Shown: positions 1 to 64,000 of the stretch, piece after piece | Position numbering within the stretch: the first letter of the stretch is position 1 | How the letters are laid out: the number at the start of each line of letters is the position of its first letter | Assembly (NCBI GenBank): GCA_948099385.1 | Contig: CANUEZ040000001.1 | Span: 198,501-262,500 of the forward strand | Direction: 5' to 3' | Origin: Fasciola hepatica | Lineage: Eukaryota; Platyhelminthes; Trematoda; Plagiorchiida; Fasciolidae | DNA length: 64,000 bases | Translations under genes and position numbers: made by a program | The notes under the pieces: generated by a model | Database searches by the model: none | Seen by the model: only the letters and a program-made list of their open reading frames with translations | Told to the model about the DNA's origin: nothing

Positions 1-690
1 AATGAGCATCTTTTAGAGACATTATGTTTTCTGAACGACTGCTAAAACGATTTATCTAACTAATGTATCCCATATTTTTGATAGTTCTAGGATTCATGGA
101 TTTAAAGCCAACGTACTCCCTTGAAAAAAATGCATGGCGCTCAAGACAGAATAATATAAAACAACCGAAACAAGCCAACGGTATTATCACGCCTAAAATT
201 GAGATAATTACTGAAATTGTTGCCCGATGAAAATACGTTTTTATTTTGTTTCAACCACTGCATGCTTTGTCACACCTAAACTGTGAACCATAAGACACTG
301 TCATAGACTAGCGTTTCCTAGATTCCAGACACGTAAAATTAACTAGTTTGGTTATATATAGAAAACACGAATAGCGAACAAGCTCGTTTTCGGTAACATC
401 ACCCTCGTGGCTAATACAATTGCATTTATAGGTTAGAAATGCATAAATTATGACAATTTCCGATTGCTAAATTTTGATTGCATAGCCATCAAAGTTGGTG
501 TTGCGTAATTAGGAAAGAGAAGAGGGGAAGTGTTATTGTTTTGTCGTTGAGAAAGATATCAGTGAAACAATGAACATGGGTTTCGGGGATTATCCATTTC
601 CGGTTTCAACCAAAGGGCCAACGTGTGTGTTACACTGAGCTCCGGTCTAGGATCGCGGCCAGGGGAGTTTGAGTGTCTTAACGAAAAGTT
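1..690. other. Non-coding stretch beyond the 3' end of Penelope copy 1
   Basis: No recognisable gene or RNA. It lies just past the GIY-YIG end of the minus-strand Penelope-like relic and may hold its 3' untranslated or terminal-repeat sequence, but I see no clear boundary. Confidence 0.4.
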
Positions 691-2030
691 TCTGAGAACA
701 AAGCGACGGATTGAATAATCTGGTCGCCACAGGCTCTGCCGTTGCTAGATGTTATTTTCGACCTACCTTTGGCGCGTTCGCAAAGACTCTGTAGACTATT
801 TTGAACGTGTCATCCTTTACGTGTTGTCCAGTGTCCGCAAGGTGTGCCACAATCGCGTTGGTGATGGATTTTCTGTTTCCTGTAGACAGCCAAACTGGTT
901 CGTGCTCTTTGATCCTTTGTGATAGTTGTCATGTCGTTCTACCTATATAGCTTGCCGGACATGAGCAAACAAACGAATAGGTTAGCATGGATGAGGTGAG
1001 GTCATGTAACTTGTTTTTTAGATTCGTCGAGATAACTGGCCGACAGGTGAGGAGGGCACGTAGCGTGGCAGCGGGAAAGGTGCGAGCCATTGCCTTCTCC
1101 AAGTGTTATATTAGTAACTCGCTTTTGTAGTCTCCTTTGAAAGGGATTCGAATGTATAAATCTTTCTCACTAACGGTCACTAATGCTTGGCTCGTTGCCC
1201 TTTCCGCTATGTTCTCCTGAATGAAGCTCTCAGGTTATCCATTATCCAATAGCGTTTGCTTCAGATTGTCTAATTCTTCCCTCACTCTCTCATCCGAGCA
1301 AACCATTCGCACACACGGGCTGCGTGGGAACGAATAAGGTTACGTTTATGACCGATAAGTACAAAGATGGCGAAATTGGTGTAATGGCCTGTCCACGTTC
1401 GTTTGTGATACACGCGACGGAGCAGTTTGCCATCGCCACCTCTTAAAAGAAGCACATCTAGAAAGTGGATAGTGTTCCTTTCTTCTACTTCTGACGTAAA
1501 GTCAACCGCATTATGTGCCTGGTTGAACTCCTCCGCTAATGACTCCAGCCGTGTATGACTGTCAGTAAGGACAAAAATATCATCTACATATCAAGAGTAT
1601 ATGGGTACACTTTCTATCGTATCACTAAGTTTCCCGTTTTCTAGCTTAATCGTAAATATATCAGCAAGTAAGGGGCCTAGAGGTGACCCCATAGCTACTC
1701 CGTCGGTCTGACGGTAAAATTCTCCGCTGAAGGTAAACTGGACATTTAAATTGCATCGTAACAGTAGTTTCTTCAGATTGGCTACTAGAATACGGATATG
1801 GACTTCATTTTCCGCGATGAAATCGCAGAGGTCAGAAGTAGAATAACCCCACGTGTTAGCACCGAATTCGTCTTCAGTTCCGAGTGGATTTGCTTTGACA
1901 CCGCACGTAACTCAACTATGCAGTGCGGATGTCACACGCATTCAATCGACTCCTGTCTTTTAACAAGGTGGATCCCTTTTAGTAATTGCCTCAGCGTTCT
2001 AAAATTGCTACACTTATTGTTATGCACGAT
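690..2030 (-). pseudogene. Penelope-like element copy 1: reverse transcriptase + GIY-YIG endonuclease (broken)
   Basis: Penelope-like elements are retroelements that encode one protein with a telomerase-related reverse transcriptase (RT) and a C-terminal GIY-YIG nuclease. Reading the minus strand from about 2000 downward shows the RT block DGVAMGSPLGPLLAD, then YVDD (1579-1590), then a FLDVLLLR block and a conserved linker. The nuclease block follows with C-S-C-x-A-S-YIG (YIG at 941-949) and R-Q/T-L-S-Q-R-I-K-E-H. A TGA stop (1591-1593) sits immediately before YVDD, probably from a decayed arginine or cysteine codon. There are other breaks and no start codon, so this is a dead, 5'-truncated copy. 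The family call is firm because both domains are present in the right order. A second, more diverged copy follows in the same orientation at 2440-4330. Confidence 0.86.
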
Positions 2031-2439
2031 AGTCGGTGAAGGGGCTGACAACCTGTCCCAGAGAGATTTGACTGCAGTTAAGGTTGTTCTGAATAACATT
2101 TAAAGCCATACTGTACATATAAATATGCAGGAGAAACTTGTACTTTCTATTGATACAGATTATTGGTTTATCACCCGTTGTTGCCCATTGGTATAGAATG
2201 TAGTTTTACTCAGTAATAATGTATCACATCCCAAATCCGTTCAGAATGTGCCGAAAAAATATGCTCTAGGTGATATCTTATAGGTAAGCGTTTGTTGTCA
2301 GGTAACGTAATCGGAAAAGATGGTGGTTGATCGGTTATCGCGGGTGACCTTTTTTAAGACCAATTTGCAATCTAATGATCTTGGGATAATAATCCATGCC
2401 CGGGAATGTCAGACGTTTTGCATGTTAGTGTCTGTATAG

Positions 2440-4330
2440 ATGTGTGTGTACCTGCACTGGGGGTGCGGGCTATAGGTCCCTGTTCTCTCAGTGGCGGCAT
2501 GGTCATTTGGGGTCAGCGACGTGTGGTAACTTTTGGAATGTTTATACATCAGCGATATTAGTTCCTTCCGTATGCCAGAAATGTCTGTCCCATTGTTTCG
2601 GTTTGAGCTTGTGGGATGGATGGCAATTACCAAAACCTCGACATATAGGCTCTCAGTGTTTATACGAAAACCCCGTTGGAGGATACCAGTGTTATCGTTA
2701 TCCTCAGTGTAGCTCTCGGCTGTAGATTAGAGTGCCATAGCCGAGTCGCGCTCCAATTTCGTCAGGGCAATTGTCAGTTGGCCTAGATTTCTCTTTCCCT
2801 TTATGTTCCAAAAGCTTACATGTTAGCTGCCTGTTTGTTTGACCAATTTACGTGGCAGGACAATCCTCGTATTTGATCATATAAATGCAATTACTTTGGT
2901 CTTGTATTTGGAGGGGGTCATTGGTCCTTGTGAACTGACTTTGCAAGGTGTTGTTTATCCGAAAGAATACACGGATGTCATAGGTACCCTGTACCACTCT
3001 GATTCCTCCCGAGGTGCTCGACCTGTACGAGATGCTAACGGAAATCAGCCATTCCAATGTTTTCTAGTTTTTTGTCGTTATTGTGTTCATTAGTTCATGT
3101 CTAATTAGCTTTGGTGGATAGCTGTTGCCCTGTAAGATTGAGTGTAATCGTCTCATTTCCTGCCTGCTCGAGGTGTTTTTGGTGCCGAGTTTGTCAACTC
3201 GATTGGCTAACGACGGAATGAGCTCCCATTTGATAAGTTGTGCATGGACCAAATCGAAATTCTGATATCTGTCAGTGTGTGGGTTTTCTGTAAATGCTTA
3301 TTGTGAACGTCTGGGAGTCATTCACTTGTAAACGACAGCCCAGGAAATAGACAACTTTCTCCGTGCTCTCTGTTTCTATTGTGGGTTTGATGGAGCCACA
3401 CAGCGGGTTAAGACCCTGAAGGAAGCCTTCTTTGGATTTCAATTTTAAAGTCGTGAAGTTATCATCGACACGTCTGACATAAATCCGTTGGAGAATGTGG
3501 AAGGTAGTCAAAGCTTTGGATTCGGTTGAGTGTAGAAATAGGTGGGCTACAATTGGTGATGCAAGGGAGCTCATGGCCACGCAATCAGTCGGTTTGTATT
3601 GAGTGTGACTGATTGGTGTGACAGGTTAGTGAATTTTTGGTAATGCGTAAAATCCCCAGGTCTTTTCGTTTTGGTGCGAAAGGAAACCACAAAAAAGTTC
3701 CGAGATTTCCTTTTAAGTCCGATAGGTATTTGTTTGTCCGGGTTTTGCCTTGTTCAAAGTAGCAGTCACTTTCTTTTTTCAATATTTTCTTGGGGTCTAG
3801 TACTTTTGATTCCCAGTCTGAGATGTTGAATATGACCGTTACATTGCTTTTGCCCGCCTTGGTGACGTGAATTGAACGGCTCCTTTCTAGGGCGATTAGT
3901 GCCTTTCGTTTCTTTGTTGATTTGTTTGTAGTGATTGGTTCCTGGTTATTAAGGATACTGCATATCCTGAGTCTGGCTTAGTTGGCGTTTTCAAGTCGAA
4001 TCTTCATTAGAGATCACTCTAGGAAGGGAACCAGTTATTAGGCCGTTGAAGCTTTCCTATGTAAACTAAAGTTCAGTCGTTTTTGGAGCAGCTGCTGTTC
4101 TGCCAATGTTAAGGCTCTGTCCGAAAGGTTTTTAACAAGATTTCTCGGATCGGCCACTTAGAACTGTCTTGAATTTGGTTGCATATACCTTTTCGATACT
4201 TTTGGTTCGCTATTTTGTAAATTTTCTTTTTCTGGCTTGACTGGCAGGGTTTAAAAGCATGTAAATGTTGTTGATCGATAGTAAGCTTAACTTTATTGAA
4301 GATGTGTGATGGCAACAATATTTTTTCTAT
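2440..4330 (-). pseudogene. Penelope-like element copy 2: N-terminal region, partial RT and GIY-YIG (broken)
   Basis: A second Penelope-like relic, of a different subfamily from copy 1. In minus-strand order I see: an N-terminal motif NLSDRALTLAE followed by LLQKRLNF (about 4020-4130), typical of the region upstream of Penelope RTs; a KAGKSNVTVI-like block (about 3850); RT blocks with VAMSSLASPIVA (about 3550-3580); the catalytic box as RVDD rather than YVDD (3461-3472); a FLGCRL and YRKPTH block (3272-3330); and a linker with NRVDKLGTKNTSS. The GIY-YIG domain opens with CIYMIKYEDCPATYVG (about 2840-2890). Much of the RT fingers region between about 3590 and 3850 appears deleted. Several frameshifts and stops make it inactive. 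Confidence 0.82.
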
Positions 4331-4333
4331 CAA

Positions 4334-7300
4334 TAGTACTGTTGCAAATTACTAAATACACAGCTTACTTATCAACAACGACTTGCGGAGTTTACCTAGG
4401 CAGAAACATTACGACTTCCTATATTATCTGAACAATCGGTAACACGTGTATCTTACTGTCCACAGAAATCGCCACTATATTCAGCTCAGGCCTTATGGGT
4501 ATTTTGGAGTGAGTCCACAACACAAAGTACAAAATATGGTGCATATATTCTTGGCGGAATATTCTGTAGCTGATTGGTAGTAAAATGAAAACGGTTTTGC
4601 CTGACATCATTGCACAGGTGGTTCAGCACAAAGCCTGGTTGTATCTGACATCCTAAATGTTGGCTAGCAGAACGGAATTTTGTGCTTTTATTACAAAATG
4701 TCCCCAGCAAAATATCTGGGTAACTTACCCGGCGTTATCGATCTACCGTTGGCTTTGAATGCAAAAGGAATCATTAGGATTCAGCTATGTTAATTTAGCC
4801 CATGAATGTAAAACAGATTTTATTCATGGTTCTTGTAGTTCCAAATAACAAAGCTTGGGGAATAAAATGTGATTTTTGCTCATAATAAGTGCCTTCACAC
4901 AATGTGGACTATTCCATATGGGTTGCGAGAATGAATAATGCTACGTTGCTCTTTTGGACTGCACTCCATGACAGTCAAACGCGGGGATAATGTGACGACA
5001 TTACCTGCGACCACATCTGCAAGCAGAAATGCAACGTGTAATGAAGTTAAAGCATCTACACTGTTCCTGACAACAAAATGATGAATAGCAGCTGTTGGAA
5101 CCAGAGATTCGCCAAAAAAATACATCGTTCAAGCAACTAATGTATATAACTTCCATACCTGTGGCACCAGTTAGACAGAACTGAATATATAAGATAAACC
5201 TAAACAACAATCGCAAGTTATTTTATTACACTATATTTGGTTTCTACTGATCAGTCTATAATTTAAAAAAGTGAACCTTCTAAATGAGATGGCTAAAATC
5301 GGCACCTTTACCAACTAGTCATCTCCGCCACGAGGATATGGAGGAAGAATACAAGACACAATAGACTTGCCACTGTACACGAATAAATAATCAGTGTCAT
5401 TCTTGAAACGGATAAGTGACCTCACTGAGTTCTTGACTGAAAATCCATGCGAATGTTGCCGAAGTTCCAACGGAGAAAATGCTGAGCGGCACAGTACTTC
5501 ACAAATGGTTGCCTAACAGTACACACATGGTTAAAGTGCAAACGAAGCTAGTAGGGCTTTCCGTAGATTTGACGCACTAGAAATCCGTAGTGTGCAATAT
5601 GCAGACCAACTTACGACCACGCAAAGCAATAAAGTCTATAAACAGATCAGTGAAAAGAGAACATTTTTCAAGTCGTTAAAAGGTTATAATTTCCAGAACA
5701 TCATGGTAGACTCAAAAGTAGATTTCCATGGTGGATGGCAGTTGGCTAGCTAGCCAGTGCTATAAATTGGAAAAGAAACTGTGAAAGTCGACCGCTGGCA
5801 TTCTGGAACGCACTCTTCTATGCACTCGTGAACCGCACGCAGTTTGACTATGAATCTACAATTGGCACCAAAGGCCAGTTTGATTGTAAACTTACAATCT
5901 CGGACTCTCCTCAAGGAAAGACCTGAATAAAGATTGTCAGATCGATAAAAAACAAAAGCTATTTCATTTCGTTGATAATTACAACACGGAGTCATTTTTA
6001 TGAATTATGAATCAGTGTGCTTTTTCATAGCTGATTTCTGGAAATGGCTAATATAGTTGTTCGTTTCAGGTAAACTTTGGAAAAGCCGCTTCCCTTTGTT
6101 GGTTTTCATCACAAAATAGAACCGATTAGAACTGAAAGAACTGCAGCGGTTTGCCCTGACTAAAAGCAATCAAATGAGACTTTATGGTTGTTGGTAAGCT
6201 CTAATTTTGTATGATGTTTTATATCTACATTCACTCAAAAATACTTCAAGTAAATGATAATGAAGGACCACTGAATTACTTCTTCAACATTCCTTAATCT
6301 ATTTTGTTTTCGATACACAGTTTTCATTCTGGCTCGGGAATCCGTGTGGATACTGCTCGTTTAGCAATAGATTTTCTTTCCTCCTAGCAATAAACCGAAG
6401 TTTTACATTTTGTATTTGTATGCCCCGAAAGGTCAAGTTTCTTTATGGCCACACTGTTCGTCATTGAAACAACGAGTGGGAGAGATGTATCTAAGTACGT
6501 CAATACAAAGCTGAAATGGTCATATAAGTGTGAGTCATGATCTTTGAAAATTACACGTCACATTTCGTATTTCTGCAGCAAAATGACATTTTCAGGGGAC
6601 TAACTCGTCCATGATTCACAAACCAACGAAGAACCCCCACTGTTTTCAAAAGCATCATTTTGAGACGGTCATTTGAAAGAAGTCAACTTGGCAATCGCCT
6701 TGATGGATGCATACATAAATGAAAATACAATGAATAGCTTGAGCTGCAGCAAATGAGAGAGAATTATTCACAGATTTTCTATCTGGCAAAAACTGTCCAC
6801 TATTTTACAATTGAGTGATACTGTTATTAAACAAATAAATTTTACCACAGCTAACTACTGGTTCGTTCAAAACCCATTCTCACTTTTTCATTCTCACGTA
6901 TATTTCAATTTGGTTGGTACTTGCCATTTGTAGTTAGAGTTTGTCCTTCTTTTTTGGCTAGTTGCTTATGAGCACTAAGTACATACACCGTGAACCTTGG
7001 ACATACGTGACGTATTTTCTCTGTTTCTAAGGTATCATACTGGTTTATACTCACGTTTTACGGTGCCTCTTATCAGAAGACCTGTATTTGTTTTCAACTT
7101 TGTTCGCCCAAAGGTTTGCATTTCTACTGCAAGATGATAATCCTGAGTGTTTTACTTGCAAATCCATCAGCAGGCTCGGAATCCCAGCCTTAATGTTTGT
7201 GTAGCTGCACTCTAGCACAGACCACCACGCGTAAACGGCACTGACACTTGTTGGGAAGTGCTTCCATTTGCCCCACAGATTCAGCTTATTTGTACTCATT

Positions 7301-10300
7301 TATTATTAACTCTCTTTCATATTACAGCTTTAGTCTAAATCAAACTTTTGTAGCCGATTTATTGATTCGTGACGGTAAACGTCTCCTGATTTGCTGATCG
7401 TATCGCAAACAAACTGCGCTACAGTTTCGTCCAGCTGCCTGCTACATTTCTGTTTATCAAATTAGCTGGTATTGAATAGCTTGATTTAGTGGTAAATTGA
7501 CAGGTGAAGACAAACTATTGTTTTAAAAAAAGTTTTTTACTTCATCGATTTGATGGAGCAATACACTCACGGATACTCTCAAAAATCTGGATTCCTGCAC
7601 AGCGGGAGATTGCAATTTAGAATGTGAACCTTGGCATAGTTTCTTCGTCCAGAAATTTAGTAGTCTTTGTTGTGGACCTAAAGCAGCCACGGAGAACTGA
7701 CAGCGTATTGTGGATGGTATTTTTCCGGACACCATGAGCCAGAGGTGCTTTATTTCAGTCAGTTTGCGTTCTACCACCTATACATACTTTTTCACAATCG
7801 TCTGAACTCATTCTATATGACCGGCGGCCTTTGTTGTTTCCACGATTACTCCACGGTTCTAAGTGAAGCAGAATACACTACGATATTTTCGAAGTGACTG
7901 AGGATGGTACATATTATAACCTCGCCTGAGTTATCTGTTTCGAATGTGCTTTGCAGCAGGTCAGGTAAACCTAATGATTTTCTGTGCACCCATCCAAGGT
8001 TCTAATTCATTCAAGAAAATCACAAACGTTTAGATGTATGTATGGAAATTTATTGATCATGACAAGAGATGAGTTGAATTCCCTGTTCTCACAGATGACG
8101 ACATTTATTCCACAAGTTGGATTCATCTAACAAGTTCGCACAATTCTCCTCGAATGCCATCAGATTTTGCTAACCGATTAATCCCTTCAACCTCCAGCTT
8201 TTAACCAACATCGGAATGAGAAACGAATATTTTTAATCAGTCGTGGTCACTGCTTTGAAAAATAATAGTCACGTTTAATGAATTTTAGCCATAAAGTTCT
8301 GTGACGTCACTGAGGTGAAAACTGATGCTTAGCAGTTTCTTTCCCTGAGGACGTCCTGTTGACATTTCCAAGGAGTGACTTTATAGAAGAAAGATTTCAA
8401 AAAATATATGATTCGCTGGACTTTTCCATTCAGATTTTCGGCTAGTCCTTCGATCCATCTGAAATGGGAAGGATCATGTTACTTTCCAAGAAAAATATTT
8501 AGGAAACGTACTTGACTGTTCACCGAGAACTGTAAAGACAAACCAGTAGTAACTTGCGTTGAACTTCACTCTGCAGCCATTGAATTTGATAAATTTTCTA
8601 CGTGCGGTACGATTCCATTAAAGCCCACTTTGCGCTGACCCGTTAAACTACGCAAATAAACATCATTACCAAAGAAATCGAGGAAAAATTAAAATGAAAT
8701 TAGTGACAGATTAACATGCTGCAGTGACTTACAGATAGCGATTTCCAATAGCTCTCCTGCTGCAGAGAAATATGTCTCACGATAATGATCATGTTTTGCA
8801 AACACGTCCTTCCTGGCAGCAAGTCTTACTACCTATGCACAAATCTTTGTCCTGTCATCAATGGAATACTCTGAATCCATTTAAAAATGTTTGCTTATAC
8901 TTGAATGTATCTAGCGTTTATCGTCTTATTTGTACTAATATTATTATTATTATATGACCACATGGGCGAGCCAACTAAACGTGATCATAAATGTCACAAA
9001 CATCGGAAAACACATGGGATTCAAGAGCACTCGAACAAAACTTGCAAACAGATGGTTTGAGTTGTTTTTTCCGGTATAATTCCGGTTAAGATCTCTTTAT
9101 TTACCTGGGTATGGGTTTGCTTGAGTTTATATTAAGTGGTACATCGTCAAGATCACATAGATACAAAATCAATCAAATATTCTGCTGTTGTTTATGGACA
9201 TCCAGATGAATTCACTACACTACGAGATGGAATTAAAGGGCAAAGAGGGAACAGGCAAGAAAAACTTTTCGCATCGCATTGAATTTTACTCAAGAGATAT
9301 TTTCCAAGATTTTCGCACGAAAGCAGTTGCATCAAGAATTTTGTACGTCGACTACATCAGGTTTAAGTTTATTATTTCTCACAGAGCTAACCATAGAAAA
9401 AGGGAAAATTGTTGTTGTTATCCGTCATTTTTATGGAAATGTACAGCTCTTATCTGAAGCCCACTCCGACCAGTATGTTTATAAAGAGTGAATATATGTT
9501 CATCCACTAACCTATAAAGAACATTAAAGTGGTAATTAAAATAAAGTATTCATTGACTGAATCGATGGGATATCAAACGGAAATTACCAATTTTTACCAA
9601 CAAATAGAACAGTCGGACGTCCACGCCAAATTAATATGCACCTATGCACTGCATTTTGTTTGTGGTGTTGCATGTACGGGTCGGAGATAAACCCAACTTT
9701 CCACCAAATAGTACGGACACATCCAGTTAAACTGGATTCAACTTTGTGAATCTCTGCAAAGAAAAGTTATTATCTTCCTCCTGAGCACAACACACTCGCC
9801 GGTTCAATATGGTCATTATTTGCTTGCACGCATTTTTCGTCAAACAGCCTCCTAGTCTGTTTTTATTCTGTGTACAACAGCTTTGAATTATTTACTGAAC
9901 TGATTACGACACTTAATTACTCTGAACACTACTCTCATTTGGGATTCATTCTCAGCCTTTCACATGAACATCGCCGTGTTTCTGAGTGGCACGTTTTGAC
10001 ACAGTATGTGCGCTGACTGAGAAGGGCAACACCAAATTCATACTCATGTAGTGCTTATGGCCAAAAAAACCTTTGAACAGTCTAGAGCAGGCGTGAAGAA
10101 GTATCTATTTTTAGAATCCAAAGATGACTCTTCCAACGAACGGTGAAGTACTCAATTACAGAGGTGATTTGGCAGAAGAGTCTCGGGTACGCATACCTGA
10201 TGATCGGAAAAACTGCGACGTCGGTCGTGTGCTACCGAGGAAACTTTGTCCTATCGTGAAGATGTGATACCACACTACTTAGACTGAAAACATGTAGTGC

Positions 10301-12250
10301 TTACTTTGCAAAGGAAAATACCAAATTTAGATGTTGGCCGTCAACTGAGAATGCCGGTTGTAAAATGTGCTATGTTACCTCGCAGGAATGGGACATAAAT
10401 GGTTCACAAATCTAGCAGTTGGAAGAGCCCATAACACAGCATACCTGTGAAACCTTGGAAGACTGTCCGGAAAGATCTGTTCCGTTTGACTTGATAAAAC
10501 AATACGAAAGTAATCAGTACATTGTGCTTGAGTGTGGAGACAGCAGTACGTTTTTCAAATACAGAAGAAAATACGGTAGTTAGCCCACTTGATAACGAAA
10601 GTATACCTTACAGAAAGGTATTACTAATGAGTTATCATGTTTACTTTTTATATTTTGAAAGTTATCTCAGAATTACTTCTTTTTAGTTCGCTGGAATAAT
10701 GCATTTGGTGTGCCCTTTTCCAAAGCATATTAACTAGGAAAACCTCCAACTAAAGCTGGCTATATATTTCGCTATTAGAACGGAAATCAATAGTTCGATG
10801 AAATATTCATGGCAACACGCGGTGCGTGAAAAGCAACTCTGGAGAGTATCGTTTCCACTTACAGAATTCCTTCAAAAAAACTGTTGACAAATGATATGAT
10901 GATGTGCAATATTTATATGCGTAGGAAACTGTTACAGTTCAAACTATTTTGTACGTCTTCGCATTGGCAGTGCAACATTTAAACAGCTCTGGTTGATAAG
11001 CTTGCTAATGTTTACAAGACATTTCGGAAAATTCAAAAGCTAAATAAGCTGATCTAGAATAGTATACCGACGCAGAAAACGAAAAGAATCTTACGATATT
11101 TAGGTGACTTTTAAAATTAATTTTGTTTATGTTCGTGTGCAGTTTGAATAAATTCCACAGATAGTTCAAAACTCGTGCATTGGCTGCTGAAATGGAAGGG
11201 ATGCGTGGGAGACGTAACTAGCATCGATTGTTCTCATTTATGATAAGATTCCGCGAGTTCTTTTTACGTCACATCATGCATATTTTCATGGTGGCCACAT
11301 TGTGTTGTGTCGCATATGTTCTCGGTTCACGTTTCTTCCAAGGTAAAGTAGAGTAGATATTTCTCATATAAAAAGAAAACCGGTATTCAGTTTCGCTTAT
11401 GAAAATACTCGTTGGTATTTTCCTCATGAAATACAAGCAATATTCATCTAATTTGCATCGAACAGTTTTTAGTCTACAGCCCTAGCCTTAATGTGAAAGC
11501 CATCTTCCTAATGGCTACCACTTGAAAATCATTAAAAATCTAACGACGTCCCTATAAGTAACGGACCTAAGACGAGCATAGGTGTGAACTGTTCGACTAT
11601 CGTTTTCTCCGTAACATAGATTCGTCTACTGAAACAACCAAAACTCTCGGGTATTTTGCATTGCCTTTTGCTGCGAATGTGCTGTCGAACGCAACGAATT
11701 ATATGGCGATAGACCTCTCTATATCAGAGGTAAAGGTGTTATGAATTGAACGAATCATAATGTTCTATCTCGTTATGCATTTCGTGAAATAATTGATTGG
11801 ATACTAAAATTTTCGACTGAAAATTAATAAGGTTTGTGAAGGACTTTGCAAGAAGTGCATCCCATGAAATCACGAAATTTGGAGTTGATATTAACTGGCG
11901 TGTTGACAATAGAGCTTTCCGTACTCAAATCCTTGATACTACAAAACGATCTAAAAACCAAATGATATGATCAGTTTTAATTCCGAACTTCAGAAGCTTC
12001 CTTCAACCACTTTCTAATAATTGTTTCCCTAATTCACATTCAATCTGGATCTAGGGATAAAATTTATCAGGAGAGTAACCATCCTTTACAGTTTAACTGA
12101 CAATTAAAGAATCGACAGTAATGTGAGGAGAGTAACAACCAATTGATAATGAAGTACGAGGCTAAAAATCACTGACAAACCTCAAACGAGATTAAATACA
12201 CACACAATTCGGTCTAACCTTTCAAGGGTATCCCATTTAATAACTATAGA
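4334..12250. other. Long stretch with no recognised gene
   Basis: About 8 kb of AT-rich sequence. Frames of 60-90 codons occur on both strands (for example minus 7051-7299 and 7523-7777) but match no family I know and are within chance expectation. A short ATT run lies near 8938-8952. It could be intronic, intergenic or very old repeat sequence. Confidence 0.5.
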
Positions 12251-13328
12251 TTACAGCTGCACGTAACGCAAATATCTAATAATCCGTAACAATTTTTGAC
12301 CACATAACTTACAATGTATCATGCGTTGGTTGCCAATTCGTCGACGCAGCTGGATTACTGTAATAATTAAATTTTGTAAACTGGTGTTAGAGGGTTCATA
12401 AAAGAATTCAGCACTCATTTTGAAGGTGACCACATTTTCATTGTTCATTACAATATTTGAATGATATAGCGTTTGAAGCAAAATGTGAGAAACCCAAGCA
12501 AAACGCAATTGTTTTTCACGTGACGAAAAAGGATTCAAGGGTGATCTTGACGTTTTCAAAACATGGAGAACAACAGCCTACACTTTTGGAAATAAGTCGA
12601 ATTTGGTTGGACAATCACATTTGATGTTTTGTCAGAAACTGTAAACTCATTTAGTTCACACAAACCGAGTGATGTCAACGTGTTTTACTGGGGTAACGCT
12701 GCACCCAATAAATCTGCGGTAAGACATGAACTGCTGCAATAAGGCATCAAACACTCTCTTAATCTGACGCAAAATTAGACATGCGTATGTGCACTTTTGA
12801 TACAAATAATTAAAAACCAAGAACACTAGTGTGGTTTGGACCCATTCACGGATGACCTCCACCATCCGGTACATTTTCTTCTGTCCCATTTGTTGAGTGT
12901 GGTTAAGACAAGTGGGCTTTGTAAATGTCTTCCTCTTGTTATTTACCAGTCGAAATTTTATTGGCGCAGTATGCGTCCCATATTTGACTTTTGTGTCAAT
13001 GTAAAGTAACACCACCTACAGCATGGTTCCCAAGTAGATTTATACACCTGAACCTCAACAATCTCGTTTTTATTTGTATAGAATCAATCCCTCTTTCACT
13101 GATGGTAGAGTTATGTTGAACGAAGGAGGTATCTAGTCGTAATTTACCAAAATGTTTAAAAATTTGCAAATGTGGAACCAAGAACCGATGCAATCTACCT
13201 AAGATGATGTAGATTTGATGTTCATTGAGTACACTGAAATTTAGATATTTCAATTTACACCAGCTGGAGTGGAATGGAATTAGAGACATTTCACTGATCT
13301 TATTGCATAGACAGACTGAATCATTCAT
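12251..13328 (-). CDS. Cluster of three unassigned minus-strand open frames
   Basis: Three successive frames lie on the minus strand: 13328-12996 (110 codons), 13015-12656 (119 codons, overlapping the first by 20 bases) and 12559-12251 (102 codons). I recognise no domain. The peptides are rich in basic and hydrophobic residues with scattered Cys and His, and no membrane segment or signal peptide stands out. Frames of this length are individually plausible by chance, but three in tandem on one strand within 1.1 kb, in a region otherwise without frames over 100 codons, is mildly unusual. It could be a decayed mobile-element gene, exons of an unknown gene, or coincidence. No function is proposed. 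Confidence 0.2.
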
Positions 13329-16300
13329 ATTTCAGTTTGTCTTGTAGAGTTCGAGGGAATTGTATCATTACGTGCAAGGCGGCCGATTGTAGACTTTAGC
13401 TGAAACTTTAATGATGGTAATTCTACTCCACACTGTTTGCTCGCTACATTTCACTGGATTCGCCTATGAAGATAAACCCAAGCGCCAAATATTATTGTTT
13501 AGAATATCTCCGCTGATGAAGTACGTTTTTTGTTACTGAAGTCATCCCCATTCAGGTAAACTGGTATTACAAATTTAATTTCATTTTAGAACACTGTGGT
13601 GGAAAGCTTTCCTTTAAGATTGCAAAACGTGTTGTCTCATCAAATAACGCATATATTCTCAAGGCAAGATATCAAATTATATTGAATGACTCACAGTGTA
13701 ACGTTGCCTTTGCGTCTACACAGTCAAAGAAAAGAAATTCACCAACGTATTGCCTAACGCCAAAATGGAACTAGCAACGTGTTTTCTTCAGGATCATATC
13801 ACAGTCAAACTAATCTCGTGGTTCTTTGCCATCCTCTGAGGCTCAGCAGCCTCTAGGTATAAGAAACCTAAATACACTTAGGTACAAAACCTGTGAGAAG
13901 AAATACTCGTTACGGTCTTTCCCCAAATGCATTCGGACAAACATTTTTCCCAGTGAGTTCAGCATTGAAGGCGAGTTTACTTTTGATCTACGAGGTTCTC
14001 CAAAACATTGGCATCATCAGTGACGCTTTCGCAGAGGCACATTAAACTTTGGAGCCTCAACAAAATGAACTTTGTTTAGAGGGACAAAAAGTTAGTCACC
14101 AGTAATACAAAACAGCCTTTGTTACTTATTTCCTTCATCATTTTAAAAAAGTCTTTATCATTATTGTAATTATTTTATATTTTTAGGCATCAGGGACACT
14201 GATCATGGTAACACGGCTAAAATTACGTGCTTTATTCCAGTATTTTCCCAAAAAAGATACTAAGGATCATATATATTTCTACGTACTACAAAGCACAGCG
14301 GATCCAAAAGGCCATTATTTTTTATCACCTTTCAATAACACGTGAAGATATATGCATAGTATTGTACATATGTTAATATACATCAGTTGGATTATCCAGA
14401 TAAAAGTGATGTCGCTAAGTGGTCATTTTCACCAAACAGAGAACCCACACAGTCTGCTGCTTGCGTATCATTTTCCCAAAACTGTGTCGTTCTTACTGCA
14501 AACTGCACTTAGAAAATAACGTTTTTAGTCAGTTGGTGTGTTAGCTTCGGGTAGACGACGCTTTACTGTCTGTGACCACAAAATTAAACTGTTTGCATAG
14601 CGCTGTAGCCCGTGATAAATGAAAGAGAAAATTAGCTCACATAAACCCATGGTAACTGAATCTGAGTCAGTGCCTGGAAACGAAAAGATATTGAAGCTTG
14701 AAACTCAGTGCTGGCATTATTAAAATGATGCTCTCGCTGAATGTTTTACTGAAGGATACAGATATGTTGACGATACAACGAGCTGATTGAATTCTGATGA
14801 TAATTATCAAGTTGAGAATACAACCCATATTTTCTAACGTTCATCCGGTGAAACTGAAATTACCATAAGATCTGAATGGAGAGCTGTGACTATACAGTCA
14901 CCTCAACATCAGCACATGCTGAAAGGTTGAATGACCCAAGTTATTTCCGTGATAACTTGAAAGAATGTGTTGAGATAACTGCGCTCTATTTAGTGCTGAT
15001 CTATCTGTCACGTTATTCACTATTATAAAATTTTACTCAAAAATGTGGGTGCTATCTTCCCACGAACATGGATGTTCCTGGCATCAAAGCACTGAGCTGA
15101 AGCATCTGAAATGATGAGAACTTATATTCCTGATTCCTCATACGAATTTCGAATCAAATCCGCATCATATTCTCGTAAATGAATCCATTGTGTTTACAAC
15201 TGCTATGGGAAAGCTCCAACAACCATATTTTGCGAAGGTAACACAACAAGAGCTTGAGGGTCGTTTAAAACCATCAGTTAGGATGAATGTTTGTGGTATT
15301 CCATTTCATAAATCTAACAAAACAGGGCTTTTGTGCACTGGATCACACATGTCTTTTGAAAAGGAGAATAAATGAAATAAACAAATTTCCAGTAAAATTT
15401 TGCTAACGGAACTCAAAACACAGACTGCTTTGTAAAATAATTGGCTCCGGCCACTTGATCTTAATAGCTTTCGAAATAATCTACTTTGCTTTACAACATT
15501 ATGATTAAAAATTGATCTCCTGATGTCTAGTGGAATGATGGAAGCCTTTCTAAGAATTATACATTTATCGGTAGTCATTTTGCCGTACTCATTCTATTCT
15601 CGTATTCATGAGAATACAGCACCACAGAAAACATCTATCCGGCAGCGATTCGAATAATTTGTGTACTTGCACAACCATCACGCGGCACGGGATCAGCTAG
15701 TTGGGGCCATACTCACAGATGTTTATGAGTTTGGGATTTGAGATGCGTAATAAAAGACTTGCATTGTAGGTGGTAAAACTGATTCAGCAAATCTTCCAGA
15801 CTATCAAGCATACACAAGGTTCAGGCATGTGACCTTAGGCCTTTTTATCTTTTACGAAAGGTGCACGGAAATGTCATAAAACCATAGAATAACATTCAAA
15901 TTTAGTCATTGTAACCAAATGTTGCTAACTGGAAACACGATTATTAGCTAATACCATTCCGCACAATCAGGGAAAACAATGTTCACCCTTCAGCTCTAGT
16001 TTCCATGAGCGGAAAGCCGTTCATTTTTTTCGAAAAACTGGTCAACTTCAGCAACTACATCATCTCATTTTATTGTAATAAATCATGTAAAATTAACGCT
16101 GAAAGATAGTCTTCTAACTTGCAATTTAAATGAACTTGTATACCAAAATCCAACCTCATAAAGGTCGGTGAATAAATCATTGAAAGGCTATCAAGTAAAT
16201 ATTTCCAAGTAGTTACATCGTCGCTCGTATTATTTAGGAACTTTTGTCCGCGAAAAGGCAAGCAATTATACACGAGACAATAAAGCGTGAGTGCGATCTT

Positions 16301-19300
16301 CTCTTAAATGAGCCGCTCTTGAATTTTCATCCATTACACCTCTATGACAACAAAGGTAGTTCATATTATCATACCAGGAAAATTTGTGAAATTCAAGGGC
16401 CATTGCAGCCAAAACTACTCGGAGATTAGATAGTATACGGGGTGAATGGAATTATAAATAGGAGAACAAAACACTAATAATAGTAATGATGAATTGCAAA
16501 CTAGCAAAAAACAAGAAAATACTCGGGGAATGACGGTGGGCATTACTTATTTTGGGGTTTCTATAATAGCTTCCTTAGTAACATCTGTTCTTAAATTGTT
16601 GAATGAAGTACTTGTACAACTTTTAGTGTGAAGAATAATTTCACCGTGAGGCAGAACTGTCACCTTTCTGAAACGTCATAAACTCGCATGTATGTTCGCA
16701 CATTCCGATACATACGGTATGGTCGTTTCAGCCTATTGATTCTCACAGTTTGTCTATCGAAGATATCCACGAAAAAAATCATTCGCAGTTTATCTCTTCT
16801 TTTATTTTCCCTTCATAAGTGCACACGAAAGCAGGTAAAATGACACTGTTCACCGTCAGCTAACCCGGAAAATAAACATTACGTATTAGTTTGATGTTCT
16901 TTCTGATGGCTCTGCTAAGTGAATCGACACTACAGATTGTTTTGCAGAATCTAGACACGCACAACAAATATGGTGGGGTACGATGAACTATTGAAAATCA
17001 CATTACTCACTGCTTCCAATTTGAAATCAACGCAGATATCAGTGAGTTGATACTGAACGCAACAAACTAAGTCGTATTACGTAAATGAATGGAACATTTA
17101 TGATTCATAGTGATTTAAAAAACCTCAGGCCAACTAAACTATTTCCACAATGTAGAATGACGTAAATTAATTGCATAGAAAATGCATTTTATCACCCATA
17201 TGACGTACTTGAGGATGACAAGAATATGATTTCCTTCAACGTGTCTTCGATTTCTGAGTAGTTATTGGACACCACAAAGGAAGAATATTGCATTATGCTA
17301 CGTGTAATAGTTTCAAAACGAATTTTGTGGTTGGGAAGTCAAGTATTCTTTGCTGTTCAGACTCATTGTCCGATATCTGAAATGCCTAGTTCGTAACGTG
17401 AGAAAGCCTCTCTCATTTTGCGTGAGTGCATATATTCAGATCCAACAGACTTTAAATTTGGTTCCATTGTTTCACCAAAGTACTTTTTACTCTATTCAAA
17501 ATTTAGCTAGTTGGGTCACGTTGTTAAACTGATAACAATCGCAGTTTTACTGAAATGGACGCATTATGTCAAGAAATTATTATTTTCTCTCGGTGGAAAT
17601 TATTTATTAGCAACAGTCATGCTTCCGCGTACAGTCGGTGTTTCATAAAAGTGTGGCTGTTTGTTCGCCCACATTGCGTAGTCTACAGTCGAGCTTCCAT
17701 TCGGTCAAGAGTACCTAGCTGGACAACACGCACGTCCCTTCACCTGAAATGCATTATCTGGGTACTACCCTGACCGTCTGTCTTCTCAATGCAGTTCGGC
17801 GGTTCTAGCGCAGTATATCCCAATTAATGGAGTTTATGGTTTTGGGTATAGTTGGTTCATGTTGAGTATAACTACTTATTAGTAAAACTGGCTTCGAGGC
17901 TTTGAAAAAGTGGAACTGAAATAAATTTTACACTTTATGGTATATCTGAAATTCAATACAGAATCGCGACAAGTAGTGTCATAAAAGCAATCGATCCACC
18001 TTGTTCCTCCTGGTGGTAGGAGGCGAACCATCTGACCTTTCAAAATGCTACCTCCGCGGTTGTTTCCAGAATTTTAGAAAAGTTGTCGAACTGATTTGAT
18101 GGTCGGTATTTTTTAAAATGAAAAGTGTAAAGCTTTCTATCCAATACTTCTCCGTTTCAAAGTCTGCTTTTTTAGCCATGCACTAAAGCCACAGACTCTG
18201 ACAGCTGAAGTGACATCGATGACCGGTTGTAGATAATTAAGGACTCTTCTTACTTTTTGTGTGAATAAATGAGATTTGTAAGAAAAAGCTGTTGTTTAAA
18301 TTGAGTCCAAAATTCGCAGGAGCACGAACAACCTGCAAACAGTCCGATGGTGGACCCACTATCAAAGCTGACCTTTCTGCGGCCAGCCAGTTTTAGATCA
18401 ACTTGGGAGTGTACAACTTGATTTAAAAATACTGATGGAGAACTCATTGAAACCGCATAAAAACTCGGTCTACAGAATGGATATCCACTAAAGGTGGACT
18501 GACGACCAACATTTCCGACAACGCCGTTACGGAGTGATAGACGTTTACAAGTCACGTCGCGTCGTTTTCCGCACAATCCGAACCAAAGCCGGTTTAGATA
18601 AACCGGTTCCTACTGTACATAAAGCCATTCGCCTCCAACTAGATTGTGAAACCAGTGGTCAGAGACTTTAGAAACCGTCCTAGTGGCATACGAGGTAATA
18701 CACTGACATTATTCAGAATCTTTCTAGGCGCATATTCTAAGCACTGCATTTCAAAGTTGTCGAGAGGTAGATGAATAATAATGATGCTAACAATAAAATT
18801 GCCCAACCAACAATGAGAACTGACAACTTGTGTGAAGCTATGAGCATGTTTTATTTGTCTTTTTATACAGCCGACCTGTTGTCCATTCACTGACACTGGT
18901 TAAAAAGCAAAAAATTAGTATTTTTCTATAATCTGCTCTGTTTACCTAACGATGCCTCTCATATTCCTGGTGTCGCAATTCATGCTCTGCATATGATAAC
19001 AGTATCGGTGAAGAAATATTATGAAAACCTGCAAGTGATCTGCTGAAAATGCAAGACGGTAGACTATGTATATAACAAGTTAATTCAAAAAACGTAGTGC
19101 TTACTACAGTTGACAATGTTTGCAGCAAAGACAGTGAGCACAAGCGCAAACTTCATGGTTATTGATGCTACGAAAAAAGAAAACCTTTCAAGAAAAATAT
19201 AAACCATACCTTGTCAACCAGACATACACACATTTCATTGGTTGAAACGATCTACCATAAAACTAGAGACCTTTAGAGCTACCGACGTGTTACAATGTCA

Positions 19301-19690
19301 GCTTCAGCGTTTTAAACTGGGAGACCTCAAAATCAAGTTATCGGTCTACCACCTCAAGACTGTTTTTCATGAGTTGATTTACGAACCCACTAGGATTATT
19401 CACTAAAGCAGTGAAACAATGAAATGAATAGTCACAGTTCCCGAAATTACTTTTGTTTTCCTCAGTTGCACGTGCACAATTCGACCTTCTTACCTAAGTC
19501 GAAACGATTATGAACTCAGATAATTACGGGACTGCACTTGACTAAAAGCAATCGAAGATTTAATGCAAGTCAAGTCTAGTCAAGTATTTACTTTGTGCGC
19601 CCCGGTGGATTAATATTCAGCTGTACGTAGCTATACTCACAGCAATCACTCGAAAAAGAATTCGGCTGATACAACAGAAAAAAAGCAATA
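13329..19690. other. Stretch with no recognised gene
   Basis: About 6.4 kb with only short open frames. The longest is minus 18250-18576 (108 codons), with no family resemblance. No RNA gene, clear tandem repeat or mobile-element domain was found by eye. It may be intron or intergenic DNA. Confidence 0.5.
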
Positions 19691-19699
19691 CTGAGAGGT

Positions 19700-22600
19700 G
19701 ATTTAGTAGCTAAGACAATAAATGTTGTCTACGTTCAGCTTCGATGCTTGTTGAGTTGCACAAGATTCGAGCTGGGTGAGGGACAACCGAGGATCGGTGG
19801 GCAGTCGTGCGCGCATAAATCATTCTAAAATTATTGCGTGTGGAAGAGGAGAAAGCACACACGCTGAGGTCCCTGTAAAGCGGGTGAAGTGAATCATTCA
19901 GAATTCTCTCGGCGAATCTTTTGCGCATTTTATGGTGTTGGGATATAATGGAGTCTGTGAGATCTTTACGAGGAAAACTGTAACTGAACCGCTGTCCAGT
20001 GAATGAATGACTCGTAGAACACGAACCCGAAACTCAAACTGAATAAGCCGAGTGAGTGAACTACGTGTACTTCAGAGAGCAATCATTGGAATTACAAGCA
20101 ACATACCTCAATTTGTGGGACAATCCAGTCACAAAGGTCCGAGAATATATTTCAAATCGTCGGAAGGGTCTGTCGGGGAAAGTACGCCGAGCAATACGGG
20201 GCCGAGTCATTGGAATGGGGTGAAATCCCTCTTTTATAGGAAGAACAATTGACCAGTCAGGGAAAGAGTGGTAAGCGTACATGAAATGGAGGGACAGGTA
20301 TGATAATGAAATTGGATCAGACAAGGACTAGAAGAATCGCACTCACGCTTGACCGAGACCCTCACGCAGGCGCGGCGTGATCTCCAGCATGGAAGGAAAG
20401 TACAAAGGTCATTCATGCGGTGCGAGTGAGAAAGCGAACAAAGAACGGATGCGAGCATGGCTCACAAGGTCGGGCACTTACGACGCAAAAGACCTGAAGG
20501 TCGTAGTCCGCTGAATTGACCGCAATGGAAAATTGCTCTAGTGTTAAAAGTACACTCATAAGAGACGGTAGGTGAACTGAGGCAAGGTAACAGGGATCAG
20601 CACGTGAAAGGAAGGGAAGGAGTGTAGGTTGAATTGGTTGGGAAGGACCGGGTAACGAGCTGATTAGAATCACTGAGCGAGGAAAGGAAACTGGGTGGGA
20701 ATTTCACACAACATACTGACTTACCGTTACAAATACCACTCTCATAGGATAAGTGCATGAGAGGCCTTTTTATTATAATGGAATCTTTAGCATGTAGACC
20801 AGGGAAGAAGACGGGAGAAGAATACATCCAGGGAGATAATATACATGCAAGGACAAAAACTTGAACAATGTAAAGCGGTACCGATATTGCTTTCAGACGC
20901 AAACCGTAGTAGGTTAGTCTTCTTACTTTTGTAAAGACGTAGGAAATATGCTCAGTCCAACAAAGTTCATGGTTGGTCGTAATGCCAAGGTACTTGACCG
21001 ATAGTTTGCTACGAACGGAGATGTTTCCTACGTAAACCTCTGGACAGGATTCCAGAAAGTTCACATACTTGAAGCCTTTGAGAAGAGAAAAGACAACATC
21101 TGAGAATTTACAAGGAGTTAAGCTTAATTCATGGCCTTTGGATCAGTGTTCAATATCTAAGAGACCAGATTGGAGCTCAAGTTTAGCTGGTGCATCAAGA
21201 TGGGGTAACCCAACCGCAACATCACTTGCATACTCTATATTGAAGGAACGGTCACTGACAGGCATGAAAGACGTTTAGGCGTAGAATAGAAAAAGGGAGA
21301 GGATACAGCCCTGTAGTACACCTTGGTTTGAAACAGGGATGGAGAGGTTCCGCTCCCGTATCTCGTAAACTGTTGCCGAAGGAAAGATAATCGGACGTTA
21401 GTTCAAGGAGTGAGGGTTGTATTCCGTTATATGACAGTTTGTCGAGAAGCTTTCGTCTATCAACACAGTTAAAAGCATCACTGTAATCCTGGAAGCAAGT
21501 ACGCATAGCTTTCGATTTCTCGTCCAGCGACGACAAGACAGGATGAGTCAAGGAAGCAGTCGCATCCAAAGTAGAGCGGGAGCCGCGGTAGACGAACTGG
21601 TTTATGTTTCGTATTGTCAAATCACTGGACAGTTCCTGGAGTAGTAACCTCTCAAACACTTTTAATGCGATGGATGTACAGACAGTCTGACTGAATTTTG
21701 CCGTTCCTTTCTCGGGCACATGAGTGATGGACGCTGATCTCCAACAGTCGGGAATCTTCTTGCAGTCCAAACAGTGATTATATAATTCTGTCATGACTGG
21801 TGTGAGTATTTGTGCTCATTGCGCTAGTACAAGTGCCGGAAGATTATCGCGTCCATGGGATTTGTTGCACTTGAGGTTTGACAGCTCTTTGCAAACAGCT
21901 TGAGGGGAAATGTTGTGGGAGATGGAACTGGTAAAGCTGTGACAAGATAGGAAGTCAGTACCACTGAACAACAAAGGACGAGGTTGCTTGTTGAAGTCGC
22001 GGTTCAGGTCCGCAACATCACCGTTTAGGGATTAGTGTCTTGTCAAGATACCAGTTAAATGTTTGTTGGACATCCATGGTTCTCGACCATTGTCGTTAGC
22101 TAGGAGTATACGAATGTATATGCCGTTAAGTCTGCGGATTTTGGACTTGACTGACAAAGAAAGGATTTTCACTGTGAGATAGTTTCCACTTTTGTAAGCA
22201 CTTTCCATTCTACGGCACAACGTTTTGGGGAATGGAGAGGAAAACTGGTCACTACGGATGTATGTGGTCTCCAAAGGACAACATAAATCGTAGAAAAAAT
22301 CCAGGTAGCTGGTAAGATGTTCACAAAACACAGTAGGGTTTTGGTGGCTGAGGATGTCAAGTTAGTCCGCTCGATCATAACTCGAAGTCTTTTTAAGTTT
22401 CCCGAATCACATTGACGTTTTTTGCGTTCCAGGTCACAACGGCGGGGAAAATTCTGTGGTTACTGGAGCTACATATCACTGGAGATAACAGTACTGCGGA
22501 GTGATCTGACGTCCCCAAGGGAGATCTACTTGAGGTCCGAACCAGACCAGGGTTCTTTGTGAAACACAAATCAAGGTGGGCTTCAATCCTGGTGGAAAAG

Positions 22601-23115
22601 GTTATAATGTTTTTTAAACACAGTAGCGTCCAGAATTCCAGCTGAGAAAGATTGAAATCACCACAAACAAAACACGAAGAACAGTCAACACAGCTCAAAA
22701 GTTTGGCAGATAAGATCTCAAAGAAATTTTCAAAATACCAGCAGGAGAAATATAAGCCTTCTCAATGACTACGGAGCCATATGTACTCATATCTTTAGGT
22801 TTGCATAAGATCATGGAAGCAATAATGTAAGAATTTGAGTGCATCAGTAGCACTTGGACGGACTTGCACCAACTGTATTCAGTAGCGCTGTCAGAATGGT
22901 CATAAAATTGTAACTCAGTAGTGGTTTCCAATATGCCTATTTTGAGTAGATATCTGTGCTCGATTAACAGCGGAACTAAAAATACGCCATACGTGATGAG
23001 AAATCTGCTCTCGTCCAAAAGGAACAAATGAAAATGACTTGCTTGCTTCAAACCAAATGTACTCTGCTTTTGTTGAATTACCAATAAATTTTCAAAATAA
23101 TAATTGGCCAAGAGT
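19700..23115 (-). pseudogene. CR1/SR1-like non-LTR retrotransposon, copy 1 (endonuclease-RT ORF2 relic)
   Basis: Minus-strand remains of one ORF2 read in order. 23111-22695: N-terminal part of the APE-type endonuclease. 22698-22393: endonuclease with the CGDFN motif and a TSDH motif close to the end. 22331-22032: linker between endonuclease and RT. 21794-21252: RT fingers and palm (PDCWRSASITHVPEKG, VCTSIALKVFERLL, FQDYSDAFNCVDR). 21064-20597: RT thumb with YLGITTNHEL. 19928-19710: C-terminal tail. The catalytic YADD box reads YASD near 21215-21235, and the frame shifts there. A foreign repeat of about 0.4-0.6 kb separates the last two blocks. The element makes cDNA by target-primed reverse transcription when intact; this copy is dead. 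Clade naming (CR1/SR1-like) rests on block resemblance only. Confidence 0.82.
20005..20395 (+). repeat. Unclassified interspersed repeat inserted in CR1-like copy 1
   Basis: This stretch aligns by eye with 62875-63265. Both contain ACACGAACCCGAAA-like and GCACGAACCCGAAA-like starts, a shared CCTCAATTT..GGG core, a GATCAGTC/GACCAGTC..AAAGAG segment and a CGCTTGACC end. It breaks the homology of the surrounding CR1-like ORF2: the RT thumb ends near 20650 and the C-terminal tail resumes near 19970. That places it as a later insertion, although its exact borders are unclear. Read on the minus strand it contains TATAAAAG, so it could be a solo LTR, but I see no clear terminal TG/CA or target duplication. 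Confidence 0.6.
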
Positions 23116-23321
23116 TTTGGCTGACAAACTCCTATATATTTTGCATTTAGTAGTAAATAAAGAAGGTGAATTTTCCACAGGCACGTTATCTGACCTTACT
23201 GAGAGAAGGAATTAGAATAGGAGTAGCTCGTTGTGCGGGAAATGCTCTGCTAACATTCGAAGCCAATGGCAAACAAGCGCCACATCATGTGGTGTATAAG
23301 TTCGGTAAACCACTGGAGGCC

Positions 23322-23500
23322 AGCCCCGATGGCCTTGTGGCTAAGACTTTCGGCTCACAGTCGTTCGCCCCGGGTTCGAGTCCCAGTTTAAGCTCTGTAG
23401 ATGTGCATTGCTGCTGATGGTTCTTAACAACGATGAACCAGCTGTACAGTAGCTCCGTGGTTTTCCACGAGGCGAAAGTTTACACTGCATGATATGTCAC
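23322..23500 (+). repeat. tRNA-derived SINE-like element
   Basis: The head contains an A-box match TGGCCTTGTGG (23330-23340) and a perfect B-box GGTTCGAGTCC (23373-23383), spaced as in a tRNA, so it would be an internal RNA polymerase III promoter. The two arms do not complete a clean acceptor stem or canonical cloverleaf, so it is not called a tRNA gene. The tail after the head (23399-23497) recurs at 56471-56570, which supports a dispersed SINE family. No A-rich tail or target duplication was delimited. Confidence 0.6.
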
Positions 23501-24320
23501 GTTAAGTGAAACTCTAATCTCCCATTACTCACGTGCAGACTGGTTTTATTAGCCATCTGGGAGAAACTATAGATCCGTAGATAACAATCTTATCACAGTG
23601 CTGTTATGTGAATGGTCTGTTATGGATTGCTGTTCCCACACTTAGTGGGTGCTTCGTCCGAGAGGGGTAAGCTTAGTTTTAAGATACGTTCGGGTAACTG
23701 AAACTGAGCACAACACATTACTGGATAAAATCATCTTTTTGAAACAATACAAGTTCACTGACAATGTATGTAAAAATGGAAACTGGCCCGTACGGTCGAC
23801 TACATGATTTTGATCGTTTTCTGAAAAAAGGCGGCTGTCCTCTTACCCAGGAGGCATCTCATCGCAATAGCAATATTGTGCGTTTACATATACCTCGTAG
23901 CAGAAAAACGAATAGTTTACACATATAACACAAACCAATCATCTTACATATGATATAGACATTAGTTGTACAATATAGACAGATCTACTGTTTCTTGAAG
24001 AGGTACCTTGGTGGGAAGAAAACTACAGAGTATCTACTGTAAATCTATTAGGAAGTTGCTGTGTGAGTTGATCATTCACATGATGTTGTGCAGCTTATCC
24101 CACAAGTGTGTCATTTCTTTCCGTCCGCCCTACGTTCCCGCACCCAATACCTGTTTGTATCACACTTAGCACTTCCCCACTCCACTGATCACATGGGGAT
24201 CACCTCGAGTAAGACCGGCATTGATTGGCAAATTTCATCCGCTTGAGGCATTCTTGTGCTTGTGGTTGCTGATTAGAATGCACCTTCGTCCGTTCAAGAG
24301 CGCCTTCGTTCTGTCTGCCG
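23500..24320. other. Intervening sequence with no recognised gene
   Basis: Nothing recognised between the SINE-like repeat and the second CR1-like copy. A phrase TGGGTGCTTCGTCCGAGAGGGG near 23645 has a weak tRNA-head look but no matching B-box. Confidence 0.4.
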
Positions 24321-24323
24321 AAT

Positions 24324-25525
24324 TCAGGGCAAGCAAGGTATTGGCTGCATGCCCCCTTGTGGGTGAATATTCAGCGACACATAGCTATGCTCACAGCAGT
24401 TACACAGAAGAAGAACGCGGCATTTACAACAACAAAACTGGAATGATAAAGAACGATTAAAAAACGAAGACGCTGAACGTCGTCCAAGTTCAGCGTCGAT
24501 GTTTGCAAGACTACATAAGAAGCGAGTAAGGTACCGAACTGCTGAGGACCGGTAGGCGGTCGTGCGTGCATAGCTTATTTCATAATTATTACTAGTGGAA
24601 AGAGAGGAAGCACCCATGATGAGGTTCTCTTGAAGCAAGTGATGTCATGTCATCTTCTCACTCTGTTGAAAACACAGGTAACATGTTAAGTTCAACGAGG
24701 GTTGTACGTGATCCTAATCCCACAGTATTTGACAAATAGTTAGAGAACAGCAGAGATGGTTCTTGTTTGAAGATTCGAGTAGGATTCGAATATGTTCACA
24801 TACTCAGAGTATTTGTGGAGAGAAGGAACTGACATTTGATCAATAATGGGGATTTACAATTAGAATATGAGCTCTGAACCAACTGTTAACATCCAAGAAA
24901 CCAGCTTGGAGTTCTGGTGTAGCTAATGCACCAAGAGGAAATAACCCAACCGCAACATTATTTCAATGCTTTATAGTGAAAGGACCGTCACTAATCGGCA
25001 TACAGAGCGTGTAGGCTGATGATAGAAAGGGGAGATCATTGCACTCAGTAGGACGCTTCAAGTTGAAATACGGATGGGAGAAGTCCTGCCTCCGTATCTT
25101 GTAAACTGTTTCCGATTGGGAACAATGGTCAGGTAGTAGTTCAATGAGTGGGGGTGGTATTCCATTATTTGAGAGTATGTCGAGAAGTTTCCTTCTATCA
25201 GCACTGTTGAACACGTTCCCTTGAATCTACAAAGGAGATAAGCACAGCGTTTGATTTGTTTTTAAGCGAAGACGAGACATCAAGAGTCAAACAAGAAATG
25301 CTAACCAAGGTAGAGCAGGCCAAATGGTTCATGTCTGGTATTGTTAAACAGCGAGACAGGGCCCCTCAAACATCTTTATTGCGAAGGTGGTGCAAGCTAT
25401 TGAAGGGGATTTTACAGTTCCTGTCTTGGGCACAGTTGTGATGGAAGCTCTCCGGCGACAATCAGGATTGTTCACGCAATTCAAGCTTTGACTGAATAAC
25501 TGTCCCTACCGGGGTGGGTATTCGT
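24324..25525 (-). pseudogene. CR1/SR1-like non-LTR retrotransposon, copy 2 (internally deleted ORF2)
   Basis: A second, shorter copy of the family at 19.7-23.1 kb, in the same orientation. Minus-strand blocks parallel those of copy 1: PDCRRRASITTVPKTGTVK near 25440-25500, FNSADRRKLLDILSNNGI at 25214-25150, and the C-terminal ARTTAYRSSAVRYL at 24638-24324. The region of the YADD box (about 24965) is destroyed by a stop and substitutions. Relative to copy 1 the thumb region between about 24640 and 24960 is shortened. Frameshifts are frequent. It is clearly older or faster-decayed than the CR1-like element at 31.5-34.7 kb. Confidence 0.74.
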
Positions 25526-25529
25526 GCAC

Positions 25530-27125
25530 TCTGCTTAAGTACAATCAAGGATACAAGAAAATGTTTGTCTGTTTAGGTGAACAAAATGATAACCATGAGG
25601 TTCAAGAAATTCCCGAATGGAAACAAGGAAACCCAATGACAGTAGTGAATGCTTCCCAGGAGACTGTTTGTGCATCCAATATACTAGCCAAATGGGTACT
25701 TCGGACCTCGACCTTTCAGTCTCCTTTTTCCTTCTAGACTCCTTTCCCTTAGCTGTCGTTTCACCCACCTACAACCTTTCTCGTTACAAAATCAGAATCG
25801 AAAACATAACTTTCCCGACACAAATTTGAACATAGAAGTCAATAGCATTAGATTGCACGATGTATTCCGGACCATTTAGCTGCATCTTCACTAGTGCATA
25901 TTGCAGTCAATGTGATCATTTATAAATGGTGAAATGAACGTTCTCAAGCAGAATCGACAAACTGGTTTTGAAGTGGATGTTCCATACAGACTCATCTTGC
26001 AGTACGTTTTTGAAGTACAGGGTTTATCCCTTTTAATATGATTCACGTCGTATGTAATAAAAATGTGTCGAACGAAAGCTACTGTAATCTGATCGACGGA
26101 ACTTCCCACTCACCACGACTAATTCACTCAAAATAGAAACATTTCACTACAAAAGGTGCGATTCGGTTCGTTGGTCATTCTCGAGTTCATTGATGGCTCC
26201 GATTACACCAATGTTCACAAGCGAGAAAGAACACGAACGAGTGCCACAACAACATCTCTGTCATGGATCACCTACAGCAAAAAGTAATCAGTTGATTTGC
26301 GGTGTTAGCATTTCTTGTTAAACTTCTCGTTATTTTTACCACTGTCAAGTTCACGTGTCGTAACGGACTCCTAGCAGTCGTTGAGATACGCGTAACATAA
26401 TCCAAAAAAGCCAAGCGTCCAATGGTGGTTTTCAATAAGGTTTTTCATGAAACAATCATGAATACGACACAAAAACTGTACAAATCACAACACTAACCGC
26501 TCCGTTGATCAGAGTTAGCCAAATGCGAGCAAATTCAGGATCGCTTGAAGTTCAAGCGGTCAAATCAACGAAATGTCTATGGGAAATGTGGGTCAAGGGT
26601 CACAGAACAAAATCAATGCACACACCAGTCAGCGGTCACTCAAGGTCAATGTCCGGTGTGTGGTTCAGCGAATGACCAAGTGTGGCGCAAGACGTTAATG
26701 GAAAACATAAATTTGGAGTGAGGGTATGGGGGTCAGACTAATCCTTATTTAGAGCTTCGAGTATGGTTGTGCTGTCGACTACACCGCCCGCTAAATCCGC
26801 CACGGATTTCCCTAGTCAACATGCTTGAATCAGAATCAAGTTCTGGCTCCCCCTTCTTACCTACGACTCAGCACCTTCCAGCTTCCCTTGCGGTGTCAGG
26901 ATTTACGGCAGTACACCTGCGCATCCCCTGGCCTAAGATACCTTCGCTTCTGCCGCACTCCAGCACAAATGGTGCCGTTTACTCTTGCCACAAGCGCCGA
27001 AAAGCAAACAGGGTGACAGTACCCGATGAACCCACCCCTTTAGCCTTAACGTATCTTCGAATCTTCAAGCTATGTAACTCAATCATGAAGCTCTTCCAGA
27101 AGTTTCACGATCTCATGTTCTTGTC
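25530..27125. other. Stretch with no recognised gene
   Basis: Contains short frames only (minus 25768-25535, plus 26767-27138), with no convincing family match. The right part may include decayed RNase H/integrase sequence of the adjacent BEL/Pao relic, but I could not identify motifs. Confidence 0.4.
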
Positions 27126-27169
27126 TCCGTGGCTATGATCCTAACCCAAGCCTCCTCGGCATAGATCTT

Positions 27170-27954
27170 GAGGCAACACCTTTTCTTATAGGATGGCAGG
27201 ACTTATCAAGCCTAGTGGATTGTAAAGAGAAGAGATGACGGATAAGATTCCTCTTCTCGAATGTCCACGGTCAATCGCGCTCCGGCAAAAACAGAACGTA
27301 TCCCATTCCAGACCAAGCGTCCTTTAGGCTGATGTTCGTTTTAAGTTGATATCAATCGTAGGGGCAGCATGGTCGTGTTCAGCTATGACATGCAAAACTT
27401 CCTCTACTTTTGGTTCCCTTTTTTTAAAATGGAAGGTTTTCGCCAACTCAACGGATGAAAATAATACCAAACAGTCGTCCACATAAAACATCCCCGGATG
27501 CCGAGTGATTAACGAAAGGTTCGCAGTCTAGATCTTACTTGGCCGTTAGTTTCAACGCAAAGCTCGCACAAAAGGGGCATGTTGCTCCGAAAGGATGAGC
27601 TGTCATTTGGTACTCACTTAGCTGCTGTTTTGGGTCATCACTGTTCTACCACAGAACTCTTAGGGCGTCACGATCCCGGGGGGGGGGCACTCGAAATTGC
27701 ATACATATTTCTTCGGCATCTGCTACGATGGCTACCCTCTCATCTCGAAACCGCATTAACACCCTAACCAGGTCATTGATCCAATCGGGTTCCTGTAGTA
27801 ATCGGTCTTTTAAGAATGGTCCTCGGAACCGGGCGGAGCAGTCTAGAATTATCCATTGTTTTTCTGGTTTCTTAGGGTTGACGACAGCCTGATGTGGTAA
27901 ATACCATCTTGGTGAAAATCCTGGTGCCAGCTGTTCGGCGGGGACGGAGGTCAT
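27170..27954 (-). pseudogene. BEL/Pao reverse transcriptase and start of A17 region (broken)
   Basis: The frame 27954-27646 starts with an RT entry block PRWYLPHQAVVNPKK, followed by LDCSARFRG and a DAEEICMQFRVPP block. The catalytic box FYVDDCLVLF continues in another frame (YVDD at 27474-27485). After it come a KTFHFKKREPKVEEVL block and, near 27190-27240, RRGILSVISSLYNPLG, the hallmark opening of the Pao Peptidase_A17 region. A run of ten G (27678-27687) lies inside the RT where an extra proline is encoded, a likely slippage site. The YVDD box itself is intact, but multiple frame changes make the gene non-functional. Confidence 0.82.
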
Positions 27955-28165
27955 TGATCATTTGTCTCTGTTTCTCTGCATGACTTCTTTGTCGCGCTTA
28001 AACCGTCGACCAAGGAAGTAAAGCCTCCGGGTGGCTACTTCAAAGTTGTTGGGCATAGTCCCAACGATGGTCTTCCATGAGAGGGACCATTCTGCAATCA
28101 GTTGCGCCTTCTGTTCCTCCAATGATGGTGCTTGCTTAGTAGATTCATTGTCAGAGAAGTCTGCA

Positions 28166-28576
28166 TCATACAGCCTTCAAAACTGTTCTAAGATGGTGCT
28201 TTGTTCCTTTTATCATGTTGTTCACGGTGGACTCTCGGTCGTTGGGTGGCCCTAGAGGTCCCAGGATCATCCACCCCAGTTGAGTTTTGACAGTGTAAGG
28301 TTCACTCCTGTTTCCGATCCGCTGCTCCAAAACCCAGTGAGCCTCTGGTACGTCAGAACTCATCAGTACTCCTAACCTAACCTCTCCAGGACATTCCACG
28401 GGAACATCGCTAAGGTGTGGCCGTCGACCCTTGACCGACCGCAAGTCCATACGCGGGGATCCAGAAAACAGCCCTTTAACACAAAAGGCAGGCTGTACTG
28501 AAACGTTGGCTGAGTCATTCTTGGATACTAAACAAAGATTCACAACCCCCGAATCTATCTTAGAGCTTCCACTCAC
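28166..28576 (-). pseudogene. BEL/Pao DUF1758-like region between protease and RT
   Basis: A 136-codon frame with a run of short beta-rich segments ending in QLGWMILGPLGP, the phrase that usually closes the DUF1758/peptidase A16 region just before the RT linker. It directly follows the zinc-knuckle/protease frame (28580-29170) on the same strand, with only a stop between them. The assignment rests on position and that closing phrase. Confidence 0.68.
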
Positions 28577-28579
28577 GGT

Positions 28580-29170
28580 TCAGTCAGTCATACAGGAAGA
28601 CGCCTTAGACAGACCAACCTGTTCCACCAGACCTTTCTCTATCAGACTTATGTCGAAACCATCATCTATGTGTGCGTATGTTAGCACGGCCCCCTTAGGT
28701 CCACTGATTTTAACTGGGATAAGGCCGAATATCACTACGTAACCAGTGGCTCGATTAGCTGCACACTGATACGTTTCTGGGCAAGCTCCACTCAATATGT
28801 CACGATGTAGTAATTCGTGATGCCTGGCACTACACCCAGGCTCCCCAAGTACAGTGGTCAGTGTACAATCCGCTGCACGGTGTCCTGCCTGCAGGCATAC
28901 AAAACAGCCACCGTTTTTCCGAAGCCAATTCCATCTGTCGCTAACTTTCATTGCTACGAATTTTGAGCAGTTATCTGCGTTGTGTCCCTCCTTGCATACA
29001 ATACAAGTTTGTTCTTTTCTACCCTTAAGATTCGAGCAAGCAAAGTTTACTTCATGATCACTCCTGTACCTTGAGTTACGAGGTGGAGCTAATGACTTCG
29101 CTGTAGCTGACAGAGCTATCTGTCCAAATCGAATTCGGGCTATTTCAGCCTCGGTCGCTACTAATCTCAT
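28580..29170 (-). pseudogene. BEL/Pao gag zinc knuckles and aspartic protease
   Basis: A 196-codon frame. Two CCHC knuckles are visible: CIVCKEGHNADNC (a C-x2-C-x3-H-x4-C variant, one residue short of the usual spacing) and CFVCLQAGHRAADC (standard C-x2-C-x4-H-x4-C). Such knuckles bind element RNA in the particle. Further on is an aspartic-protease-like active site in which HIDDGFDISLIE resembles the family form with D-D/S-G-S; the residue after DDG is F instead of S. The frame stays open across both domains, which suggests this copy is not extremely old. Confidence 0.78.
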
Positions 29171-29203
29171 CAGTTGTTTGAAGTTCGGCGCACCTGACGT
29201 TTC

Positions 29204-29920
29204 TTAAGTTTCGTCTACAAGTCGTGGCCATCCATGTTGCAGAGGCCGAGATAGCATGCGAATGATCCCCCATAACGTGACTACTAAGTTAAGATCCCCA
29301 TCGTATTCAAGCTGAGATAGGGCGATTTCGCAGTTCTGCATTTTTATCGCCAATTCTGTCAGTGACTCGGCATCGTCGGCTTTAGGTATCACGCCTGACA
29401 GCAGACCGTTCAACAGGGATCGTGCAATTACCTGCATCTGACCGAACAGATCCTTGAAGATTTCACGAGTCTTTCGATAGCCTTGGTTCGAGGGCAACGT
29501 GACACATTCTTCTATTACCTCTAGCTTTACCCTTGCAGTAGTACAGAAGATATAGCAACCTTCGACCTCATCACTGACTCCGCCTTCGATACAATACTCA
29601 AATAGTTTCACAAAACTACAGTACTGTGTTGCGTTACTATCGAACTCAGTTATTCCTACCTTAGGTAGCTGCAATTTGCAGAAGACATCTCGCGTTTCCT
29701 CTGGTAATGGAAAGAGCGGTTCACGGAGCACATTGTGGTCCTGTTTCTCACAGTCGTTGAGGAACCTTTCGATCTTTTCTGACTGATTAACTGCGTCCGC
29801 TCTAACAGAAAATGTTACAAACATAACTGTCAGTATCAGTATTTCACTGTTGGGGGTTGATGCTTTGATTTGTCTCTGTAGCCCTAATTTGATACCTGAT
29901 TCCAAAGAGACTTTACTCAA
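29204..29920 (-). pseudogene. BEL/Pao gag (DUF1759-like)
   Basis: A 238-codon frame. From about residue 85 it contains LPKVGITEFDSNATQYCSF and later SLTELAIKMQNCEIAL, blocks characteristic of the DUF1759 gag domain of BEL/Pao elements. Gag assembles the cytoplasmic particle that packages element RNA. The first 50 residues are hydrophobic and may not belong to the protein. The frame ends with a stop just before the zinc-knuckle frame at 29170, consistent with a single ancestral gag-pol frame now interrupted. Confidence 0.76.
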
Positions 29921-29930
29921 ATTCCTACTG

Positions 29931-31495
29931 GTTTATTTGTAAAATAAATCCCATTAGTTGTTTTCTCTGTTGGTTGTTGGAAGGATGCAGCTCTTCACAC
30001 AGGACAGCTTTATTTCATGAACTTTTTTATAACCATTGGAAGCAATGTCCGTTCTACCAATGCGTTGGACCAGGGGGTTAGTGTGGTTGTCTTCCCGAGC
30101 CTCCCCAGCAAGCATATCTACAACCACCTGAGTATTGATAGGTGGCATCATATTCCCTGCCCAAGTTGCTTTGTGGTGTCCAACCACGTCGTCAAGTGAG
30201 AAAGGGATTTCGGGATGTGTTCTATCGTTCCTTGAGCCATGGAAGAAAACAAGAAAGGATTTTGACTAAGAAGTTAAGACCTCAATGGTTTCTGATACAA
30301 ATATTCATCGTACACGCTATAACTCGATGTACAGGGTATTGTATCCCGTATTAGGCAGATTACAACACGCAAGAAATCCGTTTATTATAGCGTGAGCAAA
30401 AAGTTTCCGAAAACTGGCCCAACGCAATCTGTACATGCAATCAGCACGGTCAAGCAAAGACGTCAGGTGCGTTGTGAAATTCAGTGGGATGGGCGATGCA
30501 GTCAGGTACACGTATGTGCATGTGAGTATAGATGGCAGCGAATAGGCGTGAATCAAAGGCAATCAGTAAATCAAATTAGGTTGATTATGTTATCGATGAG
30601 AACGCCAATATAGCCACAAAACAACAACGGAGCTGAAACTATGAAATACATCACGGCGAAACTAATCGACGTGAATACGAACACAAACTAACTCGCCTTC
30701 ATTGTGCTATCTGCAGGGTCTATGGTATCCGTCTAGCCTTTTAGTAGTTTACAATGAAGAATAGCGGCTGACTGTAAGTTTTTGTGGACCAACCAGCCCC
30801 CCCCCCCCACCTTTATTGTTTTTCTGGGTAGAGATAGGTACGTTGTGGGTTTTTTTGTAGGTAAATCACTTTTACGAGAAACCAGATATGAGCTGGGACT
30901 TGATTTCCTTCTGAAATATGAACAGAGGCTCATTTATTTGTATTCAGTTATGGCGAAGCTCGAGAGCTGTAATCATTCGGAAGATAGACTATACTGATCA
31001 GCTGAATACCTTTCTGTTCAGTGAAGCCAAAACATTTTCTTTGGCAAAACTCCAGTTATCATTGGTGTTGGATGGGTTTAAAGTGCAAGAAACTAAATCC
31101 CCCTGGCACCCAAATATTTCGGATGTACAGCTGCGAGGTCATAAAATTTGTGTAAGCCGATATTCCGCGTGCACGATTCTTCATTCAAAAAATGTTTCTC
31201 AGAGTCACTGGACAGCGTTCACAGCGAAATAATAATTATCCGATCTGTCTACGCAGTGAGATTAGTGGAGTGTTTTTTGAATCAGTTTAACTACAGCTTT
31301 TCAATTGGTAGCCATTAGAAAGCTTGCGTTTACATTACAGCTAGGACTATTGTTAACATGACAGTTAATATCAACTCCAAGTTTGGTGATTTCACCGGAA
31401 GCATTTCTTGCAAATTCCTTCACAAACCCTATTAATTTTCAGTCGAACATTTGAATGTCCAATGAATTATTTGACGAAAAGTATAACCAGGGAAC
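29931..31495. other. Region upstream of the BEL/Pao gag, no recognised gene
   Basis: May include the 5' leader or LTR of the BEL/Pao relic (minus frame 30187-29954 abuts gag), but no matching second LTR was found. A run of twelve C lies at 30797-30808. The plus frame 30918-31232 (104 codons) is not recognised. Confidence 0.35.
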
Positions 31496-31499
31496 AGTG

Positions 31500-33794
31500 T
31501 TTTCGAGTAGGTGACCTCAGGCCTCAGTCTCCTCAGCTGCAGCTGAGCACCCTTTGCACATTGATTGGGAGAGCCCACATTTTGGATCACTGCGTTAGAA
31601 TATCCATATCCGCTTGTAGTGCCTCCTGATCAGCCGGGGTTTTGCTCCCCAGCCAAGTTTTGAGATCGTCGGCGTACATCAGACAAGGGGACACCGCCTG
31701 CAGTGGCAAGTCAGTGATGAACGCCACAAACAGCAGTAGGCCTAAGCCGTGGCCTTGTGGTAGTTTGCTAGAGACCTCATGCCACTCAGAGCATGGTGAA
31801 GCTACTATGACAGCGAAGGACGTCCGTTTCAGGAAGTCTTTGATCTACGTGAGTAATTGTCCTCCCACTCCTAACAATCTCAACTTATTCCGCAAGCGAT
31901 TGAGAGGCACTTTGTCGAATGCTCTGCAGAAACCAACGTAGATAACGTCCGTAAGATGGCTATCCGATCTAGCTTGTGCCCAATGTTCCTGTGATAGTCG
32001 GGTATCTGACAGACAGGATCGGCTTTTCCGGAAACCATAGTGCAGGTGACTGAGAAGCTTACTACTATCAAGGTATTATTGCAGTTGCTGTGAGATTAGG
32101 AGTTCCATAATCCTTCTTACCACACTCGTAAGACTAACTTGACCGTAATTCGTAGCTTCCAACTTTTTCCGCCCTTGAACATCGGGATGACAAGAGTGTT
32201 TTCCATTCGGATGGTAGTTTAACTTGTTCCATCGAGTTGTTAAACAGTCTCGTGAGTGGAGGCGCGATAATTCCAGCTAGTTCCCGAAGGACTAGCGGAT
32301 GAATCCCGTCCGGACCAGGCGGTTTATGCGACCGGAGCCCTCACGCAGCCTTGTCGACCTCTTCCACTACTAACGACTACCATACCATAGTGAATGCACT
32401 CTGTGGAGGCTGGGATGAGTATGCCTCTCCGTGGCATAAACGTCAGAGCAGTGACCAGCTAACGGTTCTGCTTTACGGAGTCCGTGATGAATCCATCTTA
32501 AAGCAGTGATAGAATACCTGGGCGAGCTCTAGTTCTCCTTCTAAGGTATACATACAGCCTTTTTGGTGCTGAGAAGGAATCAGAAGCAAGTCGCTCTTCG
32601 TATTTGCCACTGTTCGTAGTTTTAGAGTCGAACGCCAATTTCGGATGTGTTTGTAACTGTCGTATCCAGTGCCTGAGGATCGAAACTGCTGCCAAGAACA
32701 GTTCCTTTTCCGGAGCTGACTGAGTAGTTCCTTGTCAAACCACGGTGGTTCCTTAGCATGATTTTGTCGCTCGTTTGGAGGTGCAAACAAGCCCACCACT
32801 GCAGTTATTTCTAATTTGAAGGAATTCCATGCTTCATTCACTTCACCACTAACGATCGAATCCCGTGATAGAGCTACAGCAGGTTTTTTCATTTCAGCAA
32901 AGGGTATGCGCCACACTTTCGGCCTGCAGTGCGGTTTCTGATGGACAAAAGCACCGCGTCTCCAGTGGCTGACTAGCATCGCCTGGTAGCCGGAACCCAA
33001 TGGGGGTAGAATATGGATTCCATCTACTTCAGAGTTTCGCGGGCAGAACACCAGATCAATAATAGATACCTGATCCGCCTGACTCCTGGTCGGTTCTTGC
33101 ACGTGCTGATGCAAGGCGAGGTCACACACTGTTTCATGCAGACAATAGGAGTACCTGTCGGCGGTTACGTTGCATCTGCTCGACTTCTAGTCAATATGAG
33201 GAGCAATAAAGTCTCCGAACTTCAGACAATAGCCGTCCGTCGCCCACAAATGCGTGGAATCCAGAATACCTTGCACGCCGGCCACCGGGGTACGATAGAT
33301 GATCCCTAACACTACAAAGCTACTGTTGGAAAGCTTCACTCTGCACAGCAGCCCCTCCTTGTACCCACATTGGTCCACAAATGTATCAAGTATGTGTACT
33401 GGTATCCCTTTTTTCACATATATGGCAACATTCTCCCCATCTCTGGTACGAACTCGATCTACACGAAATAGCGTGTACCCGGGTAGTGAGACCCCTGAGT
33501 CCCGAATATCATCCGTTAGCCATGTCTCGGTGAGTGCGATGATAAGCAGGGTTCCGGGCAGCAAAAAGCCTCCAATTCGTCCCATTTGTTCAATAATCCA
33601 CGTACACTGGTCAGCAACAGTCCTGGGATGCCGCCCGGTTGTGCCCTGCCCGAAAATCCTCTACGGCTTCGAACTGAGAGGGCTCGTCGGTAGTAGTGGA
33701 GGCCAGCCAATCTGTAATCTCCTCCGAACCACACGAAAATCCTGGATGCAAAGGTCTGTTTCACCGTCTTCCCTTCTCTCCCTGATCTCTTCAC
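31500..33794 (-). pseudogene. CR1-like non-LTR retrotransposon ORF2 (endonuclease-RT), broken
   Basis: Minus-strand ORF2 of the element whose ORF1 lies just upstream. Endonuclease blocks: LLTSVRGLLNKWDELEAF (33794-33516 frame), then ALTETWLTDDI, FRVDRVRTRDG and KFGDFIAPHID (33585-33187), where the usual GDFN asparagine is I. Next come SIIDLVFCPRNSEVDGI and a degraded SDH motif in 33129-32473, which also carries the linker PPWFDKELL. RT blocks follow in 32360-32100 with KPPGPDGIHPLVLREL and EWKTLL. The catalytic YADD (31665-31676) is intact. At least three frame changes and a stop (after DKAA near 32340) break the gene. ORF1 and ORF2 overlap, as in other CR1-type elements. Confidence 0.84.
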
Positions 33795-34713
33795 AGGCTT
33801 GACTCATCTTTTGACGATCCTCAGAAGAAAGATCTTGGTGTAGACGAAAGGGGTTTCCCTCAAAGCGGTAGGACAGTCTTATAACCTCACTCGCTTGCTC
33901 CTGCGAACTAAGAACAACTTTCAGATTTCGCGGTCTTTCAGATTCTTGAAGCATTCCAAACATGAATGTCGCTCTGACCCAAAATGATGCTTCCTGTAGT
34001 GCTTCATCTTCCGCAAACAGCTTATTCAGAATCAGCCTGAGTTGCATCATATCATGATCCAGTCTGTCCTGAGAGGAAGTTGCAGTACGTTCGGGGATGT
34101 TTAGGGCCAGGAAACATTGCTCACGGGGTGGTGGAACCATCTCTGGGATTGATGGAACCTCCTTCCACTTGTTTGTGTCATCCAGAGAGTCAGCTGGTAG
34201 GTTCGGTGGCTTTGGTGGTTGGGCAGCCGGTGCTAGACACAAACACTGCCTTCCAGGGCAGGTGGCGGACCGTCCTTCGTGCTCGTTTTCCATGTTCGTT
34301 TGGTGAGTAGCCCCAGAAGTTGTGGCAGCGGCCGTGGCACAGGACAACGAGGAGTTTACATTTAGTGAGCATTTCTCTGCTGGTGGCGTGCTGGGGATCA
34401 CTTGGGTTGGCGCAGTGTCTGGAGGGGAATGAAGCTTGCTCACAGCGCAGTTAGAACACGAGATTTGAATAGTCGTATTTTCACATAGTTTCAGCGACTC
34501 ATGTTTATCTGCAGGAATTTTGGCGCAATGAACGCGTATCCATCCAATACATCCATCATAAAGCAGGGTTTCTGCCCTAGGTCGCGCAGTTTTCTTGCAG
34601 ATTAAAAAATTAGTCTTCATAACACAGATCTTTTGATTCATCATGTAGTGATAATCCACCGAGGGAGGGATGATAACCCACAACTGATTGAAATTCGCAG
34701 AGTTCAACGACAT
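33661..34713 (-). CDS. CR1-like retrotransposon ORF1 with PHD-like zinc finger
   Basis: An open frame of 350 codons, one of the longest in the window. Residues about 39-89 form a PHD-like Cys/His cluster: C39, C55, H62, C63, C86 and C89, with the spacing D-G-C-x2-W-I-x2-H-C typical of PHD/ORF1 fingers. The first Cys pair appears partly lost (position 42 is T). Residues 95-200 are Ser/Pro/Thr-rich and low complexity. Residues 210-310 are predicted helical and contain a DRLDHDMMQLRLILNKLF block, an RNA-recognition-like LKVVLSSQEQASEVI segment and a basic C-terminus. ORF1 proteins of CR1 elements bind element RNA and help form the particle. The frame is open even though ORF2 downstream is broken. 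The start at 34713 is the first ATG, but homology begins near residue 35. Confidence 0.7.
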   Translation of the reverse strand: MSLNSANFNQLWVIIPPSVDYHYMMNQKICVMKTNFLICKKTARPRAETLLYDGCIGWIRVHCAKIPADKHESLKLCENTTIQISCSNCAVSKLHSPPDTAPTQVIPSTPPAEKCSLNVNSSLSCATAAATTSGATHQTNMENEHEGRSATCPGRQCLCLAPAAQPPKPPNLPADSLDDTNKWKEVPSIPEMVPPPREQCFLALNIPERTATSSQDRLDHDMMQLRLILNKLFAEDEALQEASFWVRATFMFGMLQESERPRNLKVVLSSQEQASEVIRLSYRFEGNPFRLHQDLSSEDRQKMSQACEEIRERREDGETDLCIQDFRVVRRRLQIGWPPLLPTSPLSSKP

Positions 34714-34719
34714 GTCACT

Positions 34720-36500
34720 GAAAGTTTCAATTTATGGTTTGAAAAATGCAAACTGATTGCACGTACTACTAATCATTGGAAGATAGTATCGTGTTAGCCA
34801 AAGTTGTTCGAGTTTACCAACCCATATTTCTCTAAACAAGAAAGGTTACCAATAAGCAATTTTGCCGAATTGTAAATATATCAGTTATTTGTAATAACTT
34901 ACCGTTTGTTTGAACCTGAAACGGATCATGTTTATCGAGAATGGTGTCTATACGACCCAGGTGGTCTGATTATTTCCATTTACTGAATATCCTCAAAGGT
35001 AACCAGACATGGATTCTAACATCTGTCAGAGCAACCATATGAGGCATTCATACCTCTAACGTAAAATTTATATCGGTTCACCTGTAAACAGTTCTTGAAA
35101 CTCACCGCAGACGTAAGTATTTTCTTCGTGATTCGATTTGAGATAACACCAGTGAAAATATTTGGAAATAATTTTATTCTTTATAAAAAATACCATCAAG
35201 AAGTTCGAATTTGATTCATCGCCATCACGCATGCGCATCCGACAAACCAAATGTCATGCAGCATCAATTTCCAACTCAACACGTAATGCGGAGCTGAGGG
35301 AAATAAACCATTGGCAGTCAGCCTGGTTCACCTTCCATTATCATTTGTGAATCACAGGTTGACACACCCACCTGATCATGCGTTTGTGACACACAGATCA
35401 ATTCCATAATCATTTAACAAAGAAAACCCACGAGGAAACCGGGTAATATTTTGGTTCTCATATCAAAACGGAAGAGATGTTTTGAAGACAATTCACCTAC
35501 CACTCCGCAGTTTGATCTTGGTAATTTGTCACCAAACAAGACCAGTTGTAAATTTGCTATCAAATGCTGAACACCGGTATAATCGGGTGGAACTCACGAC
35601 ACGACAGGGCCATTCAAAGGAGATTGTGAAAGTACTAGGATTCTCCCATTTATCAAAATATACGATTTCCACTATACCAGCCCCATTTGCATTGGAATGT
35701 AGTGATTAGAGAAATTCTCCTAATTTTCTCCGGATACAAACACCTGGATGAATGTTCAGAAAATCACTGAAAGTTGTCGAGTAAAATCAATAGCTCTTTC
35801 GAGGAACTGACTGTATGCAGGAAAAATCAATTATTTCCTTGCAATCAATAAAAGATTTTCAAGTTAAGGTAATTGCGAACGAGTAATAGCACAAAATAAT
35901 TTCTCTGTAAATAGACGAGTTTCTTTGGTAAGCTGGGAATTCGTGTGAATTCACGTGTATCTTGCTACGGAGCGCAGATAGTTTACAATAATTGCTTCTG
36001 AGAACAGAGGTTTATTTTAACTGGGTCGTCTCCAGCTTTCCTTAGCGCGAGCAAATGTGAATTCTGACTGTCACGTGACCAAAACAGTGTATTAAATTTA
36101 AATTGACTAAGTTTTTGTTCGTGACTTCCGTGGACAAAAAAAATGATAGCTCTAATTTTAGTTACCCTAAAGCTGATATCAAATGGTAAAACTGGACCGA
36201 CTGATTCAAGTCCTGAACCTGTCGTTTCCTTATCTCAAATATTTTGCATGCCCTAACTGATATACAGGCATCAAATGACATCAAAATGCATTTTTACTCC
36301 GAGTCTGTTCACTCAAACCAAACAATGAATATGACAAGCTATGACTTCGTAAATGAATTTCGCAGATATTCAAAGTTCCTGACGGTCAAATGAATGTATC
36401 ATCCTTGGCCCGGTTCAAGTAATCAGTTCGTTGATCGTAACCCCCTGGCTTTATAAGAAAACGAAAATTGCCTCACAGAGAAACCTGATATTGATTTTTA
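34720..36500. other. Stretch with no recognised gene
   Basis: AT-rich, with only short frames and no mobile-element motifs recognised. Confidence 0.45.
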
Positions 36501-36576
36501 TTTCATTTTGGAATTTGCCCGTTGCACATTTTAGCGTTATCTGTGCACGTAGCAACTTGAGTTATGTACATACTGT

Positions 36577-37071
36577 TTTCTGGAATGACTTTGGTTGGGA
36601 AATCATTTGATGGGTGGGTGGATGCACTGTTGATACTATGAACGTCTGCAGCAAACTTCACCTGTTTCGTTTTCTTTCCACACAACAGCCCAACACTTTG
36701 CCATAGTCGGTTTCTGTTATGGCTACATATGAGTTGACTAGCACACAGCAAGTCAGTACGTTCAATTTCTCTCCTTATCAAAAGAGAAATGCATCTTAAA
36801 TTTGAATTATCTCGGGCTCTGTAGAAATACTTCTTCCGTTTTCTCGAGGATTTCAACGTCGGAGAAGTGACACGGCCATTAGAGGGAGAAGGTTCCTAAG
36901 GGGCAGCACATGTCGAGAATTAAATTGACCGTCTCTAAAAAAAGTTTCCTATTGCTATTTAGCGACGATTCGAAAGAAAACCAGAAAGATGAGTGAGAAA
37001 AGAGTTTCAATAGTAGAAGAATTTTATCATGTGAAAAATTTCGGAGACGGATTTTGATTTGACTGGTTTGT
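36577..37071 (-). repeat. Left arm of a 495-bp near-identical inverted duplication
   Basis: The reverse complement of this segment matches 39350-39844 over the same 495 bases. By eye I find one mismatch, in the CCAGT/CCAGC segment near the 37.06-kb end. It carries a piece of CR1-like ORF2 between endonuclease and RT (minus frame 36856-36503, beginning with a basic RKRKKYFYRARD segment). Homology stops sharply at both borders: outside the block the two flanks are unrelated or only faintly similar. Confidence 0.9.
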
Positions 37072-37280
37072 TTGTGAACATCTGTGGTGCTTAGACGAGG
37101 AGCATCAAATTCGAGGAGTGATGGGGGATCTAAAACAATCCACTGTATTTCGAGGACCAAAGAATTTCCTATTTTTGGATAGTTGCAATACGAAGCTTTG
37201 AGCTACATTTGAGCCACAATATTATCATCCTCCTTGTTGCTGCTAATGTGTACGAATTGCAAAAAGACTTCAATTTTGCA

Positions 37281-37336
<56 letters not shown>

Positions 37337-39030
37337 AAAAGGAAAACTCTCTTATTTGATATAGTTCCTTCGTCTCCGGTACACCGTTGCCAGTTGTTTT
37401 CTGTCTTCATATAATTTCCACTCTACTGATGTCAGCGTTAGTTGATCAGAGGCGTCATAAAACCAAACGTGATCATGTTGTCAGGATCCGGGTCACCAGC
37501 CAAGCCCAAAATTATTAAACAAATCCATATGGTTTCAGATGTCTTGTCCATGTTCACTTTGCAGTGCGCATACATCTGACTGCTTTTGACTGATGACAAT
37601 ATTCATCGTGCACTGTGGGCGACTACAGGATGAAGTTGTTCATTTCCGTGTTTGGAAGTACCCGTGCTATTGAACACTTTGGAATAGCGATAAGCTACCA
37701 ACTTTGTGCAAATTATCGGTATTCCAAAATGTTTATGTACATCATTTTAATTCATGTGACGAAGCAATGTACCCACGTCGGAGCTGATGCACAGGCGAAG
37801 ATAGCAGCTAGAAGATGAAACGTGGCCAAGTTTCTTTGTCCAACAAATAAAGGGACCTTGCTACTAAATTAAATCAACCATTGTAGATAAATAGCGTAAA
37901 CTAGGTGGTATTCTGACCAGAGATTACTAGACAACCTTACTTGATTTCAATCATTTTAAGTTCAAACTTTCAGAATGGTCCGGAATTCATCCAATATGAC
38001 CGCGCATCCGTTTACGCGTCCACGAATGCCCGGTGGTTGAAAGGTGTAGAATACACAAAATAAGAGGAACGTAAATGACTGCTTATTGAAAACGGTCGAC
38101 AGGTATTACTGTTGGTCCAGTCTCACCGATGCACCTATTTGTGCCATGCGGGATTCAATAAATATTCATTTGGGGTTGGCCCGCTGAATTACGTAAATAA
38201 ATATTACCAGAAACGTGATCGACGATGGTTTCCAATTAAATTAAGCGTAACGAAAGTACGATAGTGACTAAGTGGCTGCAGTTTACAACAGCGCAGCCTG
38301 TAGAGAAGGAAATGTACTGAAAATGATCATATATCAGATATCTCGTTGGTTTTTTTTGGCCCAGTAGTTACTAAAGTCATAATGATTACTTATGCTTGCG
38401 ATGGTCCACTTAAGCATAAATGTGCTTCCTGTTTATTTGAGAATTATTTGAATTCGTTTTATGAAGTTTAACTTCAAAATAAATGTCTTTAGCTACCCCT
38501 AGCATATTTTTATTATCAATATGATCAGTTTACATCAGAAAAGGTGTGAACTTGGTTTCTTCATACTCAAAAGCACGCACCTATTCATGCAAGTGACAGC
38601 TTCAACTAAAAGCCTGATTTATTCCCCGTCTGAATCTATCTCCTCCACTTCCATGCTTGTGGGTTAACGTTTATAATATCTGATACACCGTCAAGGTTTA
38701 GTTAGAGCAAAATTGGTGAAATACTCGGCCTTCTATGAACTTCGGAAACACAACCTTCTCAAAGCAAAAGAGTGAATTATACGAATAAATATCAAATAAC
38801 AACATCCCAGTTTTTAGTTGGCACCCAAATGACAATTTCTCTTTATATGACTAAAAAGAGTTGCATAAAACACTTTCTTCCTCAATTATTCCAAGTAAAC
38901 GATATTGAAGTCTCATAAAGCTAGTCAGATAAACTAACTAAATTACAGCTAAAATCTCATTTGAATGGAATGGACCGTGAATAGACGGACAGTCCACTTT
39001 TAGAATCACTTGTTTATTTTTCCAGAGTTA
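37072..39030. other. Spacer between inverted arms, no recognised gene
   Basis: Carries a TA dinucleotide run (37285-37331, about 23 units) and otherwise nothing recognised. Confidence 0.5.
37285..37331. repeat. (TA)n microsatellite
   Basis: A perfect alternation of T and A for 47 bases. Self-complementary, so prone to cruciform formation and length change. Confidence 0.97.
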
Positions 39031-39032
39031 AT

Positions 39033-41326
39033 TTGTCGGTTAACACGGCTAATTGTCAGAAAGAGAACACGTGGTCTCAAATATGGATCTTCCAAATAGG
39101 TAGTATGGCATTGTATGTGGTTGAGAGATCAAAATTTTCCCGGAAGCACATGACCGGCTTCGGGGTAGTTAATATGGAGGAATCATCATGTAATTTTAAA
39201 AGTGGAATCTCCGACCATGCATTTTCCATAATCACTGATCAACTTGAATTATTCACCCTGAAGTTGTGTGCACCTGTCTCAACTAGTGACTATTGTCTGA
39301 TTCTGTTGAGGCCTAAGATATTCTTTCCGTCTGCTTCCCACTCTTTCAGACAAACCAGCCAAATCAAAATCCGTCTCCGAAATTTTTCACATGATAAAAT
39401 TCTTCTACTATTGAAACTCTTTTCTCACTCATCTTTCTGGTTTTCTTTCGAATCGTCGCTAAATAGCAATAGGAAACTTTTTTTAGAGACGGTCAATTTA
39501 ATTCTCGACATGTGCTGCCCCTTAGGAACCTTCTCCCTCTAATGGCCGTGTCACTTCTCCGACGTTGAAATCCTCGAGAAAACGGAAGAAGTATTTCTAC
39601 AGAGCCCGAGATAATTCAAATTTAAGATGCATTTCTCTTTTGATAAGGAGAGAAATTGAACGTACTGACTTGCTGTGTGCTAGTCAACTCATATGTAGCC
39701 ATAACAGAAACCGACTATGGCAAAGTGTTGGGCTGTTGTGTGGAAAGAAAACGAAACAGGTGAAGTTTGCTGCAGACGTTCATAGTATCAACAGTGCATC
39801 CACCCACCCATCAAATGATTTCCCAACCAAAGTCATTCCAGAAATTGGCATGCACATAACCCCGTTCTCCACAGAAGAGGTATTTAAGCTTCTTCCTACT
39901 TCCAGAATAAATTCAGGTATGTCTCGATGGCCTATCGTCGTCATTTGAGACATGGTGCTGCTGTTCTGACCGACGTATTCACTTCTCTCTCAAACAAATC
40001 CTCCAGTTCGTTTTCTATTCCCCACTGCTGCCCATCAGTCATTACTGATCCCAAAACCGAACCCTGTAATTCTGGTGTCACAGCTAGAAGCTTTCGTCCC
40101 ATTGCTCTAACTCCATCTGGTCTTAAACTTACAGAGCATGCTATCCCTAAACATCTGAATTCTTCTATAAACTCTCTGATGACCCCTTACAGTTAGCCTC
40201 TAAATCGAATAGGTCCATTGTGAATGTCATCGCTTTCTCAAGCCACCATATCACGGAATACTTGGATGGATCAGCGACTTCTGTAGGGGATATACTTCTA
40301 TAGACTACCCATCGACTTTTGATTCTATTCCGCGGTCTCTCCCCGGTCATAAACTGGAAGCTTTCAGCTGTCCCATACCTTCACTAGCATGGTTGTTTGA
40401 TTATTTTACCAACAGTACTCAGTACACACGATTAGGTTCTAATGTATACAAACCCTTGATAAATACTTCAAGAGTACTTCGGGAAGTTGTCCTTTTCCCT
40501 GTTCATCTACCACCTACACTAGTGACCCTAAACCGAGTTCTCATGCACATTAATTTAAATACGCCGATGATGTGGCTCTTTGTCAAGCTGTTTTTGCAAC
40601 CCGGGACTTCAATAACCTTTCCAGCAATCCACCTCGTATTCATGATTTCGCTGTTTTATTAAGCTTAACTTTAAATTTGTCCAAATGCTTTGAATGCATA
40701 TTTACTCCTCCTCGATCGGCTTATCATTCTGATCCATCTGTCATTTCTACAGAACCACTAGTTAGAATGGGTTAAGTCAAATGCTTAGGAATCACTATCG
40801 ATGAAAATTTGAAGTGGTCATCTCACTTTTCAAATTGTGTGAATAAACTACGCCGTCTATCTTACCAAATCCGAAAGCACAGGCATTTTAATGTTAAACA
40901 GATGATTGTTTCCTTTTTCGTTCATCAATGCATTTTTCGTGTTCCAATTTACTATTTCCCTGTTATTTTTGCTAGTCTACCGAAGAATGTTGTTAAAATT
41001 CTTCGTCGAGGTCTATCTAACATTAGTCGAGTATCTTTCATATCCTTAGATGAACAGTCTGCTAAATTGTGTGTACCACACCTAGCCGCACGTGAAAAGC
41101 TCGCTCACAAAATCCTTGCAGAGTTCATTCATCCTTTACACAGTGATCTATCCGAATATAATCCTCTCAATTCTACGCGGTTCTCCTTTCCATCTACACC
41201 CACTCGCACTAGAGTCTACAGGAACTCTGCTGTTCCGTATCTGGCCCGAATCCTCACAAACCGGGCACGCGTATGGGCCGAATTTCTTGGAAGTATTGAT
41301 ATGCAGTCGATTTTTGCATCTCACTA
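39033..41326 (+). pseudogene. CR1/SR1-like non-LTR retrotransposon ORF2, plus-strand copy (broken)
   Basis: Plus-strand ORF2 remains. 39033-39542: C-terminal endonuclease part with STSDYCLILL where SDH is expected. 39565-39948: linker. Near 40080-40180: ARSFRPIALTPSGLKLTEHA, an RT entry block, followed by the palm in shifting frames. The catalytic YADD box at 40560-40571 is intact and is followed by VALCQAVF. Then LSLTLNLSKCFECIF, EVKCLGITIDENLKW (about 40770-40815) and a C-terminal thumb and tail (40809-41327) ending with NSAVPYLARILTNRARVWAE. That tail matches the C-terminus of the minus-strand copies at 19.7 and 24.3 kb, so all three are one clade. Several frameshifts make it inactive. Bases 39350-39844 are the right arm of the inverted duplication. 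Confidence 0.83.
39350..39844 (+). repeat. Right arm of the 495-bp inverted duplication
   Basis: Counterpart of 36577-37071. It sits inside the plus-strand CR1-like ORF2, where the reading continues on both sides, so this arm is in the native context and the left arm is the likely derived copy. Confidence 0.9.
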
Positions 41327-41401
41327 ACTCTGTGAGATGCCAAGTGTGAATCCTTCTGGACTTAAATGTCTACATCTGACTGCGCAAAATTCTGACCAAA
41401 T

Positions 41402-41460
41402 ACGATTCCGGCTCGCGGCGTCCAACTTTTCGATGTGAAGAATGCAAGTGGATTTTCCAA
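41402..41460 (+). repeat. SINE-like tail, copy A (headless)
   Basis: Contains GATTCCGGCTCGCGGCGTC followed by TTTTCGATGTGAAGAATGCAAG, the 3' body shared with the copies at 42.34-42.48 and 42.57-42.70 kb. The tRNA-like head is missing, so it is a 5'-truncated copy. Confidence 0.7.
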
Positions 41461-41639
41461 AAACAAATTAATCTCTTGCTTAGTTCATTTCCGAAACGTC
41501 CCCATTGATTTCACAGGACTTCTGTTTGGCCTGCTTCGAAATAATGAACCCGCTCATTCAACAGCCAATGGGCTGCACGACGTGTAATCGTACAATATGC
41601 AATCACAAATCTTACTGGCTTTTTTACTCGGAAATTTAC

Positions 41640-41870
41640 TCCCTGGGGCGGGGTAAATTCCAACAAATGTCTTCCTTTTGTGGTTCTGGGGCTTCATGGC
41701 ATGACGGGACATTTGTGTTCAGTTGAATTTTCAACGGGGCTGGTTGTGGCTTGAGCCCGCCTGAGCCCAGGCACACCCGGCTAGGTTGGCTCAGACATGA
41801 GGGAACATATGCCAGAGAACCTGGTTCAGTGGGGGTAGGATTATGGGATCCGTGATTCACAATTCAAACC
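41640..41870 (-). repeat. Possible repetitive sequence, unclassified
   Basis: A GC-richer patch containing CCTGAGCCCAGGCACACCCG, with the minus frame 41860-41636. The composition contrasts with its AT-rich surroundings and looks like part of a dispersed flatworm repeat. That impression is from memory of similar sequence, not from a second copy here. Confidence 0.3.
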
Positions 41871-42339
41871 TGTAGTCATCCGACCACATTGGTATTTGGG
41901 GCTTGTCACCAATCATTTGATTTGTCCCGGTTGAAGACGATCCGTTTTCCAATCATGTACGCAATTATCTCAGCTACCAGTTATACCGAGTAGCAAAGTT
42001 AGCTAAAAAACAAGCACATAAGAATCCCAGAAGGCAAGTCACTTTTGGTCCTTCTAACAGCACTATTAGCCGAGATACCCACTGACTTTCTAGCAGGCAA
42101 CTGGTATTTGGTAACAGAAAAACATCATCAGTTGGGAACGCATCTCAACATCGGGAAAAGGAATAAAACGATGGTTAGGAACACAAGTCCAGGTAAATAG
42201 TTATTTTCGAAAATTCTGAATCATACCTTTATGGTTTATGACTCAAAACTCAGAGGATAGAGAATTTGATAACAAAATATCCAGTTGGCTTTTGTGTGAT
42301 GAGTAAAGTGGACGCGATCATAACACAATCCCACTGAGA

Positions 42340-42482
42340 AATGTGGTCAATTAATTCAAGATGTAGTGGAAAATTCACTTGTATTTTTCACATTTAAAAT
42401 CCTGACGCCGCGAGCCGGAACCCAACCGTCGATCCTCCATATACCAGACAAATGTTCCACCAGCTGAGCGATCGCGGTCCGG
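42340..42482 (-). repeat. tRNA-headed SINE-like element, copy B
   Basis: Read on the minus strand: a head with GCTCAGCTGG (A-box-like) and GGTTGGGTTCC (B-box-like, one or two differences from consensus), then the shared body GGCTCGCGGCGTCAGGATTTT and a GTGAAAA..CAAGTGAATTTTC tail. Opposite orientation to copies A and C. Confidence 0.68.
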
Positions 42483-42573
42483 ACAGTCGGCTGTGAATAA
42501 CGCAAGTGAATAATCGGTGATGCGTGGAACACTATTTCAATGATACACAGTATTTACCCTGGTTTTAATCATT

Positions 42574-42700
42574 GGGCTAGCCTCGTCGGTGGCAGAGCAT
42601 CTTCCCAGTATGCGAAGGGTCGCCGAATCGATTCCGGCTCGCGGCGTCAGGATTTTTCGATGTGAAAATTGCAAGCGGATTTTCTACTACATGAGATTCA
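42574..42700 (+). repeat. tRNA-headed SINE-like element, copy C
   Basis: The head TAGCCTCGTCGGTGGCAGAGC resembles a tRNA D-arm/A-box, followed by an ATCGATTCC B-box-like stretch, then GGCTCGCGGCGTCAGGATTTT and GATGTGAAAATTGCAAGCGGATTTTC. This is the most complete of the three copies. The internal boxes imply RNA polymerase III transcription when active. Confidence 0.72.
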
Positions 42701-42793
42701 GGCTCCTCGTGCCAACAATACATTCTGTGAATATAATTCAAGATGATCCAGAAGTCAGTTGATCCGCACGGAAATCACGGTTAATCCCTTGCG

Positions 42794-42828
42794 GTGTGTG
42801 TGTGTGTGTGTGTGCGTGTGCGTGTGCT
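42794..42828. repeat. (GT)n microsatellite
   Basis: GT dinucleotide run with a few GC interruptions. The apparent Cys-Val peptide it encodes is an artefact. Confidence 0.95.
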
Positions 42829-42849
42829 TGTCAGCGCTTCACTTCGTGG

Positions 42850-43560
42850 ATGTCGGAAAAGATATGAATGTGTCGAATAAAATAAGGTTATCATTAGACA
42901 TTACATCTTTTTCACAATTGTACCGCTTGTGGAAACCATCCAGTTTGTTATCATACAAGTGGGAGATAACAATATCAGCGACTGAGGCATTGCGGGAACT
43001 TTTGATGAGGTGCACGTATAACGTACAGAAACTTTTATCGACAAAAAGATGATGTAGTTGTGGGGTCGGCTTTTGGTCCCCCTCTAGTCAACCTCTTGGT
43101 GGCAGTGATTGAGTCCAATTAGCCAAAAGACACCATTACACGTCTTGATGCAAATCGCTATTTTCCCCACCATATATATTCTGTAAAGCAGACTCAAACT
43201 GTGATATAGGAAATTTATTGTGCACGTTCAGTGAGGCTCAAGAGTAAATAAAATTTACAGCCAAATTGAAAAAGGGCGACCGGATGCCCGCCCTTGAAGT
43301 GCACCTCATCTGGAGGCAGGACGGCTCCATTAAACTTAGAATGTACTGGAAGAAGACGTGTACTGGTCAGTGGAAAATGTGCTTAGTATTGCGAGTAAAA
43401 AAAATCTGTTCACTGGAGGTACTTCAAGAAGAACTTGTAAAAAATATTCTTTTACTTCCTTATAATTTGTTTATTATACAACATGTACAATCATTCAGGA
43501 AGGGGGCTGCGGCCAGTGAAAGGCTGTTAAATGGGAAAGTGATCTACTGTGATGGAAATC
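42850..43560 (+). pseudogene. Penelope-like element fragment, copy 4 (partial RT)
   Basis: Plus-strand RT pieces in several frames. SLDITSFSQLYRLWKP (about 42890-42950) corresponds to the SLFTNVP-type RT block. LRELLMRCTYNVQKLL (about 42990-43035) is the segment before the GSPLGP motif. VVGSAFGPPLVNLLVAVIE (about 43060-43120) is a degraded GSPLGP block. After a gap without a clear YVDD, KGDRMPALEVHLI..DGSI (43266-43340) matches the LPFLDV block, followed by EVLQEELVKNI. No GIY-YIG domain is seen. Heavily decayed. Confidence 0.7.
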
Positions 43561-43849
43561 GAACTCTGGTTGTTACTGTCTCACGTCCAAGGCGATAACC
43601 ACCGAATTAAGGGATATCCCGACAAGTTCATTCAATGGAATTTGGTAGAGCAGGGCTGGAAACTGCCAATAATCACTGCCGTAGATAAAGGCTCATGGAT
43701 CAGTCTTAATTTCAAGGGTGATATATTTTCAGCAACCATATAATGATGTCCGAACGGAGCTGTAAGAGCTATTTCCTTCTATGCTGCTTGGCTAAAGTGT
43801 GAAGAGGCTACCTGGATTTCGTGGGCTACCACTTTAGCAGAAAATTAGT

Positions 43850-43952
43850 GTCACCAGCTTTACGCACGATAGAGGTTGGACATGGCAACAGGCAACAGAA
43901 CAAATTCCAATTGAATAAGCGTGTTTGTCGTATTCTCGTGGTTCTGCATAGC

Positions 43953-43954
<2 letters not shown>
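43850..43954 (-). repeat. BEL/Pao LTR-like fragment, low-coordinate side
   Basis: The stretch with ACGCACGATA, AACAGAACAAATTCCAAT and CTCGTGGTTCT matches 47440-47530 next to the high-coordinate LTR start. Here it lies on the wrong side of the TA run and the TGTTGCG segment compared with that copy, so the LTR order is permuted. Confidence 0.6.

Positions 43955-44012
<58 letters not shown>
43955..44012. repeat. (TA)n microsatellite inside LTR-like sequence
   Basis: 58 bases of perfect TA repeat (29 units), apparently expanded from a GCATTATA stretch of the LTR; a short AATATATATAGCATTATA version is seen near 48215. Confidence 0.96.
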
Positions 44013-44013
<1 letters not shown>

Positions 44014-44014
<1 letters not shown>

Positions 44015-44069
44015 GTTGCGACTATCCCGATGTCTAGGGCTGTGAATCTAGCAGTAACTTAGTTTCACT
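44014..44069 (-). repeat. LTR end segment, 3' side of BEL/Pao copy 1
   Basis: 56 bases starting TGTTGCGACTATCCC, matching 47384-47439 with one mismatch. It abuts the pol stop codon (44065-44067), so the coding region runs right into it. Confidence 0.8.
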
Positions 44070-44439
44070 TTGATCTTGTCTGTAGTGTTGGCAAGTATTC
44101 CTTCAACCAGCGAGCCCAGAAGGCATCTGCCAGCCTTTGCGCCTGTCGCCATCTTCGGTTCAACCGGTTGTTTGACAGCTCGAGAGGAAATGTCACTGGT
44201 ATACCTCGTAGGAGAAGAAGATGATTGGGTTTTATCGCGTTAAAATCATCGGGGTCATTCGATATTCTGGTTAGAGGGCGATCATCAAGTATTCTTTCTA
44301 CCTCGCAGAACATCGTTACTAACGCCTCATCTACGACCAACTGATCAGCTAGAAGTGAAAGCAGAATTCGCGGACAGATCGTATGATACGTTTCCATACA
44401 CCTCCGCGATGACTTTCCTTCGGTGGAGAGAAGCGCCAT
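44065..44439 (-). pseudogene. BEL/Pao integrase C-terminal part (DUF5641-like)
   Basis: A 124-codon frame that continues the integrase after a frameshift near 44350-44390. It contains VERILDDRPLTRISNDPDD, HLLLLRG and RRWRQAQRLADAFWARWLKEYLP, the standard C-terminal blocks of BEL/Pao integrases. The first 20 codons are out of frame with the homology, so the ATG at 44439 is not the real start. The C-terminal domain is thought to assist DNA binding. Confidence 0.83.
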
Positions 44440-45290
44440 TCACAGTCTCTATTCCCAAATGTCTTTAGAATCTTGTCTTGGTTCCAAGCCTTCATGCATC
44501 GCCTCAAGTCTGCTTCAGCGCCTCGGAAATTCGTTCCACTGTCACTGTAGACAACACTGGGACATCCTCGTCTTGCCACAAACCGAGAAAAAGCAGAAAG
44601 GAAGGAATCGATGTCTAGGGTGTAGGCGACCTCTAGGTGTACGGCTCTCATGGACAGGCAAGTAAATATACACCCGTAACGTTTCTCAGTGGCTCTACCG
44701 CGCTTCACCAAGGGACCGAAGTAGTCTACTCCGACAGCAGTAAACGGATTCTCGCCGAATAACATTCTGTCCTCAGGAAGTGGTGCCATTACTTGACTTT
44801 GTGCCTGGGAATGCCAACGTTTACAATGAAAACATTCCCGTAGCATATTTGTGACTGTAGAGTAACCGTGTGTAATCCAATAACGTTCCCTTAGTAGTGA
44901 CAACACATGTGCTGCACCAGCGTGGCCATTCGCTTCGTGATAATGTTGCACTAAAAGTTTGATGATGAGGTGATCCTTCGGTAGAAGTACCGGATGTTTT
45001 GACTCGAAAGGTAGAGGTGCACATCGTAGGCGACCTCCCACTCGTAGTAAACCACAGTGTTTAAACGGATGGTGTTTCTGCAATCGTCCTGAGACGGGCC
45101 GGGACATGCTTGGAACCTCTGATCCTTCGGAGATTGTTTTTAGCTCCTTACTAAAGCAATCTTTTTGCACCAAACGAAGTAAGGCTAATTCTGATGACTG
45201 TAATTCTGATGGTTTAAACTGCTTGGCGATGTTCAGCTGACTAACACCCGTTTCATGTCGTTTTCGAATCCAAAAACAAAACCGCCTCAA
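44349..45290 (-). pseudogene. BEL/Pao integrase with catalytic Glu changed to Lys
   Basis: A 313-codon frame, in phase with the upstream 670-codon frame but separated from it by one in-frame TGA (45303-45305). The zinc-binding HHCC domain uses H118, H123, C153 and C156. In the catalytic core D189 (GVDYFGP) and D250 (YSDSGTNF) are present. The residue expected to be the third acid, in the GGVWE motif, is K300 (codon 44391-44393, AAA). The core then runs out of frame. Integrase would insert the cDNA into the host genome. The stop, the Glu-to-Lys change and the frameshift each indicate loss of function. Confidence 0.87.
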
Positions 45291-45302
45291 CCAAGCAATC
45301 TG

Positions 45303-47315
45303 TCACAGCAAGCCTAACCAAGATTTGGCATTGCAGAATCTTTGTATCCAGCCGACTGTATCTGATGTTTGCATTGCGTTCACGCGAACCGTTTTAACCA
45401 ATTCGATATGAGTGGATACGGTGGGACTAGGCTGTGCAGACCACGAAGACACATTCTGCAAGAGAAATCGTGGGCCATTAAACCAAAGTGCATCTAGCGG
45501 CCTTCTCGGGCTGGTACCTCTCGAAGCTAAATCAGCTGGATTGTCTTTGCTGTTCACGTGGACCCACTGTTCAGGTTCCGAAAGTTCACGGATCACCGCC
45601 AGACGGTTGGCCACAAAGGTTTCGAAACGAGACTTGGTATTTCGTATAGACTGCAAAACAATTAGCGAGTCTGTCCAGAACGTAGTCGAGCAGATAGGTA
45701 CGGAAAGTTTTTCTTTGGCAAAGGCGGCTAATCTTACTGAGACAACAGCAGCCGCAAGCTCCAAGCGCGGGATGGTCACAGATTTCAAAGGGGCTACACG
45801 AGACTTTGCCAATATTAGAAAACAGTTTATCATTCCATCTTCGGTAGCAGATCGTAAATAGAGTGCTGCTCCATAACCCAGTTCTGAAGCGTCACTAAAT
45901 GCATGTAGTTCCAGTCTTGGATCCGTCTTCTCATCCATCGGACGTATACAACGGTCAGTTCGTAGATTAGATACTGCTTGAATTTCGCTGAGACACAGAA
46001 TCCATCGATCGATTTCTTCCCGGGTCATTTCCTCGTCCCATTTGGCCTGTCTTCGACATAGGTCCTGGAAAAGCAATTTAGTAGGCATCAAACTTGGAGA
46101 TACAGGCCCCATGGGGTCATAAATTGAAGCGATGTAGGTAAGTAAACCTCGCCGGGTATATTTTTCCTCCCAAGGTGGATCACATGGTACTCCCAGAGTT
46201 CGCTTTACTTCAGCTGGCTGTCGATCAAGGAAAATGGGTTTGGTTTCTGCTTTCGGCAGTTCTCCCAAATCATGTGGCACATTACTGAAGAATTTAGTCA
46301 AGTTGAAACCGCCTTTCAGTAGAGCGTGCCGCAACGTTCTTCCCATTCTTCCAACGTCCTCCATTTTAGGTAAACTCATCAAACAATCATCTACGTAGAA
46401 GCTTTTCTTGGCTTGATTGATCACTGCATTGCCGTAAATTGCCATATTACAGTCGATAGTGTTCTGCAAAGCTAAGCTGCAGCATGACGGCGACGAGGTG
46501 GCCCCAAATGGATGAGACGTCATATGATATGCTTCTGGTTTGTTGGTCACGTTACCGTTAGGCCACCAGATAAGCTTCAGACAATCGCAGTCGCTTGGTG
46601 GGACCTTCCCCTGGTGAAACATAGCTTCAATATCGGCTACCAAAGTGTACCTGTACTCGTGAAACCTCAGCAGCACCTGGCACAAACTATTGACAAGGTC
46701 TGGTCCCGTTAGTAGTTGTTCGTTCAGCGATGTTTGATTGACCTCCACAGCGCAGTCGAACATCGCTTTAACTTTGGTTCGGTCGGCGTGTTTATATACG
46801 CCGTGGTGCGGAAGATACCATATGTGGGGGCCAGTTAGGTTTTCCTCAGTCCCAGGTACCATCTCAGCGTAACCATTTGATATATATTCGTTAATCGTTG
46901 CGCAATACTTTTCCTTCAATAACTGATCGTTTTCAAAGACCTTGCTTGGCACTGGTTGTTCCTGAGTCAAAACACGAATTCCAGGTTCCTTGAAGGATAT
47001 CTGGTCGACAGGTTGATCATTTGAACTTGGGAGAGACTGTACATAGTTTTCGACTCGTTCGGGCTTCTCAAATGGCTGCGGAGTAGGTGGTCGAGCGGTC
47101 TGGACCGACAATATTGACCGTTCTTCCGCTTCCAGATCACGTATCTTTTCTGCGAGCCTCATTCTGGCATCACTGATACGTCTTTCGGTTTCCAGCTCAA
47201 GCTCCAACCTTTTGATCTGTAATTTTGCAAATTTCAGCTCTCGATTCAGCTTCCAGTCGGGGGGTGGGCCTTGTGATAACTGACGTTTACTGGCGGAATC
47301 TTGACGGGACTGCAT
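45303..47315 (-). CDS. BEL/Pao gag-RT-A17-RNase H polyprotein, internally deleted, copy 1
   Basis: An open frame of 670 codons, the longest in the window. Residues about 20-70 are a strongly charged coiled coil from the gag N-terminus. At about residue 115 the sequence jumps to the pre-RT linker. RT blocks follow: IWYLPHHGVYK, MFDCAVEVNQTSLNE, VADIEAMFHQGKVPPSDCD, HPFGATSSP, and the catalytic YVDD (residues 307-310, bases 46386-46397). The A17-like region opens with RRGLLTYIASIYDPMGPVSPS, and an RNase H-like region has LELHAFSDASELGYGAALYL (Asp near residue 474) and TIPRLELAAAV. DUF1759, the zinc knuckles and the protease, all present in copy 2, are absent. The deletion kept the frame open. 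RT and RNase H would convert element RNA to DNA in the cytoplasmic particle. Confidence 0.88.
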   Translation of the reverse strand: MQSRQDSASKRQLSQGPPPDWKLNRELKFAKLQIKRLELELETERRISDARMRLAEKIRDLEAEERSILSVQTARPPTPQPFEKPERVENYVQSLPSSNDQPVDQISFKEPGIRVLTQEQPVPSKVFENDQLLKEKYCATINEYISNGYAEMVPGTEENLTGPHIWYLPHHGVYKHADRTKVKAMFDCAVEVNQTSLNEQLLTGPDLVNSLCQVLLRFHEYRYTLVADIEAMFHQGKVPPSDCDCLKLIWWPNGNVTNKPEAYHMTSHPFGATSSPSCCSLALQNTIDCNMAIYGNAVINQAKKSFYVDDCLMSLPKMEDVGRMGRTLRHALLKGGFNLTKFFSNVPHDLGELPKAETKPIFLDRQPAEVKRTLGVPCDPPWEEKYTRRGLLTYIASIYDPMGPVSPSLMPTKLLFQDLCRRQAKWDEEMTREEIDRWILCLSEIQAVSNLRTDRCIRPMDEKTDPRLELHAFSDASELGYGAALYLRSATEDGMINCFLILAKSRVAPLKSVTIPRLELAAAVVSVRLAAFAKEKLSVPICSTTFWTDSLIVLQSIRNTKSRFETFVANRLAVIRELSEPEQWVHVNSKDNPADLASRGTSPRRPLDALWFNGPRFLLQNVSSWSAQPSPTVSTHIELVKTVRVNAMQTSDTVGWIQRFCNAKSWLGLL

Positions 47316-47383
47316 TTAACAGAATTTCCTTCAATTTCGATTCGGGCAGTATATCAAAGCAGCGGTTTGGTTATCTGGCTAAC

Positions 47384-47600
47384 TGTTGCGACTATCCCCA
47401 TGTCTAGGGCTGTGAATCTAGCAGTAACTTAGTTTCACTAGCTACACGCACGATATGGGCAGAACACGAATACGGGCAGCAGAACAAATTCCAATCGAAT
47501 AACCGTGTTTATCGATGATTCGTGGTTCTAAATAATACAATAAGCATAAATATACAGCAAATAAAAGACTTACAGCCAGGTGAGAAACCAAGAACAATGG
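47384..47600 (-). repeat. LTR of BEL/Pao copy 1, 5' side
   Basis: Starts TGTTGCGACTATCCC at 47384, just upstream (in the minus sense) of gag, and is repeated for 56 bases at 44014-44069. It continues through GCAGAACAAATTCCAAT and CGTGGTTCT, matching 43850-43954. The far border is unclear; a target duplication was not found. Confidence 0.66.
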
Positions 47601-48410
47601 GCAGTAAGCTTCCGAAAATCGGGACAGCGCAGAAAATAAAAACGGTCCACTTAGCAGGCAGCTGAACGAAACTGTAGCGCAGTTCGGTTGTGGTACAATC
47701 GATAAATCAAGAACGTTTATCGTCAAAGATCAATAAATCGATTACAAACGCGTGAATTGGACTGTGGTTGCAATGGTAAAAAGTGTCATTAACAAATAAG
47801 TACAAATAAGCTAAGTCTGTGGAGTAAACAAGAGTACGTGCCAACATGAATGGGTGAATCCGGCAATAGATCTGTTAATGCTGTTGACGTACGACGGCCA
47901 ATAGTGGAGTGCACTGACAGAACGCTAAGAATGGGAGTTCGAGCCTCCGCTCGGCAGTACAAATGAAACACTCAGAAAGATTATATAACAGTAGAAATGT
48001 AGACCTTCGGGAAAACAAGGTTACGAACAAATACGTGAACTGTTCATGTAATAAGCACCATGAAACTCAAGTATAAACTGATGTGATACCTTAGAAACAG
48101 GGAAAATACATTACGAATGTCCGGGGTTCACGATGCATGTACTCACTACTAACAAGTAACTAAACAGAAGGCAGAAGGACAAACTCTAATTACGATTCGT
48201 AATTAACAATATATATAGCATTATACATATGAAGGCAAGTGACTTGCGACCAGGAGAGCAACACACACACAGATTGGGTATTTTGTTATCAAATTCTCCA
48301 TCTTCTGAGTTTCCAGTCCTAAACTGTGATGGTATGATTACGAATTTTCGAGAACCGTTGTTTGCCTGAACTCATGCTCTTAATATGACTACGGGCATTT
48401 TCCGGTGATT
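47601..48410. other. LTR-like and leader-like sequence, no gene
   Basis: The stretch 48150-48260 (GCAGAAGGACAAACTC, GCATTATACATATGAAGG and GACTTGCGACCAGGAGAG) resembles 47480-47590 at low identity, suggesting a second diverged LTR. 48265-48375 is similar to the reverse complement of 42190-42290. The frames present (minus 47726-47442) are not recognised. Confidence 0.4.
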
Positions 48411-51370
48411 GGAAAACCGTGATTGTTTCTGAGATTGAATTCTTTGCCATAAATTCTGCAGGCAGACGGGGTAAGAATTACACGGAACTTCCAGAAGTTT
48501 GGTGTGAAACCAGGTGTAATCTAAACATTGTGAAAATAGCTTCTTCCTTCAATTTCATAGGAAAGGTTTCTTATGGTTTAGTGAAATATTTGTCAGTTCC
48601 TTCTAGTCCCATCAGCTTAAAGTATGACAAGATGAGGATCCTTAATTTATCACTTTTCAATTCAATCAATTTCGTTGCTTCTAAGAAAGAAAAATTCAAC
48701 TGATTGTTAGATCAGAAAACCAATCAATAAGTGACTTCAGTCCTGAGCTGAGCGTGGCGGGGTGCGAATACGGCACTCAACTGGAAGACTAACTAAGCGA
48801 TCGTTTGACTGCTACAGCTAATCTTCCCGATTTGCAACATAAAGTACTACCTCAAAATGATCAGACTTTTCAGCACATCAGCAATTTCTGTGGTCAGTAT
48901 CGGTACGCCAAAGCTGTAACTTCTCTATCAGGGTCCGTATTTTTCCATTCTACTAAATACCAAGACGAGTCGAGCAAGAAAAATTGTTTCATTTGAGCAA
49001 GCCAATTAGTCATCGTAAAAATTCGACTCGCATTCAACGATCGAATCATTCGGAATCCACTGCTAAATGTTCGAACTTGGGGGAGTGCGTTTCATTCAAT
49101 CAGTCTTATTATCGTTTCATATATCCCTGCAGATGAGCTGCATGTTTTGCCTGTGGTGAGTTTGACTAAATGAGGTGTTTTCAGAAGTAGTCAAAGGTGT
49201 CGAGTGACGATTTCTTTGTTATCTGACGTTTCCCAGCTTGAGAACATTTTTACGACGCTTGTATTGGAGGTTTCCTCAGAGGAAGTTTCAGATGCTGCCC
49301 AAAAATTGTTTACTCTAAAGGATAGCAAACATACTTTTATTGTTGACACTGAAAGTGTAGAATTCATGATTGCACGATAAGCTCTGAGTTTTTTATCCCC
49401 TTTCCAAAAGCTATTCAGCCAATGTGACTGTTTGAGGTATTACTGGGCACACTCTCACCTGTCGGTTCTTACGTGGTTCCGAATTAGTAGTGCGATTCTG
49501 TTCCCACCGACTGTGAGATTTGGTTTTTGAATCAAGATCTTCCTTTCTTAGTTTGGAAATTCTTCGTAAACTGCACATTGATGTTACTTTCTTAACGTAC
49601 TCACCTGATTCGCCTGATCTACAACGGCTTCTTTTAAAGTTTTCAAAGGTTTCTAATGCATTTTCCGAGTTGTTTCGGAGTTAGGTGGAAATCAATCGGA
49701 AATGGGTCAAAATCATTCAGAATTAGAACAAAAGCATTCGGAAATGCCACCCAGTCGGGTTTCTGGAACTTTCTCCTGATTGGGCTGAAGACCGGCGCAT
49801 CGACCATTCTTGCACATTTGGCATAGTTGGCTACACCGTCTGCTCGTCGTCCGCGCGTGATGTGCGGCCACAGTTACGCACATGCACACGACCTTGTGGT
49901 GACCAGAGCAAAGAGGCTCATTAACCATCATGTGAATGAACCAGGTGATCAGGAGGCAATCATTAACAGGACCAATGGACAGAGCCAGACCTCTAAGTGG
50001 ACTTTAGCGCTCCAAGTGGTCGAAGTGGACAAAGCAGGGGAAATCACACAGCTGCACCCAGTTCCTACATAAGATACAGCGAAAATCAACAAAAAGGATT
50101 CCTTGACCAGTCTCTTGTCATGTTTGGTAATAGGATGATGTACACTATTGTGGACGATTCTTCGCTGAATACTGCGCTCTTATTGTCATTGATGCTTTTT
50201 CCCCACTGGCCAGAGGTGTACTTAACAACTTCACTCACGGAAGACTCCAAACAGATTGCGCTCGGATAAGTATTCTGCAAGTAAGTAAGTAAGTAAGTAT
50301 GTAAGTATGTGTGCACTGCACCTTGTTACCCACTGTGCAATTCATTCTGTGAACAACACTCACTTCCTAAACTTGATCGTACCATTACCAACTGTATCAT
50401 GCAACATCATAGCGCTGCATATAGTGCATATATATGTCGCTCCCGTTTGTCCGAATGTCGTAGTCTGAAAACCAATTTGGAATGTATTTTGAATGCTGAT
50501 ATCAGTTATTTCAGAAGGAATGATTTACGGCTGGCGAACGAGATTATCGTAGATTTCGATATATTTAGGACTTTTCCATGATTTTTAACGTTCTCTGATG
50601 ACACACCCCGTAGTTGTGCAGATGTTTTACTGTATAAAACAACATACACTTCTTCGAACACACACCACCTCCGCGCAATACAAGAAAGCCTCCAATAAAT
50701 CCCTCATTTTGGCGCGACCTTCTTTTTTGATTTGAAGCTTCTTGAAATTACAAAAAACAGATCTAACTGTGAGAAACAAACCATTTTAGAAGCTCAACGG
50801 CGTCGCTTAGCACTCGCCTCAGCACTATCTTGATTGATTAGACGAACCGCTGTCACACTGGACTGAACTGAACACTTTGGCCGATACTGGTCCTTTGACA
50901 CTTACATTCAACCTGCAAGAACGGTGGACAGTGGTGAGATTTTCACACCGCTTGTTTCCTTTTCATTTCCATTCAACATATTCTTTTGCATTTTCATCTG
51001 AACACGTTTCTCCGCCTGTCCTTGTTCGCTAGGGTCATCTTTGATAGCTTTGACATTGACTTAGCATGCCATATAGACTGATTAGTACAATGCATTTCCA
51101 TCTCGCGTACCGGGAACCGGATGGTCAGTATTTTGGATCTAAATGATTTGTCCATTTATAGATGTTATGTTGACCAGGTAAAGTTCAATGAGGAAGGTCA
51201 GCCTGATTTAATTTAACCTGTTGTTGCACCTTCTTCTAATTCTGATCTGGATACAGTTGAATCCGATAATTATACAAAACAGTCAACTATCCAAAGACCA
51301 GAAAGAATTCGTTCACCAGCACCAAGAGATTGCAAAACCCCCAATTCAATTCCGCGTGCGGCATATGGCG
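48410..51370 (+). pseudogene. Ty3/gypsy-like LTR retrotransposon remnants (gag/protease and pol C-terminus)
   Basis: Two recognisable pieces on the plus strand. Near 49200-49420: LEVSSEEVSDAAQKLFTLK then FIVDTES, an aspartic-protease active site in which DTG/DSG has become DTE (49345-49353), with a degraded Cys-poor gag knuckle region upstream (48880-48990). Near 51115-51350: SIYRCYVDQVKFNEEGQPDL and PERIRSPAP, typical of the end of a gypsy pol after integrase. RT, RNase H and the integrase core, which should lie between, are not recognisable; most of the middle is deleted or replaced. The frame at 50309-50581 is unassigned. Superfamily assignment is moderate. Confidence 0.55.
50279..50308. 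repeat. (GTAA)n microsatellite
   Basis: Tandem GTAA units with two GTAT variants. Confidence 0.9.
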
Positions 51371-51379
51371 TAGTCGGGA

Positions 51380-52758
51380 GTGACTCATTATGTTTTGCGT
51401 TATTGTATCTTCTCCATTATATTACATGTTCGTACATTACGGAGTTCGGCGAACATTATATGGTACACTACATTGTATACAGAAGTTCGACGCGGAGTTC
51501 AGCTTATTCAATCTAATCGGCATGACAGAATCTCCACAAAAACAGAGAGCTTGACACAGTCGAGCTAGGCGAACTTCCAGCTGATTGCTTTCTTTGCAAG
51601 AGCTTGTGTATAACTTGAATAACAATGGAATGCTGATACTTTGTGCCAGCTTGTTGAATAATATCGAACTCTACCTCCTCGACGAGCCCTTATACGAAAC
51701 TGAGTTGTGGTAGACGACATCAGATTTTCTGCTGTTGTTTCTTGTGCAGTTCGGTCAAACCATCTAGGGAAGGAGACGACATTTTTGAATTTGTTCAGTC
51801 GTTCTTTGAGTCGAGATTTGTTCCTATCTGCCAATGTTCTTCTCTCACCAGATGTCGTTTACTTGTCAAGAAGTTAGTGGATATCCACATAATTAGCGCG
51901 GTTGGATGAACCACAAACACACAGACCAACACACGAACACACTGTGACTAACACCCAATTGCCCTGAGCTATCATGCCAGTTTCATTCGGTTGTAAAACC
52001 AGTCTTGATAAAGGTTACCCGTGGTGACCGAAACGTCGACAACCTACCAACGATTTCGACTACGCTGTGTTATTGAGCAATAAAATTCTACCACACAATT
52101 GACTTCATTTTTGATTCCTAGGGGCTTATTTTTAGTCAGCATTACTGCGGGAAGCTGAGGTAGTGGCGTACGTGATGGCACGTGATGGCCCTTCCAATAG
52201 ATCCCAACAAACTTAAGTCTGTTTTAACTTGTGGAGTCCCTTAATTACCATCTCAAGAGTTATTCAGCGTTTAACGTTTTTTGCATTTTTCTGATTACTT
52301 ATGTGACAATAATGCTGTGGAGTAATCTTCCTGGTCCCAGCCTAAAAGGAACTACTCGTACTTTGCCGCGGATTGGCTATTATCAACCGACAAAACCGAG
52401 TTTCGATAGTATAACGTCTACTGGAACTCCTTGTGTTTCTCCTCTCCAAGTCTCAGGGTCCGGTTGCCGACTATCCCCAATAGTCCAACGGTCCTTTTAG
52501 GCTATGGGTTATATACTCTTTCTACTGCATTCGTGATCAAGCACTGAAGAAAAAGTTGAAACATAAAGTGTGACACATCGATCCGCCGATACAGTCACTG
52601 AACACTATTGCATACTCACTGAGCCAGGTGCCATTTAACGGGATTTTACCTGTCCGTAAAAACCCAGCCGAGTGGGCCTGGACTCACTTTTCTCAAGCCC
52701 CAACCAGCCCCGTTTCTATGGCTGACTTTATGCATTTTGTTTTCACAGAAAAACTAGT

Positions 52759-52760
<2 letters not shown>
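51380..52760. other. Region after the gypsy-like remnant, no recognised gene
   Basis: Two overlapping minus frames (51834-51565 and 51625-51437) show no known domain. The stretch 52000-52040 has a stem-loop followed by GAAACGTC that faintly resembles a hammerhead core (see findings). Confidence 0.35.

Positions 52761-52763
<3 letters not shown>

Positions 52764-52810
<47 letters not shown>
52764..52810. repeat. (AC)n microsatellite
   Basis: 47 bases of perfect CA repeat. Confidence 0.97.
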
Positions 52811-52812
<2 letters not shown>

Positions 52813-52929
52813 AAATGCCATCCACTGCACCTCATCAGCTTCTCAGTGGCCATGCTGTCCTCGAAATGCGTCAATGCTATCTCTCACACAGTTCACCAAG
52901 TACGACTTGAATTCTGCGTCATGACTGCA

Positions 52930-55380
52930 TTCCGCGGTTTGGGCGTAAAACTGTGGATTACCGGATTTTGATATTCGGGGCATTGCTAGTTCACATTCCT
53001 GGTACAATTAATTGGCTGTAAACAATTGCTTCCGTTCTTCCCTCTGCATAGGTTCCAGTTTACATACCGATTTTCCTTGATTTACAATTGTTTTCGGAAT
53101 AAAGTTTGGCCAGGAGGTTTCCTTTGGCACATTCCTACTCATTTCTCCAGTTATCTTGGAATTGAACGGGGGGTGTATACCGTAGAATCAAACTGATTTC
53201 ACTAGCCGGTATGATAAACTAGAGATCTGGTTTCCTTTTCAAATGCGAGTAAAGACTGGACAATTTGTATTCATTTAGTTAGATGCTCCAGTGCTCTGAT
53301 CTTCACGAATATGATGATGGGCTGAGTACCACTCTCTTTTCGATGAACAACTATTTGTGACTCATGAAAGGAGAATATTTGAACACCCACAGATCGTATT
53401 GCCAGACCGGTTCATAGTATACACGATGTACTCGATAATAAACCCCACCTGCACTTGAATACCTTACCAAGGGATCATGAATTCCGAGCATCCGTCAAGT
53501 CCATACTACGCATGAATAAATCATCCTCTGACAACGTTCCCGATGGCTATTGGATCTCCGTGGTTCCTTTGAATGAGCGTTCAGCCTCACTGTTTGTACT
53601 TCGCTCAGGTAGAATTTCAAAACTTCCTTAAAGTCAAACAATAGGCATTCATTGGCTCTCTTCTCACTACCACACCTCTTCGAGAAAACATGGGTCTATC
53701 AACACTGAAGTGCCAATGCTGATTTCATACGCAAAACAATTTGTTGTTTTCCCCCAGAAAATAAACACTTCTCATTCGAGATCAGCAAATAGCAGTCATT
53801 TACATGAAAATGACCAACATTTACGAAGCCTACCACATTAGCTGGTTCTTTGGGGTAACCGTTTTTAATGAAATTTTATATTTTCGGAATAATGAAGAAT
53901 TAGCCCAGTTCTCTCTTTTCTGTGCACATTTCTATTCACCCAAAGATATAAGTAAATCAAGAGATCTAAGTCAAACTCTGGCTGGTACCTCTTGGACAAC
54001 GTCTCCTTTAGTTATTCGGATGGAACATTACATAGCGTCATTCACGCCGAAGCATCGTGATGCGGTTGTTATTTGTAAATCTGTAGTTGCTTGTGAATTC
54101 GATTTGGTCAAAGCTCTCTTCCACGGGAACGGCTCTTTTCTTGTTCTTTATTGATTGCAAAGGAGGCATAGTTTACCAAGAAAACGTTATTGACCAGTCG
54201 TTATTCTGAAAGTTTCGCTGCAAACTACGAGAAACCATGATGAAATCAGGATCCTATGCCAATTGCTTAAAGGCAATAAGTATTTTGCTTGTTCCTATTG
54301 AAGGTGATCAGATGTTCAATCATGTAAGCCGTAATTTTTGTTCTACTATGAACACGATAAAACGTTTCGCCCAATATACACATGCTGAAAATCACGTTGC
54401 AGCTACAATTCTATGACCATTCTGACAGCACCATTGAATGGAATATTATTTCTTGGTTAGAATAAACTTCAGTGGCGTCTATTCAAATAGGGGTCTACTT
54501 TTTTATGTGAGTTGAAACTCTTTCGGACTAAAGTGAAAAGGTCACATTTTGCACGTGTTATGAAAAAAACAAGCAAATCCGTAAAACCAGACTGTTTCTG
54601 TTCTTATTTATTGTATTGAGCTACAAACTGCAGCAATAGGGCCATAGATCACCTCAATAACGAAGAGATTATGGGTGGTAGTCTGAGATCTCCTAAATGA
54701 AGAGACCTTATATTAACCTCGGAGTAGATCAATTTGGCCAGTCGTACCTGTTCACCAAAAATTGACACAACAACTTGTATTTTTCTCTAAAGACTTTCAT
54801 TGTTCGCTGTCTCCAGTGCCATGAGGATTACGCTGGTACTCGCTGTCGTTGTGGTGACCGTTGAAAACAGAAGCAAGCATCGTCAGTTCAAATCAGACTT
54901 TGTTGTTTTGCATTTTGAGCAACTCAAAATATTATTATGTTCTTCTGCTCCTTCTTTTTCTTTTTGTCCTTCTTGTTTGTCGCCTTATTATTGGTAATAC
55001 TTCTTCATCAACACTGTTATTACGTGGACCGTCTGAAATGCGGCACCTCGGATACGACAAGCATCGTTCTACAAGCAGAGTTGATTTTTCAGACAAATAC
55101 TGATTTTAGAAAACGTAACGTGGCGAGCACAAATCTGTCTTTTTGGTACTTCTCCTCAGGCCAGTACAGTACACATGCAAAGTTTTAGTGTTATTCGAAA
55201 ATGTGATCCAGAGTATTAATGTAAAAGCACAAAAGTGAATGTCAAATCCGTTTCCGTTGCATTTGTACGGGCGCATTAACCACCAGGTTCATCGGACCTG
55301 TGTGTCTGTCCCACCATCACGTTGACCTTTGGCCACGGGAGCTGTAGTGTCCTAAACTGTCTGTGAGAGCACAGGATTGG
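52930..55380. other. Stretch with no recognised gene
   Basis: Only isolated short frames (plus 53804-54154, 116 codons; plus 54800-55188 in three overlapping frames), none with a recognisable domain. The segment near 54900-54990 is T-rich and encodes a hydrophobic run in several frames, which is composition-driven. Confidence 0.4.
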
Positions 55381-55381
55381 C

Positions 55382-55900
55382 CTATGTAACCTGATTGCAA
55401 TCGCCTAGGACAAAGCTTTCGAAATGAGTGTATTGCCCTACCCACGTTAGTTTATGACAAATATTGAGTTCCAATGCCCCGTTTGCTGTTCGTCGTAGAA
55501 GGACTTCAAGGAAAGGAAACACATCGTCCTGTTCCATTTCTAGCGTAAATCGTAAATTCGGATGTGCTACATTGAACTTTTGTATTAGTTCATGTGCGTT
55601 ATGTTTGGAGGGAATTCGACAGAAGATGTCGTCTACGTGCTTCTTATAGATAGGTAAACTGATGATCACTTGACTCATTGTGTGACATCGATCTTTGACA
55701 TGAATGTATCCGCAGGCAGAGGACCAAGTGAGGATCCCATGGCTATGCCATCTTTCTGTCTATTGATGTTTCCTTAAAACTGAAATTGTATATTTGTGGT
55801 GTACAGTATCAGGAGCTCCTTGCATATATCTAATGGTATATCTATGTTGATGTCTTCTGTTGATAAGTATTTACAAAACTCAGTCTATGGTTTCAGCCAG
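55382..55900 (-). pseudogene. Penelope-like element fragment, copy 3 (RT palm)
   Basis: Minus-strand RT fragment. In order: STEDINIDIP and CKELLILYTTNIQFQF (about 55790-55860), an in-frame TAA, then RQKDGIAMGSSLGPLPAD (about 55710-55775). The catalytic box is HVDD (YVDD in the family) in the frame 55678-55382, followed by FPFLEVLLRRTANGALE and CHKLTWVGQYTHFESF. The block pattern is the same as in Penelope copy 1 but from another subfamily. No GIY-YIG part is seen below 55380, so this is a truncated copy. Confidence 0.8.
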
Positions 55901-56470
55901 AGGTAGACTGCACTAACACTGATTCTAGCGAGATCCACGTGCACCACAACGGGAAATATGTCAACCGCAAATGAATGAGTTGCATCATAACAAAGCCAGT
56001 TTACGCCCTCATGTGCCATAGTGTTGGGCAAAACCAGAGTGGTTTTCAGTTCATCAGTGTCCCGTTTCATGAAGTGGAAAATATCATGGAGTAGATTTTG
56101 GTGAAAAAGACGACAACCGGACCTGAAATCCATTTCGTTGTAATGCAAATACTAACGTGGAAATGAGTTAATCATTCGCATGGTACGAACTTGATATTTC
56201 ATGCCGTTACAAAGACCAACACCCGGGGTGGATTATTGAGAATCAAACACTTCAACCACAAGACAATCTGGGCTGGCTTTCCACGGTTTGTTGGGCATCT
56301 ATGCTACATGATATAACACCCTTCCGTCACTGGCTCTGAACGGTAGCAACCTGCTTCCCGCCCAGTGATCGACTCCTGTGATGGATGAATTCTCCGTGGG
56401 GGCCTAAGTACAACGAAGGCATTCCGTTAGGAATAACCTACAGAGCTTCGTTACTATATGCAACTGAGGT

Positions 56471-56570
56471 GGATGTGCACTTCTGATGATTCCTAACAAG
56501 GATGAAATAGCTGTACAGTACTTCCATGGTTTTCAATGGTGAATTAGGCGTTGAAGCTGCATGATACTAT
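56471..56570 (+). repeat. SINE-tail copy matching 23399-23497
   Basis: Shares GATGTGCA, CTGATG..TCxTAACAA, GATGAA, AGCTGTACAGTA, TCC.TGGTTTTC and CTGCATGATA with the tail of the tRNA-derived SINE at 23.3 kb. No tRNA-like head is visible upstream, so it is probably 5'-truncated. Confidence 0.58.
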
Positions 56571-56934
56571 ACATACCTAATCTCCTACAACTCAAATGCA
56601 TATCAACACAAAAGTCAATCAACTTTTCGACTCTCGTCAACCGAATTTGCTTAGGAGCCAATGAACTTAGTACATCACAACGAAATTTTTCCTCTGCTCG
56701 ATTACTACCGAGAAACGGAGAAGATGGAAGAAATAATATTCCTAGCACCATCAATTAAGTGAGTTTTGGGTTGAACTACATAAACTATCTAGAACGTATA
56801 ACGCATACGAATTTTTGCAAGAAAGACGACAACCGTTACCAATATACCGGGGCAAAAATTGAAGTTCAGTTCAGAACCTTATAATAAAAGGTCATTTCCG
56901 TCGCATGTGTGACCGAATGCTAAATTCATATATC

Positions 56935-56983
56935 TGCGTGCGTGCGTGCGTGTGTGCGTGCGTGCGTGCGTGCGTGCGTGCGT
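56935..56983. repeat. (TGCG)n microsatellite
   Basis: About twelve tandem TGCG units with one TGTG variant. Confidence 0.95.
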
Positions 56984-57116
56984 CCTTATCCGGTGAGATT
57001 TATTGTTTCCTTATGTTCTGGGGTCTGTTTGACATCCAAAGTTGCTTACTATGACAACCTATCCAGGTACTCTTTCACGACTGACCATATTGTGTTATGA
57101 TTGACAGTGTACAGTG

Positions 57117-57459
57117 TACTGTCCTCAAACCCATGTGCATTCTACCCACAAACCGATCCATGGGCACGGAAAATCTCGGCCTATACTGATAGAATCGTTG
57201 ATCGAGAAAAATCTCTCCCACACACGTATGCATGCACAGGTTACTTCACCCTTAGGAAAAGTCGCGAAAATGACCTAATCACCTTATTGGAATATCGCTC
57301 CCGTTGATTTGACTTCGAAGTGGGGCACAGACATCCAACTCCGAGTTATTTATCAATTAGTTTGGTTGCAAGATGTGTCGGTGGTGTTGGTGAGATCCGA
57401 TAATGTGCGTAAACGAAGCCAACGTGAAACGTGACTGATCCTCCACCTCCGTTACGAGA
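57117..57459 (+). repeat. Left terminal inverted repeat (with TA)
   Basis: Perfect inverted match to 59094-59436. The long open frame across it (57101-57307) is the mirror image of the one at 59443-59246 and has no domain resemblance, so it is regarded as incidental. Confidence 0.93.
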
Positions 57460-58221
57460 TATCTAGTTGAATTCAGTCGGCTCGAAATGGTAGAGTGTAA
57501 GTAGCCCGATCATATTTGGTTTACAAGATCGATAAACTTGAATTGGATTGAATTCTTGACCTTTTTCATGGCCAAGACACTTAAGAAAACGTGGATGTCA
57601 TTCTTCCAAGCTATTCTCGCTGTACAACCCAAACGATTCCTAGACTAGCCAATATGTGAAAAAGTAAGTGGAAGTTGGAAATGGAAATTTCATTTATATC
57701 CCCGTAAAAAATAATTGTAGAAAATGACAATGAGGAATAATTAGACCATCTTAATTTCTGCTGCTTATATGATGCTCAAATTGACCTCTAATAACCTGCT
57801 CGCATAGAAATATCGTTTTCAAGCAACTTGCTTACATTCCTATTAATTTTGCCTTCGGTATAATTCGTATTTGCTCTACGATATGCAGTTTTAATTCCCC
57901 AGTCTTTTTCAGACTGTCAATGTATCCACTTGTCTAAAGGCCTAAGGAACCAATCCCTTAGTATTTTTTTCGAGTCTTAATCTTTGTCAGCTACTTTAAA
58001 AGCAAAACAAAGTACCGTTTGTCACTTTAGGGATTATTACTTACAGAACTGCTTGTTTGTAAAATTTTGCAATTGCATAGGACGGCTCGTTGTCGATTGG
58101 TTTTTATTTCTCTTGGAGTTGGTCACGCGATACAACCGGATCGCGACCGCTTGAGTTGACATTAGCCGTACTTCAGCTGTCCCTGTAAGCATCATATCCT
58201 GACTGTAGGGAAAGCGTTACT

Positions 58222-58835
58222 ATGGATGCAAAGAAGCGATCATATCGCTTCACCAGTGTAGAAGATCGACAGAGGATAATCAGATGCGCACGAGGAGGAG
58301 ATGATTTGAAGGACAGTACCAAACACCTCGTCGTTAGGATCAAAACGTGCCATGCTGTCATAGCTATAGACCAGGGAACAGCATTCACAGTTCCATCCTA
58401 CAAGACGGGGTTCAACGAAGAGTTTGTCGAGCTTTTGTGTGTGGGGACGAAAACCTAACAGGCACAGTGAGGGAGCTGAAGGACAGGATGAAGAAAGGTT
58501 ACCCATGCACAACAGTCAGGAAGTCATACACCGATCGATTAGCGGATGGGCCTCATTATACCGTCAAAATGCCGACTATTCAGCCAGGGGAAAGAAAATC
58601 AAACAAGGTAAAATCTAAAGGTCCAGAATATGCCGACTGACTGCAACGATCAGGTATTGCAACCATAAGATTGTAATTTGATGAAACCAACTATCGTATA
58701 TAATGTTGTCGTAGCTATAGGAGCTCAAAAGTAGGTAGTAAGGCCATCCGAAATCTTCCGTCAAATACCGAACTTAATTTGAACATTTTAGCGGGTTTAT
58801 CTGTCGCCGGTATTTTGAAGTATGAGAGTCATTGA
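58222..58835 (+). pseudogene. IS630/Tc1-type transposase relic (HTH and start of DDE domain)
   Basis: The first piece starts with ATG at 58222 and reads YRFTSVEDRQRIIRCARGGD, the first helix-turn-helix of eukaryotic IS630/Tc1-like transposases, then a KTCHAVIA segment. A frameshift near 58445 leads to a second frame with TGTVRELKDRM, a second HTH-like block, and IQPGERKSNKVKSKGPEYAD, the linker before the catalytic domain. The same frame continues past three stops (TGA at 58638, then TAA twice) into FDETNYRI, which holds the first catalytic Asp, SKVGSKAIRNLPS, and LNLNILAGLSVAGILKYESH. It ends at a stop at 58833-58835. The second Asp and the last acidic residue of the DDE/D triad are not found, so the C-terminal half is deleted. 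The protein would bind the terminal repeats and cut at TA sites; this copy cannot. Confidence 0.82.
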
Positions 58836-58990
58836 TCGTCTACATGGTGTACTTTTAAGGAGTTTCTGTCATGTTGCGAAGCGCCACACTTTCTCATTTG
58901 TTCAGGTAGCTATGCAACAACGATCTTCACAAAAGGAATAAACTGTTCCAACATTAATTCCGATACGTTTGACATGACTGGCTCGCAGTG

Positions 58991-59093
58991 GCATGGCTAA
59001 AGCTTGTGCGTCAGAGCTAAAGAATGATGGGTCGTGACTAAAGGAGTGAGGGTAGTGGCTAAAGAATTTCGGGTTTTGGCTAAAGTCTGATGG
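58991..59093 (+). repeat. 21-bp subterminal tandem array (five units)
   Basis: Five units of 20-21 bases, each with G/ACTAAAG at the same offset (for example TAGTGGCTAAAGAATTTCGGG), ending exactly where the right terminal inverted repeat begins. No equivalent array lies inside the left arm. Subterminal repeats in DNA transposons are often transposase-binding sites; that role is inferred. Confidence 0.8.
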
Positions 59094-59436
59094 TCTCGTA
59101 ACGGAGGTGGAGGATCAGTCACGTTTCACGTTGGCTTCGTTTACGCACATTATCGGATCTCACCAACACCACCGACACATCTTGCAACCAAACTAATTGA
59201 TAAATAACTCGGAGTTGGATGTCTGTGCCCCACTTCGAAGTCAAATCAACGGGAGCGATATTCCAATAAGGTGATTAGGTCATTTTCGCGACTTTTCCTA
59301 AGGGTGAAGTAACCTGTGCATGCATACGTGTGTGGGAGAGATTTTTCTCGATCAACGATTCTATCAGTATAGGCCGAGATTTTCCGTGCCCATGGATCGG
59401 TTTGTGGGTAGAATGCACATGGGTTTGAGGACAGTA
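59094..59436 (-). repeat. Right terminal inverted repeat (with TA)
   Basis: Reverse complement of 57117-57459 with no difference seen. Confidence 0.93.
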
Positions 59437-59439
59437 ATA

Positions 59440-62400
59440 CCATGAATCGTCTCCGCTGTGTATACGAAACGCGCTAGATGGACGTCCCTTTACCAACATC
59501 TTTCACTTGTGTTGTACACGTTTTGTTATTGGGTGTTGTTGTCATTTAAGCTCATTTTCAAGATTTACCCTCATGTATTCATTAGCGATTAGTTTTAATA
59601 CCACTACGCAATCATTATGACCTAAACGATTTGACTTCTGGTCTGTTAAGTGCGTCCTGATCACGATTCGATTATTGATTTGACAAGTTGCGAAAGCGTT
59701 CATTGATGTCCTAGCGGATCCCTTTGAAGTGCAGAACTAGCAGTGATCACTGATGCTAATGAGTGCTCTTAGCGTGACAGAAAATATTTACGTGGTTGGT
59801 CAGTAAGTTCCAAGTTAGTGTGCCAATATGTTCTTCCCATCCTGCTTTATTGTGCCCCATAATTTTTCCCGGCCTTCTAAAACAATTGCCTAAAGTTCTG
59901 TGCATTTGCTTTCTAATGATAAGTCGCGTTCCACCTCTCCCAATTGATACTCTGTGGACTTAACCCTTTGATAGACATGTTGGTTCTTGCTTGAATCTAG
60001 CTCACAAAATACTCCAGGACACTACCCATCTGTTACAAACTGACTTATCCTTTTGTCGCTCCATTCATCCACTCGTTCTGAATTCCATCACATTGCCTTG
60101 AGAATAAATATGTACGGAATCTAATCCATGCGCTAACCTGCTCGTGCTTTGACCAATGTCGATTAGACAAAAGATGATTTACTTACGAAACTGGATAACT
60201 AACTCGGCTTCGCTCTACTCATTCTCTTTTTTTATTGAAACACACTCCAAATGAAACGTATATGTGAATAATCACCCTAATAACTTGCCACTTGTAAAAT
60301 ATTGCATATTTTATGATATCTATTTTGGCTTCTAGTTTCTGAAATGTCAGTGGACTGCTTGCATAATTCTACCATACAAATGCTAACACAACCTTGTAAG
60401 ATGCGGTATCTTGTTGATTAAAAAACGTACAGTGTCCATTTAAATTGGTTACGCCCCACAGCTTCGAATGTCTAATAGTAATATTGACATCTGTAGCATT
60501 AGCTAGATTCTGACTTCTGGATTCTCGCAGGGAAAATCGTGTCGCATTGTCCGCTCGAGAAAACGGTGAATGACACAAGAATTTTTAAATCATACATTTG
60601 AAGGTGCTACTTTCAACCACAAAGTGACCAGATTAAGCTACCTACGTAGATAGAGTGGGCCTATAGTGGTATTTAAACTAATATGAACTCATTCATTATG
60701 AATTAACGAGCCATGTTGGTCAATTTAGCAGCGCCTTGCCTAGAAATCCCGAGTGGAATAGCAACTTATGTAGTACCTGATCAGTGGAATGCCATTCATT
60801 AGCACATCGTTCATCACTAGCCCGTAAGCGGTTTGATCTCGTAAATTCACTTTGGTCTCCTGAATGTGATAAACTTCAATGAATCTTGTCCAGTTGGGAA
60901 AAATATTCGTGGTTCGTGGATTGCGGTGGTCCTTTGACGGTTACCACTCCTATGTGACCTCACTAAGACGTTTCAATAATCGCCAGTAAGGTTAAACAGA
61001 AGGAAAAATAAAAATAATGATAGAGGCATGATGATTAGGTTGCGTGGATGCAAAAGCCCCACTTGTCACGATAAGTCGTCGTATCTTCTTGTCAATATTC
61101 ACTGGTGGTGTGGATCTCGTGGAATTCCGACGCAGCAAAAATAAGTACAATGAAAATGGCTCTTAATATATTTGATCCACTCTATGGACTTCCCACCTAA
61201 CTGGTCGATGTAAATTTTGACAACTGGTACATGTTTGCTTAGTAAAGTTGACATCACCAATCTGACTACGAGCTGAATCTGGTTATTGTATTTTGCCCAC
61301 TATCCAGTATACTGCGATTAAACTAATATTTACAGATTACCAACAATTGTCAGCTTTCTGGGATTATTTTCACTCATGTCATCATACAGATATGATAACT
61401 GTATTGAACAGTTATGGAAGAATGCACTGTGACTGAGATGAGTGTGCACTCCCAACGGCGCTTAATTCCGCCTTGAACATAATTCGTGTGACACTGCTAT
61501 CGGAGAAATCTATGATAGCCACAGTTAGGTTCTAGTTTAGGTAACTTGGGAGAATGCTGGGCATGTTGACAAGTAATGCTTGACATTATTTCACGGAACA
61601 AAAGTGAACTGTAGTAAACTCGTGACAAAATCACATATCCCTTCGCCAAGATTCTGGATTGACAACATCAGTCTGTTTTCTTTTAATTTCGATCACATCT
61701 GTGAAAGTATGGGATATCAAAGTACTGGAATAATTTCCTTAAATAATACCTAGATCATGATTAAAAAACATTGTCAAACAAGCTGTTGTTCACACTCATT
61801 CATCTAAATATAAATGGGAAGGAGATTTGTATTTATGCTTATTCACCGGACAGAAGCACTATTCAGTCAGACAGGAGCAAAACTGCTTCAACAATGGCAT
61901 GACTGAGAAGCGCGGCCGATTGACTCGTTTGTTGTGTTCCTATCATAACTGCCCTTATTCCTTTAGGATGATAGAGGACACCGCCATCCTCGGTTAGATT
62001 CGAATGGACTCTGAACATATCTCACCACTGTCTGCGTTGTAGATAGCGCACACAAACTGACGTGCATGCGTGCATCTACCAACACACACACACACACACA
62101 CACACACTCTTACAACCAACGCAAATATGTGAGCAGTGGACACTCGATGTGTTCCACTCGTCACCTGAAGCACGCTTCTGGTAGTTAGTGCCCTTTTAGC
62201 AGCTGTTTGGCACAAATAATGGGATGGTTCATATCGATAGGACTGTTACACTGGGAACTTCTCGCATGGTTATCTCAAACTAAAACCACCACTCTTCAGT
62301 TCAGACAACGCACCAGCTGACCAAGCCTCTGCAACGCACAAACGTAACCACAGATTGGGCGAATCGGATTAAACAGGTGTTCGAAAACACCCCACTGGTA

Positions 62401-62870
62401 TGGGATATGTAGGCATCACGCTGTAAATCTCGCACGTCCCAGAGTTTCGGATGACTAGGTATGTAGGGGGAGGACGCCATGAACATTGGAGGTTGCATAA
62501 GACCGAATGGTTTTAGGCTGATGTTGGCCCGTGGTGCAGCGTCCATCGGAAGTGTGAATGAAGACCCAGTCCTCATAGGCTGCGTTTCCCCTATTTTCAT
62601 CCCACTATTGCTCTTCCCTCACCTATGACTCAGTCTGCTCCTATATTCATCGTAGTGATACGAAACACCCCACAGCGACCATTCGATCAATCTCACTGAC
62701 GAGAATGAACCATTTTCATCTCTGTTGTAATTGTATAGGACGGGTAGAGAAAGTTCGCGCTACAAGTGACGAGTGAAACGCTTCGAAAGGCCGTGACAAC
62801 TGGCTACATGTTTGCGGTCGGTGAAAGAGTGTGTGCGTTTGTAGGTGCATGCATGTAACTTTACCACGGT
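59440..62870. other. Stretch with no recognised gene
   Basis: Short frames only. The minus frame 62600-62301 (99 codons, with SLKPFGLMQPPMF and HPKLWDVRDL) has protein-like composition but no family I can name; it might be an exon or a piece of an unrecognised repeat. Confidence 0.4.
62081..62107. repeat. (AC)n microsatellite
   Basis: About 27 bases of CA repeat with an adjoining short interrupted stretch. Confidence 0.93.
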
Positions 62871-62874
62871 CAGG

Positions 62875-63265
62875 TGATTGAGTGACTTGTAGAGCACGAA
62901 CCCGAAATCCAAACTCGAATAAGGCCAGTCGGTAATCTACTTGTATTTTAAGGAACGATCATTACAATCACAAACAAAGTACCTCAATTTTATGGGGCAA
63001 TTCAATCTTATGGATCCGTGAATAAATATCACGTGGTTCAAATGGTCACAAGAAACGAGTGCGAAGCGATACGAGACCGGTTCATCAGTGTACGGTAAGT
63101 TCAGCTTTCATAGCAAGAAAAATTGATCAGTCGGAAAAAGAGAGTTGTGCGTTCCCACAACGGGTAGGCGGAGATATGACCATGAAGTTAGTTCGGACAA
63201 TAACAAAGAGGATTGCACGCACGCTTGACCTAGGCAAGGACGCGGAAGCGGAGTGGTCTTTACCG
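62875..63265 (+). repeat. Second copy of the interspersed repeat found at 20.0-20.4 kb
   Basis: Shows the same ordered blocks as 20005-20395: CACGAACCCGAAA, ACTTGTATTT/ACGTGTACTT, CATTACAATCACAA/CATTGGAATTACAA, TACCTCAATTT, AAAAATTGATCAGTCGG/AACAATTGACCAGTCAG, and the end CGCACGCTTGACC/CTCACGCTTGACC. Same orientation. Identity looks moderate, with small indels. The surrounding region offers no gene context. Confidence 0.62.
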
Positions 63266-63269
63266 TGGG

Positions 63270-64000
63270 ATGAAAGTGCACCTTATATCCCAAAACGCAC
63301 TCCCTTGATTGGCTGAGCTACATTTCTGTGTTGACCATCATTTCATCAAATCAAGGAAATTTACTCGCTTTGATCACTGTACACCACTATACTCAGTCAG
63401 AAATACTTCTATCCAAGCAGAATGTTGGATTTTCCATTCAATCTAATTTAACCGACCAATTTTATCAAGGAATTCTCTTCCGACCTGAAAAAACATCCGT
63501 GCTGGCTGGCAGGCTGCTTTTAACTGCACCCCTAAAATGAAGATGTCCGTCAGGTATTTGTTCAGTACCAATATACGTTCTGTGTACGCGAACACGTCAG
63601 ATCTAACTCCTGTTCTTCCGTCTCGCACTCATACTTGTGTGGTTTGCAAACAAGAATTGTAGAGGATAAACCCACATATTGCTGACTCACTCGTGTCAAT
63701 AAATGGCTTGAAAGTGTTCCGGCAGGACAGGAATTCCATCAGTAGGAAGACTGGAGGCGGGGTGGTCACATATGCCAACTCCACCTAGTGGTGCAAGTCT
63801 GAAGTCGTTTATTCATACTTAACGAAATGTAGTGATTGTTTAGTTATGCAGTGCCATCTTGAATTTTCTCACTGTAGAAGCACCACGATTACAAACTCAT
63901 ACCTAGCGCCGTTTTGCACACAGAACGCTATTTCATCCTTCTACGAATCTTCCTTACTTCTCCTTGTTTCTTTCTAAGATGACAATTTGCACGTGATATT
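63270..64000. other. Window end, no recognised gene
   Basis: Nothing recognised; short frames at 63328-63540 (plus) and 63628-63443 (minus) have no domain. Confidence 0.45.

Follow-up and report, generated by a model that had tools for sequence, protein, structure and literature searches.

A dead Tc1/mariner-class transposon of Fasciola hepatica with identical 341-bp terminal inverted repeats, probably mobilised in trans in the recent past

How can a transposon keep identical terminal inverted repeats (TIRs) around a transposase gene that has lost its reading frame? This question is raised by positions 57117 to 59436 of the 64-kb stretch of Fasciola hepatica DNA that was analysed here as a whole (the window). 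The segments 57117-57459 and 59094-59436 were perfect reverse complements of each other over 343 nt, with 0 mismatches, and were separated by 1634 nt; the inverted match and the TA at both of its outer borders, as given in the original prediction, were thus exact to the base. The longest inverted match expected by chance in 64 kb is approximately 16 nt, as calculated by formula. Because the outermost TA is self-complementary, it was read as the target duplication, and the TIR proper is 341 nt. The element therefore comprises 2316 bp (57119-59434) within a TA target-site duplication, and its features are as follows.

57117-57118, no strand: TA target-site duplication, left, read from the sequence (TA also at 59435-59436)
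57119-57459, plus strand: left TIR, 341 bp, outer end CTGTCCTCAAACC, perfect reverse complement of 59094-59434
57460-58221, no strand: interior with no recognised content and without a long ORF; no further copy in the window
58222-58458, plus strand: 78-codon ORF, probably a remnant of the N-terminal (HTH) part of the transposase
58446-58868, plus strand: transposase relic (linker and first part of the catalytic domain), identified by a profile match, with four in-frame stops
59016-59085, no strand: 21-bp tandem repeat, 3.3 copies, 8 bp inside the right arm, found by TRF and a repeat search
59094-59434, minus strand: right TIR, 341 bp, reverse complement of the left TIR (100%)
59435-59436, no strand: TA target-site duplication, right, read from the sequence

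At the inner edge of the inverted match, identity ended abruptly. TA accounts for 6.3% of the dinucleotides of the window, and the TA borders taken alone are weak evidence, as they represent a single site and TA is palindromic. No additional copy of the arm was found within the 64-kb window, and the first 20 bases of the left arm had 0 exact matches in viral and prokaryote contig collections, in which animal DNA is not expected. The CpG ratio of the arm was 1.11, above that of 319 out of 372 windows, which is uninformative. No copy of the 21-bp tandem repeat was reported near the left arm. Outside the element, a tandem ACAGTGT ACAGTGT at 57104-57117 abuts the left border and represents either chance or an old excision trace, and a TGCG microsatellite of 12 copies (56935-56983) lies approximately 130 bp to the left.

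A second inverted pair was observed in the window, at 36561-37074 and 39347-39860. Its arms share 98.6% identity over 514 nt, including 485 perfect nt, are approximately 2.3 kb apart, and have ends that are not TIR-like; the ORFs in these arms are presumably LINE-like. This pair is possibly a recent inverted duplication or an assembly artefact. Since it lacks TIR-like ends, near-identical inverted segments in this region also arise in other ways, or from assembly. The presence of this second perfect inverted pair in the same window is what would favour an assembly fold-back or a chimeric-read artefact as the source of the second arm at 57117-59436. However, a fold-back would continue into the flanking sequence or close through a short loop, whereas both arms observed here have TA at their outer ends, the flanks beyond them have no mutual similarity, and 1634 nt containing a transposase relic lie between them. 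We consider such an artefact very improbable.

The relic was approached from a transposase-like pattern seen by eye, and an animal transposase sequence was used as the probe. The probe search returned 634 proteins at E<=0.001, and among the 120 matches listed nearly all carried PF13358 (DDE_3). A profile was built from 76 natural relatives, namely the proteins of at least 300 residues among these 120. With this profile the joined reading of the relic scored 34.4 bits, compared with 4.0 bits for the best of 1000 shuffles, and the relic at 58446-58868 reached 31.9 bits, the highest value among 200 shuffled elements being 1.1 bits. When all six frames of the 64-kb window were scanned blind, as 258 pieces without joining of frames, two overlapping pieces at the relic scored 31.3 and 27.1 bits, and no other locus scored above 1.5 bits.

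Profiles of the separate domains located the signal. The middle-domain profile gave 33.9 bits against 2.5 bits for the best shuffle, whereas the N-terminal HTH profile alone gave 1.4 bits against 3.5 bits, which is not significant, and the C-terminal profile gave −1.3 bits against 4.4 bits. The first catalytic D was located at 58680-58682. The second D and the E were not found in the relic, so that, with regard to a complete DD(x)E/D catalytic triad, the first D alone was readable. A dead copy need not retain the catalytic triad. The longest interior ORF was 97 codons. BLASTP of the joined relic against the 76 relatives showed 22-25% identity among the 8 matches listed, with a best score of 52.0 bits (composition correction off). 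Some of these alignments began at residues 3-6, and in some rows the 78-codon ORF at 58222-58458 was colinear with the relatives; on this reading of the sequence it is the probable N-terminal remnant given in the list above. The relic is, as judged from these matches, a genuine and distant DDE_3-type (PF13358) transposase that is supported only over the central region of the protein, which includes the first D, and its C-terminal part is missing or decayed past recognition. The original prediction of a relic with an HTH plus DDE signature was therefore upheld as to a decayed DDE_3-type transposase (34.4 vs 4.0 bits); the full signature was not recovered, as only the middle and the first D were recognised.

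General searches were silent on the relic. Pfam reported no family for the relic pieces or the joined reading at E up to 1, and none for the pieces at E up to 10, where the HMMER filters discard most weak matches. A direct protein search with the relic gave 184 candidates, none at E<=1, and a search with the catalytic part alone gave 58, none at E<=10; a PDB sequence search with the relic gave none at E<=10. Structure prediction of the relic without relatives gave mean pLDDT values of 48.4 and 28.8 and was unusable. A viral-contig scan for relatives of the relic yielded 12 pattern matches and 0 relatives, and Rfam and tRNA scans of the window yielded 0 matches. A profile of natural relatives may thus reveal a decayed transposase that Pfam does not report.

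The position of the relic bears on a further alternative, in which a non-transposon inverted segmental duplication encloses a transposase fossil by chance. Border TA is expected in approximately 6% of random cases, from the dinucleotide share, and the pair at 36561-37074 and 39347-39860 is an instance of inversion without TIR-like ends. On the other hand, the 64-kb window has a single detectable DDE_3 relic, and it lies within these 1634 nt, a coincidence to which we assign a chance of a few per cent before multiplication by the chance of TA. This explanation is thus highly unlikely.

Two further features of the window resemble retroelements. A 670-codon open frame at 45303-47315 (minus strand) combines a Pao retrotransposon peptidase (PF05380, E 1.9e-47) with a reverse transcriptase match that falls short of the Pfam cut-off, and is, by these matches, assigned to a BEL/Pao element. 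Another open frame, at 55382-55759 (minus strand), had no Pfam match at E up to 10; by eye we take it to resemble a Penelope-like reverse transcriptase.

The decay of the gene was compared with the identity of the arms. The frame of the relic contains four stops in 142 codons from 58455. With a stop-codon clock in which 23 of 549 single changes of sense codons yield a stop, the four stops correspond to approximately 0.22 substitutions per site (one-sided 95% lower bound, 0.077), an estimate which presupposes that the gene was already inactive when each of the four stops appeared and that the arms and the interior share a single clock. Between the arms, 0 of 341 positions differed (upper bound, 0.0087). 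Had the arms aged by as little as the lower bound of 0.077, the probability of zero differences would be approximately 1e-22. The decay of the gene is far beyond what the absence of arm differences allows, which argues that the arms became identical only once the gene was already dead. The claim that the identical ends post-date the coding decay (0/341 arm differences vs four stops in 142 codons) is therefore supported.

Both trans-mobilisation of a dead copy and conversion between the arms fit identical arms. We favour, with a probability of roughly two in three, a non-autonomous IS630-Tc1-mariner DNA transposon that was inserted at TA, carries a dead gene and was recently mobilised in trans. 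An ancestor would have encoded a DDE_3-type transposase, and the reading frame of that gene was later lost; an intact relative would then have supplied a transposase that bound the ends, cut the element out and, in the recent past, placed this copy at a new TA. Beyond the observed anatomy, TA borders, homology of the relic and mismatch between arm identity and gene decay, we infer as most likely that the movement was in trans and of the cut-and-paste kind, and that the helper is active or was so until recently.

In the conversion alternative, the same kind of element was inserted long ago, and its arms were recently equalised by arm-to-arm gene conversion through hairpin/cruciform pairing or break repair. 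Conversion explains the identical arms and the decayed interior equally well, and the second near-perfect, non-TIR-like pair in the window indicates that local inverted homogenisation or duplication may occur. However, the identity of the arms reaches the exact outer end of the TIR and then stops, and no patchwork of identity between the arms was visible. A conversion tract could equally end inside a repeat. We therefore regard conversion as an unlikely account, and trans-mobilisation is favoured because the identity spans the TIR exactly and because Bari2 of Drosophila, a published Tc1-type family, shows the same condition.

The TIRs, the TA and the transposase homology support an assignment of the element to the IS630-Tc1-mariner superfamily. 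The DDE_3 (PF13358) relatives belong to the same sequence family as the relic, with the 22-25% identity noted above among the 8 matches listed, and are colinear with it over the middle and the first D; they are distant, however. The named sources among the listed DDE_3 matches were corals and Nematostella. Of the 76 relatives examined, 52 matched the motif, and in 48 of these the second D and the E were 30 residues apart, a spacing that is unreadable in the relic. Neither a named DD30E family nor a publication on this element was recognised in the literature by a search that was partly blind to the spelling 'Tc1/mariner', which in the case of the family is not proof of absence. An undescribed DDE_3 family is possible. 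It is doubtful that the element belongs to an undescribed animal DDE_3 family, with relatives of 30-residue D-E spacing and with 341-bp TIRs, in which dead copies continue to be moved by an intact member present in the same genome.

Should recent movement be borne out by other copies, a working transposase is present in this genome, or was so until recently, and belongs to a group for which no named family was found; in that case the 341-bp ends show what this transposase recognises. Otherwise, the element is one more Bari2-like dead element.

The original prediction had called 341 bp long for Tc1/mariner TIRs, and the published values that we consulted agree: a typical TIR length is 12-28 nt according to one source (PMC4054914), and lengths across the superfamily span 17-300 bp according to another (PMC9777934). 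Longer TIRs are described for Minos (several hundred bp in PMC7325037 and approximately 250 bp in PMC4120734), for Tec (approximately 700 bp; PMC7325037) and for Sailor (DD82E; up to 1362 bp, mostly with TATA duplications; PMC8533490), and those of Visitor (DD41D) are called 'very long' (PMC8533490). The 341-bp TIR is thus long, yet inside the published extremes of the superfamily. HvSm, a family of flatworms and Hydra, was considered as a close structural match and rejected, since its TIRs are given as 15-56 bp (PMC7325037) compared with 341 bp. Minos, Tec, Sailor and Visitor resemble the element in their long TIRs, but their transposases belong to other families. Tc3 of Caenorhabditis elegans is 2335 bp long with 462-bp TIRs and an intact DD34E gene; its total length and long TIRs are similar to those of the element, whereas its gene, unlike the relic, is intact. 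Bari elements are likewise DD34E, and they keep direct repeats within their ends, whereas none was clearly seen in the TIR here: the best internal match to its outer 13 bases was 10/13, at TIR position 24, and was equalled by 85 of 2000 shuffles, and no remaining repeat exceeded the best of 30 shuffles. For Bari2, a Tc1-like element of Drosophila, 253-bp TIRs that are identical or 'nearly identical' are reported, together with a transposase destroyed by indels and frameshifts and only non-autonomous copies known (PMC8834629, PMC4120734). The review states that the reason for the preservation of these TIRs is not clear (PMC8834629), and the Bari2 precedent therefore does not choose between trans-mobilisation and conversion. 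The likeness lies in long identical TIRs around a dead transposase gene. This arrangement around a dead Tc1-type gene has already been described in Bari2 (PMC8834629, PMC4120734), and the element analysed here is a genuine dead member of the Tc1/mariner class, ordinary in kind and probably trans-mobilised recently.
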